The translations under genes and the position numbers were made by a program. This document shows, piece after piece, positions 1 through 64,000 of a DNA stretch of 64,000 nucleotides. The DNA is from Acidobacteriota bacterium (GTDB taxonomy: Bacteria > Acidobacteriota > Terriglobia > Terriglobales > Acidobacteriaceae): positions 124,001 to 188,000 of the forward strand of contig JACPYL010000010.1 in the NCBI GenBank assembly GCA_016196065.1, read 5' to 3'. Every line of letters starts with the position of its first letter. The stretch's first letter is position 1. Below the pieces are notes generated by a model, which worked only from the letters and a program-made list of their open reading frames with translations, made no database searches and was not told the DNA's origin.

Positions 1-16
1 AAGACCTGTCCCCACA
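1..16 (-). repeat. Clipped copy of the tandem-hairpin intergenic repeat
   Basis: Read on the minus strand these bases match the beginning of the element that is complete at 27387-27432 and 46054-46099 (TGTGGGGACAGGTCT). The rest of the copy lies outside the window. Confidence 0.6.
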
Positions 17-50
17 TCTGAGCGGCATCCTTTCCACAAGAAGCTCTGAT

Positions 51-3023
51 ATGCTCCGGCAAGTGAGTCTGTCAGTTGTAGCAGCGAGGAAAGTTCTTCC
101 CGACGAACGCCAGCGGGAAGCCATTGAGCATGTCCACGGCCCGATGCTGGTGCTAGCCGGTGCCGGCACTGGAAAGACGACTGTCCTCACGCAACGAATT
201 GCCCACCTGATCCGCGAAGGTCACGCCCGGCCGGACGAGATTCTTGCACTCACCTATACCGACAACGCCGCCGACGAAATGAAGAAGCGCGTGCAGTCGG
301 AACTTGAAGGCAGGGATACCACTGGCCTGCAGGTCCTCACTTTTCACGCGTGGTGCAATGACCTCCTGCATCGCCGCGGCGCGCAATTTGGGGTGCTCGA
401 CGATAAGGACTTGTGGATCTATCTACGCCGGCACATCCGCGATTTTCGGCTGAAGCATTTCGTTCGCGCAGCCAACGTGACGCAGTTTTTGGATGCTCTG
501 CTCGATTTCATGCGCCGGTGCCAGGACGAACTAGTCGGCCCCGACCAATACGCTGCCTTCGTCGATCGTGTCGAGCGCGGTGAAGTTGCCGTGCAGCGTG
601 TCGCCAAGTCCAAGAAGCAGGATGAGCTTGATCCCGCAGAAGTGCTCGAGCGCTGCCGCGAGATTGGGCGGGTCTTCTCCACCGTCGAACGCCTGCTCGC
701 GGAAAACAACCTGGGCACGTTCGGCCACATGATCACGCGGGCTTATCAGCTTCTGAAGGACGATCCGGCCTTGCTGGAAGCCGAACGCGTTCGCACACGA
801 TTTCTGCTGGTCGACGAATTTCAGGATGCCAACTTCGCGCAGGTCGAAATCCTTGCGTTGCTTGCCGGCTCCACAGCGAACGTATTCGCCGTCGGCGATC
901 CCGACCAGGCGATCTACCGCTTTCGTGGAGCGTCCAGCGCGGCATTTACATTGTTTGCCGGACACTTTCCAGGTACGAAGTTCGTCGTTCTGGAGAAGAA
1001 CCGGCGCTCGCTCTCGCCGATCCTGCGGTGCGCGTTCGGCATTGTGAATGACAACCCACCGGTCTTCTCGAAGAAGGGAAGCGGGATTTCCTATCAGCGG
1101 TCGCCGCTCGCATCGGAACGCGAGGTGCAGGCCGTCGCCCAAGGTACACCGATCATCGCGCTGCCAGTTGAAATCGTCACCTGGGGAGACAAAGAAGTTG
1201 AGGCAGCCGATCTGGCGCGCCAGATACAGAAGAAGCGCAAAGAGAAGACTGGTGACTCGCGCTGCACATGGAGCGACTTCGCCGTCCTCTACCGCCAGCA
1301 CAGCCATCGCGAAGAATTGGTCAAGGAGTTCGCCGAGCGGGGCATCCCGTTTTCCATCGAGGCATTGGATGTCTTGCATACTCCGGAAGTCCGTGACGTC
1401 ATTGCGTGCCTGACGGCTGCCGTGAGCCCAGCCGATGCGACGAGTTTGTTTCGTGTGGCTGCTCTGCCGCAGTTTGCCATCGACCCCCATCAATTGCGTG
1501 CTGCGATGAAGGCAGTAAGGCGTGAAGAACTCGACTTCCGCAAGGTGCTCGCCAATCTCGTCCGCGGGCCAGCTGTTCTCGAGGTAGTCGATAAAGCACA
1601 TCAACAGGTAAAGAAAGATGGAGTGCAGGCCATCGATGCGGCGAGGATCGTCGTGCGCCAGTTCGCATTGGCGGACTCAGCGCCCGCGTCTGCGTTTCTC
1701 AAGTTTGTGGAGACTTGGCAGAGAAAGCCGATTGTCGAAACGGGTAGCCCCGCGGAATTTCTTGACTATCTGGATTACTTCACGCAAGCCAAGGGCACCA
1801 TCGCGCTTCCGCCGACGACTGCTGACGCTGTCCGGCTCCTGACCGTGCACACCGCCAAGGGTCTCGAGTTTAGACATGTTGCGATCATCCGAGCCTACTC
1901 GCCCTCCTTCCCTTGCGGCTGGAAAGAGCCTCTCGTTGACCTGCCGCCCGAGCTGCGGACTTCCGGGAACGAGGATGATGACAAAGCCTTGAATGAAGAG
2001 GAAGAGCGGCGATTGTTCTACGTCGCGATGACCCGCGCGAAGGATACACTCGCGATCTACAGCCATCAGGGACGCGCCAAGAAAGATCCGATGCCGACGA
2101 AGTTCCTGCGCGATTTCATCCCGAACCCGGCCTTCAAGCCGTTTTGGCATCTCCGCACCGCTGCCGCGGTACAGGACGACCTGTTCGCAGAAGAAGAGAA
2201 GTTTGCCATCGAGAATTCCAACGTTGCCGGGTGGCTGCGTATGCCGCCCTCTGCAAGTTTCGTGACCGGACTCAGCGCATCCGCCATCACGACCTATCAG
2301 GAATGCCCGCTTCGCTTCAAGTTGGAGCGAGAGTGGAACCTGCCGCGCGACGTGCCAGCGTCGTTGCACTACGGCAAGGTCATGCACGATGTTCTGCGCA
2401 CGTTTTACGACGCCCGCCGCATGGGGCGTGCGATCAGCGACGCTGATCTTCGCGAGCAGCTGCGGCAGGGACTTGCGGACGCGGGCATTCCCGACCGCTA
2501 TCAATACGAGCTGTATCTCAAGCAGGGAACTGAACAGCTGGAACAGTTTCTCGAGCTGTCGCGGACCACTCCCCAGCCTGATGTCCTCCAGACCGAACAG
2601 AATTTCGATTTGCAGGTAGGCGCGACGAAATTAAGGGGACGAGTCGATCGGGTCGACCGGATCGGTTCCGACCAGGTCGCGATCGTCGACTACAAGACCG
2701 GAAAGCCAAAGTCGCAGGAAGAAGCCGACGAGAGTCTACAGCTCTCCCTGTACGCGCTCGCTGCCGAACAAGTCTGGGGACATCGTGTCGCCGAGCTGGT
2801 TTTCTACAATCTGGAAAACAATTCGGCGATCACGACGACCCGCAATGGAGCGCAACTGGAGGAGGCAAAATTGGTTGTTGAGAAGGTTGCGGCGAGTATT
2901 GCGGAAGGAAGGTTTACCGCCAAACCGGGCTACCACTGCGTCTTTTGCCCGTATCGGAACTTATGCCCAGAAACTGAAAAGGCGATTTTCGCCCCTCAGA
3001 AAAAACCTGCTCGCGCGAACTGA
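51..3023 (+). CDS. UvrD/PcrA-family DNA helicase fused to a PD-(D/E)XK nuclease
   Basis: A 990-residue superfamily 1A helicase with a C-terminal nuclease, expected to act in DNA unwinding and end processing in the cytoplasm. Visible helicase motifs, in order, are Walker A (AGAGTGKTT near residue 36), motif II DEFQDAN, motif III GDPDQAIYRFRGA, motif V LTVHTAKGLEF and motif VI VAMTRAKDTL. The last 250 residues carry a RecB-like nuclease core (GRVDRVD, then VAIVDYKTGK). A Cys in ECPLRF before that core and three Cys in CVFCPYRNLCP after it match the Fe-S staple known from AddB- and Cas4-type nucleases. No addA/addB or recBCD partner is adjacent, so it may act alone, like actinobacterial AdnA/AdnB-type proteins. 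The ATG at 51 has only a weak ribosome site. Confidence 0.88.
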   Translation: MLRQVSLSVVAARKVLPDERQREAIEHVHGPMLVLAGAGTGKTTVLTQRIAHLIREGHARPDEILALTYTDNAADEMKKRVQSELEGRDTTGLQVLTFHAWCNDLLHRRGAQFGVLDDKDLWIYLRRHIRDFRLKHFVRAANVTQFLDALLDFMRRCQDELVGPDQYAAFVDRVERGEVAVQRVAKSKKQDELDPAEVLERCREIGRVFSTVERLLAENNLGTFGHMITRAYQLLKDDPALLEAERVRTRFLLVDEFQDANFAQVEILALLAGSTANVFAVGDPDQAIYRFRGASSAAFTLFAGHFPGTKFVVLEKNRRSLSPILRCAFGIVNDNPPVFSKKGSGISYQRSPLASEREVQAVAQGTPIIALPVEIVTWGDKEVEAADLARQIQKKRKEKTGDSRCTWSDFAVLYRQHSHREELVKEFAERGIPFSIEALDVLHTPEVRDVIACLTAAVSPADATSLFRVAALPQFAIDPHQLRAAMKAVRREELDFRKVLANLVRGPAVLEVVDKAHQQVKKDGVQAIDAARIVVRQFALADSAPASAFLKFVETWQRKPIVETGSPAEFLDYLDYFTQAKGTIALPPTTADAVRLLTVHTAKGLEFRHVAIIRAYSPSFPCGWKEPLVDLPPELRTSGNEDDDKALNEEEERRLFYVAMTRAKDTLAIYSHQGRAKKDPMPTKFLRDFIPNPAFKPFWHLRTAAAVQDDLFAEEEKFAIENSNVAGWLRMPPSASFVTGLSASAITTYQECPLRFKLEREWNLPRDVPASLHYGKVMHDVLRTFYDARRMGRAISDADLREQLRQGLADAGIPDRYQYELYLKQGTEQLEQFLELSRTTPQPDVLQTEQNFDLQVGATKLRGRVDRVDRIGSDQVAIVDYKTGKPKSQEEADESLQLSLYALAAEQVWGHRVAELVFYNLENNSAITTTRNGAQLEEAKLVVEKVAASIAEGRFTAKPGYHCVFCPYRNLCPETEKAIFAPQKKPARAN

Positions 3024-3054
3024 ATCGATCCCGACCTGCAAATCAGAATTCACC

Positions 3055-3087
3055 ACAAAAAACTTAGGGGACGCTCATCGCGTCCCC
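3055..3087 (-). terminator. Rho-independent terminator of the micropeptide unit
   Basis: An 8-bp GC-rich stem with a 5-base loop lies at 3067-3087 (GGGGACGC pairs with GCGTCCCC). Read on the minus strand it is followed by TAAGTTTTTT. There is no T run on the plus strand, so it serves minus-strand transcription. Confidence 0.7.
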
Positions 3088-3109
3088 GTCGTTGCCTTAT
3101 TGCAAGTGC

Positions 3110-3157
3110 TTAGTGCTTTTTGCTGCTTTTCTTCTTTGCTTTCTTTTTGGTTGCCAT
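3110..3157 (-). CDS. 15-residue lysine-rich micropeptide (candidate)
   Basis: The minus strand reads M-A-T-K-K-K-A-K-K-K-S-S-K-K-H-stop. GGGAG lies 11 bases before the ATG, a consensus-like promoter sits at 3225-3253, and a terminator follows at 3055-3087. This makes a self-contained transcript of about 160 bases. The peptide is nine Lys in 15 residues, resembling the tails of histone-like or nucleoid proteins, but no function can be assigned. The same bases could instead be a small regulatory RNA with a chance reading frame. The coding call rests on the start, ribosome site and stop being bracketed by transcription signals. Confidence 0.5.
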   Translation of the reverse strand: MATKKKAKKKSSKKH

Positions 3158-3449
3158 GGTTTTCTATTCTCCCTTTCCATTTTTCATGGAATCTTGCAAC
3201 GATCTTCTGTCGCAACTGTTTGATTGTATAGAGTCAGCACACAGTGAAGTCAAGAGAAAAATGCGTGCGCGAGCGTCGCGCAACGCTGTACCAAAGTCAC
3301 CGCACGCATCCGCGAGCGGAAAAATCGAACTTCACGACAACACTTCGACGCACTCAATGCGTTTCGCATTCGTTCTTCGCGCCTTCTTTCGTCGCTCGCT
3401 CAGGATTGCGTGAAGCCCGCTACGCAATGCACCTCTTGCATCGCTCGCA
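3158..3449. other. Intergenic stretch, regulatory only
   Basis: No convincing gene is seen. The part nearest the micropeptide holds its leader and promoter. The rest is AT/GC mixed sequence rich in GCGAGCG and CGCTCGC words, without a clear hairpin or repeat. Confidence 0.4.
3225..3253 (-). promoter_or_regulatory. Sigma-70-like promoter for the micropeptide unit
   Basis: On the minus strand TTGACT (3253-3248) is separated by exactly 17 bases from TATACA (3230-3225). This is close to the TTGACA-N17-TATAAT consensus and would start transcription near 3217, about 60 bases before the peptide start. Confidence 0.6.
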
Positions 3450-3478
3450 TCTTTCCATCGACTCCTTCCATCTATAAT
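3450..3478 (+). promoter_or_regulatory. Promoter of the thiolase gene
   Basis: A perfect TATAAT lies at 3473-3478, 44 bases before the thiolase start. The -35 region at the right spacing (TCTTTC) is weak, so only the -10 box is well supported. Confidence 0.5.
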
Positions 3479-3522
3479 GGGAGGAATTCTGCACGCACGC
3501 ACGAACGCGAAGGAGCGCATGT

Positions 3523-4716
3523 ATGGCTGGTTCCAATGATGTTGTGATCATTTCCGGATGTCGCACTCCAATCGGAAAATTCCAGGGAAGTCTGAGTGAC
3601 ATGTCCGCTCCCCAACTCGGTGCGGTGGCTGTCCGCGAAGCGGTAAAGCGCGCCAATCTCGATCCGAAACTGGTTGACGAGTGCATCATGGGCAACGTTG
3701 TGTCGGCGGGACTCGGACAAAATCCCGCGCGTCAGGCCGCACTCTTCGGTGGACTCGCTCCCGAGGTAGGTGCCATGACAATCAACAAAGTTTGTGGCTC
3801 CGGATTGAAATCAGTCGCTCTCGCCGCGCAGGCGATCGAGACCGGCAACAGTTCCATCGTTGTTGCAGGCGGCATGGAGTCGATGACCAACGCTCCCTAC
3901 CTGCTTCCGAACGCGCGTAAAGGCTATCGTCTCGGCAACGGTCAACTGATCGATTCCATGGTCCACGATGGCTTGTGGGACATCTTCAACGACTACCACA
4001 TGGGAATCACAGGTGAGAATGTCGCAGAGAAATATGGAGTGACTCGCGAAGATCAGGACGAGTTCGCAGTCAATTCTCATCGCAAGGCAATCGCAGCGCA
4101 GAAAGAATGCCGCTTCAAATCACAGATCGTTCCCGTCGAGATCCCTGCCAAGAAGAAAGGGCAGCCGGCTGTGATCTTCGATAAGGACGAAGGTCCACGC
4201 GAGGACACGACCATCGAAGTGCTGCGCGCCCTCAAGCCTGCATTCAAGAAAGACGGAACCGTCACTGCTGGAAACGCACCCGGCGTCAACGACGGCGCGG
4301 CGGCACTCGTCGTAACCAGCGCAGCCCGCGCGAAGGAACTTGGGGCGGCTCCTCTGGTGCGGATTGTCGCGCAAGCGACAAGCGGCGTTGAGCCAAAGTG
4401 GGTGATGATGGCGCCCGTCGGTGCCGTCCAGAAGATCTGGCAGAAGACTGGATGGAAGAAAGACGACGTGGACCTGTACGAATTGAACGAGGCTTTCTCG
4501 GTGCAGGCCCTGGGAGTGATTCGAGAACTCGGCCTTGATATGAACCGCGTCAACGTGAATGGCGGCGCAGTTGCCTTGGGTCATCCGATCGGAGCGAGCG
4601 GAGCGCGGGTGCTGGTCACGTTGATCTATGAGATGATCCGCCGCGATGTTCACCGCGGTATTGCCGCACTCTGCCTCGGTGGCGGCAATGCCGTAGCGAT
4701 GGCAGTGGAGCGCTAA
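3523..4716 (+). CDS. Acetyl-CoA C-acetyltransferase (thiolase)
   Basis: A 397-residue cytoplasmic thiolase of normal length that condenses or cleaves acyl-CoA and acetyl-CoA. The nucleophilic Cys is in NKVCGSG near residue 91. The general-acid histidine is in GHPIGASG and the second active-site Cys is in CLGGGNA close to the C-terminus. [12 protein letters not shown] is also typical of acetoacetyl-CoA thiolases (AtoB/PhaA/ThlA type). The ATG at 3523 follows AAGGAG at good spacing, whereas an overlapping ATG four bases upstream is out of frame. The gene stands alone, with no other beta-oxidation or polyhydroxybutyrate gene beside it, so biosynthetic and degradative roles cannot be separated. 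Confidence 0.92.
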
Positions 4717-4792
4717 CTGAGTGGACCCGCACGGCCCTCTGCCCTGCGAGCGAAAGCCGGAATCGCCTGTTGGACGGCCCGGAGCGGCTGCG

Positions 4793-6940
4793 TTAGGTTT
4801 GGGGCGCGTGCTCTGGGCTCGGATCCTGTCCATTCGACACGGGCAGAGTGATCGTGAAAACGGCGCCTCCGTCCGGTGCGGTCGAGGCGTCGATGTTTCC
4901 GGAGTGCTCACGAATCAAAGTCTTGCAGATACTCAAACCTAAACCGGTTCCGCGCCCCGGCCGTTTGGTGGTGAAGAATGGATCGAAAATGTGCGGCAGG
5001 ACTTCCGTGGCGATGCCGGGCCCGTCATCCTGAAACATGACCCACACTGAATCCGGGTTGCGTCCCATGCGAATGCGGATCGTACCCTTGTCGCGGCTCT
5101 CGCGGATCGCCTGATCTGCGTTCAGGATCAGGTTCAGAAATACCTGCATCAGTTGATTCGGATCGGCCATGATCGGCGGAACCGTCGGTTCGCGCAGAAA
5201 GTCCACGGTGATATTGCTCTTGCGAAGTGGATACGCCTGCAAATGCAGCGTCCGCTGTATCAATTCACCAAGGTTGACCGGACTCCGCCCAGGAGCTGGT
5301 GGACGCGCGAAGTACTGCAGGTTCTGGACAATCTCAGCCGCGCGCCGGGCCTGCTGATGCAACGACACCAGCTGCTTGCGTGTGTTCTCGGCGATCTCGT
5401 GGTCTTGTAGCAACTCGGTCATGCCGAGAATGCTGGTCAGCGGATTGTTCAGTTCGTGAGCGAAGCCGCCGATCATCTGTCCCATCGCAGCCAGGCGTTC
5501 GCTCTGAATGATCTGTTGTTCCAGTTTCTTCTCGGTGGTTACGTCCCGGACCGAAATGATGACACCCGCCGGCTTGCCTTCCGTATCGAGCATCGGACTC
5601 GCCGTGCCCAGCATGGTCCGCCAGCTGCCGTCGTGATGTCGTGCGCCATATTCAGAGGCCGCCAGCGCGGTCTGCCCGTTGGCGACCGAGCGGTACAGGC
5701 TTACCAACTCCGGCGAATTGTCATTACTCTCCTCGATGTTCTTGCCCATCAACTTCTCTGGGCCGTAGCCCAGCAGGTCGCGAATGCGTGAGCTGACGAA
5801 CGTGTAGGTGGCCTTCGGATCGAGCACCAGGATCAGGTCAGGGAAACTTTCCAGCAGGTGGCGGCGGAATTCTTCCTGCCGGCGCAGTTGCCGCTCCATA
5901 GTTCGCTTTTCCGTGACATCGACGAGCGTGCCCTGGTAACGCACAATTTTTCCTGCATCGACCACGCCGGTGGACGTGTCCACGCAAATCGCCACACTGC
6001 CATTCTTCTTTCGTATCCGGATTTCGCGAGTGCGCGTGCTCCCACTCTGGCTCCCCGCTCTGCCCAGAACCGGTTCATCCTCGGGATTGACGTTCAGGCC
6101 TGCCGGTGGGAGGCTCAGCAGTTCCTCCCGGCTGCTATACCCCAGGATCTGAATGAGGGCAGGGTTCACGTCGAGGAGCTTTCCTTGCGGCGTACTGAAG
6201 TAGACGCCTTCCTGCAGAGTCTCGAAGAGCTGAGTGAAGCGGCGTTCTTTTTCCCGCTGATCCGTAATGTCGCGGGCCAGGACACTCGCGCCCACTACCT
6301 CATCATCTTTGACAATCGCATTGACCACGCAATCGTAGTACTTCGGAGCCACTGCGTTCTTGAGGGTGATCTCGACCACTCCCGACCAGTGACGCTTTTC
6401 CAGAAAGCGTGACAGGCTTGCGTCGCTTTCCGTGCGCGGGTCGCTGCTCAGAAAATCCGACAGCTTGTGTCCGACGATCTCGGTGTAGTTTGCTCCTATA
6501 ATTTCTGCGACCCGGCGGTTTACCGTGCGCAACGTCCCGTCGAGCGAGATGGCCAGCGCCACATCTTCAATGGAGTCGATCAGCTCTTTGAAATTGCGTT
6601 GCGAGCGCGCAATCATCTGGGTCAGCTGATCCAATTGCTCGTCCGAAGGCATCACCCCGGCGCGGTCCTGCAGATTCTTCAGGAGGTGCTTCAGTTCGCC
6701 GACTTCGCGTTTGCGCCCCGAGACATACACCGCGAACAGGATGGAGAGGATCAGCAGCCCAGCTGGGATTGCCCACAGCCTGTAGGGAAGAGTTCGAAAC
6801 TGTTCGTAAGAAAGGACTGCCACGCCGGTGGCGAGCAGCACCATGAGGCCGAGCGCCCATCGCCAGAGTTGGCTCTCCTCCCGCTCAAATTGTGTGGGCG
6901 GACGGTTCGGCTGACCCGGGTTACTTCCTTGCTCGGGCAT
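4793..6940 (-). CDS. Membrane-anchored PAS-domain sensor histidine kinase
   Basis: About 715 residues. After a short hydrophilic N-terminus come two membrane spans (roughly residues 27-45 and 54-74) with almost no periplasmic loop. Three PAS domains follow (about 105-230, 235-355 and 360-480). The HisKA segment has the phosphorylated His in GGFAHELNNPLTS, and the ATPase has N and G boxes (DDGPGIA, GRGTGLGLS). With no real extracellular sensor region it probably senses signals through the cytoplasmic PAS domains. No response regulator is adjacent, so it is an orphan kinase of the NtrB-like HisKA group. The ATG at 6940 is preferred to one eight codons upstream because family N-termini begin near this hydrophilic segment. 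Confidence 0.85.
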   Translation of the reverse strand: MPEQGSNPGQPNRPPTQFEREESQLWRWALGLMVLLATGVAVLSYEQFRTLPYRLWAIPAGLLILSILFAVYVSGRKREVGELKHLLKNLQDRAGVMPSDEQLDQLTQMIARSQRNFKELIDSIEDVALAISLDGTLRTVNRRVAEIIGANYTEIVGHKLSDFLSSDPRTESDASLSRFLEKRHWSGVVEITLKNAVAPKYYDCVVNAIVKDDEVVGASVLARDITDQREKERRFTQLFETLQEGVYFSTPQGKLLDVNPALIQILGYSSREELLSLPPAGLNVNPEDEPVLGRAGSQSGSTRTREIRIRKKNGSVAICVDTSTGVVDAGKIVRYQGTLVDVTEKRTMERQLRRQEEFRRHLLESFPDLILVLDPKATYTFVSSRIRDLLGYGPEKLMGKNIEESNDNSPELVSLYRSVANGQTALAASEYGARHHDGSWRTMLGTASPMLDTEGKPAGVIISVRDVTTEKKLEQQIIQSERLAAMGQMIGGFAHELNNPLTSILGMTELLQDHEIAENTRKQLVSLHQQARRAAEIVQNLQYFARPPAPGRSPVNLGELIQRTLHLQAYPLRKSNITVDFLREPTVPPIMADPNQLMQVFLNLILNADQAIRESRDKGTIRIRMGRNPDSVWVMFQDDGPGIATEVLPHIFDPFFTTKRPGRGTGLGLSICKTLIREHSGNIDASTAPDGGAVFTITLPVSNGQDPSPEHAPQT

Positions 6941-7156
6941 TCGGGATACCTCGCAAGCGCGCAAACATTCTCGGGGGATCGCGCAGCTACTCCCGCCAAC
7001 GTCAAACTAGCGTAGCATCGAACATCCTTCTCGACGAACGCAACGTTCCATCACGGTAACGAGTGACCGAGATCACACCGGATAGCTGGCCGGCTGCTAT
7101 GATCGCTTCTGGCTCTCCCGCCTGCATCATCCCTCCCTGTGCCCACCGGTGTCCCT

Positions 7157-8704
7157 ATGCTTTACAAAACCATCAGTGCCGCCGTGTACGGCATTGACGC
7201 CAGCATTATCGACGTGGAAGTGGATGTTTCCAACATAAAAACGAAAGAAGACTATTTCCATACCGTCGGCTTGCCCGACGCAGCAGTCCGCGAGAGTCGT
7301 GACCGCGTCCGTGCGGCTCTAAAAAACTGCGGCTACGACATTCCGGCCACCAACATAACAATCAACCTCGCGCCTGCCGATATACGAAAGGAGGGTTCCG
7401 GTTTTGATCTTCCCATGGCACTCGGCATCCTCGGCGCCTATGGTGGGCTCAACAAGAAGGAGATCACCGATGCTTTGTTCGTTGGCGAACTCTCTCTCGA
7501 CGGGGGGCTGCGCGGAATTCGCGGCACCTTGCCCATCGCAATTGAAGCGCGAGACCGGAAGATCAGGCGATTGATTGTCCCGGAAGTCAACGCTCGCGAA
7601 GCCGCAATGGTCACGGGGCTGGAAGTCTATCCAGTCAAATCGTTGCTCGATGTGATCCACTACATCAACTCCGGCAACGGCATCGCCCGACTGCAGGTCG
7701 ATGGCGACCAACTACTGAGCGAAGCGCAACAGTTCCACGTGGACTTCAAGGAAGTCCGTGGCCAGCAGACTGCCAAGCGCGCGCTGGAGATTGCCTGCTC
7801 CGGCGGACACAACATCCTGATGATCGGCCCTCCCGGCTCCGGGAAAACGATGCTCGCCAAGCGCATTCCCACGATTCTTCCGCCGCTGAGTTTCGAAGAA
7901 GCCCTGGAGACCACCAAGATTCACAGCGTCGCTGGAGTGCTCGATCCACGCGCCGGGCTGGTCGGCATGCGTCCCTTCCGCGCGCCGCATCACACCATCT
8001 CGGACGCCGGACTGATTGGTGGTGGAATGATTCCACGTCCCGGCGAAGTCTCGCTTGCGCACAATGGCGTACTCTTTCTCGACGAGCTCCCGGAATTTCC
8101 TCGCAATGTGCTCGAAGTGATGCGCCAGCCGCTCGAAGACGGCACTGTCTGCATCGCTCGCGCTGCCATGTCGTTGACCTTCCCAGCGCGCTTCATGCTG
8201 GCGGCCGCTATGAATCCCTGTCCCTGCGGATTTCACAATGACCGCACCCACGAATGCCATTGCACCCCGCCTATGATTCAACGCTATATTTCGAAAATCT
8301 CGGGCCCGTTGCTCGACCGTATCGACATCCACATCGATATCCCTGCAGTGAATTACAAAGAAATGCGTAGTACGAATGAACCGGAAAATTCCGCGCGGAT
8401 CCTGGAACGTGTCATCCGGGCGCGGCAAATCCAACTCACGCGTTTCACTGCCGGACGCGAGAAACGCTACTGCAACGCCCAGATGTCACCCCGGCAGATT
8501 CGCGCTTTCTGCGACTTATCCCAGGATTGCGAACGCCTGCTCGAACGCGCCATGACCCAGCAGGGACTCAGTGCCCGGGCGCACGATCGTATCCTCAAAG
8601 TTGCCCGCACCATCGCCGATCTCGAAGGCGTCCCCAACATCGAACCAAAGCACATCGCCGAAGCCATTCAGTACCGAACCCTCGATCGCACGTTCTGGGC
8701 CTAG
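7157..8704 (+). CDS. ComM/YifB-family Mg-chelatase-like AAA+ ATPase
   Basis: About 515 residues, normal for the family. An N-terminal ChlI-like domain (about 1-170) precedes the AAA+ module with Walker [10 protein letters not shown], Walker [10 protein letters not shown] and the family signatures [12 protein letters not shown] and NPCPCGF, then a C-terminal Mg-chelatase helical domain. Homologues such as Haemophilus ComM act as hexameric helicases that promote branch migration during natural transformation. No other competence gene is nearby. The start is uncertain: the ATG giving [12 protein letters not shown] matches family N-termini, but a GTG lies six codons upstream and neither has a clear ribosome site. 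Confidence 0.88.
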
Positions 8705-8795
8705 ACAGGACTGCCGTCTAGCGTTGACAATTTTGTCCAGCCCGAGAAGTTGACCGAGCCGCGAATGGTCGCGGCGTCTGGGGCGTGTGAGGTTC

Positions 8796-9704
8796 ATGAA
8801 AAAACTCAGATTCCTGTTATCGCTTCATACCAGCCATAACGATTTCCAGATCGCCCAGGCATCTTCGGCTGAGCAGATTGCGCGCAAGTTGGGCATCGAT
8901 TTGGAAATCGTCTACGCCAATAGCGATGCCGTGACCCAGAGCACGCAGATTCTGAATGCCATTCAGGGCCGGACCGAGTTCAGGCCGGATGCCATCATCC
9001 TCGAGCCCGTGAGCAACATCGCATTGCCGCAGGCTGCGGGTGCTGCAGCCGCGGCCGGCATTGGTTGGGCAGTTTTGAATCGCACGCCCGACTACATCGC
9101 GCAACTGCGGTTAAAAGGCACCGCCGCAGTGTTCGCCGTTGGCATGGACAACGTCGAGATCGGCCGCATTCAAGGCCGGCAATTTGCGGCGCTGCTGCCC
9201 AAAGGGGGAACAGTCCTGTATTTAGAAGGGCCTTCCCGGAGTTCCTCCGCGCAGAAACGAAGCGCGGGGATGCTGGAAACGAAACCTTCTAATATCCAGG
9301 TTGTAACGCTGAAGGGTGACTGGACCGAGGAAAGCGCCCGGCGGGCGGTACAGTCATGGCTGAAACTTGCTACCTCGCAAAATCAAGCCATCGATCTCAT
9401 CGGTGCGCAGGATGACACGATGGCAATGGGGTCCCGCAGGGCTTTTCAGGAAATCGTTGACCTGAAAGAGCAACAACGCTGGTTGAAGTTGCCCTTCACA
9501 GGTTGCGACGGCCAGCCTGCGACGGGTCAGGCCTGGGTGCGCGACGGATTCCTCACGGCGACGATCTACATTCCTCCCTTCGCCGGGCAGGCCATTGAAA
9601 TTCTTGCGAACGCCGTCAAGACTGGAAAGCAGCCCCCGGCCCAAGCCACGACGACGTCGTACTCCATTCCGCCTCTGGACGAATTGGAGCGGCGCAAATC
9701 TTAG
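8796..9704 (+). CDS. Periplasmic-binding-protein-like sugar-binding protein without a clear signal peptide
   Basis: About 302 residues with the type I periplasmic-binding fold of the ribose/LacI group (Peripla_BP_4). Recognisable segments include EQIARKLGIDLEIVYANSD, the ILEPVS strand followed by an Ala-rich helix, and LIGAQDDTMAMG. Such proteins normally deliver sugars to an ABC importer. Here the N-terminus (MKKLRFLLSLHTSHNDF) enters the first strand of the fold directly, with no long hydrophobic stretch or cleavage site. No ABC permease or ATPase gene is adjacent. It may be a cytoplasmic sensor or may have lost its export signal. The ATG at 8796 is used; a GTG three codons upstream is an alternative. 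Confidence 0.7.
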   Translation: MKKLRFLLSLHTSHNDFQIAQASSAEQIARKLGIDLEIVYANSDAVTQSTQILNAIQGRTEFRPDAIILEPVSNIALPQAAGAAAAAGIGWAVLNRTPDYIAQLRLKGTAAVFAVGMDNVEIGRIQGRQFAALLPKGGTVLYLEGPSRSSSAQKRSAGMLETKPSNIQVVTLKGDWTEESARRAVQSWLKLATSQNQAIDLIGAQDDTMAMGSRRAFQEIVDLKEQQRWLKLPFTGCDGQPATGQAWVRDGFLTATIYIPPFAGQAIEILANAVKTGKQPPAQATTTSYSIPPLDELERRKS

Positions 9705-9827
9705 TCTCGACCCGCACGGTCATCTCGGTCATTCTGCCCTTCGGTGCCGCCGGGTAAAATAGGGCAACTGAAACTGGAAGGCAATGTGGGACGCGTGATA
9801 CACCAGAAGTTTGAAATGGGAGGATGC

Positions 9828-10220
9828 ATGGCCGCGTGGGGCTCCGGTACGTTCGATAACGAGGATGCACAGGAATGGTTGAAGCAGCTTGCTCAGCTGA
9901 CAGCAGGGGATCTGACGACTCTGCTGTCCCGTGCGGACAGAAGCGACTACCTCGAAGCCCCCGAAAGTAGCGTCATCGTGGCCGCGGCTGAAGCGATTGC
10001 CGCGCTGCAAGGCGCGCCGGCAGAGGCGGCACCGCGCGCGATCGTGGAGTGGGTGAACAACAACAACGCCCAACCGCAGGCCGACGTCAGCGCACTTGCG
10101 ATCCGGGCGGTCCAAAGGGTAAGGACGGATTCCGAACTCAAAGATTTGTGGCTCGAAGCCGACGGCCTGAACGAGTGGAGCGCCAGCCTTCGCAATCTGG
10201 AGGCAAGACTGGCGAGGTGA
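9828..10220 (+). CDS. DUF4259 family protein
   Basis: A 130-residue soluble protein. It opens with M-A-A-W-G-S-G-T-F-D-N-E-D-A and a Trp-Leu a few residues later, the signature of the DUF4259 family (MGAWG-x-G-x-F-x-N-D-x-A). The rest is predicted helical with an Ala-rich middle. The function of the family is unknown. The start at 9828 is strongly favoured because GGGAGG lies just before it and the family begins exactly at this motif; an in-frame start 28 codons upstream would add unrelated sequence. Confidence 0.75.
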   Translation: MAAWGSGTFDNEDAQEWLKQLAQLTAGDLTTLLSRADRSDYLEAPESSVIVAAAEAIAALQGAPAEAAPRAIVEWVNNNNAQPQADVSALAIRAVQRVRTDSELKDLWLEADGLNEWSASLRNLEARLAR

Positions 10221-10243
10221 AGGCCACAACACACCGAGGACTC

Positions 10244-10720
10244 ATGACCGATGCCCGTACTTTATTGCGCCACACCGTAGCGACGCTTGCATATCGCGGA
10301 GGTAAAGCCGTCCGCAACGCCCCTGCCAGCTTTGCCGACTACAGCTGCGGAGAATCCTCCCGCACACCTGGACAGATTCTCGCTCACATCGGCGATCTGA
10401 TGGACTGGGGCCTCAGCATCGCGGCAGGCCAACAGAAATGGAACAACGCCATTCCCCTTCCGTGGGAACAGGAAGTCGATCGTTTCTTCGCCGCCCTAAA
10501 GAAATTCGACGACTACCTTGCCTCCGAAGAGCCGCTCCACGTGCCCGAAGAAAAACTGTTCCAGGGTCCCGTAGCCGACGCGCTCACTCATGTCGGACAA
10601 ATCAACATGCTGCGTCGACTGGCAGAAGTGCCGGTAAAAGGCGAAAACTACTTTGTCGCCGATATCTCGGCGGGACGGGTCGGTCACGAACAGGCCGCCC
10701 CGCGCATAGAATTCGGCTGA
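10244..10720 (+). CDS. DinB-like putative metal-dependent protein
   Basis: About 158 residues, mostly helical. Histidines lie in the helix positions expected of the DinB/YfiT four-helix bundle: LRHTVATL near the start, QILAHIGDLMDWG in the middle and LTHVGQINMLRR toward the end. Family members bind a divalent metal and include thiol transferases, but most have no known reaction. The ATG at 10244 was chosen because the upstream in-frame extension overlaps the DUF4259 gene. The gap to that gene is only 23 bases, so the two are probably cotranscribed. Confidence 0.65.
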   Translation: MTDARTLLRHTVATLAYRGGKAVRNAPASFADYSCGESSRTPGQILAHIGDLMDWGLSIAAGQQKWNNAIPLPWEQEVDRFFAALKKFDDYLASEEPLHVPEEKLFQGPVADALTHVGQINMLRRLAEVPVKGENYFVADISAGRVGHEQAAPRIEFG

Positions 10721-10734
10721 GCAACGTCCGCGAT

Positions 10735-10764
10735 TTGGGCCTACTTCGCATCCATCGGTACAAT
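10735..10764 (+). promoter_or_regulatory. Possible promoter of the LeuA-like gene
   Basis: TTGGGC at 10735-10740 is followed after 18 bases by TACAAT at 10759-10764, 17 bases before the ATG. The match is moderate. Confidence 0.35.
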
Positions 10765-10781
10765 GACTATCGCCCGTTGCC

Positions 10782-12014
10782 ATGAATCATCCTGAACTCA
10801 TCTACGACTGGAACACTCTCTACCCGAAGTCGATCCATCCGCCCGGCCCGGTCTTATTGAATGACGAGACCTTACGGGATGGACTGCAGTCGCCGTCCGT
10901 TCGCGATCCTTCGATCGAACAAAAAATTACGATTCTTCACCTGATGGAGGGGTTAGGGATCAACTCACTCGACCTCGGCCTGCCCGGTGCCGGTCCGCGC
11001 GCGGTGGAGCATGTCACTGCTCTTGCCCGGGAAATCGTCAGCCACAAGATGACGATCAAGGCGAATTGTGCCGCCCGCACTCACGAGAACGACATCCGGC
11101 CGATTGCCGAAATTGTTCAGAAGACCGGTTTGCCCATCGAGGCCGCGACCTTCATCGGATCCAGTCCGATCCGCCGCTATACCGAAGGTTGGACGGATGA
11201 TTTTCTGCTTCAGACCACGGAAAAGGCCATCCGATACGCGGTGTCGCTTGGTCTTGAAGTCATGTACGTCACGGAAGACACGACCCGCTGCGATCCGCAG
11301 ATGATCAAGCGGCTCTATTCGGCGGCGATTAACAACGGTGCGCGCGCCATCGTCCTCTGCGATACGGCGGGGCACGCCACTCCCATGGGCACTCTCGCGC
11401 TGGTGAAATTTGTCATGGAAGAAGTCGTCAAGCCGTCCGGCGAGAAAATTCGCGTGGACTGGCACGGCCACTGTGACCGCGGCCTGGCCACTGCGAATTC
11501 AATTGCCGCGCTGGTCGCCGGCGCGAGTTGCGTGCACGCGTGCGCGCTCGGCCTCGGCGAACGCGTCGGTAATACGCAAATGGATCAGATGCTGGTGAAC
11601 TTGAAACTCATGGGCATTGCACCCTGGGACGATCAGGATCTGACCAAACTCAAAGCATATTGCGAAGCGGTTTCGGACGCGACCGGCGTTGCGATCCCAG
11701 TAAATTATCCCGTGGTCGGGGACGATGCGTTCCGCACTGCCACTGGCGTGCACGCCGCCGCGCTCATCAAGGCCTATAAGAAGAAGGATGTCGAACTTGC
11801 GAATACCGTCTATTCCGGCGTTCCTTCGCACGTCTTCGGGATGGAGCAAATCATCGACGTGGGTCCGATGAGCGGGAAATCAAATGTGCAGTTCTGGTTG
11901 GAGCGCCGGGGTTATCCCGCGACTGATGAACTGGTCGAACGTATCTACCGCCGCGCCAAGGCGAGCGACCACACGTTGACCGAAGCGGAAATTCTCTCGT
12001 GCATGCAGGCATGA
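10782..12014 (+). CDS. LeuA/HMGL-like (DRE-TIM) acyl-CoA synthase or lyase
   Basis: A 410-residue protein of the DRE-TIM metallolyase superfamily. It carries DETLRDGLQ at about 28-36, a His-x-His metal site in WHGHCDRGL, and GLGERVGNTQMDQ, typical of 2-isopropylmalate, homocitrate and citramalate synthases, which condense acetyl-CoA with a 2-oxo acid. It lacks the LeuA C-terminal allosteric dimer domain: after the barrel there is only a short communication-domain-like region (AALIKAYKKKD, YSGVPSHVFGMEQ). Substrate cannot be read from the sequence, and an HMG-CoA-lyase-like activity is also possible. There is no clear Shine-Dalgarno sequence. It is convergent with the next gene. Confidence 0.78.
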   Translation: MNHPELIYDWNTLYPKSIHPPGPVLLNDETLRDGLQSPSVRDPSIEQKITILHLMEGLGINSLDLGLPGAGPRAVEHVTALAREIVSHKMTIKANCAARTHENDIRPIAEIVQKTGLPIEAATFIGSSPIRRYTEGWTDDFLLQTTEKAIRYAVSLGLEVMYVTEDTTRCDPQMIKRLYSAAINNGARAIVLCDTAGHATPMGTLALVKFVMEEVVKPSGEKIRVDWHGHCDRGLATANSIAALVAGASCVHACALGLGERVGNTQMDQMLVNLKLMGIAPWDDQDLTKLKAYCEAVSDATGVAIPVNYPVVGDDAFRTATGVHAAALIKAYKKKDVELANTVYSGVPSHVFGMEQIIDVGPMSGKSNVQFWLERRGYPATDELVERIYRRAKASDHTLTEAEILSCMQA

Positions 12015-12036
12015 GCATCGGAACAACAATGGCCTG

Positions 12037-13176
12037 CTACGAAGCTGCCGGTTGCTCTTCGACTGTAGGGATGGCAACCGGCGGAGTCGATTTTGCCCTG
12101 TCGCGCAATTCCAGAAAACGTTCCTCAAAGTACCAGCGAGACAAATAGGCGAGGGCGATGGAAAGCCCGCTTCCCACCAGGAACCGGACCACGACGGTGG
12201 GGAATTCCTGTGCAGTGCTGTAGGCCCATGGCACCACTCGTCGCCCAAAATGATCGACCATATCGAAGGTCAGCATGTGGATCAGATAGAGTCCGTAGCT
12301 GATGTCCCCAAAGAATTTCAGCCACCGAATTCTGAAAAGGTAGCCGTATCGGGTCGATCCGAGCGCAAGCGCAGCGGCGACCAGAGTCGTGAAAAATAAG
12401 TTCAGGAAAGTCTGTCGAACGACATTTCCCGCCATGGTGCGCGACAGATAGATGCCATAGGGAATTCCAGCCATGAAGATGGCAACGGCTGCAATGCCCA
12501 CGCCGATGGCTACGAATCCGAGCTCTTTCGGCGAACGAAGCGATCCGCGAACCAGGATCGCGAGCACCGCTCCTCCGGCAAGAGAATCCGCAACCAGCCA
12601 CGTATATCCCGCCCCAGCTTCGTATCCGTGCAGGTAGTAATAGGCGCGCAGCGATGGACAACCGATCAGCAGTACCGCGCATACGACCAGCAACCCTCGC
12701 TGCGTGAAAAGGCGCACCACTCCCGGCCACAACAAGTAAAACTGTTCTTCAACCGCCAGGGACCAGAGCACGGAGTATTGCGAAACCACGCCAAAAAACG
12801 CCGTCATGTTTGCCAGGTAGATTGCGCTGAGTCCCAGAAAAGGCCAGCCGACCCGACGATCTGCAATTCCGAGGTAACTCACCACTGCCAGCACAATCAA
12901 GATCAGGTAGTAGGCAGGCAGAATCCGGAGGGCGCGACGGTAGTAGAAATCCGCGTAATAGCGCGGCGAGCTGCGCGCATCTAGCAGGATTCCTGTGATC
13001 AGGAAACCGGAAAGCGCAAAAAAGAGACGTACTCCCGACCAGCCTCCCGCTGTCACCAGCAAGAACAAACGTGTCACAGCGGAAGGATGCGCGGCATGAA
13101 TCGGAGTGAGATGGAAGCCGTGAAAGAAAAGGACCAGCAACACCGCAATTCCGCGCAGTGTGTCCAATTCCGGCAT
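12037..13176 (-). CDS. Acyltransferase 3 family membrane protein (OafA/YrhL-like)
   Basis: About 379 residues with some ten hydrophobic spans. The family hallmarks are the N-terminal PELDTLRGIAVLLVLFFHG, whose Arg-Gly and His lie in the first helix, and LWSLAVEEQFYLLWP in the middle. Such enzymes transfer acetyl or other acyl groups to sugars of O-antigen, exopolysaccharide or peptidoglycan at the cytoplasmic membrane. It lies 98 bases downstream of the TPR gene on the same strand, so they may be cotranscribed. The start is uncertain: ATG at 13176 begins right at the domain, and an in-frame GTG at 13242 would add 22 residues. Confidence 0.82.
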   Translation of the reverse strand: MPELDTLRGIAVLLVLFFHGFHLTPIHAAHPSAVTRLFLLVTAGGWSGVRLFFALSGFLITGILLDARSSPRYYADFYYRRALRILPAYYLILIVLAVVSYLGIADRRVGWPFLGLSAIYLANMTAFFGVVSQYSVLWSLAVEEQFYLLWPGVVRLFTQRGLLVVCAVLLIGCPSLRAYYYLHGYEAGAGYTWLVADSLAGGAVLAILVRGSLRSPKELGFVAIGVGIAAVAIFMAGIPYGIYLSRTMAGNVVRQTFLNLFFTTLVAAALALGSTRYGYLFRIRWLKFFGDISYGLYLIHMLTFDMVDHFGRRVVPWAYSTAQEFPTVVVRFLVGSGLSIALAYLSRWYFEERFLELRDRAKSTPPVAIPTVEEQPAAS

Positions 13177-13274
13177 TCGGCGCGGGAGAATGCTCTTCGC
13201 GGAAATCAAAATGCTCACCGTGGTTGAGTGCGATCTTACCACTCCAGCTTCCCCTCAATCGATCGAGCGGAATG

Positions 13275-14486
13275 CTATTCCGGCTCTCTCGCCAACTCCG
13301 GACTCGGCGCCCGTTCCCCTTCCAATTCCTTTTGCCTCGCGGTGCGTTGCTGGTTCATCATTTTCGTAGCGGCCGCCAGCTCCTCACGTCCTTCCTTCTC
13401 ACGTCCTACGCGAAGCAGAACCTGTCCTCGCAAATAGCGGGCACTCGCATTGGCCGTGTCGAGCCGGATTACCTGGTCCAGTTCCGCAAGTGCTGCTGGA
13501 TAATTCTTGCGGCGCTCTTCGATCTTTGCCAATCCCATGTGCGCGCTGGCTAACCGCGGATCCAGTTTGACCGCGCGCCGGTAATTGTTTGACGCTTCGT
13601 CGTCCTGCCGCAATGTGGATTCCAGGCTCCCCAACTGCTCATACGTAAAGGCAACGTCCGGATCGATTTCCAGATCTTTCTTGAATTCCGCGTGGGCCCT
13701 TTCGTAGTCCTGTTTTCGGACATAGGTTAAGCCCAGGTTGAAATGCACGAACGGAAGTTTGGGATCGGCAAGCACTGCCGCTTCCAGTTCCCGCAGCGCA
13801 TCGTCGTATTCGCCGCGGTTGTAATGCGCTTTGCCGAGGATCAGGCGATATTGTGGCGTATCTTGTCCGACTTCGACCAACCGGCTCTGCGCTCTTTCCA
13901 CCAAAGCCGGGTTGTGCGCTTGTTCGGCGGCGTGCGCGAGCACATAAAGGTAATAGACCTGACTCGACGCTTGTCCCCACAGCGGTTCGAGCGCGTCAAT
14001 GGTATCCGCCCAACGATCATTGAAGAAGTAGCACAACCCCAGCAGATACCGTGCCTGGTAAGAATCCGGAAGCTGCTTCACAACGCTTTCGAAGGGCGGG
14101 ATCGCCGACAAAAAATCGTTTTGCCGGTAGTACGCCAGCCCGATGTTGAGACGGATGCCGGCAACGTTCGGCGCCAGTTTCTCCGCTTTGCGCAGCATCG
14201 CGATTGCCGCCGGCCATTGCTTGCGTCGCATCTGAACCACGCCGAGGTTGGCATAGGCGCCCGCAGCCCCTGGGTCGAGCGCGAGTACAGCGCGAAAATT
14301 ACGTTCCGCTTCCTCCAACTTGTTTTCGCGCAATGCAGTTTCGCCGGCGGTAAACAATTTCTGCGGGTTACCCGAAGCCGGAGGAACACTTGTTCCTCCT
14401 CCTGCCTTCTGTGCAATGATCTCTAGCGGACAGAGAAGCGCCAGAAAAATAGCTGCCGTAACGCTCGCGCTTGACACTCGATTCAT
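13275..14486 (-). CDS. Secreted tetratricopeptide-repeat protein
   Basis: A 403-residue protein with a signal peptide (MNRVSSASVTAAIFLALL, cleavage likely after an Ala near residue 25). About nine TPR units follow, recognised by repeats such as AGAYANLGVVQMRRKQWPAA and LPFVHFNLGLTYVRKQDYE, ending in a charged tail. It is probably a periplasmic scaffold. The frame stays open for a further 235 codons upstream, but that part is antisense to the LacI gene, and the ATG at 14486 begins a proper signal peptide. Only 45 bases separate this start from the divergent regulator, so they probably share control sequences. Confidence 0.82.
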   Translation of the reverse strand: MNRVSSASVTAAIFLALLCPLEIIAQKAGGGTSVPPASGNPQKLFTAGETALRENKLEEAERNFRAVLALDPGAAGAYANLGVVQMRRKQWPAAIAMLRKAEKLAPNVAGIRLNIGLAYYRQNDFLSAIPPFESVVKQLPDSYQARYLLGLCYFFNDRWADTIDALEPLWGQASSQVYYLYVLAHAAEQAHNPALVERAQSRLVEVGQDTPQYRLILGKAHYNRGEYDDALRELEAAVLADPKLPFVHFNLGLTYVRKQDYERAHAEFKKDLEIDPDVAFTYEQLGSLESTLRQDDEASNNYRRAVKLDPRLASAHMGLAKIEERRKNYPAALAELDQVIRLDTANASARYLRGQVLLRVGREKEGREELAAATKMMNQQRTARQKELEGERAPSPELAREPE

Positions 14487-14531
14487 CGTGCTGTAGTGTC
14501 CGCCAGCAAGAGCCCGAAGAGCAAGGAGTCC

Positions 14532-15662
14532 ATGGGGTCTACTGATTCGAAATCTCCCAAACAGCCACCCGCTGCCAATCGACCGGAGCCTGGCCGCAAG
14601 CGTTCGCGATCGACTGCAGTAACCATTCGCGATGTTGCCGAGAAGAGCGGATTTTCCTCCGCGACGGTTTCTATCGTCCTCAATAACGCGCCTCTCGCCC
14701 GGTATATTCCCGATACCACCAAGACGCGCATCCAGCGCGCTGCGTCCCAGCTTGGCTACCGTCCCAATCTGTTTGCGCGCTCGCTCCGCAGCCAGCGCAG
14801 CCACACCGTCGGGATCATGGTTTCCGACATGACCGATCCCTACTGCACGCTGGTCTTGCGCGGGATGGAAAACTCGCTCTATCAATCTTCGTTCCTCCCC
14901 ATCCTTACAGATGTTCATAACGAGCGCAGCCGTTTTGAGCGTTATCTGGAAATGCTTTTGGATCGCCGCATCGAAGGCCTGGTGGTGCTCGCGAACTGGC
15001 TCTTTCTCGACATCAACGTGCTCGCCGACATCGAGAAAAGTAAGATCCCGACGGCGATTGTCGGATGCGAACTTAAGAACGACCATATCAGTTCGCTGAT
15101 CGTGGACAACGCCCAGGGTGCTCGCGCCGCGCTTGAGCATCTTATTTCTCTCGGCCATCGCAAAATTGCTTTCATTCGCGGTCCGCGTCAACTATCCGAT
15201 ACCGAACCGCGCTGGCGAGGTGTACGTGCTGTTGCCCGTGAGCATGATCTCTCGATCGATCCCAAACTGATAGTCGATCTGCCCGAGTCGCGCGATCCTT
15301 TTTCCAGTTTCGAAGATGGCTTCAAACTGACTGAAGAATTGCTGCATCGTCGCCGTCCGTTCACCGCGCTGATGGCCTTCGATGACATGACCGCATTCGG
15401 TGCGATTCGAGCGCTGGCCAAAGCCGGCGTGCGTGTTCCGGAACAATGTTCCGTCATCGGCTTCGATGACATTGCTCCCGCCGCGCTCTATTCTCCTGCG
15501 CTCACTACCGTTCGCCAGCCGATGGAAGCGATGGGAACCGCCGCGGCAGCGATCGTGGTGGAGACAATTAACGCCGGTCTGGAAAAGAAACCCGTCCGTG
15601 CTATTCATCGAAAGCTCGTGCCCGACCTGATCGTGCGCGAGTCAACCCGTAGCCTGAAGTGA
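14532..15662 (+). CDS. LacI/GalR-family transcriptional regulator
   Basis: About 376 residues, slightly long because of a 30-residue Lys/Ser/Pro-rich tail before the DNA-binding domain. The helix-turn-helix (TIRDVAEKSGFSSATVSIVL) is followed by the hinge segment YRPNLFARSLRSQRSHTVG and a periplasmic-binding-like effector domain (GYDDI-type GFDDIAPAALYSPALTTV near the end). It should be a sugar- or sugar-phosphate-responsive DNA-binding protein. AAGGAG lies five bases before the ATG at 14532; a GTG 12 codons upstream is less likely. The receptor gene downstream, with a LacI-type palindrome in its promoter, is a natural target, and the divergent TPR gene may be another. Confidence 0.9.
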   Translation: MGSTDSKSPKQPPAANRPEPGRKRSRSTAVTIRDVAEKSGFSSATVSIVLNNAPLARYIPDTTKTRIQRAASQLGYRPNLFARSLRSQRSHTVGIMVSDMTDPYCTLVLRGMENSLYQSSFLPILTDVHNERSRFERYLEMLLDRRIEGLVVLANWLFLDINVLADIEKSKIPTAIVGCELKNDHISSLIVDNAQGARAALEHLISLGHRKIAFIRGPRQLSDTEPRWRGVRAVAREHDLSIDPKLIVDLPESRDPFSSFEDGFKLTEELLHRRRPFTALMAFDDMTAFGAIRALAKAGVRVPEQCSVIGFDDIAPAALYSPALTTVRQPMEAMGTAAAAIVVETINAGLEKKPVRAIHRKLVPDLIVRESTRSLK

Positions 15663-15693
15663 TTCGCCTACCAAAAACTGTATGCCATTTTAC

Positions 15694-15736
15694 TTGACAC
15701 GAAAAGCCAACTAACGCAGTATTGATACGTTTTAAT
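15694..15736 (+). promoter_or_regulatory. Promoter with LacI-type operator before the first TonB receptor
   Basis: TTGACA lies at 15694-15699. With 17-base spacing the -10 position reads CAGTAT (weak). Overlapping and following it is ATTGATACGTTTTAAT at 15721-15736, an imperfect palindrome (6 of 8 positions) centred on CG, the form typical of LacI-family operators. Binding there would block transcription start. The leader to the ATG at 15884 is about 150 bases. Confidence 0.5.
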
Positions 15737-15883
15737 AAAGGGATTTTGCTATTCCGTGGGGGAATGGCTCAGAACGCCGGGCCAGGCAAAATTGCAATGC
15801 AGTCTACAAACTCAACTCGTCGGCGTTGGCAGTCGATCCGCCGAGGTCTCGGTTTTCATCTCGATGCTTCCAGGGAGTTACGC

Positions 15884-18800
15884 ATGAACATCCGTCTCTT
15901 CAACAAAATCGTTTTTGTGATCGCTTTGTTCTCGGCGTCGATTCTTTACGCCCAGGATTCAGCCTCCGTAACTGGAACGGTACGTGACGCGTCCGGTGCG
16001 AGCGTCGCGAACGCGAAGGTCGTCGTCTCCGCCGCTGACCGCGGCATCAATCGGGAAACCACCACCAACTCGGACGGCGAATATTCGGTGGCAGCCCTTC
16101 CGCCCGGATCCTACAACATCGCTGTAACTGTCCAGGGCTTCAAAAAATTCCAGGCGAAGGATGTGGTCCTGCGCGTCGCCCAAAAGGCCCGCGTGGATGT
16201 GCCCCTGCAAGTCGGGGCCGCCACTACCGAGGTGACAGTCGAAGGGTCGAGCGTTGCCCAGGTGGAAACGCAGTCCTCGGATCTGGCTGGCACTGTTACC
16301 GGAAAGCAGATTTCCGAATTGGCGCTGAATGGTCGCAACTTCACGCAGTTGGTCACACTGGTGCCCGGCGTGAGCAATCAGACCGGCCAGGATGAAGGCA
16401 CCGTCGGAATCTACGGAAACGTCTCTTACAGCATCAATGGTGGCCGCGTCGAATACAACAATTGGGAAATTGACGGCGGCGACAATATGGATAATGGCAG
16501 TAATTCGACCCTCAACGTTTATCCCAACGCAGATGCGATCGGTGAGGTCAAAGTACTCACCTCGAATTACGGCGCGCAATATGGCCGGAATGCTTCGGGA
16601 ACCATCGAGGTCGAGACCAAGTCCGGCACGAACAAGTTCCATGGTACCGCCTCTTACTTTGGCCGGAACCAGTTGTTCAACGCTTATAACTACTTTGACG
16701 ACCACAGCGCACCCAAACCGTCGTACAAGAAACACGACTGGGGCTATACAATCGGTGGCCCGATCTGGAAGGATCACACCTACTTCTTCTGGTCCCAGGA
16801 GTGGCGGCGCGAGCGTAACCCCACAACGTTTCTGCACAACGTGCCGTCCGACGCGGGCCGCTCAGGAGATTTCACGGAATTCTGCCCGGCTCCCGGAGTC
16901 GAGTTTGCTCGAGTAGCCGACGACAGCCTTCCGGAGGGCTTTGCTGTCAATCCCGATTGTCCAGCCAGCGGTGCGGGTCCCAACAACGGTACCTACAACG
17001 TGCCCACTTTTTCCGGATTTGCGAACAATCAGGTAACGATCGATCCGGTCGGAGCCGCGTTGCTCCCCTTGATTCCGCTAGCCAACACCGACAACGGCGG
17101 ATTCCCCGCGTATCAGGCTTCTGTTTCTACTCCGACAACCTGGCGTGAAGAACTGATCAAGGTCGATCACAACGTCACCGACAAGGTGCGCCTCACGTTC
17201 CGTTACATCCATGACTCCTGGAACACGGTCACGCCGACTCCTCTCTGGAGCACTGGCGACTTCCCGACTATCCAAACCAACTTCCTTGGGCCGGGTGTCA
17301 GCCTGGTGACGCGGCTTACTGCCACGGTTTCGCCTACGCTGCTGAATGAATTCGTTTTCAGCTACACAACCGATCACATCACGCTGACCAATAGCGGCCC
17401 GTGGCAGAGGCCGGAAGGAATCAATATCGGCTTGTTCCAGAACGGATTCGGGGGAAAGCTGCCCGGTTTTCAAGTCAACGGCGGCGCGCCTTACGGAGAC
17501 GGCTTTGGGGAGGATCCGAGCTACATTCCTTGGAAGAACTCTAACCCGACCTACACTTTCCGTGACAATGTGAGCAAGATTTTCGGAAAACACAACCTCC
17601 AGTTCGGCGCCTATTTTGCTATCGGCCAGAAGAATGAAATGGATGGTTTCGAACCTTCGAACAACGGATTCATCACGACCGACAACACGTCGGGAGTCAC
17701 CACGGGCAATGCCTTTGCGGATCTCCTGATCGGCCGGGTTTCCCAGTTTCAACAGGAGAACCAGCAACTCAAGTATTACAACCGCTACAAGATCGTCGAG
17801 CCTTATCTGCAGGACGACTGGCACATCACCAACAAACTCACCCTGAATCTTGGGCTGCGCCTGAGTTTGTTCGGAACCTATCGCGAACGATATCGGCAGG
17901 CATACAGCTTTGAGCCTTCCGCATTCAACATCGACAACGCTCCCGTGATCGATGTCGATGGCGAGGCCACCGGTACACCAGGGGCATTGATCCCCGGCCC
18001 TGGAAACCCGTTCAATGGCATCGTGCAATGCGGCGGCCCCGGCGGCTCAGTCGATGTTGCGGGATTTCCAAATGCAGCATCGGGCGGCAGTTCCAAGCCT
18101 GGCTGCATGGAAGGCCACCTTTGGAACCCCGCTCCTCGTATCGGCTTTGCCTGGGATCCGAAGGGTGACGGGAAGATGGCGATCCGCGGCGGATACGGAA
18201 TCTTCTACGAACACACCAATGGCAACGAGGGTAACAGCGAATCGTTGGAAGGTACGCCACCACTGGTGTTGAGCCCGGTTCAAAACAACGTCGGCACGTA
18301 TGACGGCGTTGGCGGCGCGATTCAACTGCCGCTGGCGGTGAAGTCCATTCCCAACAAGGCGATCTGGCCCTACGTGCAGCAGTGGCACTTCGACATTCAG
18401 AAAGAGTTGCCGAAGGCCATCGTGGCCACGCTGTCGTATGTGGGCAGCAAGGGTACCCACCTCACGCTGCAGCGCAACCTCAACCAGCTCCATCCCGTGC
18501 CTGCAGCGCAGAATCCTTACAATGCAGGCCAGGCGATTGACGGCTCCAACACGGACTGCAGCGACCTCAACAACATTGTGGTCAATGGCAATATCGTTAC
18601 TGGGCAGGTTGCGCAGAACGTTGCCGTCGCAGCTTGCGGTGTCAGTGCCAACATCTTCCGTCCCAATCCTGGGTACGGAGATATCACTCGCATTGAAGAC
18701 ACCGCGAATTCCAACTACAACGCACTGCAGTTCTCGGCCCGCCGCACGGTTGGCGCCCTGAATCTGAGTGTTGCCTACACCTACGCGCATTCGATCGACA

Positions 18801-19471
18801 ATTCATCGGATCGCTTTGACACCAACTTCTTCGACTCCTACGACCTGGCCCGTACGCGAGCCAGTTCCAACTTCGACCAAAGGCATATTTTGACGCTCAG
18901 CTACGTCTATGACTTGCCAGCCTTCAAGCAATGGGGAACCGCCGGGAGTTATGCTCTGGGCGGATGGAGAGTCTCTGGAATCACAACTATCCAGACGGGA
19001 ACGCCCTTTAGCGTGACCAACGGGACGAGCTTTGCGGACGCTGCCGGAGTAGGGAATGGCGTGGGCACGGCATCTTTTGCGGATCGGGTTGGCGATCCCA
19101 ACTCAGGGGTCATCCGAAATGTCGGTGATGCGGGGCCTCGGCTTTACAACCCAGCAGCTTTCCGGTGTGAGGTAGACCCAAGCGGCGTGATTGTCGACGG
19201 AAGCTGCCAGGGGCCGCAGGGCCTTACGTTCGGCAACTCAGGACGCAATTCGCTGCTGAATCCGCGTCGCACCAACTTCGATCTGAGCCTGTTCAAGCTC
19301 TTCCCGATTCATGAGAAGGCCGCATTCGAGTTCCGCTGGGATCTCTTCAATGCGTTCAATCACACTCAGTTCAATGGGATTGACTCCGGCCTGGGGAGCT
19401 CGACTTTCCTAGAGGCCACTTCCGCTCACGCTGCACGCATCATGCAGTTTGGCGCGAAGTTCATCTTCTAG
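15884..19471 (+). CDS. Oar-like TonB-dependent outer-membrane receptor
   Basis: About 1195 residues. A signal peptide (MNIRLFNKIVFVIALFSASILYAQ) precedes a carboxypeptidase-regulatory-like beta-sandwich (about 28-115; GTVRDASGASVANAKVVV, SDGEYSVAALPPGSYNI). A plug-like region with LALNGRNFTQLVTLVPGVSNQ follows, then a long beta-barrel ending in MQFGAKFIF with a terminal Phe. This architecture is the Oar/Cna-B type abundant in Acidobacteria, thought to take up large ligands such as glycans; no SusD partner is present. AGGGAG six bases before the ATG at 15884 and the signal peptide fix the start against a longer in-frame extension. It follows the LacI regulator and ends at a strong terminator, so it is probably monocistronic and sugar-regulated. 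Confidence 0.88.
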   Translation: MNIRLFNKIVFVIALFSASILYAQDSASVTGTVRDASGASVANAKVVVSAADRGINRETTTNSDGEYSVAALPPGSYNIAVTVQGFKKFQAKDVVLRVAQKARVDVPLQVGAATTEVTVEGSSVAQVETQSSDLAGTVTGKQISELALNGRNFTQLVTLVPGVSNQTGQDEGTVGIYGNVSYSINGGRVEYNNWEIDGGDNMDNGSNSTLNVYPNADAIGEVKVLTSNYGAQYGRNASGTIEVETKSGTNKFHGTASYFGRNQLFNAYNYFDDHSAPKPSYKKHDWGYTIGGPIWKDHTYFFWSQEWRRERNPTTFLHNVPSDAGRSGDFTEFCPAPGVEFARVADDSLPEGFAVNPDCPASGAGPNNGTYNVPTFSGFANNQVTIDPVGAALLPLIPLANTDNGGFPAYQASVSTPTTWREELIKVDHNVTDKVRLTFRYIHDSWNTVTPTPLWSTGDFPTIQTNFLGPGVSLVTRLTATVSPTLLNEFVFSYTTDHITLTNSGPWQRPEGINIGLFQNGFGGKLPGFQVNGGAPYGDGFGEDPSYIPWKNSNPTYTFRDNVSKIFGKHNLQFGAYFAIGQKNEMDGFEPSNNGFITTDNTSGVTTGNAFADLLIGRVSQFQQENQQLKYYNRYKIVEPYLQDDWHITNKLTLNLGLRLSLFGTYRERYRQAYSFEPSAFNIDNAPVIDVDGEATGTPGALIPGPGNPFNGIVQCGGPGGSVDVAGFPNAASGGSSKPGCMEGHLWNPAPRIGFAWDPKGDGKMAIRGGYGIFYEHTNGNEGNSESLEGTPPLVLSPVQNNVGTYDGVGGAIQLPLAVKSIPNKAIWPYVQQWHFDIQKELPKAIVATLSYVGSKGTHLTLQRNLNQLHPVPAAQNPYNAGQAIDGSNTDCSDLNNIVVNGNIVTGQVAQNVAVAACGVSANIFRPNPGYGDITRIEDTANSNYNALQFSARRTVGALNLSVAYTYAHSIDNSSDRFDTNFFDSYDLARTRASSNFDQRHILTLSYVYDLPAFKQWGTAGSYALGGWRVSGITTIQTGTPFSVTNGTSFADAAGVGNGVGTASFADRVGDPNSGVIRNVGDAGPRLYNPAAFRCEVDPSGVIVDGSCQGPQGLTFGNSGRNSLLNPRRTNFDLSLFKLFPIHEKAAFEFRWDLFNAFNHTQFNGIDSGLGSSTFLEATSAHAARIMQFGAKFIF

Positions 19472-19493
19472 ACCAATATTTCTCCCTAACACA

Positions 19494-19526
19494 AAAGCCT
19501 GGCCTCGCGAGAGGTCAGGCTTTTTA
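19494..19526 (+). terminator. Rho-independent terminator after the first TonB receptor
   Basis: An 11-bp stem with one G-U pair (AGCCTGGCCTC with GAGGTCAGGCT, 4-base loop) at 19496-19521 ends in TTTTT, 23 bases after the receptor stop codon. Confidence 0.85.
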
Positions 19527-19559
19527 CTTGGTAGGCATGCAAGTCGATCGGGAGTGCAA

Positions 19560-20765
19560 TTATCCGGCTACGCCCACCTGGTCCCGTTTCCGGCTCAGCA
19601 CAGCGAGACCTTTTCCTAGGTCGGCAATCAGGTCGTCAACGTTCTCTATTCCCACCGACAAACGGATCATCTGCTCCGTCACGCCCATCTTCTTGCGCGA
19701 CTCGGCGTCGATCATGGCGTGCGAGGTTAGCACGGGCAGCGATACCAATGAATCCACGCCGCCTAGACTGGGAGCCAACGTGAACAGATTTAACGATTCG
19801 CTCACCCGGCAAGCGTCTTCACCGCTACCGTCAATTTCGAAACTCAATACGCCGCCTGCTCCAGCCATCTGTTTCCGCGCCAGTTCGTACTGCGGATGCC
19901 CTTTCAGCATCGGGTAGTGCACCCGCGTCACTTTTGGGTGCCCACTTAGGAACTCCGCGATTCGCAGCGTGGTGTCATTCTGTCGTTGAACCCGGACCGC
20001 CAGCGTCTTGATTCCCCGCAGCAGCAAAAACGCCGCGTGCGGATCCATGCAGCAGCCGAGCGTCGTTCGCAGACCATGCACCTGCTCAATTAAATCCCGC
20101 CGCCCTGCCGCCATCCCACAGATGATGTCGCCATGCCCGCCGTAGTATTTCGTCCCGGAATGAAGCACCAGATCGATCCCCCACTCCGCCGGACGGCAAT
20201 TGATCGGCGTTCCAAAGGTGGCGTCAATCGTCGTGATCACGCCGCGCTCTTTCGCCAGCGCCGCAATCTTCTCCAGGTCCACTACTCTCACAATCGGGTT
20301 GGTGGGGGACTCAAGGTGAATGATTTTCGTATTCGGACGGATTGCCCGAGCGTGCTGCTCGATGTCGTTCGTGTCGACAAATGTAGTTTCAATCCCGAGC
20401 TTCGGCAGCCACTGCGAGAGAAATTTCGTTACGCCGCCATAGATGTCGCGCTGCGCCACGATATGATCGCCTGCCTTGACCAGCGCGAGAATGGAAGTCG
20501 TGATCGCCGCCATCCCAGAGGAGAACAGCAATGCCGCTTTCGTTCCCTCCAGCTCGGCAATCGCATTCTCCGCCACCGTGTGTGTCGGGTTTCCGTAACG
20601 AGTGTAGAACCGGTCTGTATGCGTCGCCCGCAACTGCTCCTGCGAATCGGTGACCTCAAATGTCGACGTCTGATAGATCGGTGTCGCCAGGGGGCCGTTT
20701 TTCTTGTGCAAACTCGTCCCGCCGCGGACTGCTTCGGTTTCCTGATGGAACTCGTGTTTTTTCAT
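19560..20765 (-). CDS. PLP-dependent Cys/Met-metabolism enzyme (cystathionine synthase/lyase or methionine gamma-lyase type)
   Basis: A 401-residue enzyme of the trans-sulfuration family, of normal length. It has the phosphate-binding Tyr-x-Arg-Tyr (FYTRYGNPT, about 53-61), SSGMAAITT, a cofactor-contacting Asp in TTIDATFGTP (about 181), and the PLP-binding Lys206 in LHSGTKYYGGHGD. These enzymes catalyse gamma- or beta-replacement and elimination on homoserine esters, cystathionine or methionine. Sequence alone does not separate cystathionine gamma-synthase, cystathionine gamma-lyase and methionine gamma-lyase. It is followed on the same strand only by the convergent receptor terminator, and a palindromic repeat separates it from the aminotransferase upstream. 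Confidence 0.85.
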   Translation of the reverse strand: MKKHEFHQETEAVRGGTSLHKKNGPLATPIYQTSTFEVTDSQEQLRATHTDRFYTRYGNPTHTVAENAIAELEGTKAALLFSSGMAAITTSILALVKAGDHIVAQRDIYGGVTKFLSQWLPKLGIETTFVDTNDIEQHARAIRPNTKIIHLESPTNPIVRVVDLEKIAALAKERGVITTIDATFGTPINCRPAEWGIDLVLHSGTKYYGGHGDIICGMAAGRRDLIEQVHGLRTTLGCCMDPHAAFLLLRGIKTLAVRVQRQNDTTLRIAEFLSGHPKVTRVHYPMLKGHPQYELARKQMAGAGGVLSFEIDGSGEDACRVSESLNLFTLAPSLGGVDSLVSLPVLTSHAMIDAESRKKMGVTEQMIRLSVGIENVDDLIADLGKGLAVLSRKRDQVGVAG

Positions 20766-20801
20766 CGTCGAATTCTCCGAAATATCGCAATACTTTCATA
20801 G

Positions 20802-20908
20802 AACTGTCATCCTGAGCCGTCCGGAGGCGGAGCCGAGGACGAGCGAAGGATCTGCTTTCTTGTGCAGCACAGGGCAGCAGGTCCTTCGCTTTGCTCAAGA
20901 TGACAGTT
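20802..20908. repeat. 107-bp imperfect palindromic element
   Basis: The ends AACTGTCATCCTGAGC and GCTCAAGATGACAGTT are inverted repeats (15 of 16). A second inner pair, GCGAAGGATCTGCT and AGCAGGTCCTTCGC, matches at 13 of 14. The element lies between two minus-strand genes and has no coding capacity. A related half copy lies at 36500-36568. It resembles a REP/MITE-like repeat. Confidence 0.7.
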
Positions 20909-20923
20909 GTCGAGTGGACGGCG

Positions 20924-21862
20924 TTACTTAACCCCAACGGTGTTCGACGTTGGAACGAGGGCAAACCAAGCCGCCGACCGCGCATGCCGTCCTGCCACCA
21001 GTTTGTCGAACTCCTGCTGCAGCGCCCGCGTTACCGGACCGGCTTTCCCCGAACCAATCGTCCGGAAATCAATTTCCCGCAGTCCAATCACCTCGGCGGC
21101 CGTCCCGCAAACGAAAACTTCGTCCGCGATATAGAGCTGATCGCGGGAGATCGGCTCTTCCACAACCTTGTACCCCAAATCCCGCGCCAGCGTAATCAAG
21201 CTATCGCGCGTGATCCCTTCCAGAATTCCCGCCCGCGGCGTGGTATAGATGACGTTGTTGCGGGCGACGAATAGATTTTCTCCCGTACACTCCGCCACGT
21301 ATCCATCGGGTCCGAGCATGATGGCTTCATCGAACCCGGCGCGTTGCGATTCCGTCTTCGCGAGAATCGAACTCACATAATTTCCTGAGACCTTGGCTTT
21401 GGTCATCATGATGTTCGGATGCAGCCGGGTGAACGACGCGATATTCGCGCGAATGCCGCGCTCCTTCGCTTCCACTCCAAGAAACGACTTCCACTCCCAC
21501 ACGGCCACCATGAAGCGCGGTTTGCCCGCTTCCACAGTCATGGTCAGCGCGCCGTCCAGAAAAATCATGGGACGGATATAGCACGCGGAAAACTCATTGG
21601 CCGCAATCGTCTGGTGGATTGCCGTACGGACCTGTTCTGCGCTGATGGGTAGATCGCGAAAGCCCACGATGTGCGCTGAGTCCAGCAGTCGTTCCACATG
21701 TTCGTCGAGACGAAACACGGCCGGTCCCTGGTCAGTCGAGTAACAACGGATACCCTCAAACACGCTGAAGCCATACTGCACACCGGCGCTCAGAAAAGGC
21801 ACGACGCCTTCGCTGGCAGGGCGTAAAGAATCATCAATCCAGATATAACGGGCTGTTCCCAT
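20924..21862 (-). CDS. ilvE: Branched-chain amino acid aminotransferase
   Basis: About 312 residues, the usual length for a fold-type IV aminotransferase. It interconverts leucine, isoleucine and valine with their 2-oxo acids using glutamate/2-oxoglutarate and PLP. Motifs are YGFSVFEGIRCY near residue 35-45, the PLP Lys in KVSGNYVSSILAK, and GYVAECTGENLFV. The start at 21862 follows GAGGG at good spacing; the frame extends 28 codons further upstream but that sequence is not family-like. It is divergent from the SDR gene with a 136-base gap. Confidence 0.88.
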   Translation of the reverse strand: MGTARYIWIDDSLRPASEGVVPFLSAGVQYGFSVFEGIRCYSTDQGPAVFRLDEHVERLLDSAHIVGFRDLPISAEQVRTAIHQTIAANEFSACYIRPMIFLDGALTMTVEAGKPRFMVAVWEWKSFLGVEAKERGIRANIASFTRLHPNIMMTKAKVSGNYVSSILAKTESQRAGFDEAIMLGPDGYVAECTGENLFVARNNVIYTTPRAGILEGITRDSLITLARDLGYKVVEEPISRDQLYIADEVFVCGTAAEVIGLREIDFRTIGSGKAGPVTRALQQEFDKLVAGRHARSAAWFALVPTSNTVGVK

Positions 21863-21944
21863 GATTACCCTCAGACAAGCTAACTTCTTCTTTAAGAAGA
21901 TTACCTGCCGCAGCCAGAACACGGCAAGGTGCAAGGCAGATGAC

Positions 21945-21974
21945 AAGACAAAGCGTTTTTCTCTTCTCTATAAT
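21945..21974 (+). promoter_or_regulatory. Promoter of the SDR gene
   Basis: A perfect TATAAT lies at 21969-21974, 24 bases before the ATG. A partial -35 (AAGACA at 21945-21950) is present at 18-base spacing. Confidence 0.45.
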
Positions 21975-21998
21975 CGGCAGCAACCACTGAACCTAATT

Positions 21999-22787
21999 AT
22001 GGAAACTGGACTCAAGAATCGTGTTGCCATCGTCGCCGCCTCCAGTCAGGGAATCGGCCGCGCCACTGCCGGAGCATTTGCCGCCGAAGGTTGCCGTGTC
22101 GCCATGTGCGCGCGCAACCGCGAATCGCTGAATGACGCCGCCGAGAAAATTCGTATACAGCACAACGCCGAAGTTCTGGCGGAACCGTTTGATGTCACCG
22201 ACGCTGGTGCGGTCCGCGATTTTGTCAGCGCCGTCGTCAGCAAATTTGGCAGCGCCGACATCTGTGTGACCAATGCGGGAGGCCCGCCTGCCAAGGGGTT
22301 TCTCGCGACCACGATCGAAGAATGGAAACGCGCCTTCGACGTCAATTTCATGAGCACGGTTTACTTTGCTCATCAGGTGATCCCCCACATGCAGAAGAAG
22401 AAATGGGGGCGCATCATAACCATTACGTCGGTATCAACGAAACAGCCCGTCGCCGACCTTGTGTACTCGAACGCTGTTCGCGCCGGCGTTGTGGGACTGG
22501 TTAAGAGCCTGTCCAACGAGTTCGGCAAGGACGGCATCCTCGTCAACAACGTTGGGCCAGGCTTCACCGCGACCGATCGCCTGCAGAGCCTGGCGAAATC
22601 CCGCTCCGCCGCTTCCGGGAAATCGGAGAAGGAAATCCTTGAAGGTTTTGCAGCCGATACATCCCTCAAGCGCCTGGGCGATCCCCGTGAACTGGCGGAC
22701 ACCATCGTATGGCTTGCCTCCGACCGCGCCTCCTACATCACCGGGCAGACGATCCTGGTGGATGGCGGTGTTTACAAAGGACTGTAA
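21999..22787 (+). CDS. Short-chain dehydrogenase/reductase, divergent active site
   Basis: A 262-residue classical-length SDR. The cofactor loop is AASSQGIGRA (about 12-21), followed by the NAGG motif, an active-site Ser in ITSVSTKQP and the C-terminal GQTILVDGG. Where classical SDRs have Tyr-x-x-x-Lys it reads Y-S-N-A-V-R, so the catalytic Lys is replaced by Val with an Arg next to it. This sequence type recurs in a bacterial SDR subfamily annotated as 3-oxoacyl-ACP reductase-like, so it is probably a distinct subfamily and not a broken gene. The substrate is unknown. The ATG at 21999 is used because the longer frame runs into the divergent promoter region. Confidence 0.8.
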   Translation: METGLKNRVAIVAASSQGIGRATAGAFAAEGCRVAMCARNRESLNDAAEKIRIQHNAEVLAEPFDVTDAGAVRDFVSAVVSKFGSADICVTNAGGPPAKGFLATTIEEWKRAFDVNFMSTVYFAHQVIPHMQKKKWGRIITITSVSTKQPVADLVYSNAVRAGVVGLVKSLSNEFGKDGILVNNVGPGFTATDRLQSLAKSRSAASGKSEKEILEGFAADTSLKRLGDPRELADTIVWLASDRASYITGQTILVDGGVYKGL

Positions 22788-23146
22788 AAAATTGCATTCA
22801 GAAAATCCATTATTTGGAAAATCGATTCACTCGACTGAATTTCCGCGTTCAAGAGTGTGACTCGCGGAAACTATTTCCCCTCGCTGCGCGGTCGCTCCAA
22901 CTTTTCTGCTCGCGAATTGCCCCGAATCTATTGCAACGTTTGTTGTTTTAAAGTAAGCTTTCGCCCATCCAGAACATGATTTTGCGAATGATCCGCAACA
23001 CGCGGATGAGAAAAACAGCTCCATGCAATGCATGGCTGGCGTGAGCGCTTTGAGTTGCTTATCCCGCAATGTGGCGGAGTGCGCTGAAATCATTTTTTTT
23101 TTAGCATTTGGGCGAGTTCCAACAGTCTTTTTCAGGGGGTATGTGT
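22788..23146. other. Long non-coding leader region before the second TonB receptor
   Basis: No gene is seen in these 359 bases. They hold a perfect 7-bp inverted repeat CCATGCAATGCATGG at 23021-23035, a run of ten T at 23093-23102 and CAGGGGG just before the receptor start. The palindrome may be a regulator binding site. No promoter boxes could be assigned with confidence. Confidence 0.4.
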
Positions 23147-26100
23147 ATGCGGAATCTGAGATCACTCACAGTTGGTGTGTTGGCCCTGCTCGCTTTGGGA
23201 GCGCTTGCCGCCGCACAAGGCGGTGCCACCGGTGCGATCAGCGGTACCGTCACGGATATCAGCGGAGCTGTAGTCGCCGGCGCTCAGGTCCAGATCATAA
23301 ATCAGGACACCGCCGCCGTCGCGCGCACTCTGAAGACGGACGCCAATGGAGCGTTCACGGCTCCCTTGCTGCCCGTTGCGACGTATTCCGTGAAGGTGGC
23401 CGCCACTGGTCTTGGGGAAGGGAACTTCAAGGACATCGCCGTCCGCATCACCGAAACGACCCGTCTGACCGCCAAGCTTGCGCCTTTGAAGGTGATGGAG
23501 AAAGTTGAAGTGCAGGCCACGGTCCAGACGATTGAGACCACCACTGCGACCACCGGCCAGGCAATCGAAGAACAGACGATTCGTGAATTGCCTCTCGCTT
23601 CGCAGAACTTCCAGCAACTACTGACGCTCTCCACTGGAGCGCAAAGCGAACTGAACGCCTCCGCTCAACTCGGACGCGGCAACGCCCGCGTCATCGTCAA
23701 CGGCCAGCGCGAAGACAACAATAACTATCTGATCGAAGGCATCAGCGCCACTGACTACAACGTGTCGCAGTCCACCAACGTACCGCTGCCCAATCCCGAC
23801 GTCATCGAGGAATTCAAAGTTCAGACCTCGCTCTACGACGCCAGCCAGGGACGCAACAGCGGTGGCAATGTAAACGCCATTCTCAAATCAGGCACGAAGA
23901 GTTTTCACGGCGATGCCTACGAGTTCTTCCGCAACGACGTATTGAATGCCAATGAATTTTTCCTCAACCGCGCCGGTCTCAAGCGGCCACCCGTCAAGCA
24001 GAACATCTTTGGCGGCAGCCTGGGGGGGCCGCTCGGCCCGTTTGGTTTTTTCTTTGTGAATTATCAGGGGACGCGCCAGCGCAGCGGTTTGTCGCCGGGG
24101 ACGCTGATTAGCACCAGCCTTCCGATCCTACCGGCGGACCGATCGCCGGAAAATCTGGCTGCCATCTTCAGCACTCCTGCCTCGGCCAACTGTGCCGCGA
24201 ATCCAATTTCCATCGATGATGTAAGTCTGGCTTTATTCAATCTGAAGAGCGGCCAGTTTGGCGGCGATGCCAATGGATTCCTGTTTCCATCGTTACCCGG
24301 CACTCCGGGCGTGACCGTGGACGATGCAACCTGCAACGCGAGCGTAAACACCGCGCAATTCATTATCAGCAAGCCCGGCAAATTTACGGATGATCAGTTC
24401 ACGACCACCTGGGACAAGGAGTTCAACAGCGGGAACGACAAGCTGGGGGCCCGATTTTTCTTTTCCAACAATGAATCGCTCCTGCCCTTCGGCGCGGGCG
24501 GACTTCAGGCTTCCCTGGGCGGAACGCTGGCCAGCAGTATTAGCGCCACCGATTTGAATTTTCCCTACGATCTCCCGGTGAACAGCCGATTCCTCAGCAT
24601 TGCGGAAACGCATCTGTTCTCGCCCGCTCTGGTCAATGATTTTCGCTTCGGGTTCGTGCGCATCAACAACAGCCTGATCAATGTCGCTCCTGGCGGAGTG
24701 ACCGCCGACGCGGTGGGCATCGATCGTCCGACCAGCAACATTACGAACTCAATCTACAAATTCACGTTGGGCAGTTCTGGAATTCAGATCGGCCCGACCC
24801 CTCCCGCCGACCAGGCGCAGACCCAGAACAACTTCAACTTCGTAGAGACGCTGAGTTGGGTGAAGGGCAAACACACGTTCCGCTTCGGCGGGGAATACAC
24901 ACGCGTCAATCTGGACAAGCTCTTCCCGCAGGTCTTCAACGGACAGCTGTTCTTCGTCAATACCGCTGGCGTAGCCCCGCCGGCTGGCGCCATTGATGGC
25001 GGTGTGCCCGGCGGCATCGGTGGACAGACCGATTTTCAGAAACTGTTGTCGGGCCAGGTCGACTTCAGTTTTGGCGGCGGTGGTGTTTACAACCATCAAT
25101 ACCGGACGAACAACTTCTCATTCTTTGCCCAGGACGATTGGAAGGTAAACCAGCAGTTCACGCTCAATCTGGGCCTTCGCACCGAGCTCATCGGCGCGTT
25201 CCACGACAATCTCTGCCACATCGGGAACTTCGACCTGGACCTCGCGAACGCAGGCCAGTATCCGCTGATCTATGGTGGTTGCGCCAACAAGTTGGGCGTC
25301 GAAGGAATGACCGGATCCGGCAATGACACGACGCTGAAAAATAACTATTCCACCGGCCTCGGACCACGCATCGGCTTCGCGTGGGACGTCTTCGGACATC
25401 ACAACACAACGATTCGCGGCGGCTTCGGCGATTACTTCGTACGCGAAGATGTCGGAACCGTGGACCAGCTCTCCTTCCAGGCCCCCATTTTGCCCATCGC
25501 CTTCAGTGGCGGGCCCGCAGGATGCATGGCCCAATTTTTCAAGATCGATCGGACTCCAACCAACAGTTGTCCCGATCCACAGCCAAACAACCCGAACGGC
25601 TTGCCTGCCGCCAGTACCAAAATCATCGATCCCAACTTCTTGCCGTGCCTTGGCACAATCCAGAATTTTCCGGATGGAGACACAACGCAATTCCCGAATA
25701 TCGGCTGCGCTGCAGGCAGCCCCGGAGTTGTTCCCTCGCAATTCCTGTTTGCTCTTGCCGTCCCGCGCCACTTTGTGGCCCCTCACACCCAGCAGTGGAA
25801 TCTGACGATGCAGCGCGATCTGGGAAAGAATTGGGTCTTGGAAGTCGGGTACATCGGAACCCACGCAATTCACCTGCGCGAGACTCGCACCAATGTGCAG
25901 GCTCGTTTAGCGACCGCTGCAAATCCGCTGACCATTCAGACTCTGGATGGTCCGGCAACCATCACCAGCAGCACTGCCGCGAACGGTCCCGCTCGCTCTA
26001 CCCTTACGGGCGTTAACGGCTACAGCGGGATGCAGCTCTTCGCCAACGACGCCTACTCTCACTACCACTCCTTCCAGACCACTCTCTCCCGGCGGTGGGG

Positions 26101-26845
26101 CGCGGGCTATTTCCAGAGCGCCTACACGTTCGCCCGGTCAACGGACGCCACGTCGAGTGGAAACACGGCTCTTAACACTGCATTCAACGATGAAAGCGAT
26201 TTGCGCTTCTCTCGTGGCCTTTCGGACTACGATCGCAAACATCGCCTCACGGTCAGCTATCGTTATGAGTTGCCTTTCTTCTCCTCGGCGACCGGCGCGA
26301 AACGCTGGATCCTGGCGGATTGGGCCATCAGCGGCATCACCATCTTCCAGTCGGGGACTCCGTTCTCGGTGACCGATTCCGGAGCGGGAACGGCCTATCT
26401 CGGCGCTGGCCTCGCGTCCGCCACGCTGGGCGCTCAACTCGCCGACGGCGGCTCCATTGGCGCCGGACGTACCTCCGGCGACATTCACGACCGCCTCGAT
26501 CAGTATTTGAACCCGGCGAATTTTGTGCCTGCTCCGCCTGCCGATCCCGCTGGCTGTAACGCGGATCCGACAGGCGCCGCTTGCACCACTTCTTTCGGCA
26601 ACCTCGGTCGCAACATCTACCGAGGGCCGTTCCAGCAGAACTGGGACTTCTCCCTGATCAAGAACTTCCGGATTGGGGAAAAGCAATCCCTGCGCTTTAC
26701 GGCGGATTTCTTTAACATCTGGAATCACGCCAATTTCTCCAGCCCCACTTTGAACGATGTTGAAAACCCCGGCGCATTTGGGAAGATCTTCAGTACGGTC
26801 GGAACCCCGCGTCTCGTCCAGCTCCAGTTGAGGTACTCGTTCTAG
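23147..26845 (+). CDS. Second Oar-like TonB-dependent outer-membrane receptor
   Basis: About 1232 residues with the same plan as the receptor at 15884. It has a signal peptide (MRNLRSLTVGVLALLALGALAAAQ), a carboxypeptidase-regulatory-like domain (GAISGTVTDISGAVVAGAQVQ to about residue 110), a plug region with RELPLASQNFQQLLTLSTGAQSE, and a long barrel ending in QLQLRYSF with terminal Phe. The two receptors share local motifs such as FQSGTPFSVT/IQTGTPFSVT but are divergent overall and probably differ in ligand. AGGGGG seven bases upstream supports ATG 23147; an ATG two codons earlier is too close to it. Its stop overlaps the GTG of the next gene. Confidence 0.87.
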   Translation: MRNLRSLTVGVLALLALGALAAAQGGATGAISGTVTDISGAVVAGAQVQIINQDTAAVARTLKTDANGAFTAPLLPVATYSVKVAATGLGEGNFKDIAVRITETTRLTAKLAPLKVMEKVEVQATVQTIETTTATTGQAIEEQTIRELPLASQNFQQLLTLSTGAQSELNASAQLGRGNARVIVNGQREDNNNYLIEGISATDYNVSQSTNVPLPNPDVIEEFKVQTSLYDASQGRNSGGNVNAILKSGTKSFHGDAYEFFRNDVLNANEFFLNRAGLKRPPVKQNIFGGSLGGPLGPFGFFFVNYQGTRQRSGLSPGTLISTSLPILPADRSPENLAAIFSTPASANCAANPISIDDVSLALFNLKSGQFGGDANGFLFPSLPGTPGVTVDDATCNASVNTAQFIISKPGKFTDDQFTTTWDKEFNSGNDKLGARFFFSNNESLLPFGAGGLQASLGGTLASSISATDLNFPYDLPVNSRFLSIAETHLFSPALVNDFRFGFVRINNSLINVAPGGVTADAVGIDRPTSNITNSIYKFTLGSSGIQIGPTPPADQAQTQNNFNFVETLSWVKGKHTFRFGGEYTRVNLDKLFPQVFNGQLFFVNTAGVAPPAGAIDGGVPGGIGGQTDFQKLLSGQVDFSFGGGGVYNHQYRTNNFSFFAQDDWKVNQQFTLNLGLRTELIGAFHDNLCHIGNFDLDLANAGQYPLIYGGCANKLGVEGMTGSGNDTTLKNNYSTGLGPRIGFAWDVFGHHNTTIRGGFGDYFVREDVGTVDQLSFQAPILPIAFSGGPAGCMAQFFKIDRTPTNSCPDPQPNNPNGLPAASTKIIDPNFLPCLGTIQNFPDGDTTQFPNIGCAAGSPGVVPSQFLFALAVPRHFVAPHTQQWNLTMQRDLGKNWVLEVGYIGTHAIHLRETRTNVQARLATAANPLTIQTLDGPATITSSTAANGPARSTLTGVNGYSGMQLFANDAYSHYHSFQTTLSRRWGAGYFQSAYTFARSTDATSSGNTALNTAFNDESDLRFSRGLSDYDRKHRLTVSYRYELPFFSSATGAKRWILADWAISGITIFQSGTPFSVTDSGAGTAYLGAGLASATLGAQLADGGSIGAGRTSGDIHDRLDQYLNPANFVPAPPADPAGCNADPTGAACTTSFGNLGRNIYRGPFQQNWDFSLIKNFRIGEKQSLRFTADFFNIWNHANFSSPTLNDVENPGAFGKIFSTVGTPRLVQLQLRYSF

Positions 26846-27405
26846 TGAGCGGAAGAGAGGCGCTCCCACGGATCCCGCTCCTGGAGCGGGATCAGGTCAC
26901 TCCCGAAGTTGCGAACATCTACGACGTCCTGCAGAAAACGCGGGGCGTCGTGCCGAACATGTTTAAGACGCTGGCGCACACTCCAGCGCTCGCCCTGGCT
27001 ACGGCCGGATATCTGAAAGCACTCCTCAGCGACGGCGCGCTTCCCGGCTTTTACAAAGAATTGATTGCTCTGCGCCTCTCCGTCCATCTCGCGAGCGAAT
27101 ACGCGGTCAAAGCGCACGCGCTCTCCGCCCGTCAGAAGGGCGCAAACGAAGTCCAGATCGCCGCCGCCCAAGCCGACTTTGAAAACGGCCCCTTCACCGA
27201 TGCTGAAAAAATCGGTTTCCGTGCCGCCGACCGCCTTCACCAGTCTGCCTCAGAAATAACCGACGAATTCTTCGCCGAGCTCAAGCAAAATTTCACCGAC
27301 CCACAAATCATCGAACTGATTGCAACCGCTGCGGCCTTCGAATTGTTTCCCCGCTTCGTAGACGCTCTGCGCATCCCACTGACCGTTGTGGGGACAGGTC
27401 TCTGA
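26845..27405 (+). CDS. Carboxymuconolactone decarboxylase/AhpD-fold protein lacking the redox cysteines
   Basis: A 186-residue helical protein of the AhpD-like fold: ARG-type GVVPNMFKTLAHTPAL near residue 35, then ELIALRLSVHLASEYAVKAH. In peroxidase-type members that segment is C-x-x-C-x-x-x-H. Here both Cys positions are Ser/Ala and only Tyr and His remain, so AhpD-like disulfide chemistry is unlikely. The GTG start shares its G with the TAG stop of the receptor gene (TAGTG), a strong sign of translational coupling. The final codons and the TGA stop are contributed by the repeat at 27387-27432, so the original C-terminus may have been altered. Function is unknown. Confidence 0.75.
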   Translation: MSGREALPRIPLLERDQVTPEVANIYDVLQKTRGVVPNMFKTLAHTPALALATAGYLKALLSDGALPGFYKELIALRLSVHLASEYAVKAHALSARQKGANEVQIAAAQADFENGPFTDAEKIGFRAADRLHQSASEITDEFFAELKQNFTDPQIIELIATAAAFELFPRFVDALRIPLTVVGTGL

Positions 27406-27432
27406 CCTGTCCAGCCGAGCGAAGCTCGGCAG
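27387..27432 (+). repeat. Tandem-hairpin intergenic repeat, copy A
   Basis: The element contains two adjoining hairpins, GGACAGGTC-tct-GACCTGTCC and GCCGAGC-gaa-GCTCGGC, preceded by TGTG. It is nearly identical to 46054-46099, where changes in the second hairpin are compensatory (GCCGGGC-aaa-GCCCGGC). The first hairpin overlaps the end of the AhpD-like gene. Confidence 0.8.
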
Positions 27433-27461
27433 GCGGCGGTTGTGTAAACTGGTTGCGAACC

Positions 27462-28649
27462 ATGAAGCCCTTATCATCCCGACTCAATGTACTCACCGGC
27501 GAAGGAGCCCTCTCGGTCTACCTCGCTGCCAAGGAACTCGAGCGCCAGGGCCGTTCCATCATCCATCTCGAACTCGGCGAACCCGACTTCCATCCCGCTG
27601 AGCCCGTAATTGCTGCTCTCGAAAAAGCAGTGCGCGACGGCAAGGACCGTTACTGTCCGATGGCTGGCTTGCCGGCCCTCAAGGAAGAAATTGCCACCTA
27701 TCTCCACCGCACTCGCAGCATCAGCGTATCGCCGGAGAACGTCGTCGTCGCCCCCGGCTGCAAACTTTCTCTCTTCTTCGCGCTGATGACGATCCTTGAG
27801 CCGGGCGACGAAGTTCTCTGGCCCGACCCCGGCTTTCCGGGATACGCGTCCATTACCCGCGGCTTCGAAAGCATCCCTGTCTCGTTCGGCATCGAGGAGA
27901 AGAACAATCTCCAGCCCGATCCCGATGAAATCGCCGCGAAGATTACGCCTCGAACCAAGGCGATCATCCTGAACTCGCCGTGCAATCCGACGGGTTCCGT
28001 TTACTCGGACGCCGTCCAGCGCCGCATCGCGGAACTGGCCGTGCAGCACGATCTATATGTAATCTCCGACGAAATCTACGCGCGCATCATTTACGGCCAG
28101 AAATACCATTCCATGCTGAGTTATCCCGGAATGCACGAGCGCACCATGATCATCGACGGCTTCTCGAAGAGCTTTGCGATGACGGGATGGCGCCTGGGAT
28201 ACACCATCGCGCCGCCTGCACTCGTGCCGCATCTGGTGATGCTTGCGATCAATAGTTACACCTGTACCGCCGAGTTCACGCAATATGCAGCTATTGAAGC
28301 CTTGCGCGATTCGACCGGTGCCACGCCGCGCATGGTCGGCGAATTCCAGAAGCGCCGCGATCAGTTCATTGCGGACTTGAACCGTGTTCCCGGCTTCCGA
28401 TGCATCCCGCCCGAGGGAGCGTTCTACGCGTGGGTGAACATTGAAGAAACCGGGACCACCGCCGAAGAAGTCTGCCGTATCATGCTCGAAGATGCGGGCG
28501 TAGCCGGCATTCCCGGCGCGGCCTTCGGCGACATGGGGAAGAATTTCGTCCGCTTCTCCTTCGCATCCTCGCCGGCGATCTTGAAAGAAGCCGTCGAGCG
28601 CATTCACAAAGCAGCAGCCGTTTGGCAATCAGTGGTGGCCACAAAGTAG
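27462..28649 (+). CDS. Class I/II pyridoxal-phosphate aminotransferase (aspartate-aminotransferase-like)
   Basis: A 395-residue fold-type I aminotransferase. Signatures are HLELGEPDFHPA near the N-terminus, YCPMAGLPALKEEIA, NSPCNPTGSVYSD (Asn and Pro contacts), the PLP Lys in IIDGFSKSFAMTGWRLGY near residue 236, and the substrate-carboxylate Arg in KNFVRFSFA at the end. It belongs to the broad AspC/AatA group, so the amino acid substrate cannot be set from sequence. ATG 27462 is used; one three codons upstream is possible. The neighbouring genes also concern amino-acid metabolism, but a repeat separates it from the next gene. Confidence 0.85.
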   Translation: MKPLSSRLNVLTGEGALSVYLAAKELERQGRSIIHLELGEPDFHPAEPVIAALEKAVRDGKDRYCPMAGLPALKEEIATYLHRTRSISVSPENVVVAPGCKLSLFFALMTILEPGDEVLWPDPGFPGYASITRGFESIPVSFGIEEKNNLQPDPDEIAAKITPRTKAIILNSPCNPTGSVYSDAVQRRIAELAVQHDLYVISDEIYARIIYGQKYHSMLSYPGMHERTMIIDGFSKSFAMTGWRLGYTIAPPALVPHLVMLAINSYTCTAEFTQYAAIEALRDSTGATPRMVGEFQKRRDQFIADLNRVPGFRCIPPEGAFYAWVNIEETGTTAEEVCRIMLEDAGVAGIPGAAFGDMGKNFVRFSFASSPAILKEAVERIHKAAAVWQSVVATK

Positions 28650-28666
28650 AGCCGCCTTTGGGTGGC

Positions 28667-28717
28667 GCAGTGCTTCAGCGCTGCGATCGAGCCAGGAAAT
28701 GATGAGGGCTTCAGCCC
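28667..28717. repeat. Pair of TTCA-loop hairpin repeats
   Basis: Two short hairpins share a TTCA loop: GCAGTGC-ttca-GCGCTGC (28667-28684, one G-U pair) and GGGC-ttca-GCCC (28706-28717). Similar hairpins occur at 43681, 46493 and 46533. Confidence 0.6.
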
Positions 28718-28746
28718 CTGAGGGTCTGAGCTCTGGAGCGACACAA

Positions 28747-30072
28747 ATGAAATCCCTTTGGGTCTTGTTCTTTTGCTTTGCGACTCTCCCTGCCTTTGCC
28801 CAGGCACGCCCCTACCCGGGCGCTGACCTTCCGCAGCTTTACCAACATTATCTGGACATCGTGAATAACATCCCGGCGTTTGACCATCACGCCCATCCCG
28901 GCTTCGCCGACGATCCCGATGTCGACGCCATGGCCGCGCCTCCGGGCAGCTCCGCGTTCCGTGAGCGCGATACCAATCCGGAACTGGTCGCTGCCGCCCG
29001 AGCGCTCTGGGGTTATCCGTATTCTGATTTTTCAGCCGAGCATGCCAAGTGGCTCGTCCAGAAAAAGGCCGAGATCAAGAAGCAGTATCCCGGCACCGCT
29101 TACTTCAACATGCTGCTCGACAAGATGAATTTCGATCGCGGCGTTGCCAACCGCGCCATGATGCCGGATTACCTCGACGCCAAACGGTTCCCGTGGGTTT
29201 TCTTCTCCGACGCCTTCATGTGGCCGTTCGACAACGCGCAGCAGACGGCCCGTAACGGCGATCAACAGGTGTACATTCCGCTGCAGGAAAAGATGCTGAA
29301 GCGCTGGATGCAGCAGGAAAAAGTGAGCGCCCTTCCCGCCGGCTTCGCCGACTACCTGAAGTTCATCACCCAGACTCTCGAAGACAATCAGAAAAACAAG
29401 AACGCAATCGCGATGAAGTTTGAAGTTGCCTACTTTCGGACTCTGCATTTCAACGATCCGCCGCGCGATGAGGCTGAAGCCATCTATAAGAAGTACGCCA
29501 AAGGTGGGGTTCCCACCGAACCCGAGTACCGCACGTTTCAGGACTACATCTTCCGCTACCTGATCACCGAAGGCGGACGCCTGAAGTTGCCGGTGCACAT
29601 CCACTCCGCGGTCGGCATCGGAGACTACTTCAACATCTCCGAGAGCAACATCATGCAACTCGAGAACATTCTGCGAGATCCGCGCTACTCGGCAACCACG
29701 TTCGTGATGATTCACGGTGGATACCCGCTCGAGCGCGAAGCCATCTGGCTGGCGTCGATGAAGAACGTGTACATGGATTCCTCCATTCAGGAAATCATCA
29801 TGTACCCAGCCGCGTTCAAGAATTCCCTCCGGCAATGGCTTGAGACGTTCCCCGACAAGATCACGTTCGGCACGGACTGCTTCCCCTACAACGATGTTCT
29901 CGGATCGGAAGAGAGCTACTGGCTTGGAAATGTCTCCACGCGCCAGTCGTTGGCAGCCGCGCTTGCCGAAATGGTTTCCTCCGGCGAAATCACGGACGCT
30001 AAAGCCATCGAGATGGCGCATGCCTATCTTCACGACACCGCGGTTAGCCTGTATCCTTCATTGAGCCACTGA
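28747..30072 (+). CDS. Secreted amidohydrolase-superfamily metalloenzyme
   Basis: About 441 residues. A signal peptide (MKSLWVLFFCFATLPAFAQA) precedes a TIM-barrel of the amidohydrolase_2 type. Metal ligands are visible as His-x-His in FDHHAHPGF, a His in HIHSAVG, a His in MIHGGYP and the Asp in FGTDCFPY. These enzymes hydrolyse or decarboxylate carbon-nitrogen or carboxylate substrates; the specific reaction is not evident. Predicted location is the periplasm. The start at 28747 gives the signal peptide, while upstream in-frame codons fall in the repeat region. It is followed after one base by the cupin gene, so the two are probably coupled. Confidence 0.78.
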   Translation: MKSLWVLFFCFATLPAFAQARPYPGADLPQLYQHYLDIVNNIPAFDHHAHPGFADDPDVDAMAAPPGSSAFRERDTNPELVAAARALWGYPYSDFSAEHAKWLVQKKAEIKKQYPGTAYFNMLLDKMNFDRGVANRAMMPDYLDAKRFPWVFFSDAFMWPFDNAQQTARNGDQQVYIPLQEKMLKRWMQQEKVSALPAGFADYLKFITQTLEDNQKNKNAIAMKFEVAYFRTLHFNDPPRDEAEAIYKKYAKGGVPTEPEYRTFQDYIFRYLITEGGRLKLPVHIHSAVGIGDYFNISESNIMQLENILRDPRYSATTFVMIHGGYPLEREAIWLASMKNVYMDSSIQEIIMYPAAFKNSLRQWLETFPDKITFGTDCFPYNDVLGSEESYWLGNVSTRQSLAAALAEMVSSGEITDAKAIEMAHAYLHDTAVSLYPSLSH

Positions 30073-30073
30073 C

Positions 30074-30550
30074 ATGAAAAAGACGAAATCGAAGAAGCGT
30101 GCCAGCAAAAAATCTGCCGTCAAGGCCTCGAAAAGAAGAGCGACGAGCCCAGCGAGTAAAGTAGCGCTCAAAGGCACCGTCTCAAAAGCCAGGCGGAAAG
30201 CCGAGTTACGCCACGTTCCGTGGAACTCAGTGGCCGTGGAAGCGCTGAATCCTCTGCTGGGGCGTCATTTCATTGTCGGGCAGAATGTCATGTTGGCGCG
30301 TGTGTTGCTGAAGAAAGGCTGCATCGTGCCGGAACATAGCCATCCCAACGAGCAGCTCACGTTCATTGCCGAGGGCGCACTCAAGTTCTGGATCGACGGC
30401 AAAATCATCGTCGTCAATGCCGGCGAAGTGCTGACCATTCCACCGAACATGCCTCACAAAGCGGAAGCGCTCGAAGACACCGTTGACTTCGATGTCTTCA
30501 ATCCGCCCCGTGCCGACTGGATGAGCGGAACGGATGTGTACCTGCGGTAG
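30074..30550 (+). CDS. Cupin protein with lysine-rich N-terminal tail
   Basis: A 158-residue protein with two parts. Residues 1-45 are a Lys/Arg/Ser/Ala-rich tail that looks disordered and DNA- or RNA-binding. Residues about 50-158 form a single cupin barrel with metal-binding motif 1 in CIVPEHSHPNEQLTFIAEG (two His, Glu) and motif 2 in GEVLTIPPNMPHKAE. No signal peptide is seen. Cupins of this size range from sugar isomerases to regulatory proteins, so no reaction is assigned. The ATG begins one base after the stop of the amidohydrolase gene, pointing to cotranslation and a linked role. Confidence 0.78.
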   Translation: MKKTKSKKRASKKSAVKASKRRATSPASKVALKGTVSKARRKAELRHVPWNSVAVEALNPLLGRHFIVGQNVMLARVLLKKGCIVPEHSHPNEQLTFIAEGALKFWIDGKIIVVNAGEVLTIPPNMPHKAEALEDTVDFDVFNPPRADWMSGTDVYLR

Positions 30551-30568
30551 ACCGTCTTCGCGCCACCG

Positions 30569-31921
30569 ATGCCAACAATGTCTTTGACTTCCGTCATCAC
30601 GGCCTCAGTTCTTCGCTGCATCGGTTGCGGCGCGACTCCCGCGTCCGCCGCGCAGGATTTCCGCTGCACGAGCTGTGGCGATCTCCTCGAATTCGTATTT
30701 CTTGACCGCAGTCACGATCCCCAGGCCTTGAAGTCCCTCTGGGCCAATCGCAAGACTATCCTCAAACCCCTTGACCAGAGCGGCGTGTGGCGTTTTCGCG
30801 AACTCTTGCCTGGCATTGCGGAGGAGCACGCGATCACTTTGCGCGAAGGCAACACGCCGCTTTACGACCTGCCGCGCTGCGCTCGTATTGCCGGTCTCGA
30901 TGCGCTTCAGGCCAAGCATCAAGGCATGAATCCCACCGCATCCTTCAAGGACACGGGTATGACCTTTGCAGCGTCGTCCGCGAAGGCAAGTGGATTTAGT
31001 TGGGTAGCCTGCGCGTCCACGGGAAATACATCGGCCTCAATGGCGGCTTATGCCGCTCGTGGCAACATGCACAGCCTGGTGCTGATTCCCGAAGGGAAGA
31101 TTTCATGGGGCAAGCTCTCGCAGTCTCTCGACTACGGAGCGCTCACCTGCCAGCTCCGCACCGATTTCGACGGCTGCGTGCAGATCCTCAACGAACTGGT
31201 GCGACGTAAGCCTGTCTATCTTTTGAATTCAGTCAATCCGTATCGCATTGAAGGACAGAAGACGGCCGCCATCGAACTGATGGAACAGCTGGAATGGGAA
31301 CCGCCCGATCACATCATTGTTCCCGGCGGAAATTTGGGAAACAGTTCGGCGATCGGCAAGGCGCTGCTCGAAATGCGCGATCTGAAACTCATATCGCGGC
31401 TGCCGAAACTTTCTATCATCCAGGCGCAGGGCGCGAACCCCTTCTACCGCAGCGTAAGAGAATTGGGCGGTACGAAGATCGAGCCTATGACCGCCGACAC
31501 GCAAGCCACCGCCATTCGCATCGGCAACCCCGCTTCGTGGAAAAAGGCGCTGCGCGTTCTCCGCGAGACCGGTGGGGAAGTTGAGCAGGTAACCGAAGTA
31601 GAAATCGCCGAAGCCAAAGCTGAAATTGGCGCCGATGGAATTGGCTGCGAACCTGCTTCTGCCGTTACTCTGGCCGGACTGAAAAAACTGACGAAGGCGG
31701 GCTTTGTGAAGAGGAACGATCGCGTCGTCCTGATCCTGACCGGGCACCTGCTCAAAGACCCCGATTTCACCATTAAGTTCCATCGTGGCGACCTGTTTGC
31801 GGGAACGCCTGACCAGCAGCCAACTCCGTACTCCAGCCCTTTGCAGCGGGCTCCGATTGTCCTCGATGCCGATCTAAGGGCCGTCGTTGGCGCCCTTGAA
31901 GCAGCTGAGAGAAAGTCGTAG
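30569..31921 (+). CDS. thrC: Threonine synthase
   Basis: A 450-residue PLP enzyme that converts O-phosphohomoserine to threonine. It begins with a zinc-ribbon-like region (Cys17, Cys20, Cys33, Cys36) found in many bacterial and archaeal ThrC proteins. LREGNTPLYDLPR is followed by the PLP Lys127 in NPTASFKDTGM and the cofactor-phosphate loop VPGGNLGNSSAIGKAL. It is directly followed (85-base gap) by homoserine kinase, the preceding step, which supports the assignment over other fold-type II enzymes. A second Met three codons in is an alternative start. Confidence 0.9.
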   Translation: MPTMSLTSVITASVLRCIGCGATPASAAQDFRCTSCGDLLEFVFLDRSHDPQALKSLWANRKTILKPLDQSGVWRFRELLPGIAEEHAITLREGNTPLYDLPRCARIAGLDALQAKHQGMNPTASFKDTGMTFAASSAKASGFSWVACASTGNTSASMAAYAARGNMHSLVLIPEGKISWGKLSQSLDYGALTCQLRTDFDGCVQILNELVRRKPVYLLNSVNPYRIEGQKTAAIELMEQLEWEPPDHIIVPGGNLGNSSAIGKALLEMRDLKLISRLPKLSIIQAQGANPFYRSVRELGGTKIEPMTADTQATAIRIGNPASWKKALRVLRETGGEVEQVTEVEIAEAKAEIGADGIGCEPASAVTLAGLKKLTKAGFVKRNDRVVLILTGHLLKDPDFTIKFHRGDLFAGTPDQQPTPYSSPLQRAPIVLDADLRAVVGALEAAERKS

Positions 31922-32006
31922 CAGTTCCGCTCGAAAACGTGTATAAGACTCGGTTTCACTTCCTTTAGATTGATTTGGGGTCTATCCCCTGAGGTTGTGC
32001 CTCTAA

Positions 32007-32963
32007 ATGCCTTCGCGTCCCGCATCTTCGGACCGTTCCATCCGCCTGGCTCTGCCGGCGACCTCGGCCAACCTGGGTCCGGCTTTCGACAGTGCCGCCC
32101 TGGCCATGGACTTCTATCTGCGCCTGCACGCCGAGCGCGCTCCCGATTTCTTTATCACCGCTGAAGGCCGCGACGCCCATATCTGCCGCCGGATGGAAGA
32201 TCACCTGGTCCTCACGACCTACCGCGAGGTCCTCGAATCCGAGAACCGCAAGGTGGTTCCTCTCAGCATTCATATTGAAAACGAAATTCCGATCGGCAAG
32301 GGTTGCGGCTCCTCAGCATGCGCCCGCCTGGCCGGCATCGCGCTCGCCGTGCACTACGGACATCTTCGCTGGAAGGCCGATCGTATCGTGGGCGAAGCGT
32401 CCATGCGCGAGCACCATCCGGACAATGCATCCGCTTGTTGGATGGGCGGGATCACCGTTGCTCGCATGGCCAACCAAGTACAAGCGCAGATCGTTGAAGT
32501 GAAACCGAAAGGGAAGTGGCCACTACTGCTAGCCATTCCTGAAGCGCCGCTTTCCACCGAGCAGGCGCGGCGCGCCTTGCCATTTCAGTATTCCCGCGCC
32601 GATGCTGTCACCAACATTCAGAATTCGATGTTGCTGCTTGCATCGTTTGTTTACGACCGCCCCGATCTTCTGCCGTCGGCGCTCGAAGACCGCATCCACC
32701 AGCCTTATCGAGCACCGCTCTGTCCCTTGTTGCCCGCGATCAAGGAGTTAACTGGCGAATCCGGCATCCTGGGAGCGGCCCTCAGCGGTGCGGGACCATC
32801 GGTGCTGGTGTTTCTGGATGCGAAGGCAAATCCCAAGCGAGTCAAGCAACGGATCGCGGCTCACCTGGCGAAACGCCGTCTCCCGGCCGAACTCCTGCTC
32901 ACCCAGATTGCGACGCATGGCGGTCGCGATGGCGTCGACTGGAAGAAGAAGCACGGATCGTAG
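32007..32963 (+). CDS. thrB: Homoserine kinase (GHMP family)
   Basis: A 318-residue GHMP kinase that phosphorylates homoserine for threonine synthesis. It has the N-terminal LALPATSANLGPAFD (about 14-28), the phosphate-binding loop PIGKGCGSSACARLAG (PxxxGLGSSAA type, here with Cys) and the C-terminal GAALSGAGPSVLVFL. It sits just after thrC on the same strand. No homoserine dehydrogenase or aspartokinase gene is in the window. A minus-strand terminator follows in the short gap to the convergent DinB gene. Confidence 0.9.
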   Translation: MPSRPASSDRSIRLALPATSANLGPAFDSAALAMDFYLRLHAERAPDFFITAEGRDAHICRRMEDHLVLTTYREVLESENRKVVPLSIHIENEIPIGKGCGSSACARLAGIALAVHYGHLRWKADRIVGEASMREHHPDNASACWMGGITVARMANQVQAQIVEVKPKGKWPLLLAIPEAPLSTEQARRALPFQYSRADAVTNIQNSMLLLASFVYDRPDLLPSALEDRIHQPYRAPLCPLLPAIKELTGESGILGAALSGAGPSVLVFLDAKANPKRVKQRIAAHLAKRRLPAELLLTQIATHGGRDGVDWKKKHGS

Positions 32964-32969
32964 TAGACG

Positions 32970-33021
32970 AAAAAATCCCCGCGTCGCTGAAAACCATTTT
33001 GGGTTCCTCAGTCGCGCGGGG
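32970..33021 (-). terminator. Terminator of the secreted DinB gene
   Basis: CCCCGCG (32977-32983) pairs with CGCGGGG (33015-33021), with a further CTGA/TCAG pairing inside. On the minus strand the hairpin is followed by ATTTTTT. It may also hinder thrB read-through, but there is no T run on the plus strand. Confidence 0.65.
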
Positions 33022-33052
33022 CGTTGATTGGTCTCAGACGATCAGATGAACC

Positions 33053-33607
33053 CTACCGGCTCGCGGGTGGAACAACCCCGTTCATCCGCAGATAGACGAC
33101 CATCTGTCCATAGTGATCGAAACCGTGCCAGGCAAATACCGTGCCCATGCCCAGCCGAGTCGCTGTGCCTTCGCCGAACGGATTCTTGATCGGCCCGAGC
33201 GCGTTGGCTTCGTTGATTGAGGCCACAGCCTTGTGCGCGTAGGCGAATGAGTCCTTCAGGAACTTTACGATGTCAGCCTTTGACTTCACGCTGTCTGGGC
33301 CACTTTCTCCGCCTAGTTCGACGGGCGGCTTCTCGCCCAAAATCGATGCGCCTACGATGTAGTTCACGGCAGCGATATGTTTGGCCTGTTCTCCAAAGGT
33401 GCGTACTTTCTTGAATTCGCCGCCGGTTGGCGCGAATCCGAACTTGTCTTCCGGCATCGCCTCCACAGCCGGAACAAGTTCGCTCTCAATGGTCTTGACC
33501 GTGCCGTCGAGCACGCTCGTGGTCGTCTTCTTTTCATCGGCAGCCTGTGCCAGCGCTAAACCGCAAAACACGAACATTGCTGCCAACATCAATGCAATCT
33601 TCTTCAT
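33053..33607 (-). CDS. Secreted DinB-family protein
   Basis: A 184-residue protein. A signal peptide (MKKIALMLAAMFVFCGLALAQAA) is followed by a DinB-type four-helix bundle with the metal-binding histidines in QAKHIAAVNY, AYAHKAV and WHGFDHYGQMV. The family binds a divalent metal but has mostly unknown reactions; exported members are common in Acidobacteria. GGGAGG lies just before the ATG at 33607, which settles the start against one ten codons upstream. It has its own terminator downstream. Confidence 0.82.
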   Translation of the reverse strand: MKKIALMLAAMFVFCGLALAQAADEKKTTTSVLDGTVKTIESELVPAVEAMPEDKFGFAPTGGEFKKVRTFGEQAKHIAAVNYIVGASILGEKPPVELGGESGPDSVKSKADIVKFLKDSFAYAHKAVASINEANALGPIKNPFGEGTATRLGMGTVFAWHGFDHYGQMVVYLRMNGVVPPASR

Positions 33608-33666
33608 GTCGCCTCCCGAGCAATTTGTGGATCGCAAACTAGAAAAATTCTTTGTGGGAATTGGAT

Positions 33667-34938
33667 TCAGTCACGTACGACGGCAGGAGACATTTCCAGT
33701 TCAGTCGCTGTGATTCGATGCCCGCGCAGTGCCAGCACTCCGCACGCCAACACGCCGGCAGCTACCGTTAGGGCATTCGCGATTCCGATCTGTTTCGCCA
33801 GCGCTCCCCACAGCGTTGCGCCGATTGCCATCCCACCCTGCAGTACAAGAAGGTATAACGAGAGTGCCCTCGCCCGCAAATATGACGGACACATGGTTTG
33901 CGCGGCAACATTCAAACACGCCAGAATTCCAATCCATGCGCCGCCTGCGATCAGCATCACGACACAGAGCAGCGCAAAAGTCTGGGCACGTCCCGATGCC
34001 ACTGTCATGCCCGCGAAAATCATGATCGCCACCACCACCACTCCATCGACAGAGAGTCTTTCTCTCAATCGGGGCAAGGCCGCTGCTCCGATCAGAGCGC
34101 CTAACCCAAAGCAGGCGAGCAACACACCGTATCCGCGCGCTCCAAAAGGCTTGGCGATGATCGGCATCAGGGCCAGCATCGAAGCCGCCGCCACGCTGAA
34201 CGTGCCCGTGCGTAGCAGCACCGATTTCGCCAGGGAACTGCCGCGAACGTAGGTGAAACCGTCACCGACCGCCGCCCATACTCGGCGTCGCGCGAGCGAA
34301 GTCTCGATCGGCCTTCTCCAGCGATAGAGAAAAATGATGACCCCAAAAAAAGAGGCCGCATTCAACAAGAATGTCGTCCCGCTTCCCAGTGCGCCGACCA
34401 CGATCCCGCCGATCGCCGGCCCAACCGCACGCGCCACGTTGAAGCCTGCCGAGTTCAGCGCCACCGCGGAGGCGTGCTGCTCGCGAGGCACCAACTCCGG
34501 TGTAATCGCCTGCCACGCCGGATCGTTCATCACTGAGCCCAGGCCGAGCAGGAACGTAAACAGGATAAGCACCCATGGGCCAACACAACTGGTGAGCGTC
34601 AGAATGCCTAGCGTTGCCGATGCCAGGACCATCCATCCCTGCGTGACCAGCAAGAATTTTCGCCTGTCTACCATGTCGGCAAGTGCGCCCGCAGGCAGAA
34701 TGACCAGGAACACCGGAAGCGCTCCCGCAGCTTGTACCAGTCCGACCATCAACGGGTCGGTTGTCATCTGCGTCATCAACCAGCCCGCACCGACGTTGTG
34801 CATCCACGTGCCCGTGTAGGAGACGACCGAGGCGATCCACAGCGATCGGAAAAGAGCTTCGCCAAGCGGCGCCCAGGGCGAAGCGTTTCCGCGTACCGCC
34901 TCCTGCTCCGCCATCGGCATCTTGATCATCTCAGCCAT
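33667..34938 (-). CDS. MFS exporter (EntS/MFS_3 type)
   Basis: A 423-residue inner-membrane protein with about twelve predicted spans. The N-terminus reads ALFRSLWIASVVSYTGTWMHNVGAGWLM, and the loop after span 2 is GALADMVDRRKFLL. Both are typical of the MFS_3 family that includes the enterobactin exporter EntS and multidrug efflux proteins. No siderophore genes are adjacent and the substrate is unknown. A hairpin repeat lies between it and the upstream permease gene. Confidence 0.82.
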   Translation of the reverse strand: MAEMIKMPMAEQEAVRGNASPWAPLGEALFRSLWIASVVSYTGTWMHNVGAGWLMTQMTTDPLMVGLVQAAGALPVFLVILPAGALADMVDRRKFLLVTQGWMVLASATLGILTLTSCVGPWVLILFTFLLGLGSVMNDPAWQAITPELVPREQHASAVALNSAGFNVARAVGPAIGGIVVGALGSGTTFLLNAASFFGVIIFLYRWRRPIETSLARRRVWAAVGDGFTYVRGSSLAKSVLLRTGTFSVAAASMLALMPIIAKPFGARGYGVLLACFGLGALIGAAALPRLRERLSVDGVVVVAIMIFAGMTVASGRAQTFALLCVVMLIAGGAWIGILACLNVAAQTMCPSYLRARALSLYLLVLQGGMAIGATLWGALAKQIGIANALTVAAGVLACGVLALRGHRITATELEMSPAVVRD

Positions 34939-34954
34939 AAAAAGGACGTCGTTC

Positions 34955-34999
34955 GCTATCCGTCGTTCGCGCTTCGCTGCTAAGCGAAGGACGAATAGC
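34955..34999. repeat. Intergenic inverted repeat
   Basis: GCTATCCGTCGTTCGC and GCGAAGGACGAATAGC are inverted copies (14 of 16), with a short spacer that can itself pair. It lies in the 74-base gap between two minus-strand genes. Confidence 0.6.
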
Positions 35000-35012
35000 C
35001 AACGACGAGCGC

Positions 35013-35027
35013 CTAACCACTAACCAC
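35013..35027 (-). repeat. TTAGTGGT octamer repeat, copy 1
   Basis: Almost two units of the octamer TTAGTGGT are read on the minus strand. They encode the last residues (V-V-S-G) and the TAG stop of the permease gene. Confidence 0.6.
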
Positions 35028-36491
35028 CGCCCCACCAAACGGCCATTCCCTGCGCCGCAATGCTCGTACGCAATAAATGACCAATCCCACTACCAGGATC
35101 ACAACAGCGTATCGAATCTCGCGTCCAAAATCCCGGCGCGAAAACAAAATAAAAATAAAGCTGCAAGCCGCCACCAGCGCGGGCACCGGATATAGCCACA
35201 TCCGGAACGGGCGCGGCATGTCTGGTTGCCGAATCCGCAATACGATGACGCCGATACTCTGCACCAGGAACTGCAGCAGAATCCGGATCACCACCAGTGC
35301 CGCGATCAAGTCCGCGAGCCGCAGGAAACAAAAGAGTGCCGCCACTCCTGCCAGGGCCAGCAAGGAAACGTAGGGAAACTTGTGCTCTGGATGAACTTTC
35401 GCAAATGCCTTGAAGTAATTTCCATCCACCGCTGCTGCATAAGGGACGCGAGAATATCCCAACATCAGGGAGAAGACGGAGGCGAAGGCCGTCCACATGA
35501 TCAGCGCCGAGACTATGGCGGCTGCCCCTTGCCCGTAGGTCCGCTGCATGAAGGTCGAGACCACGTAGAGCTTGCTGTTGGAAGCCCCCGACTGCGCCAT
35601 CTCGCGCCAGGGCACCACGCCCAGGATGCTGATGTTCATGACTACATATAGACAGGCCACCGCGATAATGGATAGCAATAACGCCCGCGGAATGTTTTTG
35701 CCTGGCTCTTTAATCTCATCTCCCAGAAAACAGACGTTGTAGTAGCCCCAGTAGTCATAGGCCGCGATCAGCATCACGCCGCCCAGTCCATCAAAGAAAT
35801 CCTTGGAGAACGTAAACGCTCCCGGTGGAAAATCAAAAGCCTGCCGTGCATTGAAGTGAGTTAGGCCGACAAAAATGATCCACGCAATCGTCCCCATCAC
35901 GCCGACCCAGAGCACTTTCGAGATCCGCCCAATGACCGTAATCCGCCGGTACAGCAGGAATGCTGTAAACAGGCAAGCGCCGATCGCAACCAGTGTGGCC
36001 GGCATGGCCACCCAGCTGAGTTGAAACTTTCCCAGTAACGGCATGTCGAGACTGAATGTCCGCTGGGCCCAAACCTTCTCCAGGCCCGGCCAGAAGAATG
36101 CCGCATACTGGGACAGCCCCACGCATCCGGAAGCAATCGAAAGCGGCGCGCTAAACGAAATCTGCCAGATGAATAGAAAGGAAATCAGCCGCCCTAGTTT
36201 CTGTGGCCCGTAGATTTCTTTCAGATAACGGTACGATCCGCCCGATCCCGGCATCGCCGCCCCCAGTTCGGCCCACACCAATCCATCGCAGATTGCCAGC
36301 CCCGCACCCAGAATCCAGCCGATCATGGCTTGTGGCCCGCCCATGGCAGTGACGACAAGCGGGATCGTAATGAACGGCCCCACGCCGATCATGTCGATCA
36401 TGTTCAGCGCAGTCGCCGACCCCAGACCAATGCCGCGCACGAGCGGCGTTCCGTTTCCCGGCGTGCTAGCGGAGGAAGGAGTCGTAGTCAT
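35013..36491 (-). CDS. APC-superfamily amino acid permease
   Basis: A 492-residue inner-membrane transporter with about twelve spans. The first span carries the unwound substrate-site motif (IGLGSATALNMIDMIGVGPFITIP). E-L-G-A-A-M-P-G-S-G-G-S-Y-R-Y-L is the conserved APC loop, followed by YGPQKLGRL. It is predicted to be a proton-coupled amino acid or polyamine transporter; the substrate is not clear. The C-terminus is encoded by an octamer repeat. The upstream region carries a half copy of the palindromic element, and no promoter could be picked out there. Confidence 0.85.
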   Translation of the reverse strand: MTTTPSSASTPGNGTPLVRGIGLGSATALNMIDMIGVGPFITIPLVVTAMGGPQAMIGWILGAGLAICDGLVWAELGAAMPGSGGSYRYLKEIYGPQKLGRLISFLFIWQISFSAPLSIASGCVGLSQYAAFFWPGLEKVWAQRTFSLDMPLLGKFQLSWVAMPATLVAIGACLFTAFLLYRRITVIGRISKVLWVGVMGTIAWIIFVGLTHFNARQAFDFPPGAFTFSKDFFDGLGGVMLIAAYDYWGYYNVCFLGDEIKEPGKNIPRALLLSIIAVACLYVVMNISILGVVPWREMAQSGASNSKLYVVSTFMQRTYGQGAAAIVSALIMWTAFASVFSLMLGYSRVPYAAAVDGNYFKAFAKVHPEHKFPYVSLLALAGVAALFCFLRLADLIAALVVIRILLQFLVQSIGVIVLRIRQPDMPRPFRMWLYPVPALVAACSFIFILFSRRDFGREIRYAVVILVVGLVIYCVRALRRREWPFGGAVVSG

Positions 36492-36499
36492 CTTTCGGA

Positions 36500-36568
36500 A
36501 TTGTCATTCTGAAGAACTTGTCATCCTGAGCGCAGCAAAGGATCTGATTTCCCATGCAGCGCCCATCA
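36500..36568. repeat. Half copy of the GTCATCCTGAGC palindromic element
   Basis: AACTTGTCATCCTGAGC, AAAGGATCTG and TTTCC-x-TGCAGC follow in the same order as in the left arm of the 107-bp element at 20802-20908. The right arm is absent. It lies just upstream of the permease start. Confidence 0.55.
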
Positions 36569-36582
36569 GCGTAGGAGCGAAT

Positions 36583-36606
36583 CACTAACCACTAACCACT
36601 AACCAC
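36583..36606 (-). repeat. TTAGTGGT octamer repeat, copy 2
   Basis: Three perfect tandem units of TTAGTGGT (minus strand) end a few bases from the stop codon of the PIG-L gene at 36611. Confidence 0.7.
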
Positions 36607-36610
36607 GTTT

Positions 36611-39337
36611 TCATTCCCCGCTCACCACATTCACGAACAAACGCACCGCTCCCGGAATGCCCGCCGGCAGTTGCCGGAAGAATGCGAGTCCCGTGTAGAT
36701 GTATTTCCCTTTGCCGTATTGCGCCACAAGTAATCCACCTTTTTGCTCACCTTCGCCCGGATCGTGCGTTTCCAGCAGGGGCGTAAACTTCGGATCCCAC
36801 TGCGAAGCAAAGTACAATCCGCGTTCCTGGACCCATCCCTCAAAATCTTTTTGAGTGATTTCATTGGGCGAATGAAAGATCGGATTTGCAGGATCCAACA
36901 TCGCAATGGGCGCTTGTTCCGCAGACACGCGTGCCCGGCTCAACGTCATCGGGTACGGCGTAAACTTCCCGTCATTGAAGTCACTCGCGGAAGCGTTGTA
37001 CTGCACCACCAGCCGTCCGCCGGCTTCGACAAACGCCAGCAGCTTCTTGTTATTCGCGATCACAGCTTTTTCATTGTCGTATGCGCGAATGCCCAGCACG
37101 ATTGTCTGGTACTTGCTCAAGTCTTCATTGGTCAATTTGTCGGATGGGATGAGAGTCACATTCATGCCGATCTGCCGGAGTACGGTCGGAATCTCATCGC
37201 CCGCACCCATGATGTATCCCAGCCGGAGATTTTTTGGCACATTCACGTCGACAATCGAAACGCGTTGCACGGCCGGCTGGTAGTAGTACCCGGTTCCCAG
37301 ATCGTCCCGAGTGACGATCGAGTAGCCTTCGCTGTACACGTGGTTGTTGCTCCGTAATTCGGCGTGAATGTCCTTGCGGCCCTCATTCGACACGGACGGA
37401 AATACTTCGAATGCCGCGTCCTTTGATTGCCCCTTCGCGATCGTCGATTGCACGTCGCGAGGATCCGAGCGCCAGCCGTCCGACACTTTCAGCGCCACGT
37501 CGGCGTTGGTGTCGTTGCCTTGATTTCGCGCACTCACCTCGACTGTGGTGCGGGCATTCTGGTGCGACGGTACGACCGCCGTCGAGGGCTGCACGGTGAC
37601 CGCAAAAGCAGGCGCGACGGCCAGCGGCCGTTCCTTAATATTCCCGGCAGAATCCTTGTACCGGACCACGCACACGCTCGAAATGACGCCGGACTTGCCC
37701 AGCGCTGCAACTCCTTTTACCGGTGGCGGGGGGAACGGCCGGCCACGATATTGCGGATCATCAATGATGTTGAGCGCCTCGGTTTCCGGATCGTTGCGAT
37801 GCCAGTAAGGCCGCGTGATCGCGGCATCTAGAGGAGCGGTGATTTTGAACCTACTGACATCATGAGGTGAATGCTCCCTGCCGAGTACGGTGGATGTCCA
37901 GCCGTGTGGAAGCTGCAGGCTGAGGTCAGTCGTACGCACCGCGGAATTGCTCGCGGTGAAAGTCGCCGTGACTTCGAATGATTGTCCGGGCACAGCCATG
38001 AAGGCATCTTCAGGATTCGCGCCGGCCGGTGCGTCGACCACGACATGTAAATTCGCTCCGTTCGCCAGTGCTCGGGCTTTTTCAATGTCAGCCGACAAAC
38101 TTTCCAGCAGATGGACCCGCAAATACGTTTTCGCTTCGGCAGACACACCCGAGCCCGCAATTTGATTGAACAGCTTTGGCACCATGCCGGCCGCAGCCGC
38201 CAAAAAAGGTTCAGCCGATGCAGGATTCTTCTCCGCTGCCGCCGCAGCCTCTTCCAGCTTCGTCTTTATTTCAGCCAGTCCCGCTCGTAGCCACGGAGCC
38301 TTCTTCTCTTCCTCTCCGAGACCCGACGCCAACCCTGGCAACGACGTATCAATCCCCGCAAATAAATCCTGCTCGTGTCCGTCTTTATCTTTCGGAGATT
38401 CCACCACCGAGTCGAGCAGCTTGTAATGAGTGAATCGATCCCCGTCGTCAATTGTCCAGTTCGCTGTGCCCTGCGATTGCTGATGCCGCAATCCCTTCAT
38501 CGCAAACTGAATGTATGAAGTCCCGAGCACAGGATCCTTCACGCCCGTGTTGATCCGCACGGAGTAGTTCGCCGCGTCGCACGTGCTCGAAAAGAAGCCG
38601 CACACGTTTCCGCTATAGAGTTTCTTTGCCTGCCAGGGCTGTAATCCCTCGGCGATCTGCTCGGGAAAACGCTTCGGATCGGCGGCCGCCCGGAATGCTT
38701 CTTTCGTTAGAATCGCCGATGCCTGGTGATGTCCGTGTCCATCGCGATCCGTTCCTGAAAATCGCGCCACCAGCACATCCGGACGAAACGTCCGAATCAC
38801 GCGCACCAGATCGGCCAGTGCGACATCGTGACCTTGCCATTTCTGAAAGGTCTCTTCCGGAGTCTTCGAGTATCCAAAATCCGCGACGCGAGAAAAACGC
38901 TGTTCCACTCCGTAGTATCGATCGGACGCTAGGAGTTCCAGAGTCCGTAACACGCCCAGCACGTCAAACAGATTGCTGCCCAGTTTATTTTGTCCGCCTT
39001 CACCCCGCGTGAGCGTCATCAATAAAGTCGAGACACCCTTGCCTCGCGACTCGAGTGTCAGCATGCCACCATCTTCATCATCTGGATGCGCCGTAACCTG
39101 CATCAGCCGACCGGTTGTCTGCAGCCGGCGCAGCATCAGCTTGAGCCCGGCTGTTCCAGTTTCTTGTGGAAGGGGTTCGTAATACCGGTCATCGCCCGTG
39201 GTGGGTGTTTCGGACGCCTGCGCGAAAGAAAATGGCACGGCCGCCAGCAACAGCAGAATCGCCCATAGCGCCGTGGCCGCGCGCTTTCCAGTGCTCAGAG
39301 TTCTGGACCCATGCAGCTCAAAATCAGACATTCCCAT
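36611..39337 (-). CDS. Large secreted PIG-L (LmbE-like) deacetylase
   Basis: About 908 residues. A signal-anchor-like hydrophobic stretch (ATALWAILLLLAAVPFSFAQA) precedes a PIG-L/LmbE domain with zinc ligands in AHPDDE and HGHHQAS (about residues 80-270). Small members remove acetyl from N-acetylglucosaminyl groups. The following 600 residues contain an NPCBM/NEW3-like beta-sandwich (SFEVTATFTASNSAVRT) and a C-terminal Rossmann or glutamine-amidotransferase-like region (YQTIVLGIRAYDNEKAVIAN, GGRLVVQYN). It is predicted to act outside the cytoplasm on a glycan. Several ATGs are possible at the start; 39337 or 39331 gives the signal region. Confidence 0.78.
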   Translation of the reverse strand: MGMSDFELHGSRTLSTGKRAATALWAILLLLAAVPFSFAQASETPTTGDDRYYEPLPQETGTAGLKLMLRRLQTTGRLMQVTAHPDDEDGGMLTLESRGKGVSTLLMTLTRGEGGQNKLGSNLFDVLGVLRTLELLASDRYYGVEQRFSRVADFGYSKTPEETFQKWQGHDVALADLVRVIRTFRPDVLVARFSGTDRDGHGHHQASAILTKEAFRAAADPKRFPEQIAEGLQPWQAKKLYSGNVCGFFSSTCDAANYSVRINTGVKDPVLGTSYIQFAMKGLRHQQSQGTANWTIDDGDRFTHYKLLDSVVESPKDKDGHEQDLFAGIDTSLPGLASGLGEEEKKAPWLRAGLAEIKTKLEEAAAAAEKNPASAEPFLAAAAGMVPKLFNQIAGSGVSAEAKTYLRVHLLESLSADIEKARALANGANLHVVVDAPAGANPEDAFMAVPGQSFEVTATFTASNSAVRTTDLSLQLPHGWTSTVLGREHSPHDVSRFKITAPLDAAITRPYWHRNDPETEALNIIDDPQYRGRPFPPPPVKGVAALGKSGVISSVCVVRYKDSAGNIKERPLAVAPAFAVTVQPSTAVVPSHQNARTTVEVSARNQGNDTNADVALKVSDGWRSDPRDVQSTIAKGQSKDAAFEVFPSVSNEGRKDIHAELRSNNHVYSEGYSIVTRDDLGTGYYYQPAVQRVSIVDVNVPKNLRLGYIMGAGDEIPTVLRQIGMNVTLIPSDKLTNEDLSKYQTIVLGIRAYDNEKAVIANNKKLLAFVEAGGRLVVQYNASASDFNDGKFTPYPMTLSRARVSAEQAPIAMLDPANPIFHSPNEITQKDFEGWVQERGLYFASQWDPKFTPLLETHDPGEGEQKGGLLVAQYGKGKYIYTGLAFFRQLPAGIPGAVRLFVNVVSGE

Positions 39338-39501
39338 GTGATGGAGTTTCCCCAAAGAAAGGACCAAGTATATTCGCTACGAGCATTTCACCGTCGTCCT
39401 GCGACCCACTCGGACGTCAAATAGCGGTCGCAATTCCAGTGTCAGCGCTGTTCCATTGGACTCGATGTCCTTGCACCAGTGAGCAACAAAACAACAACAA
39501 T

Positions 39502-41913
39502 TCACCGCGCTCCGCTCGAGTCCATAAACTTCTTCTGGCACTCCTGCGCTGATTTCACAATCTGCTGGAATTCCGAATCGCCCTGGACTCCCGCCAACAG
39601 CGGATCTGCCTGCAGTGCCTGGTAGGCACAATACTTCTGCTCGACAGCCTTGCGCAGAAATGTGTAAGCGATCTTCTTCTCGCCGCACTGCGCCAGTAAT
39701 GCGCCCTGGTAATACTTCAGCTCAGAATCCTGCTCCCACAGCAAATCGTCTTGCGCCCGCTCAGCCATGCTGTGGACTGCTTCCGCTGGAGCTTTGTTCA
39801 AGCAGCCCAAAAGAAATTCGCGCATCCATGTGGGATTGGTCGTCAACTTGTCCGCTGCCTCGCGCGCCTCTTTCATTCTGCCCTCGCGCATCAGCACCGA
39901 CACCATCACCGCGTTCGACCATTCCGATCCCGTGTCCTTGTCCAGATACTGTTTAGCGAACGCCATCTTGCCCACTTCAAAGAACGCAAATGCGCACGAT
40001 CGCCAGTTGTAATTCCCCGGATCGATGGCCGCCGCAGCATCGCATTCCTTTTGCGCCTGATCCAGCATTCCGGCATACCGCAATACGTACGCCAGTGAAT
40101 AGTGCGCAAACGCGTTGTCCGGACGCCGCGCCACCAGGTCGCGGGCACTCCGGTATGCCTTATCCAGTTGACCCATCTCGACTTCATTGGCGGCGAGAAA
40201 GCCCGCTGCGCCTACTCTTCCGGGCTCCAGGGTCAAAGCCTTCTGGTAAGCGTTGTTCGAGCGCTCATACTGTGCCGTGCCGCCATTCGCATAGATCGCG
40301 TCGAAATAATATCGCCGGCCAAGCGCCTCCCAGGCCGGCGCGTATTTCGGATCGAGCGCCACCGCCTGTTCCAGCATCTTGATTCCTTCTTTGTTCGGCG
40401 CTGCCTCATGGGCGATCGACAAGCTGCGCATATACCAGTCATAGCCCTGCTTGTTCGCGGGAGCGCTGCTGTTCTCGACCGCTGCGCGCGCCACGCCTAG
40501 CGCCGGAAGGAGTTCCTGCCGGACCTTCTTTTCCAACTGACTCTGCAAAGCGATGACGTTGTCGTCGGGTGCCGTCAGCGTACTCGTCCAAATCAGCTTG
40601 TTGTCCTTTACTTCCACTGCTTCCAGCGTGAGCATGACTTTCTTGTTCTGCTGCAGGAAATGTCCGGTCACAACCGTTCCCACCTGGAGTTCGCGCCCGA
40701 TCTTTTCCGCGTCGGCTTCGGCGTTCGCGTATTTTCGAGTCGACGATGAAGGCCGGATCTCCAGCGTCCGAGCGTACGTAAGCGTATTCGCTATCTCGTC
40801 CGCCAGCGCGTAGCGCAGAAACTCGCTCTTCGGGTCATTGTTAATGTTTTGGAGCGGCAGGACAGCAATCGTCCGGTTACTCGACTTGACCGCAATTTCC
40901 CGCGTCCGGAACCACCATGCACCGACCGCAGTCAAGACCGTGAGTAATACCGCCACCAGCACCAGGATTACCCACATCTGTTTTGAACTTCTCTTCTGGA
41001 ACGTATGCGTGGTCGATTTTGGCAGCGCGGAATGCTTGCTGCGCGTGACGCCTGATTCCGTTTCCTTTTTCAGCCGCTGTAAATCGGCCTTCATCTCGGA
41101 AACATTCTGATACCGCTGGTCGCGGTCCTTCTCCATCGCCTTGCCGATAATTGTTTCCAGGATTGTTGGTACCGATGGATTGATTTGTGAAGGCGAGGCT
41201 GGCTTCTGATTCATCACCGCGTGCAGCGTGGTTACCACATTCGTTCCGGTGAACGGCTTCTTACCGGTTGCCATTTCGTACGAGACAACGCCGAACGAAA
41301 AAATATCGCTGCGTGCATCCAGCGTTTCCGAGCGCGCCTGCTCCGGCGACATATACACGGCGGTGCCCGGGATCACTCCTACCTGCGTCAGCGATTCTTC
41401 CAGCGAACTGTCGGTCGTCGTCCCCACTTCGCCGACCTTGGCGAGTTTGGCCAGACCAAAGTCGAGAATCTTCACCTGCCCGCTCGGGGTGAGAAAAATA
41501 TTCGCCGGCTTGATGTCGCGATGCACGATCCCCTTGGCATGAGAAGCGGCAAGCGCATCCGCTGCCTGCAGCGCGATGTCCACCAGGTGATCCACGTCCA
41601 TCGGCTTGCCCTTGATGCGCGCCTTCAGGCTCTCGCCTTCCAGCTTCTCCATCACGATGAATGGATGCCCGTTGTTATCTTCAATGTCGTGGATCGTGCA
41701 GATGTTCGGATGATTCAGTTGCGACGCCGCCCGCGCCTCGCGCGTAAACCGCTCCAGCGCCCGCTTGTCGTTGGAAAGATGATCAGGAATGAACTTCAGC
41801 GCAACATGCCGGCCCAGCCGAATATCCTCGGCCTCATACACAATTCCCATTCCGCCGCCGCCCAGCTTCGACACAATGCGGTAGTGGGAAACCATCTGGC
41901 CGAGCATGTCCAT
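39502..41913 (-). CDS. Membrane Ser/Thr protein kinase with extracytoplasmic TPRs
   Basis: An 803-residue protein. A Hanks-type kinase domain spans about residues 12-275: glycine loop [13 protein letters not shown], catalytic loop [21 protein letters not shown], and activation segment ending [11 protein letters not shown] linker and one membrane span ([22 protein letters not shown]) lead to a C-terminal half with an adenylate-cyclase-associated-like segment ([25 protein letters not shown]) and several TPRs. This kinase-TM-TPR layout is very common in Acidobacteria. Its targets are unknown. It lies downstream of the peptide-ligase cluster on the same strand, but with a 183-base gap containing a hairpin. 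Confidence 0.88.
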
Positions 41914-41929
41914 AGTGAGGTACGTGTAA

Positions 41930-41949
41930 GGCGGACGCCCTCGTCCGCC
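41930..41949. repeat. Hairpin in the kinase upstream region
   Basis: GGCGGAC and GTCCGCC form a 7-bp stem around a 6-base loop. The rest of the gap to the EthD gene (to 42096) is GC-rich with no gene. Confidence 0.5.
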
Positions 41950-42096
41950 GCAGTTGCTGTTGGTGTTGCAGTTGCCCTTTGATTCTAGCGGAGGGCGCGA
42001 TATCCGTGTGGCGCAGGCGCCCCCGCCCGCGAAGGCGTAATGTTAGGCGGACGTTGGAGTTGGGTCAACTGAGCGTCCGGTTCGCGGGCGCCCTCA

Positions 42097-42408
42097 TCAC
42101 AGCTTCACTTCGCTGATTTGAATCGTCGGTTGGACGTTCGAGTAGTTGGGAATGTCGTTCAGAATCGCGTCCGCATTTTCCCCGAACGAGGATTGAAACG
42201 TTTCGACAGAATCGAAGTAAAGATGCCCCAGGGCGACGTACGTGGGAGGCACTCCGGGCGCTCCGCCCGCAAGACCCTCTTCGACGGCCATCCCCTTCAG
42301 CGGCGTGCCGAGCAGCCTCTGCACAAGCGGCATGTGATGCTTGAGGTAGTACGCCATGTCGAATTTGCATCCCTGTGAATTGGGATAGAACACGCTGACC
42401 TTGATCAT
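42097..42408 (-). CDS. EthD-family dimeric alpha/beta-barrel protein
   Basis: A 103-residue protein with the EthD signature: V-F-Y-P-N-S-Q-G followed by FDMAYYLKHHMPLVQRLLG, then GHLYFDSVETFQSSFG. Such ferredoxin-like small proteins include accessory factors of oxidations and isomerase-like proteins, and their reactions are mostly unknown. AAGGAG six bases before the ATG at 42408 settles the start. It is 41 bases downstream of the ATP-grasp gene and probably in the same transcript. Confidence 0.82.
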   Translation of the reverse strand: MIKVSVFYPNSQGCKFDMAYYLKHHMPLVQRLLGTPLKGMAVEEGLAGGAPGVPPTYVALGHLYFDSVETFQSSFGENADAILNDIPNYSNVQPTIQISEVKL

Positions 42409-42449
42409 GACTGCTCCTTGCGAACGGCGAACGACCGCCGACAACGCCC

Positions 42450-43634
42450 TTACCCCACTAGCCCCGCTGACGATCCCACCCACTCCATATTCTTGTTGTG
42501 ATCCACGCCCATCATCAGCCCGCGTCCCATGCGGACAATGATCAGCACCGGCGTGAGTTCCTTCAGCCAGATGTACATGATTCGCAACTCGGCCTTGGTC
42601 GGACCATGCGGAGTCTCAATCACTGGTGTGAAGCTGATTCGCTCCTGCAAAATGTATTCGCCCCGTTTAGCAGCAGGAATTGCGTCAATATCCGCCCGCG
42701 AAGGCGCAATCACTACACCCAAGCCCGCAAACGAATAAAGAGGCTTCAACACGAAGTTTTCCAGGTCGTCAGGGACCGCGGGCATCTGATCGAGAAACCA
42801 CGTGCGAGGCACGCTCGCATGTTTCAGATAAGGGATTGAATATTTGCTGATGCGGAAATACCAGTTCGGATGTCCCGCCCACTCCACATCCAAGTCATCG
42901 CGAAAATCGAAGGGCAACGCGACACCCTTCCGCTCCAGTTCGTCCACGATCGTTCGGTTGTAAATGCGATGAATCGGGATTCGCCGGCCGTCCCGTTCGT
43001 AGAATAAACGCTGGTCTTCTCTTCTAATTTTCGTGATGCAGACCGTCCGCACGCCCAGCAACTTTTCTGTCAGCAGAAAATCCGGCTGCGTCTTCTGCTC
43101 CTCGGGATGCACTTCCATCAGCACCACGTTCTCCGGATCATGACCGGCGACGATCGCATCGCGCAGCAACCGTGCATACGAATCGGGATTGAGCCCGCTC
43201 AAGTGATACCGCAACGCAGGGTCGAGACCGAATACGTCCATGTAGGTCTGCGACAGAACTGGCTGGTATGCGTACAGAGAGGGGAATGCCTGCAGTTCGA
43301 CTAGTTTTGGATGGAAGTCTCCGGCGGGATCGCGCACCAGTCCAAAATCAACCTGAATGAACATCGGGTGCGATGCCTCATTCGGAACTCGAAAGTGCGC
43401 GGGAATTGTATTTTCCGAACGCGCCCGATAATCGGGGTTGTCCACAAGTTGCCGGATCAAATCCTTGCCGTCTTCGCAGAGGCGCGCCACGAGCGAAGAA
43501 GGAAAGAAGCAAGGCGTCTCCGAAATCTGAAACGGCACTTCCATCCCGCATCGAGAAGCCAGTTCGCGCCGAAATGCCTTGTATTTTTCTGGAGTGAAGC
43601 CCGAGTTGAAGGCCTGCCGAAAGGAGGGAATCAT
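42450..43634 (-). CDS. ATP-grasp protein resembling glutathionylspermidine synthase
   Basis: About 394 residues, not matched to a named family with certainty. The middle holds MFIQVDFGLVRD and PKLVELQAFPSL, like the pre-ATP-grasp segment of glutathionylspermidine synthase. The C-terminal 120 residues carry ATP-grasp-like elements: nucleotide Lys in NFVLKPLYSFAGLGVV (about 297), Glu in YILQERI, then AELRIMYIW and a final MGRGLMMGVDHNKNMEWVG, which may bind Mg. Such enzymes join a carboxylate to an amine using ATP. The start at 43634 is chosen because the upstream frame runs through a repeat hairpin. Its neighbours are an aminopeptidase and a carboxylate-amine ligase, consistent with peptide-like metabolism. 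The specific reaction is unknown. Confidence 0.6.
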   Translation of the reverse strand: MIPSFRQAFNSGFTPEKYKAFRRELASRCGMEVPFQISETPCFFPSSLVARLCEDGKDLIRQLVDNPDYRARSENTIPAHFRVPNEASHPMFIQVDFGLVRDPAGDFHPKLVELQAFPSLYAYQPVLSQTYMDVFGLDPALRYHLSGLNPDSYARLLRDAIVAGHDPENVVLMEVHPEEQKTQPDFLLTEKLLGVRTVCITKIRREDQRLFYERDGRRIPIHRIYNRTIVDELERKGVALPFDFRDDLDVEWAGHPNWYFRISKYSIPYLKHASVPRTWFLDQMPAVPDDLENFVLKPLYSFAGLGVVIAPSRADIDAIPAAKRGEYILQERISFTPVIETPHGPTKAELRIMYIWLKELTPVLIIVRMGRGLMMGVDHNKNMEWVGSSAGLVG

Positions 43635-43680
43635 AACGTAGCGCCGGCGTCCTCGCCAGCTGTGATGTGAGTATCGGAGC

Positions 43681-43700
43681 GGCATGGCTGAAGCCGTGCC
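43681..43700. repeat. TTCA-loop hairpin repeat
   Basis: An 8-bp stem (GGCATGGC with GCCGTGCC, one G-U pair) around TGAA, which is TTCA on the minus strand. Related hairpins lie at 28667, 46493 and 46533. Confidence 0.6.
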
Positions 43701-43733
43701 TTCCCGAAGTCTTTGCGAGACCTCGCTCATCCC

Positions 43734-43766
43734 GACTAACCACTAATCACCAACCACTAAACACTG
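43734..43766 (-). repeat. Degenerate TTAGTGGT octamer array, copy 3
   Basis: About four imperfect octamer units (GACTAACC-ACTAATCA-CCAACCAC-type on the plus strand) end three bases from the stop codon of the aminopeptidase gene. Confidence 0.55.
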
Positions 43767-43769
43767 CCC

Positions 43770-44816
43770 CTACGCCTCAATCAAAAACTGCCCGCCCCGC
43801 ATGATCTGTTCGTCATCCACCCAGATATCAAATTTTCGACCGACCACATCGATGTGCGTCACGGAATACCACTCCGCTCCGGTGTGGGCGCCGTACGGGT
43901 TTCCAAAGGCGATATGCACGCCCGGATATTTCTCGTCCTGCAATATCTGCCCGATGACGTCCTTCAGTTCGATGTTGGTCCCGATCGCAAACTCTCCCAC
44001 GCGATCGCTGTTTTCGTCGGTATGGGTGTAAGCCCAGAAATCGTCTTGCAACTCGCGATTGGAGGAATGCCCTTCGACCACGCGATTGCCTTTCACCTTG
44101 ATGGTCAGGGGGTTCGCCTTTAGATCGCCAAATTTCGCGCACAGATAATCGCCGACCACACCGTCGATGACGAATGTCCCATTGACCTCGCCCGGAGTCG
44201 TAAACACTTCGCCGCCTGGGAGATTGCCCCACTTGTCGCGGCTGATAATCCCACTGGTTTTCACCCAGCGATACTTGGGATTCAAGTCCGCAGTCAGGTC
44301 GGTGCCGCTCGGAGTCGTGGCACGAATCTTTTTTGCCTTTCTGACGCGTTCGATCACCTTGGCACTCAGACGGTCGACTTTCAGAAAGTCCGCACGCATG
44401 CCTTCCAGCATGATCTGCTTGTTGATGTTCACCATGTGCGCATGGCGGATTTTCTGGCGATTAACAACATCCGTCATCTGCATGCGCGACTTCAGTTCGT
44501 TCATTTGCGCTTGCACGGCGAAGATGCTGACCTGGCTGGTCTCGAGATCTTCGACTATCGGCGCCGGCAAATCCGTCAGAGGACGCGTCGCCCAGTCTTC
44601 CAGTACCCAGGAGTTGTACTTGCAGCCCAACGCTTCCAGCTCATGTACCAGCGCCGCTGCAATTTCCAGCGTCACTTCATCGGTGATGACGGTAACTTTT
44701 TCCGAAGGTTGTATGCGCAGGCACACTTGCACGGCATTTCGCGCGCCCTGCGCGAGTTCCGGATCAAATGCCAATTGGTTGAGTTGTCGTTTCGGTTGTG
44801 TCTCTACGGTCTTCAT
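43770..44816 (-). CDS. M29-family (aminopeptidase T-like) metallopeptidase
   Basis: A 348-residue enzyme of the M29 family, which removes N-terminal residues from peptides with two divalent metals. Expected ligands and motifs are seen: GGEVFTTPGEVNGTF (about 201-215), GEFAIGTN with Glu275, HIAFGNPYGAH with His301, and the C-terminal THIDVV and DDEQIMRGGQF. The length is slightly below the usual 400. No signal peptide, so cytoplasmic. ATG 44816 was chosen because it begins seven bases after the stop of the ligase gene, while longer frames overlap it. This spacing implies cotranscription with the carboxylate-amine ligase. Confidence 0.85.
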   Translation of the reverse strand: MKTVETQPKRQLNQLAFDPELAQGARNAVQVCLRIQPSEKVTVITDEVTLEIAAALVHELEALGCKYNSWVLEDWATRPLTDLPAPIVEDLETSQVSIFAVQAQMNELKSRMQMTDVVNRQKIRHAHMVNINKQIMLEGMRADFLKVDRLSAKVIERVRKAKKIRATTPSGTDLTADLNPKYRWVKTSGIISRDKWGNLPGGEVFTTPGEVNGTFVIDGVVGDYLCAKFGDLKANPLTIKVKGNRVVEGHSSNRELQDDFWAYTHTDENSDRVGEFAIGTNIELKDVIGQILQDEKYPGVHIAFGNPYGAHTGAEWYSVTHIDVVGRKFDIWVDDEQIMRGGQFLIEA

Positions 44817-44823
44817 CCACGAA

Positions 44824-45966
44824 TCAGACGGCCCTGGCAGTGGGGAGTTCGAGCGCTTCTTCGCCCAGGCCAACCTCAGTCTCCTCAATGATGTAGTCCA
44901 CGACAGCTTTCATATCGCCTGTTTCACGGAACACTTTCAGTTGCCGGTCCGCGCCCGTGCCCATCTTCATGATCTGGCGGATGTACTCCACTTCCTTGCG
45001 TGAACCCAGTTCGTCCACCACGTCGTCCACAAACTCCAGATACTCTTCGATCAGTTCGCGTTCCGGCACTTCGGTCTGTTTGCCGAAGTCAACCAATTTT
45101 CCATCCAAGCCGTAGCGCGCTGCCCGCCACTTGTTTTCCATCAGCAGCGATCGCCGGTACAAGCGGAATCCGGTATTGGCGGAATAAAGACGATACAGTT
45201 TAGCAACCGTCGCCTGGATCAGCGCCGCCAGCGCAATCGTCTCGTCCACCCGCATCGGGATATCGCATACGCGGAACTCGAGCGTGTTAAAGAATGGATG
45301 CGGTCGAATGTCCCACCAGATCTTCTTCGCGTTATCGATGCAGTTCGTCTTCACCAGCAGCTTGATGTAGTTGTCGTACTCGCCCCAACTCGGAAAGTAG
45401 TCGGGCATGTTCGTGCGCGGAAACTTGTCGAACACTTTGCAGCGGTACGATTTCAAACCCGTGTTCATCCCCAGCCAGAAAGGCGAATTCGAAGACAGCG
45501 CCAGCAGATGCGGCACAAAATACCGCGCGTGGTTCATCAGGTGGATCGCGGTCTCGCGGTCCTCCACGCCAACGTGTACGTGTAGTCCAAAAATCAGGTT
45601 CGCGCGCGCCACCAGTTGCAGGTCTTCGACAATGTTCTTGTAACGCTCGTCGGGAGTCACTTCCTGTAATCGCCAATCGGCAAATGGATGCGTCGCCGCC
45701 GACGCCAGCCGCAGCCCGTTCTCCCGCGACAACCGGATCATGTCGCGCCGTAGTTTTTTCAGCTCGTCCTTGGCCTCGGTAATGTTGTTGCAGACCGAAG
45801 TTCCCACTTCCACCACCGACTGGTGCATCTCAGCCTTTACGCGCTCTTGCAGGATGAGTTTGCCCTTCTCGATGATCTCGGCATGAATGTGCGACCGCAG
45901 ATCCCGAGTCTCGGGATCGACTGTCTGATACTCCTCTTCAATGCCCAGCGTGAACGTAGGTTTCAT
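44824..45966 (-). CDS. GCS2-family carboxylate-amine ligase (YbdK-like)
   Basis: A 380-residue enzyme of the glutamine-synthetase-fold GCS2 family, which forms amide bonds with ATP, as in gamma-glutamylcysteine synthesis. Motifs: LGIEEEYQTVD at the N-terminus (metal-binding Glu), GLHVHVG (about 127-133) and WWDIRPHPFFNTLEFRVCD (about 217-235). Members include EgtA-like and weak glutamate-cysteine ligases, but substrates vary. It leads directly into the M29 peptidase gene. A glutathione-type role would need a gshB, and ATP-grasp genes are indeed nearby, though neither looks like classical GshB. Start at 45966 fits the family N-terminus. Confidence 0.85.
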   Translation of the reverse strand: MKPTFTLGIEEEYQTVDPETRDLRSHIHAEIIEKGKLILQERVKAEMHQSVVEVGTSVCNNITEAKDELKKLRRDMIRLSRENGLRLASAATHPFADWRLQEVTPDERYKNIVEDLQLVARANLIFGLHVHVGVEDRETAIHLMNHARYFVPHLLALSSNSPFWLGMNTGLKSYRCKVFDKFPRTNMPDYFPSWGEYDNYIKLLVKTNCIDNAKKIWWDIRPHPFFNTLEFRVCDIPMRVDETIALAALIQATVAKLYRLYSANTGFRLYRRSLLMENKWRAARYGLDGKLVDFGKQTEVPERELIEEYLEFVDDVVDELGSRKEVEYIRQIMKMGTGADRQLKVFRETGDMKAVVDYIIEETEVGLGEEALELPTARAV

Positions 45967-46053
45967 AGCGGCACCACAAGCCAGCCGGAGGGGGCCAGCC
46001 AAAGTCCAGATAGTATAACAGTGTTTAGGAGGGGCCTTACCTGGCTAAGCTCA

Positions 46054-46099
46054 TGTGGGGACAGGTCTCCGACCTGTCCAGCCGGGCAAAGCCCGGCAG
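46054..46099 (+). repeat. Tandem-hairpin intergenic repeat, copy B
   Basis: It has the same two hairpins as 27387-27432, with a compensatory change in the second stem. It lies 20 bases before the ATG of the SnoaL-like gene, upstream of its GGGGGA ribosome site. Confidence 0.8.
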
Positions 46100-46119
46100 T
46101 TTCAGGGGGAGCAAATCTA

Positions 46120-46464
46120 ATGGAAGTCCAACAACACCAACTGCTAACCGCCCTCTACGCCGCCTTCAACGCCCGCGACATCGATCGCTGCCTGACCGGC
46201 ATGCTGCCAGATGTGATCTGGGCCAACGGCATGGAAGGAGGCAGTGTTCACGGCCACGCCGGCGTACGAGAGTATTGGACGCGCCAGTGGAAACAGGTAA
46301 ATCCACGCGTGGATCCGCAAGGCTTCCACATTGACGGCGACAAAGTCACCGTGGATGTCCACCAGGTGGTGCGGGACATGGACGGCTCTGTGCTTGCCGA
46401 CCAGATGGTGAAGCACGTTTTCACGTGCGAAAACGGGCTGGTCAAGATTTTTGAGATTGCCTAG
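46120..46464 (+). CDS. SnoaL/NTF2-like domain protein
   Basis: A 114-residue protein with the SnoaL-like fold: LLTALYAAFNARDIDRCLTG at the N-terminus, the V-x-G-H-A-G-V-R-E-Y-W segment, and a final strand pair ending HVFTCENGLVKIFEI. The fold serves in small isomerases and hydrolases and as a non-enzymatic binding domain; no active-site set can be assigned. GGGGGA precedes the ATG at 46120. It is the only plus-strand gene inside a long minus-strand run and begins right after a repeat. The frame upstream is antisense to the ligase gene and was not used. Confidence 0.75.
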   Translation: MEVQQHQLLTALYAAFNARDIDRCLTGMLPDVIWANGMEGGSVHGHAGVREYWTRQWKQVNPRVDPQGFHIDGDKVTVDVHQVVRDMDGSVLADQMVKHVFTCENGLVKIFEIA

Positions 46465-46492
46465 AGCCGGTCTCACAAAAGGTTTTCGGGAG

Positions 46493-46546
46493 GGCACGAT
46501 TTCAATCGTGCCGCTATCGGTCTACAAAAACGCGGGCTTCAGCCCG
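46493..46546. repeat. Two TTCA-loop hairpins
   Basis: GGCACGAT-ttca-ATCGTGCC (46493-46512, perfect 8-bp stem) and CGGGC-ttca-GCCCG (46533-46546). They lie between the convergent SnoaL gene and the small membrane protein candidate. Confidence 0.7.
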
Positions 46547-46590
46547 TGAGGGCAGGCTCGTTGTATCGACCGACAAGAGATCGGTCTAGG

Positions 46591-46710
46591 TTATTTCTTC
46601 CTTCGGCGAGGCCACCAGTGTCGCGCGTCGATGTAAGCAGGTACAACAAGGAATGCCAAGAACACGAGAACAGCCAAAACAACAAACAAAACTGCAGCGA
46701 AAGTTCGCAA
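46591..46710 (-). CDS. Candidate 39-residue small membrane protein (TTG start)
   Basis: The frame encodes L(M)-R-T-F, then one long hydrophobic helix (AAVLFVVLAVLVFLAFLVVP), AYIDARHWW and a basic tail PRRRKK. This is a textbook single-span small protein with a positively charged C-terminal end. No ATG or GTG is available, since the first in-frame start after the upstream TAG is TTG at 46710, with GGAAGG only two bases before it. It lies 51 bases downstream of the ATP-grasp gene on the same strand. A non-coding explanation is possible. Confidence 0.4.
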   Translation of the reverse strand: MRTFAAVLFVVLAVLVFLAFLVVPAYIDARHWWPRRRKK

Positions 46711-46761
46711 AGCCTTCCAACTCTCTCTGTGCCTCCCCGGTGAAAAGAACTACTCCTGGCC

Positions 46762-47736
46762 CTACGCCTTCTTCCGCGGCTTTGGCGTCTTCAGATCCAC
46801 CCACTTCGGCCCCGTCAAAAACGACGCCCAGCGCATCTCTTCATAGGGCTTCTCGTCGCTTAGAGCCGTCTTCACCAGCATCTCCGCGACATTCTCAACC
46901 GCCCATTTGAAATTCTCCGGACCAACCGAAGTGATCTCTGCATCCGGCGCCGGATTCATGAAATCGATCGCATAGGGCACGCCGTCCTCGACCGCAAACT
47001 CCACCGTGTTCAGGTCATACCCCAAGGCGCGGCACAGAGCCAAAGCATCCTTCTCGACGCGTTCCTTCATGGCCGGCGCCGGCGCAGGATTCCCCTTCAC
47101 ATATCGTTCATGATGAGGAGCCTTCGGGTCATAGCGCATGATGTGCACTTTTTCCTGACCGACCACATAGCACCGGAAATAATCGTCAAATACCACGCCA
47201 TGCTGCAGCGTCATGCAGAGATCGCCGGTCTGGTTATAGGCGTTGAAGAACTCTTCCGGAGTGTCGACCTTGTACACATGCTTCCACCCGCCACCAGCGT
47301 ATGGTTTCAGGAAAGCCGGGAACCCGACATACTCAAACACTTCTTCCCAATTCAGCGGATAGATCAGGTTCCTCATCGACAGATCAGTCGTATCCGGCGG
47401 ATGCTTCTGATGCGGCAGGATCACCGTCGGCGGAATCGCCACGCCCATCTTGTGCGCCATCGCGTAGTTGAAGAACTTGTCGTCCGCCGTCCACCAGAAC
47501 GGATTGTTCACGACAATCGTCCCCTGCAGCATCGCGTTCTTCAGATATGCGCGATAGAACGGAATGTCTTGCGAGATGCGATCCAGGATCACCGCATATT
47601 TCTTCGGCTCATCCATCCGGATTCCGCCAATCTTCACAAACTCCGCCTCAACTCCCGCATTCAAAGAGTTGATCTTCTCCACCAACGCCGGCGGAAACGT
47701 ATTCTCCATCCCAAAAAGAAGTCCGATTTTCTTCAC
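46762..47736 (-). CDS. ATP-grasp ligase (D-Ala-D-Ala ligase/RimK-like fold)
   Basis: A 324-residue protein with ATP-grasp features: an N-terminal Rossmann-like half, the nucleotide Lys144 in FLKPYAGGGWKHV, Glu247 in TVEFAVEDG and the Mg-binding DFMNPAPDAE (Asp258, Asn261). The C-terminus is Lys/Arg-rich. It should join a carboxylate to an amine or thiol with ATP. It is too short and too different in the N-terminal half to be Ddl or GshB, so the substrate is unknown. It belongs to a minus-strand run with the carboxylate-amine ligase, the other ATP-grasp protein and the M29 peptidase. Confidence 0.78.
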   Translation of the reverse strand: MKKIGLLFGMENTFPPALVEKINSLNAGVEAEFVKIGGIRMDEPKKYAVILDRISQDIPFYRAYLKNAMLQGTIVVNNPFWWTADDKFFNYAMAHKMGVAIPPTVILPHQKHPPDTTDLSMRNLIYPLNWEEVFEYVGFPAFLKPYAGGGWKHVYKVDTPEEFFNAYNQTGDLCMTLQHGVVFDDYFRCYVVGQEKVHIMRYDPKAPHHERYVKGNPAPAPAMKERVEKDALALCRALGYDLNTVEFAVEDGVPYAIDFMNPAPDAEITSVGPENFKWAVENVAEMLVKTALSDEKPYEEMRWASFLTGPKWVDLKTPKPRKKA

Positions 47737-47762
47737 AGTACACTCCCGATTTTGCTTGCCAC

Positions 47763-47820
47763 CAGCTAGAAGCTAGCAGCCAGTAGCGCGAATTGATAGC
47801 TCGCGGCACGTAGCTCGAAG
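47763..47820. repeat. AGCT-rich short tandem repeat
   Basis: AGCTAGAAGCTAGCAGC and TAGCTCG-type words recur in the 91-base gap before the ATP-grasp gene. Similar words lie at 51307-51331 and 53758-53783. Confidence 0.45.
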
Positions 47821-47827
47821 CCTCTTC

Positions 47828-49171
47828 TTACTTGATAAACTCTCCCGCCCCACCCTGCGACCACGGATCATACGTTACACAGAACTGCACACGGTCGCGA
47901 ATGCGGGGATGGTCAAAGAACAAGAATACGTCAAGCGGATCAGGGTCAGGATCGGCAAGGTTGACTTCGCCCATCGCCTGAAACGTTTGTGCTGCCACTT
48001 GGCCCGAGTCGGGCGTCAGACTATGCGTGACTTCGAGTCCATACTGGTCGGCCTGGTGTTCGGCATAGCGACTGAAGCCGCTGAGAAGTGGGTTGCTTGC
48101 GAACTGAAGTATGGAGAGCAGCAACACCAGAACCGGCAGCGAAGCCCAGTCGTCGAGCGCATGGATTCCCCAGCCCGCGCCCCAGCGCGCAAGCATCCAG
48201 CCCACTAAACGATAGCCGACATAGAACAGCAGAAGAAAAACGACGCCCGCCGCCGCAATGCCCTTAGGCACGTGCTGCAAAACATAGTGTCCGGTTTCGT
48301 GACCTGCGGTGAAAACGATTTGCGGCGCGTTCAGCTTGGCGATCGTGGTATCCCATACGACGATGCGCTTCGACTGGCCGATCCCGGTGACGTAAGCGTT
48401 GAGAGCAGTAGTCTTCTCACCAGCGTTCATCCAGAACATGCGCTCCGGTGGAATATCGACGCCGGCCCTCTGCACCATCTGCTCCAAGGCGGATACAAGC
48501 GCGGGATCTCGTTTCTGCAAAGGCTCAAATTTGTGGAACAGGGGATCGATTACCCAGGGCGTGATCAGTGTCACCAGGACGACGAGCGGCAGGGAAGCCA
48601 GCCAAAAATGGAACCACCAGCGTTGCGGACTTTTGCGGATCACCGCATACAGAATCCACACGAACACGGTCGCCAGAATCACCGCGACCATTTGCCCAAG
48701 CGCCCAGTCCCCAGCCCACGATCCCCATCCCTGGATCGAAATGCCGAACCGCCTTTCGACCATCTGGCCATAAATGTCGATAGGGAGAGTAAGTATGTCG
48801 AGAGCCAGAACAAACAGCGGAGCGAATATGCAGGCCTGCAGGAATCGCCGCGACGAGAAGTGAACCGCCCAGTCGCGAAACTTCGCGCTCAGTTTCAGCC
48901 GCAGGATAAGCCACAGGGCAAACAGTCCATAGAAGAAGTTGACCAAGTCCAACCGAAAGTGAATCCGGCGCCGCTCGTGGGCTTTCTGATAGAGGTCAGG
49001 CGGCAGGGTGTAAGCCGTCACTGTGTGGGCTGCCTGCGGCGCGGTTCCGGCTGGCGATGCAATCGAAGACTGCTGTTGTTGACGGGCATCAGCCGATGGC
49101 GTCTGATCGCCCGCCGCGCAGACGGATGCCGAAAATACCAGCGCCAATAAAACTGAAGCCAACCTGGTCAT
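47828..49171 (-). CDS. M48-family membrane metalloprotease (Ste24/CAAX protease type)
   Basis: A 447-residue protein. A signal sequence (MTRLASVLLALVFSASVCAAG) and a disordered Gln/Ser region precede a Ste24-like multi-span N-terminal domain. The zinc site is HETGHYVLQH with the third ligand in the downstream YAEHQADQYGLEVTH. Ste24-type enzymes act in membrane protein quality control; CAAX processing is not expected in bacteria. It ends 91 bases before the ATP-grasp gene and starts 37 bases after the esterase gene, so the three may be cotranscribed. Confidence 0.88.
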   Translation of the reverse strand: MTRLASVLLALVFSASVCAAGDQTPSADARQQQQSSIASPAGTAPQAAHTVTAYTLPPDLYQKAHERRRIHFRLDLVNFFYGLFALWLILRLKLSAKFRDWAVHFSSRRFLQACIFAPLFVLALDILTLPIDIYGQMVERRFGISIQGWGSWAGDWALGQMVAVILATVFVWILYAVIRKSPQRWWFHFWLASLPLVVLVTLITPWVIDPLFHKFEPLQKRDPALVSALEQMVQRAGVDIPPERMFWMNAGEKTTALNAYVTGIGQSKRIVVWDTTIAKLNAPQIVFTAGHETGHYVLQHVPKGIAAAGVVFLLLFYVGYRLVGWMLARWGAGWGIHALDDWASLPVLVLLLSILQFASNPLLSGFSRYAEHQADQYGLEVTHSLTPDSGQVAAQTFQAMGEVNLADPDPDPLDVFLFFDHPRIRDRVQFCVTYDPWSQGGAGEFIK

Positions 49172-49208
49172 CTTGTCTCACTCGCGTCGTGCGCGAACGA
49201 TCACGACT

Positions 49209-49922
49209 TCAGTACAGATACTTTCCCGCCATTCGCTGCCACAAGGGCCAATCATGCTTGTTGTTGTCGCCCCAGATGTCCAGCCAGTGCGGAATCCCCT
49301 TCGCGTGCAGCAATCCCGCCATCTTGATATTCGCGTCCAGGCACATATCCCAGTCCGACGTTCCGAGCACAATCTTCATGGCACGAATGCGCGAAAGGAG
49401 CCCATCATCATTCATTCCCTGCACATAGTCGGGCGGATTGTTGAAATACACGTTGTCATCAAAGTAGGCGTCGAGAAAACTCTTGATGTTATACGACCCG
49501 CTCATGCAAATGCACGCCGACACCAGATCCGGATGCCGCAACGAAAAATTCAACGCATGATAGCCGCCAAAACTGCATCCCGTAACCGCCAGCTGCGGGG
49601 CCCAGTTCTTCCACTTCAGGAACGGCACGAATTCGTTCATTACATACTTTTCGTACTGCACATGCCGCCAGATCCGCGACCCCGGATGCACTCCCTTGTT
49701 GTACCAACTCTCGGTATCAACGCTATCGACGCAAAACACCTGGAGCTCGCCAGCATCGATCTTCGGAGCGAGTGTGCGGATCATTCCCGCATCTTCATAT
49801 TCAAAAAAACGTCCCATGGAACTCGGGAAGACGAGCAGAGGCGCGCCGGCATGTCCAAAGACAAGCGACTCCATATCCCGCTGCAACTCGTGGCTGTAAT
49901 TCTTATGGTGTTCGCGATTCAT
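49209..49922 (-). CDS. Esterase-like alpha/beta hydrolase
   Basis: A 237-residue cytoplasmic alpha/beta hydrolase of the putative-esterase group. The nucleophile Ser is in the elbow VTGCSFGGYHAL. An acid is plausible in LGTSDWDMCL, and the catalytic His is probably in NNKHDWPLW. No lid or signal peptide is seen. Homologues hydrolyse small esters or thioesters such as S-formylglutathione. Placed at the head of a run containing ligases and peptidases, it could release or edit the product of that pathway, which is inference only. It is divergent from the next gene. Confidence 0.8.
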   Translation of the reverse strand: MNREHHKNYSHELQRDMESLVFGHAGAPLLVFPSSMGRFFEYEDAGMIRTLAPKIDAGELQVFCVDSVDTESWYNKGVHPGSRIWRHVQYEKYVMNEFVPFLKWKNWAPQLAVTGCSFGGYHALNFSLRHPDLVSACICMSGSYNIKSFLDAYFDDNVYFNNPPDYVQGMNDDGLLSRIRAMKIVLGTSDWDMCLDANIKMAGLLHAKGIPHWLDIWGDNNKHDWPLWQRMAGKYLY

Positions 49923-50047
49923 TTCGAGGAAGGATTGTACCCGAACCGGGCGGATACTCGCACATCGCCGCCCGCCTGCTACTCTATGCCATCACGTTGC
50001 GCGGGCCCGAAGCGATCACCACTCTTTTGGCCACCCGTCTAATCCGT

Positions 50048-51178
50048 ATGACTCGAATCCAACGTCTGTTCGTGGCCCTGGCTCTGGTGGTGAGTGTGTC
50101 TTCCATCCTGAGCGCACAAAGTCGCCACGCCACCACCGACTGGGACGTTCGCCCATCGTTCAAATTCGACGCCCTCTGCGCCCTGAACGTACTCAGCGCC
50201 GACCCCTATTATCTCGAATACTACAAAGCGGACTACGAGCGCCTCTCCCGCCTGCTCAAGCCCGAGGAACTGGCCGCCTTCGCCAGCCTCAAGCACCGCA
50301 TCAAGGACGAAAACGGCGGCATCATCTCCGCCCATCTCTCGCTGTACTTTTCCGCCGTCGAAGCCGATTCACTGGAAGATCTGATCCACGTCGTTGACGA
50401 CAGCGCCGCCATGAAGCGCAACCTCCAGGCCACGCCTTACTTCGATGAGGATGGATGGAAACTCTACGAAGCCAGCCGCCTCGACCTGAAGACGGCGTTC
50501 CGAGCGCTGCAGCGTATCCACTTCGAATCCGACTGGGAAAAAGAAGTTCGACCTCGCGTAGAAGAAGCAAGAAAAAAGATCGCCGCCGACCTTCCCAAAT
50601 ACAACATTGTGCCCGCAATCGAATCCGTGCTGGGGACGCCCCTGGCGTCCAACCACATCACCGTCTACCTTCTTTATTATTCCGAGCCGCACGGCATCAA
50701 GATCACCGGCACCCGGTTTCTCTCGCATTACTCGTATCCGTTTCGCATCGTTCTCCACAACGCCATCCACGAAATGATGCATCCGCCCTACGATCTGGCG
50801 CACGATCCTGCCCTGCGCGCGGATCTAACCTTGCTTCGCTCCGTCCCCTATTTCATGAACAAGGTCGAGCACCACGACCGCTCCTTCGGATACAACGAGC
50901 CCGACGGCCTGGTTGAAGAAGATTGTGTGCAGGCGCTGGAAGAGTGGATCGCCGAGCGCTTCATCGCACCCCAGGACATGAAGGAATACTGGCGCCAGCA
51001 GGACGACGGCATCCACGTTTTCGCCGTCGCTCTCTACTCGTTATTCAAGGAACAACATTTCAGCGATCCCGCAGAGCCGTTCCCCGCGTTCCTCAAACGC
51101 ATGTTCAAGGAAGGAAAATTCTCCGGCAACCAGATCGAAGATCGGAACAAAGCATTCTTCAGCGCAGCAACACACTAG
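50048..51178 (+). CDS. Secreted protein of unknown family with an HExxH zinc motif
   Basis: A 376-residue protein not recognised as a named family. A signal peptide (MTRIQRLFVALALVVSVSSILSAQ) starts it. Near residue 240 it has HNAIHEMMHPPYDL, an HExxH zinc-binding helix, and about 50 residues later EEDCVQALEEWIAERF, which could give the third Glu ligand of a gluzincin-type peptidase. Before these are long charged helices. It is predicted to act in the periplasm. The frame extends 92 codons upstream, but these are antisense to the esterase start, and the ATG at 50048 yields the signal peptide. Confidence 0.65.
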   Translation: MTRIQRLFVALALVVSVSSILSAQSRHATTDWDVRPSFKFDALCALNVLSADPYYLEYYKADYERLSRLLKPEELAAFASLKHRIKDENGGIISAHLSLYFSAVEADSLEDLIHVVDDSAAMKRNLQATPYFDEDGWKLYEASRLDLKTAFRALQRIHFESDWEKEVRPRVEEARKKIAADLPKYNIVPAIESVLGTPLASNHITVYLLYYSEPHGIKITGTRFLSHYSYPFRIVLHNAIHEMMHPPYDLAHDPALRADLTLLRSVPYFMNKVEHHDRSFGYNEPDGLVEEDCVQALEEWIAERFIAPQDMKEYWRQQDDGIHVFAVALYSLFKEQHFSDPAEPFPAFLKRMFKEGKFSGNQIEDRNKAFFSAATH

Positions 51179-51591
51179 ACGCAAAAGTGCTGCACTACCC
51201 CCCTTCGGGCCCAAGCCGCGTAGCGGCGGCACAGGGAAGCCCGGCACGTCAGTGCCGGGTGAGCCCGGCCCCAAACCGAGTCCCGTAGGGACGACACCCC
51301 CGCCCGGCTCGCAGCTCGCAGCTCTAAGCTCACATCTGCTCTTTTCCTTTCAACAACTTAGCCCCGCTCAATCCCCCCAGTTACCACTCGACCCCCATTT
51401 TCACCCTTTTATTGCCTTTTTGGTGGCCAAGTCGATATTCTTCAATAAGATCACCCTGACGAACTCCACGTAACGAAACTTCCAGGTTTCACCGTGGAAG
51501 AGCTATTTCTTATACCGCTCATTGAAGAGCGCGAGGGACAGTTCTAGTTTGCGGGTTTAAATTTCGCAGCACTCAGGAAAGCGAGAGCAGA
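51179..51591. other. Repeat-rich intergenic region
   Basis: No gene is seen. It holds a hairpin CCGGCAC-gtca-GTGCCGG (51241-51258), a GC-rich series of short inverted words up to about 51305, and an AGCT-type tandem repeat (51307-51331). CTTCCA...TGGAAG forms a further inverted repeat near 51480-51500. The last 90 bases should hold the promoter of the radical SAM gene, but no boxes stand out. Confidence 0.5.
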
Positions 51592-53760
51592 ATGCATAAG
51601 CCGATCAAGTATGTCGAGAAGGCCGTTACGATCGCAGCCACTGGCGCGTGGGCCATCTTTGAACGTTTGAACCGTGTTGCTCCCAATCCATCGCCGACCC
51701 CGAAGTGGTCCGATAAGCCGCTGCTCAAGTCTTTCGAAAAATCGAAGCCGCCCCTTGGCTGGCCGCGCACCACGGACTCGCTCTGTCCGAAGTGTGTGCC
51801 GGAAATTCGCCAGCAGATTCTTGACGGCAAATTGCCCGTCGACGTGTTGATGAACGAAAAAGTCGGCGAGATCAAAGCGCAGATCATCGAGCGCGATGGC
51901 AAGATCTGGATGGTCAAGGATTGCCCGACCCACGGACACTTCGAAGATCTGATGTCGATCGACACCGAGTTCTCCGATCACCTGGAAAAAGTTTTCCCCG
52001 GCCGCGACATCAAGGCCCATAACGACGAGAAGCTCCATCACCACGGATCGTCGACCGTGAAATACGGCCGCGGATCAGTGTTGACGGTCGATCTCACCAA
52101 CCGTTGCAACATGATGTGCGATCCCTGCTTCATGGACGCCAACCAGGTTGGCTTCGTTCACGAATTGACGTGGGAAGAAATCAAGACCGTTCTCGATAAC
52201 GCGATCACCATCAAGCCGCGCCGCCAGATGTCCGTACAGTTCTCGGGCGGCGAGCCCACGTTGTCGCCGTACTTCCTGGACGCCGTCCGCTATGCCCGCA
52301 AGGTTGGCTACAACAGCGTGCAGGCTGCGACTAACGGCATCGAATTCGCGAAGAGTTTTGAATTCGCGCAGCAAGCTGCCGAAGCGGGATTGCGGTATGC
52401 CTATCTGCAGTTCGACGGTATCGGCAACGCCGCCAACGCGCACCGCGCAGTCGGCAATCTGTTTGACGTGAAGTTGAAGGCGATCGATAACCTCCATCGC
52501 GCCGGCGTCGAAATCGTGCCCGTCGTGACCATCGTCAACGGCATCAACAACGAACAAGTTGGACGCATCATCCAGTTCGCATTAGACAATCCGAAAAAAA
52601 TTGGCTTCCTCAGCTTCCAGCCCGTAAGCTTCACCGGCCGCGACGAAGCCATCACCGATGAACGCCGCCAGGCGCAGCGTTACACGCTGGCCCACTTGGC
52701 GCACGACGTAAAAAATCAAACCGGCCTCGGCGAACCGAAACGCGACTGGTATCCGATCAGCTTCATGTCCACTTTCAGCGATTGGGCCGACGTCATGCAC
52801 GCCGGCGAACCCAACAACGACTGGGGCCAACTCTCCTGCGGTTGTCATCCAAATTGTGGGACGGGGATGGCGATCATGATTGATAAGGAGACCAAGGAAG
52901 CGGTGCCGGTTACGGCTTTCCTGAAGGGCGATCAGCTCGCAAAGGATATTGCGAAGGTTAACGATGCGGCTCGGTCGAAGTTCTGGACGGTATTTGGAAT
53001 GGCTCTGTGCTTGATGAAGAATTACGATTCATTCCAGTCCCCGACGCATTTCAAGTTGATGGACCTGCTCAAGAAGTTCGATAAGAACTTCAACGCGACC
53101 GGCAAGAACTACGGCAAGGTCGGTCCAGACCGGACGATTGACGACGTCATGAAGCGCCGCCAGGATCGCTGGAATTTCCTGTTCGTTGCGGGAATGTGGT
53201 TCCAGGATCTGTTCAACTACGACTTCCGCCGGACCGAGCAGTGCATCATTCCTTACGCCACGCAGGAAGGCGAGATCAGCTTCTGCGCTTACAACACGGG
53301 CGTGGGATGGCGCAACATCATCGAGAAGATGCACATGACCGCCACGCTCACCAAGTGGTATGAAGAGCATGGACGTCACGAGATCTTCGCGGGCGGCAAG
53401 AAAGTCAACATGGAAGACGCGCAGCATTCCCTGCAGTTGCGCGATGGGATCGTGACCCAGGAAATCCAGCACGATCTGGACAAGCTGGGCATCGCTAAGA
53501 CAGCGCGCGAAGAGAAGGTTCGAGCGCGCGACGCGAAACAGGCTGCGGAACGCGGCAACAAGAAGAACGACGCCGCTTACGACGCACGCATGGCTGCACT
53601 CTATCGGGAAGTGGTTCTGAAAGAGAAGGCCGCGACGTCGGACGAAGCCGGATTCATCCCGCTCGGCGCGATCGCACCCGCAGCGAACAACGGCAACTCC
53701 AATGGAAGCGAAGCTAAGAAAGCAGCGGAGCAGGTTGGGGAGCCAGTGGCTGGGGACTAG
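51592..53760 (+). CDS. Radical SAM protein resembling tetraether/membrane-spanning lipid synthase (Tes/MJ0619-like)
   Basis: A 722-residue radical SAM protein. The SAM-cluster motif CNMMCDPC is Cys172, Cys176 and Cys179, followed by FSGGEPTLSP. Before it are Cys65 and Cys68 in DSLCPKC and Cys111 in KDCPTHGHF, and after it Cys416, Cys418, Cys422, Cys551 and Cys565, enough for additional clusters. The N-terminal CPxC plus CPxHG layout is characteristic of the MJ0619/Tes group, whose archaeal members couple lipid tails into tetraethers; Acidobacteria make the analogous iso-diabolic acid and branched GDGT lipids. A polar tail of about 100 residues follows. The lipid role is inferred from family resemblance. 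It stands alone with its own terminator. Confidence 0.7.
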   Translation: MHKPIKYVEKAVTIAATGAWAIFERLNRVAPNPSPTPKWSDKPLLKSFEKSKPPLGWPRTTDSLCPKCVPEIRQQILDGKLPVDVLMNEKVGEIKAQIIERDGKIWMVKDCPTHGHFEDLMSIDTEFSDHLEKVFPGRDIKAHNDEKLHHHGSSTVKYGRGSVLTVDLTNRCNMMCDPCFMDANQVGFVHELTWEEIKTVLDNAITIKPRRQMSVQFSGGEPTLSPYFLDAVRYARKVGYNSVQAATNGIEFAKSFEFAQQAAEAGLRYAYLQFDGIGNAANAHRAVGNLFDVKLKAIDNLHRAGVEIVPVVTIVNGINNEQVGRIIQFALDNPKKIGFLSFQPVSFTGRDEAITDERRQAQRYTLAHLAHDVKNQTGLGEPKRDWYPISFMSTFSDWADVMHAGEPNNDWGQLSCGCHPNCGTGMAIMIDKETKEAVPVTAFLKGDQLAKDIAKVNDAARSKFWTVFGMALCLMKNYDSFQSPTHFKLMDLLKKFDKNFNATGKNYGKVGPDRTIDDVMKRRQDRWNFLFVAGMWFQDLFNYDFRRTEQCIIPYATQEGEISFCAYNTGVGWRNIIEKMHMTATLTKWYEEHGRHEIFAGGKKVNMEDAQHSLQLRDGIVTQEIQHDLDKLGIAKTAREEKVRARDAKQAAERGNKKNDAAYDARMAALYREVVLKEKAATSDEAGFIPLGAIAPAANNGNSNGSEAKKAAEQVGEPVAGD

Positions 53761-53783
53761 CTCCGGGCTACGAGCTGCGAGCA
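53758..53783. repeat. AGCT-type short repeat overlapping a stop codon
   Basis: TAGCTCCGGGCTACGAGCTG followed by CGAGC contains the TAG stop of the radical SAM gene and resembles the repeats at 47763 and 51307. Confidence 0.45.
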
Positions 53784-53791
53784 AACTGAAC

Positions 53792-53818
53792 AGGCCGCCT
53801 TCGGGCGGCCTTTCTTAT
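53792..53818 (+). terminator. Rho-independent terminator of the radical SAM gene
   Basis: AGGCCGCC and GGCGGCCT form an 8-bp stem around a TTCG tetraloop, followed by TTCTTATT. It lies 31 bases after the stop codon. Confidence 0.85.
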
Positions 53819-53936
53819 TGAGCGGCAGTCCTCGCCAAACAGGACATGTCTCGCGGTACATACGTCCCATGCATCACTCAAGGGAATCTTCCTTCGATCC
53901 GAAGAATAGACATAGGAGGATCCTTTCCTGCATTCG

Positions 53937-56225
53937 ATGGCGATGCACGGGCACCATGATTTGGGGATGGTGGCACTCTCCGTTTTGATCGCGATGGTCT
54001 CCGCCTACGCGACGCTGGATCTGGCCGGCCGTATCACGGCCGCCCGTAGCCGAGTGCGCGTGTACTGGCTGGTGGGCGGCGCGACGTCAATGGGGACGGG
54101 CATCTGGTCGATGCACTACATCGGCATGCTGGCCTTCAGCCTGCCTATGAAGGTCTACTACGATCTACCGATCGTGTTGGCGTCTTTGCTGGTGGCCATG
54201 CTGGCCAGCCTGATCGCGCTGTACACCATCAGCAGAAAGAGTCTCAGAAGGTGGCAGACGGTCACGGCTAGCTTTTTTACGGGATGCGGCATCTCGGTGA
54301 TGCACTACATCGGGATGGCCGCGATGCGGCTGCCCGCACGCGCGCAGTACGATCCCACGATTGTGGCGGCTTCGGTGGTGATCGCGGTGGTGATTTCTTA
54401 TGTCGCGTTAATCCTATCTGTTCGAGTTCGCGAAGAGACGGAGGCCAGCCAGCGCAAAGTGCTCAGCGCGCTGCTTATGGGGAGTGCGATTCCCATCATG
54501 CACTACACGGGCATGTGGGCGGTGACATTTGTCCCTACCGGCGAAACCGTGGACCTCTCGTACGCCGTGAGTATCTCTTCGCTCGGAGTGGCGGCGATCA
54601 GCACGATCAGCGTGCTCGTGCTCCTGGTTGCAATTGGGACATCGTTTTTGGACCGACTGGTGGCGGCACAGCGGGCAGTTGTCGAAATCGCGCGGCAACA
54701 GGAGGTCCACTTCCGGACACTGGCAGAAGCGATTCCGCAGATTGTGTGGACGGCGAGACCCGATGGGCGTCCGGACTTCTTTAACAAGCGGTGGTACGAC
54801 TACACCGGAGGAATCGAGCCAACGGATGAAAGCGTGTGGTGGAGCGTGTTGCATCCGGATGACGTAGCGTTCACAAAGGCAACATGGGAATTGGCCGCCC
54901 AACAAGGCACTCCGTATGAAGTGCAGCATCGCTTTCTTCGGGCGAGCGATCAAACCTACCGCTGGCACCTGGGCCGCGCACAGGCGGTGCGCGACGCACA
55001 GGGAACTATCGTGAAGTGGTTTGGCACCTGCACTGACATCGACGACCAGAAGCGGAATCAGGAGAGTCTCGAAGAGCAGGTGCGGCAAAGGACCGCAGCG
55101 CTGGTCGAGGCAAATGTTCATCTGACGAACGAAATGCGCGACCGGGCCAGTGCGCAACGAGAGATGAATCTGCAGACGGAGGGCCTGGTCAAGGAGTTGA
55201 CCGAGCGTTCGCGCAAGGCGGAGTTACTGGCCAGGATGGGAGAACTGCTGCAAAGTGGTACCAACCAGACCGAGGCCTTTGGCATTGTTACGGGATATGC
55301 TCCCCGAATCTTCCCGGGCTGGCGAGGCGCGGTGATTTTGCTGGACGCCTCCAAGAATTTGCTGGAGCTGACCGGCAGTTGGGGGGATTGCAATCTTGTG
55401 TCAAAAACGTTCGAGCCCAATGGCTGTTGGGCCTTGCGCACCGGGCATCGCTATATGGTCGAAGCCGGAGACCGCAGCGCTCCCTGCGCTCATGCCGGAA
55501 GTGTCTCCGATTCCTATGTGTGTGTGCCGGTGCTGGCGCATGGAGAGGCGCTGGGGATCATCCACTTTCAAATCCCGGCGGGGCAACGCGGATTCTCAGA
55601 ATCAGAAATTTCGCTGATCGGTGCTTTCTCGGAGCAGATCGGTCTTTCCATTGCGAATATCCGCTTGCGCGAGGCCTTGCGGAGTCAATCCATCCGCGAT
55701 TCTCTTACGGGCCTCTTTAACCGGCGCTATCTCGAGGAAACGTTCGACCGGGAGATCCATCGCGTTCTGCGGTCGAAGCAGCCTCTGGGACTCATGATGC
55801 TGGACTTGGATCACTTCAAGAAATTCAACGACACATTTGGCCATGATGCCGGAGATGCCGTTCTGCAAGAAACGGGCGCGCTGTTTGCGAGCAAGATCAG
55901 AGGCGAAGACATTGCCTGCCGCTACGGTGGAGAGGAGTTTGTCCTGATTCTGCCCAATGCGGATCTGGCGAATACCTGCAAGCGGGCAGAGGAATTGCGA
56001 GCGGACGCGAAGAATTTGCACGTCATGTACAACGGCCAGGCGCTGGGCGAAATCACGATTTCGATCGGCGTGGCGTGTTATCCCATTCATGGTGCGACTG
56101 CACAAGAGCTGTTCGCGTCCGCGGATGCCGCCCTGTATCAGGCAAAAAGAGCGGGCCGCGATCGGGTAGCGATCGGCAAGAATATCAATGAAGAAGCAAT
56201 CTCTGCTGCTGGCGGTGTGATCTAG
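53937..56225 (+). CDS. MHYT-PAS-GAF-GGDEF diguanylate cyclase
   Basis: About 762 residues. An N-terminal seven-span MHYT sensor (three MHYxGM repeats: MHYIGM, MHYIGM, MHYTGM) may bind copper, oxygen, CO or NO. A PAS domain (about 260-385), a coiled segment, a GAF domain (about 430-580) and a GGDEF domain follow. The active-site loop is GGEEF near residue 660, with an inhibitory RxxD (RGED) exactly five residues before it, so it should make cyclic di-GMP and be product-inhibited. A strong AGGAGG lies eight bases before an in-frame CTG at 53928, three codons before the ATG at 53937. The true start may therefore be CTG. Confidence 0.9.
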   Translation: MAMHGHHDLGMVALSVLIAMVSAYATLDLAGRITAARSRVRVYWLVGGATSMGTGIWSMHYIGMLAFSLPMKVYYDLPIVLASLLVAMLASLIALYTISRKSLRRWQTVTASFFTGCGISVMHYIGMAAMRLPARAQYDPTIVAASVVIAVVISYVALILSVRVREETEASQRKVLSALLMGSAIPIMHYTGMWAVTFVPTGETVDLSYAVSISSLGVAAISTISVLVLLVAIGTSFLDRLVAAQRAVVEIARQQEVHFRTLAEAIPQIVWTARPDGRPDFFNKRWYDYTGGIEPTDESVWWSVLHPDDVAFTKATWELAAQQGTPYEVQHRFLRASDQTYRWHLGRAQAVRDAQGTIVKWFGTCTDIDDQKRNQESLEEQVRQRTAALVEANVHLTNEMRDRASAQREMNLQTEGLVKELTERSRKAELLARMGELLQSGTNQTEAFGIVTGYAPRIFPGWRGAVILLDASKNLLELTGSWGDCNLVSKTFEPNGCWALRTGHRYMVEAGDRSAPCAHAGSVSDSYVCVPVLAHGEALGIIHFQIPAGQRGFSESEISLIGAFSEQIGLSIANIRLREALRSQSIRDSLTGLFNRRYLEETFDREIHRVLRSKQPLGLMMLDLDHFKKFNDTFGHDAGDAVLQETGALFASKIRGEDIACRYGGEEFVLILPNADLANTCKRAEELRADAKNLHVMYNGQALGEITISIGVACYPIHGATAQELFASADAALYQAKRAGRDRVAIGKNINEEAISAAGGVI

Positions 56226-56338
56226 CTCAGCAGTTCAAGCGCAGCAACCTCCCATGGAAGTGAATGGCTTGTCGGAAAGGCCAGCACCACGCTTATAAGA
56301 TGTCTCTACTAGGCGGTACCAATGAGAAGGGGACTCGC

Positions 56339-56839
56339 ATGGCGGAGATTTCTATTCGGGCGGCGGAGCTGTCTGACCTGGCCAGGCTCAACGAGATCTA
56401 CAACTATTACGTAGTGAATACTCCGGTAACGTTTGATATCGAACCCTACACGGTCGAACGTCGCGGGGTTTGGTTCGCGCAGTTTGGCGCATCGGGCCGG
56501 CATCGGCTACTAGTGGCTGAAGGCGAAGCCGGCGTGATGGGATATGCCGGGACGATGCGGTTTCGTCCGAAGGCGTCCTATGACACGACTGTCGAAACGA
56601 CCATCTATTGTGCGCCGGAAGCGGTAGGGCAGTGCATTGGGAAACGCCTGTACAACGGGCTGTTTGAAGCGCTGCGCGGCGAAGATGTCCATCGCTTTGT
56701 GGCCGGCTTTACGATGCCGAACGCGGCCACGGCGGCGCTCCATGCGCGGCTTGGATTCAAAGAGGTGGGTGTGTTTTCCGAGGTGGGGAGAAAGTTTGGA
56801 AAGTATTGGGACGTGTGTTGGATGGAGAGAGCGGGGTGA
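56339..56839 (+). CDS. GNAT N-acetyltransferase (Pat/MnaT-like)
   Basis: A 166-residue acetyl-CoA-dependent N-acetyltransferase. It opens with ISIRAAELSDLARLNEIYNYYV and TPVTFDIEPYTVE, typical of the phosphinothricin/methionine-sulfone acetyltransferase group. The acetyl-CoA loop (APEAVGQCIGKRLYNGL) and ALHARLGFKEVGVFSEVGRKFGKY-type ending follow. It probably acetylates small amines or amino-acid analogues. ATG 56339 matches the family start; 25 in-frame codons upstream are not family-like. Confidence 0.85.
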   Translation: MAEISIRAAELSDLARLNEIYNYYVVNTPVTFDIEPYTVERRGVWFAQFGASGRHRLLVAEGEAGVMGYAGTMRFRPKASYDTTVETTIYCAPEAVGQCIGKRLYNGLFEALRGEDVHRFVAGFTMPNAATAALHARLGFKEVGVFSEVGRKFGKYWDVCWMERAG

Positions 56840-56918
56840 ACGCAAAGAAGATCTTGCGGGGAGGGCTATCTCTCAGTCGCGACCGTTGAATATCCGTGCC
56901 GCGAGGCGAGCTATAGAG
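56840..56918. other. Short spacer downstream of the tRNA-like locus
   Basis: No gene or clear terminator is seen between the acetyltransferase and the tRNA-like sequence. The segment is GC-rich with no T run on either strand. Confidence 0.35.
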
Positions 56919-57011
56919 TGGTGGACCGGGCAAGCGTTGAACTTGCACCTTCGGACGAAATTTCTGGGACGCGGGTAAATATTCCGACGTGCTCCATTAC
57001 ACTACCGGCCC
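56919..57011 (-). tRNA. tRNA-like locus with an expanded anticodon arm
   Basis: On the minus strand these 93 bases fold almost fully as a tRNA. The acceptor stem is GGGCCGG with CCGGTCC (7 bp, one G-U), followed by encoded A-CCA. The D-stem is GTGT with GCAC around AATGGA, and the T-arm GCAAG-TTCAACG-CTTGC has a normal 7-base loop. The anticodon stem would be TCGGA with TCCGA, but the loop between is 27 bases, not 7, so no anticodon can be assigned. An internal ATTT/AAAT pairing is possible. It may be a pseudogene, a tRNA-derived small RNA or an unusual tRNA. Confidence 0.5.
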
Positions 57012-57253
57012 TAGCATCGGCAGCGGATACGAAACGAGATACCCACTACCTTCACCTGAATCAGAGTAACTTCGAGTCTGGCCACTGCACAGTATCAACC
57101 GATATTCCCCTAGGGCGTCTTACTCCTCGATGGAGGGTTTGCCGGACTCGAGAGCACGACTTCGATGCCGGAACCGTGACGCTGAGCCGAGAGGAGAGTC
57201 CGCACAAACAAGTAGGCGCTCGTGTGTGACAATGCGGAGTCGAGCAGGAACGA
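57012..57253. other. Intergenic region before the chromate transporter
   Basis: No gene is seen in these 242 bases, and no good minus-strand promoter for the tRNA-like locus. Several short words are inverted (for example GCCGG near 57140 and 57170). Confidence 0.35.
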
Positions 57254-58414
57254 TTGGCAGACGCAAATCCAAATCGGGGGCCTTCGCTGGCGGAGCTCGC
57301 ATTCGTCTTTCTGAAACTTGGGACGATTGCTTTTGGAGGGCCGGCCGCGCACATCGCGATGATGGAAGAGAAGTTCGTGCGCCGGAGGAAGTGGCTCAGC
57401 GAGACGGAATTTCTTGATCGACTGGCAGCGGCAAACCTGATTCCGGGACCGAGTTCGACGGAGCTAGGGATCTTTGTGGGCCATCTGAAGCGAGGCTGGC
57501 GTGGACTGATCGTGGCCGGTTGCTGCTTTATTATTCCGGCGGCAGTTCTGGTTTCGATGATCGCCTGGGCCTATGTGCGTTTCGGCGCGCTACCGCCGGT
57601 CGAGGCGATCCTTTACGCCATTAAGCCCGTTGTCGCCGCCATTATCGTGCAAGCGCTTTGGAAGTTTGCGCGCACGGGAGTGCGGACGCTTTTCCTTGGG
57701 CTCGTTGCTGCCATGGCCGTAATCGCCAGCCTGCTGGGAGTGAGTCCGATTCTCATTTTGATGGTTGCGGGAATTGTTTCGAGTGCGGCTTTTGCGGTAA
57801 AGGGGCAATCGGGAAAGGTGTCCCTGGTGGGACTTCCGAAAGTGCTCGCGGTATCCGCAAGCGCTGTTGCCGCTGGTGTTGCGATCCCAGTGAGCTTGAT
57901 GCGGCTATTCCTTTCCTTTCTGAAAATCGGCTCGGTCGTTTTTGGCAGCGGGTATGTCCTGCTGGCGTTCCTGCGTTCGGAGTTTGTGGAACGCCTCCAT
58001 TGGCTTACCGAGCGGCAGTTGATCGATGCGGTGGCGGTCGGACAATTCACTCCCGGACCACTATTCACCACGGCAACGTTCATCGGATATATCGTGGCGG
58101 GATGGCGAGGGGCGTTCGTGGCGACGGTCGGAATCTTTGTCCCGGGATTCCTGTTGGTGGCGATGGCGGGTCCGTTGATCCCGAAACTCCGGCGAGCGCC
58201 GATGGTCGCCGCTGCATTGGACGGAGTGGTGGCGGCATCGATCGCACTGATGGCGGTGGTAACGTGGCAGTTGGGTAAAGCAGCGCTGGTGGATCGAATT
58301 ACAATGGCGATCTTTGTGGTCAGCGTTATCGCATTGCTGCGCTTTCGCGTAAATTCGGCGGTGCTGGTGGTCGCGGCGGGTGGGCTGGGATGGACATTGC
58401 AGGCTTTGCGATAA
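57254..58414 (+). CDS. chrA: Two-domain chromate transporter (ChrA/CHR family)
   Basis: A 386-residue inner-membrane protein with two homologous CHR halves, the long-chain form. The first has FLKLGTIAFGGPAAHIAMMEEKFV and NLIPGPSSTELGIFVGHLKRGWRG; the second has FLKIGSVVFGSGYVLLAFLRSEFV and QFTPGPLFTTATFIGYIVAGWRG. Each half has about five or six spans. Members export chromate or related oxyanions. The start is TTG at 57254, with AGGA before it at good spacing; the first ATG would cut into the family's N-terminus. It is followed after 20 bases by the gluconokinase gene. Confidence 0.9.
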   Translation: MADANPNRGPSLAELAFVFLKLGTIAFGGPAAHIAMMEEKFVRRRKWLSETEFLDRLAAANLIPGPSSTELGIFVGHLKRGWRGLIVAGCCFIIPAAVLVSMIAWAYVRFGALPPVEAILYAIKPVVAAIIVQALWKFARTGVRTLFLGLVAAMAVIASLLGVSPILILMVAGIVSSAAFAVKGQSGKVSLVGLPKVLAVSASAVAAGVAIPVSLMRLFLSFLKIGSVVFGSGYVLLAFLRSEFVERLHWLTERQLIDAVAVGQFTPGPLFTTATFIGYIVAGWRGAFVATVGIFVPGFLLVAMAGPLIPKLRRAPMVAAALDGVVAASIALMAVVTWQLGKAALVDRITMAIFVVSVIALLRFRVNSAVLVVAAGGLGWTLQALR

Positions 58415-58434
58415 GTCTGGCGAGGTGATGACGT

Positions 58435-58911
58435 TTGGTCGTTCTGCTGATGGGTGTGTCGGGTTCGGGGAAGACGACAGTGGGGAAACTGCTGGCGTCC
58501 CAACTCGGATGGGAGTTTGCCGATGGCGACGACTATCATTCAGCAGCGAATGTCGAGAAGATGCGCAGTGGAATTCCGCTCACCGACGAAGATCGAGAAC
58601 CCTGGCTGAAGAGTCTGCGAGGCTTGATCGTGGGCTGGATCGATTCGAAGGCGAATGCAATTTTAGCTTGCTCGGCATTGAAGGAAGCATATCGCGAGGA
58701 ATTGGTGGCCAAGCCGGAAGTGCGAGTAGTGTATTTGAAAGCGGATCGCGCTCTGCTGCGGGAGAGACTGCACGAGCGGCAGGGGCACTACATGAAGGAG
58801 TCGATGCTGGAGAGTCAGATCGCGTCGCTGGAAGAACCGCAGGATGCGCTGGTGGTGAATGCTGACCGCACGATCGAAGAGATGGTGACGGAGATTCGAA
58901 GAAGCCTTTAA
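58435..58911 (+). CDS. gntK: Gluconokinase
   Basis: A 158-residue cytoplasmic kinase that phosphorylates gluconate to 6-phosphogluconate. The P-loop GVSGSGKTTVG starts at residue 7, followed by WEFADGDDYHSAANVEKM and SGIPLTDEDREPWL, the gluconokinase signature. It has normal length for the GntK/IdnK group. The start is TTG at 58435, with GAGGTGA six bases upstream; no ATG precedes the P-loop. It is followed by an ACS-type MFS transporter, fitting a sugar-acid uptake and phosphorylation pair. Confidence 0.9.
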   Translation: MVVLLMGVSGSGKTTVGKLLASQLGWEFADGDDYHSAANVEKMRSGIPLTDEDREPWLKSLRGLIVGWIDSKANAILACSALKEAYREELVAKPEVRVVYLKADRALLRERLHERQGHYMKESMLESQIASLEEPQDALVVNADRTIEEMVTEIRRSL

Positions 58912-59013
58912 CCGCAAAGCTCACAAAGAATCCGCAAAAGGACGCGGAGAACGCCAAGATTTTCAACCACAGGAGACACAGAGATCACAGGGGAAGTCAA
59001 AGTCGGGGGCACG

Positions 59014-60282
59014 ATGGAGGAGGAGGTGGTCCGCAAGCTTACGTTGCGGCTGGTGCCATTTCTTTTCGTGCTGTACATCGTTGCGTATCTGGACCGAATC
59101 AACGTGGGGTTTGCCGCACTCCAGATGCAACAACAGCTTTCGTTTACGGATTCGGTATATGGCCTGGGCGCGGGAATGTTTTTTGCAGGATATTTCTGCT
59201 TCCAGGTGCCCAGCAACTTGATGCTGGAAAAAGTTGGAGCGCGGCGCTGGATTGCATTGCTGATGATGGTGTGGGGCGTGATTTCGGCGTCGATGATTTT
59301 CGTGAGTGGTCCGCGCAGTTTTTATGCGCTGCGGTTTCTACTGGGCGCTGCGGAGGCAGGATTTTTTCCAGGAGTCATTTTCTATTTACGGACGTGGTTT
59401 CCTGCCCAAGCGCGGGCGAGGACGGTGGCCAGATTCATGACGGCTGCGCCGCTGTCGGGAGTTCTGGGCGGACCGGTGTCGGGAGCGTTGCTGGGCTTGC
59501 ACCTGAAGGCGGGGCTGGCGGGATGGCAGTGGATGTTCCTCATGGAAGGGATTCCGGCAGTGTTGCTAGGAGGCGTGGTGCTGGCGTACCTGGTGGATCG
59601 TCCCGAGCGGGCGGCCTGGCTTCCAGAGGAACAGCGGGAATGGCTATTACACACCCTGCAAGAGGAACGGCAGGTTGTCGCGGCCGCCACTGGGACGTTC
59701 AGTGCTCTGAAGATCGGCCGCATATGGATGCTGGCGATGGTGTACTTCGGGCTGAATACGGTTTCGTACGGTGTGAGCTTGTGGCTGCCCAAAATGATCA
59801 AGGGAGTCTCGTCCGTGAGCAATTTCAAGGTGGGGCTGTTGTCGGCGATTCCTTATATTGCGGCGGCGCTGGCCATGGTCGCGGTCGGAGTGCACTCGGA
59901 CCGCTCGGGAGAGCGACGGTGGCACACGGCTTTGCCTGCGTTTGCGGGGGCAATCGCATTGGTTGGGGCGGCGTTCTCTACTTCAGTGGGGCCGTCGATT
60001 GTGCTTCTTAGCATCGCCGTGCTGGGAGTGTTTTCGATGATGGGGCCGTTCTGGTCGATGCCGACGAGTTTGTTGTCCGGCACGGCAGCAGCGGCGGGAA
60101 TCGCGTTCATCAATTCGATTGGCAACCTGGGCGGATTCGCCGGGCCCTATGTGATCGGGTTGGTGCGGACTTCGACGGGCCAATTCCGCGGAGGGTTGTT
60201 GCTGGTCAGTGCAGCGCTTGCGATCAGCGGAGTCGTGGTTCTGGCGGTCAAACTCGCACCCGTCTCCGTCACGAAACATTGA
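59014..60282 (+). CDS. MFS transporter of the anion:cation symporter (ACS) family
   Basis: A 422-residue inner-membrane protein with about twelve spans. The N-terminus R-L-V-P-F-L-F-V-L-Y-I-V-A-Y-L-D-R-I-N-V-G-F-A is the ACS hallmark, followed by GYFCFQVPSNLMLEKVGARRW and AEAGFFPGVIFYLRTWFP. Family members take up hexuronates, gluconate-type sugar acids, phthalate or tartrate. With gluconokinase immediately upstream, gluconate or a related aldonate is a reasonable but unproven substrate. The 102-base gap contains CACAG/AGACAC-type words but no terminator. Confidence 0.88.
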   Translation: MEEEVVRKLTLRLVPFLFVLYIVAYLDRINVGFAALQMQQQLSFTDSVYGLGAGMFFAGYFCFQVPSNLMLEKVGARRWIALLMMVWGVISASMIFVSGPRSFYALRFLLGAAEAGFFPGVIFYLRTWFPAQARARTVARFMTAAPLSGVLGGPVSGALLGLHLKAGLAGWQWMFLMEGIPAVLLGGVVLAYLVDRPERAAWLPEEQREWLLHTLQEERQVVAAATGTFSALKIGRIWMLAMVYFGLNTVSYGVSLWLPKMIKGVSSVSNFKVGLLSAIPYIAAALAMVAVGVHSDRSGERRWHTALPAFAGAIALVGAAFSTSVGPSIVLLSIAVLGVFSMMGPFWSMPTSLLSGTAAAAGIAFINSIGNLGGFAGPYVIGLVRTSTGQFRGGLLLVSAALAISGVVVLAVKLAPVSVTKH

Positions 60283-60440
60283 CAAGGAATTTACAAATAG
60301 CTGACGTGGTTGTGACAACTGTCTTGTCCATTGCGCAGTAGCATTCGGGCGCTGTCAGGGCGAAGAATTTTCCTCACTTTGCATGGATTCCTAGTGGCCG
60401 CGGTTCGACGGCCGAGTTCGTTCATCAAGGAGATTTTTCA

Positions 60441-61463
60441 ATGAATCCTGTAGTCCGCCGCAATCGCCTTATCGCCACGATGCTCGTGATGTCGTTGTTG
60501 CTGATGTCCGGCACGGCGCTGGCGCAATATAAGAAGACCAACCTCGTTTCCAACCTTTCCAAGGGCGCTAAGCAGCAGGATGTGCAGTTACAGAATGGCT
60601 GGGGCCTGGCATATGCTCCAGGAAATCCTTTCTGGCTGAGTGACGAGTACAGCGGGCTTTCGACGTTGTATGACGGCACGGGAGTGAAGCAAGGCCTGAT
60701 CGTGACGATTCCGACGGCTTCGGGCACCGGCGTTGGGTCTCCGACGGGAATTGTTTTCAACGGTTCGCAACAGTTCAAGATCAGCAATTGGGTTTCGCTG
60801 TTTCTTTTTGTCACGCTCGATGGGACGATCAGCGGATGGTCGCAATTTTCCCCGAGCGCGTCGTTGATCGCGGTCAATAATTCTGGATCAGGCGCGAGCT
60901 ATACCGGGCTCGCGATTACCAACAAGCCTTCCGGCAACATGATCTATGCGGCCGATTTCAACAACAACAAGGTCGATGTTTACGACGGCACCTTCAAGTT
61001 TGTGACCTCTTTTACGGATCACAACCTGCCCGCCGGCTTCGCTCCCGCCAACATTCAGGACATCAATGGGAAGCTCTACGTGGCTTTTGCCGATACCAAG
61101 GGCGGGGCTGGTGGATTCATCGACATCTTCGGGGAAGACGGAACGTTCGTGAAGACGCTGATCCAGGGCACTCCTCTGAACCAGCCCTGGGGAATAGCGG
61201 TTGCGCCCAGCAACTTTGGTCCGCTCAGCAACACGCTACTGATCGGCAATAACACCAACACCGGGACGATCAATGGCTTCGATTTGAGCACTGGCGCCAT
61301 GGTTGGAACGATCAAGAACAAAGTGGGCAAACCGATCAAGATCAACCAGTTGTGGGGGATCGAATTCGGCGGCGGCACACCTGCAAATGGAAAGACGAAT
61401 CAGCTCTTCTATACCGCTGGCCCAAAGAACGGAATCAACGGATTGTTTGGCGTGATTCAGTAA
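60441..61463 (+). CDS. Secreted TIGR03118 family protein
   Basis: A 340-residue exported protein. A signal peptide (RLIATMLVMSLLLMSGTALAQ) is followed by beta-propeller-like repeats such as QNGWGLAYAPGNPFWLSDEYSG, PTGIVFNG, GNMIYAADFNNNKVDVYDG, QPWGIAVAP and LWGIEFGGG. The family is named TIGR03118 and has no established function. The ATG at 60441 has AAGGAG nearby (GGAGATTTTTCA). It is monocistronic, with a terminator right after. Confidence 0.85.
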   Translation: MNPVVRRNRLIATMLVMSLLLMSGTALAQYKKTNLVSNLSKGAKQQDVQLQNGWGLAYAPGNPFWLSDEYSGLSTLYDGTGVKQGLIVTIPTASGTGVGSPTGIVFNGSQQFKISNWVSLFLFVTLDGTISGWSQFSPSASLIAVNNSGSGASYTGLAITNKPSGNMIYAADFNNNKVDVYDGTFKFVTSFTDHNLPAGFAPANIQDINGKLYVAFADTKGGAGGFIDIFGEDGTFVKTLIQGTPLNQPWGIAVAPSNFGPLSNTLLIGNNTNTGTINGFDLSTGAMVGTIKNKVGKPIKINQLWGIEFGGGTPANGKTNQLFYTAGPKNGINGLFGVIQ

Positions 61464-61480
61464 TCAACCAGTTAACTTCC

Positions 61481-61520
61481 GGCCCACCCGATCGGATCTG
61501 TATTTGGGTGGGTCATTTTT
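61481..61520 (+). terminator. Rho-independent terminator after the TIGR03118 gene
   Basis: GGCCCACCC pairs with GGGTGGGTC (9 bp with one G-U) around a 15-base loop, followed by ATTTTT. Confidence 0.75.
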
Positions 61521-61698
61521 CTGCTCAATTTCCTTGCACTATTCGCCTTCCGCGTGAAAATGCGTGCTTTTTCCCTGCCATTCATCGTTTTTCAGTCAGA
61601 CACTCCGCCAAGGAATTTGTGGCGCAAGGCCTCTTTAGGTGGCATAGACTTCTGGACGAGCGCTGGTCGCGCCCCGCGATCGTTGCGGATTGGTTAAA

Positions 61699-64000
61699 AT
61701 GGAAGATTCCGCCCTCCCCGTGGAAGGCGTTGTCAGCCGAAAGAACTGCTTGTCCCAGACCAACTCACATCTCGGTCGCCCGGCCGCCCCAGTTTACTGG
61801 CGGGTCGAAGGCAGTCTGCTGGAACTGACGACGACTCGTTCCATCGCCTTTTTTGCCTGGAACAGCCAGACTTTTGCTTCACGTGGATTGCGGCGAGGGC
61901 TGGTTCTGCTCACGGCGGCGCTGCGGCCAATTCTCTACGCGCTCAATCGAAAGGCAGCCACGCGGATCGTCCACTCGGTGCTGCGGGGGATTACGCGAGA
62001 CCGGCTCGATCTGCTGGGAGAAGAAGAATTCCAGTACAAGCTGAAGCCGCTCCTGAAGGAAGAAGGAGTGAAGAAACTCAAGGCGCTGCAGGATACGGGC
62101 GCCGAAGTGGTGCTGGTGAGCCAGGGGCTGGACCATGTGATGCGTCCGCTGGCGCGGCATGTGGGAGTGCGGTGGATCATTTCCAATCGCTTGGAGTTTC
62201 GCGATGGCGTGGCAACCGGCAGAGTACTGAGCCCGATTATTCGTCCGCGAGGGTTGTTTGCGCGGATCGCCGAAGCGGGGCCGGACGGACAACAGAGCAC
62301 GGCACGCTGGGTGCGGGCGCTTGGTCTCCGAGGATTGCGGGCGCTCGAAGGGGCGGCAGTTTCGGCGGATCGGGAAGCGCCGGTGCGATCGCGTCCGATT
62401 GTTTATTTTGATGAGACCCGGCATACAGGCCAGCTCTCGGTGCGCAAGGCACTGAGTGGCCGACGCATCCTGCTGATCGGGGTCACGGGATTTATCGGCA
62501 AGGTGTGGCTCGCCAATATGCTTCTGGATTTGCCGGAAATCGGGAAATTGTATTTGCTGATCCGGCGTCAGAAGTCGAATCCAGGCCGCGCGCGTTTCGA
62601 GAAGATGATCGAGGAGTCGCCGGTTTTCGATCCTCTGTTTGAACGCTACGGCGACCGTCTCGATTCGTTTCTCGCCGACAGAGTGGAAGTTGTGGAAGGC
62701 GATGTTTCGCAGCCGGGACTGGGACTGGATCCGGAAGTGGCGGCGCGTCTACAAGGCGAGTTGGATGTCATCGTCAACAGCTCGGGGCTGACCGATTTCA
62801 ATCCTGACCTGCGGGATGCGTTAGCCGTCAACGTGGACTCGACCTATCACCTGATCGAGTTTATCCGTGGATCGAAACATGCGGCCTTGCTGCACCTCTC
62901 CACCTGTTACGTTGCCGGACAGCGCGATGGACGAGTGAGCGAGCGGGTTCGTCTGAACTACACGCCGGCTGGTGTGGCGGACTTTGACGCGGAAAAAGAG
63001 TGGCATGCGCTGCACGAGTTTGTGGAATCCGCGGAAGCGCGGGCCGAGGGGCCTGAAGTTACGGAGGAATTGCGGCAGCAGGCGCGTGAAAAAGAACACG
63101 CGGCCAAGGATCTGCACGGAGCGGCGCTGGAGAACCAGATTCGTAAGAATCGAGTGCGCTGGCTGAAGAACTACTTGACCGAGGCCGGGATGGCCCGCGC
63201 GCGCGAACTAGGCTGGCCGAATACGTACACATTCAGCAAGAGCCTGGCCGAATCGCTGATCGCGAAGCACGGGGCGGGGCTGCCGATCGCCATTGTGCGG
63301 CCGGCGATTGTGGAAACGTCGGTATTTAAGCCGTTTCGCGGGTGGAATGAAGGCATCAATACCTCGGCTTCGTTGTCGTATCTGTTGGGAACTTCGTTCC
63401 GGCAATTGCCGTCGAACGAACGCAAGCGGCTCGACATTATTCCGGTGGACGCGGTGTGCGCGGGCATGACACTGATAGCAGCAGCGCTGGTTGAACGGCG
63501 GCATGATCCGCTGTACCAGTTGGCGACGTCGGTGACCAATCCTTGCGACATGGGCCGGTGTATTGAGTTGACTTCGTTGGGACATCGCAAGCACTACCGG
63601 GCGCAAGAAGGTCTGGAGTATTGGCTACGATTGAGGATGGATGCGATTTCGGTTTCCAAGACGCGCTACAAGCGCATGTCGGCGCCGGCGCAGCGGATGA
63701 TCATCAAGTCTATACAGGCGATCATGTCGCCCCTACCGGTCCGCAAGCCGCTGGCAAAAACGGAGCGCAGCCTGGAGCGGGTTGAAAAGCTGATTGAGTT
63801 GTTTGAGCCGTTTATTCTGCACAACGAGCATGATTTTGTCGCGGACAATGTCGAGAAGCTCGCACAGGCATTGGTGCCGGAAGAACGGGCTGCTTTTGGA
63901 TACGACGCGGCGGCGGTGGACTGGTGGGAATATTGGATCGAAATTCACATCCCGGCTCTGCGGCGGTGGACGTATCCGCTGATTGAAGGGCGTCCACTGG
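61699..64000 (+). CDS. HAD-like domain fused to a fatty acyl-CoA reductase (partial)
   Basis: The frame is open from ATG 61699 to the window end (767 codons, no stop). Residues about 30-240 resemble a HAD-IB phosphatase, but motif I reads YWRVEGSLLE where the family has the nucleophile in DxDGT; the first Asp is Arg and the second Glu. VVLVSQGLD and RLEFRDGVATG match later HAD segments, so the domain is probably inactive. From about 253 an SDR-type reductase follows: GVTGFIGKVW, NSSGLTDFNPDL, and catalytic Tyr510/Lys514 in YTFSK, like fatty acyl-CoA reductases. Expected product is a fatty alcohol or aldehyde for lipids. The C-terminus lies outside. Confidence 0.8.
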   Translation, partial: MEDSALPVEGVVSRKNCLSQTNSHLGRPAAPVYWRVEGSLLELTTTRSIAFFAWNSQTFASRGLRRGLVLLTAALRPILYALNRKAATRIVHSVLRGITRDRLDLLGEEEFQYKLKPLLKEEGVKKLKALQDTGAEVVLVSQGLDHVMRPLARHVGVRWIISNRLEFRDGVATGRVLSPIIRPRGLFARIAEAGPDGQQSTARWVRALGLRGLRALEGAAVSADREAPVRSRPIVYFDETRHTGQLSVRKALSGRRILLIGVTGFIGKVWLANMLLDLPEIGKLYLLIRRQKSNPGRARFEKMIEESPVFDPLFERYGDRLDSFLADRVEVVEGDVSQPGLGLDPEVAARLQGELDVIVNSSGLTDFNPDLRDALAVNVDSTYHLIEFIRGSKHAALLHLSTCYVAGQRDGRVSERVRLNYTPAGVADFDAEKEWHALHEFVESAEARAEGPEVTEELRQQAREKEHAAKDLHGAALENQIRKNRVRWLKNYLTEAGMARARELGWPNTYTFSKSLAESLIAKHGAGLPIAIVRPAIVETSVFKPFRGWNEGINTSASLSYLLGTSFRQLPSNERKRLDIIPVDAVCAGMTLIAAALVERRHDPLYQLATSVTNPCDMGRCIELTSLGHRKHYRAQEGLEYWLRLRMDAISVSKTRYKRMSAPAQRMIIKSIQAIMSPLPVRKPLAKTERSLERVEKLIELFEPFILHNEHDFVADNVEKLAQALVPEERAAFGYDAAAVDWWEYWIEIHIPALRRWTYPLIEGRPL

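Follow-up and report, generated by a model that had tools for sequence, protein, structure and literature searches.

A cluster-deficient, tetraether synthase-like radical SAM subfamily of an Acidobacteriota class as a candidate for iso-diabolic acid synthesis

The 64,000-nucleotide stretch of acidobacterial DNA analysed here (the window) carries a gene whose product is probably a radical SAM carbon-carbon coupler of the tetraether synthase (Tes) type, most likely making the iso-diabolic acid lipids of this Acidobacteriota class. By sequence, its closest characterised relative is the archaeal tetraether synthase, of which the protein represents a distinct, slimmed-down subfamily, hereafter the long form. 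Iso-diabolic acid is the presumed building block of the brGDGTs, which serve as temperature and pH proxies, and the long form is a strong candidate for the enzyme behind the membrane-spanning lipids of a widely used fossil thermometer. The features of the gene and its surroundings are listed in Table 1.

Table 1. Features of the long-form gene and its surroundings in the window.
Feature	Position	Strand	Evidence or conservation
Tes-like radical SAM gene, long subfamily, 722 aa	51592..53760	+	ORF with ATG start, profile, structure, alignment, tree
N-terminal extension, confidently predicted helix (residues 3-27)	51598..51672	+	first two ten-residue blocks pLDDT 88 and 91
Rubredoxin-type metal site, C65-x2-C68 ... 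C111-x2-H114	51784..51933	+	96/96 long form, 29/29 Tes
Lost N-terminal [4Fe4S] cluster site, LHHHGSST in place of the Cys-rich loop of Tes	52033..52056	+	alignment
Radical SAM CX3CX2C (C172, C176, C179)	52105..52128	+	94, 94 and 95 of 96; otherwise gaps or X
SAM-pocket residues G220, Y271, D275, V311, T313, Q343, S346, T348, R350	52249..52641	+	each 95-96/96
CxC-x3-C (C416, C418, C422)	52837..52857	+	all 96/96 long form
Rest of C-terminal cluster site (M535, C551, C565)	53194..53286	+	96, 95 and 95 of 96; remainder gaps
Variable, low-confidence polar tail	53398..53757	+	low pLDDT; mean majority residue 0.64 (601-650) and 0.44 (651-722)
Terminator-like hairpin, then TTCTTATT	53792..53811	+	about 30 bases past the stop
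HAD and fatty-acyl-reductase-like (NAD_binding_4) fusion, first gene of the elb-like cluster	61690..64000	+	runs past the window end

The Tes profile NF045702 matched residues 61-582 of the protein, nearly the whole profile, with 318 bits (9.3e-95), short of the curated cut-off of 450 bits; the second-best profile, TrsS (NF045646), gave 208 bits, far under its cut-off of 490 bits, so that the protein does not fall within TrsS. Among solved structures, the best relative by sequence was the MJ0619 tetraether synthase (7TOL/7TOM; E 6.9e-61), the next entry reaching 2.3e-6. When a weak AlphaFold2 model of the protein (mean pLDDT 63, pTM 0.69) was compared with known structures in Foldseek, 7TOM/7TOL again ranked at the top (2e-22), with the next entry at 3e-5. 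Thus the original prediction, which proposed a Tes-like candidate for lipid coupling, gains support from the profile ranking and from the best relative by both sequence and fold. Because the 450-bit cut-off and the ligands of the N-terminal cluster were both tested, and the protein has neither the score nor the ligands, it is not filed as Tes. The genome of origin holds two Tes-profile matches at 1e-18, and the window protein alone keeps the C-terminal cluster cysteines. Its other match (G000:C8 96316-97680; L135 6113-7744, + strand; TrsS profile 308 bits, Tes 256 bits) is a mirror image of the window protein, in that it keeps the CPYDCGLC loop of the N-terminal cluster and lacks the C-terminal cluster cysteines; its gene adjoins one that resembles lgt by eye.

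The protein contains 12 cysteines in all, in keeping with the original prediction of at least eight beyond the radical SAM CxxxCxxC. The motifs named in that prediction are all present, namely CPKC (C65, C68), CPTHG (C111, H114) and CX3CX2C (C172, C176, C179), followed by CxC-x3-C (C416, C418, C422) and two late cysteines (C551, C565). Given that the Tes profile matches residues 61-582 at 9e-95, and that these residues are kept in 94-96 of 96 relatives, the motif set is not a product of chance. The accompanying claim, that the cysteines follow the order of the MJ0619/Tes group, held for the rubredoxin-type, radical-SAM and C-terminal ligands; it failed for the N-terminal cluster, of which three cysteines and a histidine are absent.

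These sites were compared in an alignment of 96 long-form sequences (the window protein, the best 80 named loci listed and 15 from other genomes) with 29 Acidobacteriota Tes proteins over the cut-off, MJ0619 (chain residues 35-512 only) and the second paralogue of the genome of origin. In MJ0619, PMC9433317 describes a rubredoxin-type site (C9, C12, C33, H36), an N-terminal [4Fe4S] cluster bound by C73, C77, C80 and a histidine, a radical-SAM cluster, and a C-terminal [4Fe4S] cluster with the labile Met439; the N-terminal cluster sits on the surface, and its role is called unclear there. The 7tol chain numbering is offset by 20 from that of PMC9433317, and the cysteine spacing and the methionine agree with this offset. 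All four N-terminal cluster ligands (Cys73, Cys77, Cys80 and His) were found in 29/29 Acidobacteriota true Tes, whereas they were found in 0/96 long-form sequences. In place of Cys73 the long form has Lys (63/96) or otherwise His, Gly, Thr, Asp, Asn, Glu, Pro or Arg; the Cys77 column is His in 96/96; the Cys80 column is Ser in 95/96, with one gap; and His is absent from the column of MJ0619 His83, which is taken to be the unnumbered His ligand of the N-terminal cluster in PMC9433317. A further position, MJ0619 Asn108, which belongs to the loop closing over the active site and makes a contact there, is Asn in 29/29 Tes and Asp in 95/96 long-form sequences. The roles of the MJ0619 residues equivalent to the SAM pocket in Table 1 were taken from PMC9433317. 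Of the three cysteines in CxC-x3-C, only C422, at the position of the first C-terminal [4Fe4S] ligand, has an equivalent in MJ0619; C416 and C418, invariant in the long form, are present in 3/29 and 23/29 true Tes, respectively. M535 aligns with the labile Met439. Over aligned pairs, identity to MJ0619 was 28-34% for the long form versus 38-46% for Acidobacteriota true Tes.

Ahead of the first rubredoxin cysteine, 64 residues were counted in 56 of the 96 long sequences, and 23-148 in the 29 Tes. At the other end, the original prediction had described a polar tail of roughly 100 residues as unusual. The tail is actually 157 residues past the last cluster cysteine, and a long tail proved to be the rule of the subfamily (79-197 residues in the 96 long sequences, compared with 20-56 in the 29 Tes).

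A tree was built from 61 rows (30 long form, 29 Tes, MJ0619 and the paralogue), with no radical SAM families from outside the Tes/TrsS group. The long form was recovered as a single clade (100/100) inside Acidobacteriota Tes, its nearest row coming from genome G101 (96/81), and the tree thus makes it a derived form from within Tes. A long stem (2.23 changes per column) leads to the clade; the tool flags possible long-branch attraction, and the stem leaves the exact sister unsure. On the parsimonious reading, the N-terminal cluster would have been lost once, on the stem of the long clade. Placement among methyltransferases or unrelated subfamilies, which the original prediction had raised, was not found; the tree, whose rows are all Tes-profile proteins, nests the long form among Tes. 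The Tes proteins that branch nearest the long form, from G101 (L128), G018 and G109 (L131, L130), have all cofactor sites; L128 shows CxC-x3-C, and these proteins may be intermediates.

When genomes of the class were searched at 1e-100, the long form was found in 236 of 250 genomes and in 89 of 95 genera, and in 198 of the 203 genomes with completeness of 90% or more and contamination of 5% or less. Across the phylum, a search at 1e-125 recovered it in 143 of 297 genomes; the Tes profile at 1e-30 had matches in 172 of the 297, with 34 over the cut-off. Accordingly, 12 genomes hold both forms, 131 the long form only, 22 true Tes only, and 132 neither. At least 80 named loci carry the long form (73-91% identity), with acidobacterial names throughout the best 80 listed. 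The viral contigs searched held no relative of the protein, and plasmids gave weak matches in 32 of 72,556 records, none spanning 80% of the query. A COX1-family gene (PF00115, a family that may also take in nitric oxide reductases) was present in 126/131 long-only compared with 13/22 Tes-only genomes (Fisher 6.5e-6, a value that overstates the evidence because related genomes are counted separately), as well as in 10/12 genomes with both forms and 95/132 with neither. This association is compatible with the loss of a surface [4Fe4S] cluster alongside aerobic life.

Some genomes, such as G105, G141, G204 and others (e.g. L140, L141), contain a second, divergent long form (50-53% identity) beside the usual one (about 67%), and several of these also carry a reductase protein of ElbD size. 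In three genomes of the window's family, the long form shares its contig and strand with true Tes, the ORF coordinates giving distances of about 0.25 kb (G265), 3.4 kb (G121) and 5.7 kb (G073). The adjacent proteins are only about 34-35% identical, and therefore do not represent a recent duplication. A conserved small ORF follows Tes at these loci (L132, L133 and L134, in G073, G121 and G265).

The gene was originally predicted to have its own terminator, and a terminator-like hairpin does follow the stop (Table 1); within the scanned stretch, 6 such sites were found on both strands, compared with 3.3 expected from shuffles. No conserved operon partner across the class emerged from crude ORF clustering of 84 neighbourhoods, in which no other family occurred in more than 13; this is a rough negative, as the greedy gene caller keeps spurious ORFs. 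Upstream, a run at window 42450-49922 (- strand) includes two frames without a Pfam match (426 and 324 aa; ATP-grasp-like by eye), together with an M29-like protein, a GCS2 ligase, an M48 protease and an esterase, and parts of this group recur near the long-form gene in several relatives. Between that run and the gene, window 50021-51178 (+ strand) encodes a HEMMH-motif protein with no Pfam match and, by eye, a possible signal sequence.

The acyl reductase fusion that the original prediction placed 8 kb away is indeed there, and the linkage recurs in 11 other loci. After the fusion come an NAD_binding_4/epimerase protein, a polysaccharide-pyruvyl-transferase-like protein, an AMP-binding ligase, an enoyl-CoA hydratase-like protein, a second AMP-binding protein and a diacylglycerol-kinase-like protein; no acyltransferase domain was found among the scanned proteins of this elb-like cluster. 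Of the 83 loci examined for linkage, 54 extend 7 kb or more downstream. A co-directional reductase follows the long gene in 9 of the best 80 named loci listed (0.24-5.2 kb), and likewise in G023 (about 0.2 kb), G132 (about 4 kb) and the window (8 kb), some of these records perhaps being close relatives of one another. For as much of each linked locus as is available, the subsequent cluster genes come in an unchanged order. A full-length reductase (>900 bits) occurs in nine genomes: three have the long gene no more than about 8 kb away (G000, G023, G132), five have it on a different contig, and G062 is without the long form. The other 34 reductase matches include 32 in frames of 1442-2018 aa, ElbD-like by size. 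Genome counts, uncorrected for kinship, gave the long form in 41/43 genomes with a reductase match (1e-60) versus 102/254 without; true Tes showed the reverse (1/43 versus 33/254, likewise uncorrected). The acyl-reductase cluster is thus linked to the long form in a minority of relatives. A glycerol ester reductase (Ger, two PF01869 domains) was not found in the genome of origin, which has one 308-aa match only, and this argues against Ger-made ether lipids here.

Iso-diabolic acid has been reported at 12-30% of fatty acids in six Edaphobacter strains (PMC11354219), at 30-31% in SBC82 and CCO287 (PMC6252331), and at 27-49% in Occallatibacter and close relatives (PMC12935467). Judged from the names of the nearest loci, these strains with 12-49% (Acidobacteriaceae-type) would belong to this class. 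Pyrinomonas, described as obligately aerobic, also contains the acid (PMC4644332). A role in making brGDGTs or iso-diabolic acid was already proposed for acidobacterial Tes homologues by Zeng 2022 (PMC8941075), where homologues are given at 32% in the brGDGT producer Edaphobacter aggregans (one homologue), 42% in Koribacter and 40% in Solibacter, and a Tes role was also proposed for the Solibacter homologue in PMC10087280. Although the query of Zeng 2022 was the Tes of M. acetivorans and the identities here relate to MJ0619, the E. aggregans homologue fits the long form (28-34%) better than true Tes (38-46%) and is probably a long form; those of Koribacter and Solibacter fit the true-Tes class. 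The passages of Zeng 2022 and PMC10087280 on these homologues concern the same superfamily and the same proposed role, and do not set apart two acidobacterial classes or a lost cluster. No earlier description of the lost N-terminal cluster was found in the titles and abstract openings searched, and this detail is likely, though not certainly, new.

We infer the substrate, product and cofactor content of the window protein, for which the following reaction is proposed. The radical-SAM cluster would cleave SAM, and the 5'-deoxyadenosyl radical would abstract hydrogen from the terminus of an iso-C15 chain in a membrane lipid. Through a C-S bond to the C-terminal [4Fe4S] cluster (C422, C551, C565, labile M535), the resulting radical would be stored until its coupling with a second tail radical gives a C30 membrane-spanning chain. 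The N-terminal [4Fe4S] cluster found in archaeal Tes would play no part in this coupling. In MJ0619, one of the clusters was shown to carry a C-S intermediate (PMC9433317), and its assignment to the C-terminal cluster here would follow by analogy with the reaction centre proposed in that paper.

Given the score below the cut-off, the missing cofactor site and the exchange of Asn108 for Asp, substrate or chemistry may have shifted. Together with the long stem, these features permit a change of function, in which the protein would perform Tes-like radical chemistry on lipid tails to another product (C5/C6 methylation, a cross-link of other lipids, or desaturation) while iso-diabolic acid comes from another enzyme, for example Mss. 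The occurrence of true Tes together with the long form in 12/297 genomes would also suit such a division. Moreover, Thermotoga maritima, the source of the tested Mss (PMC11604127), gave no Tes-profile match at 1e-18, so that this tested coupler seems to lie outside the Tes family. We nevertheless regard another product as unlikely, since all nine SAM-pocket residues are retained along with the complete C-terminal cluster site, and since a near-universal spread in the class suits a major lipid better than an occasional decoration. In addition, Acidipila rosea DSM 103428, Acidipila sp. EB88 and Acidobacteriaceae KBS 83 each have one Tes-profile match at 1e-30 (324-332 bits), which is the long-form locus, and no second such protein.

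A requirement for a partner, be it true Tes or a protein encoded in the elb-like cluster, in whose absence the protein would be inactive, could account for the proximity of true Tes in three genomes and of the reductase cluster in some relatives. However, true Tes over the cut-off is absent from 131 of the 143 long-form genomes, 102 of the 143 lack a reductase match at 1e-60, and this reading appears very unlikely. Least credible of all is that the protein methylates a small pterin-like molecule, the function formerly annotated for MJ0619. Pfam does name the N-terminal site of the window protein Zn_ribbon_HMPTM ('HMPTM zinc ribbon'), a name that presumably descends from the old MJ0619 annotation; yet PMC9433317 suggests that the pterin annotation is incorrect and reports a hydrophobic, lipid-filled pocket in MJ0619.

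Coupling of lipid tails by the long form itself is thus the reading we prefer. A more extended account, offered tentatively and held to be possible rather than probable, is that the three-cofactor coupler evolved once from an Acidobacteriota Tes and shed the surface cluster, allowing such radical chemistry to proceed in oxygen-respiring cells. On this account it would be the class's principal iso-diabolic acid synthase, with coupling to the elb-like cluster in some lineages, and its gene would mark the producers of soil brGDGT precursors. The activity of bacterial Tes homologues is described as unconfirmed in PMC11868695, and a gene that is near-universal in the class, with the signature of a missing cofactor, makes the question testable. 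The long form also raises the question of whether the N-terminal cluster of archaeal Tes is dispensable, and distinguishes two classes of acidobacterial Tes that are pooled in a plain search by identity.

When the locus is set beside known systems, the neighbouring cluster resembles the elb operon of Myxococcus xanthus (PMC9131029) in having HAD, FAR-like reductase, NAD epimerase and acyl-CoA-ligase-type parts near the gene; it differs in that HAD is fused to the reductase and the ligase is separate, and the likeness concerns the neighbour and not the long gene itself. With the GMGT synthase Gms (PMC11186832), the window protein would share the coupling of lipid chains by radical SAM chemistry; a SPASM domain forms the C-terminal part of Gms, whereas none was found in the window protein by a Pfam scan at E up to 1. 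TrsS (NF045646) is approached more closely by the other paralogue of the genome of origin than by the window protein. For Mss of Thermotoga and Bacillota the same reaction is proposed (PMC13274423, PMC11604127), and models of Mss are reported to superpose on Tes (PMC13274423). Unlike Tes/GDGT-MAS (MJ0619, 7TOL/7TOM), the long form lacks the N-terminal [4Fe4S] ligands, has Asp for Asn108 and carries two extra cysteines before the C-terminal cluster, and the window protein has its 157-residue tail, 318 rather than 450 bits, and about 30% identity. What it has in common with Tes/GDGT-MAS is the rubredoxin-type site, the CX3CX2C motif, the C-terminal [4Fe4S] ligands with the labile methionine, the nine SAM-pocket residues and the fold.
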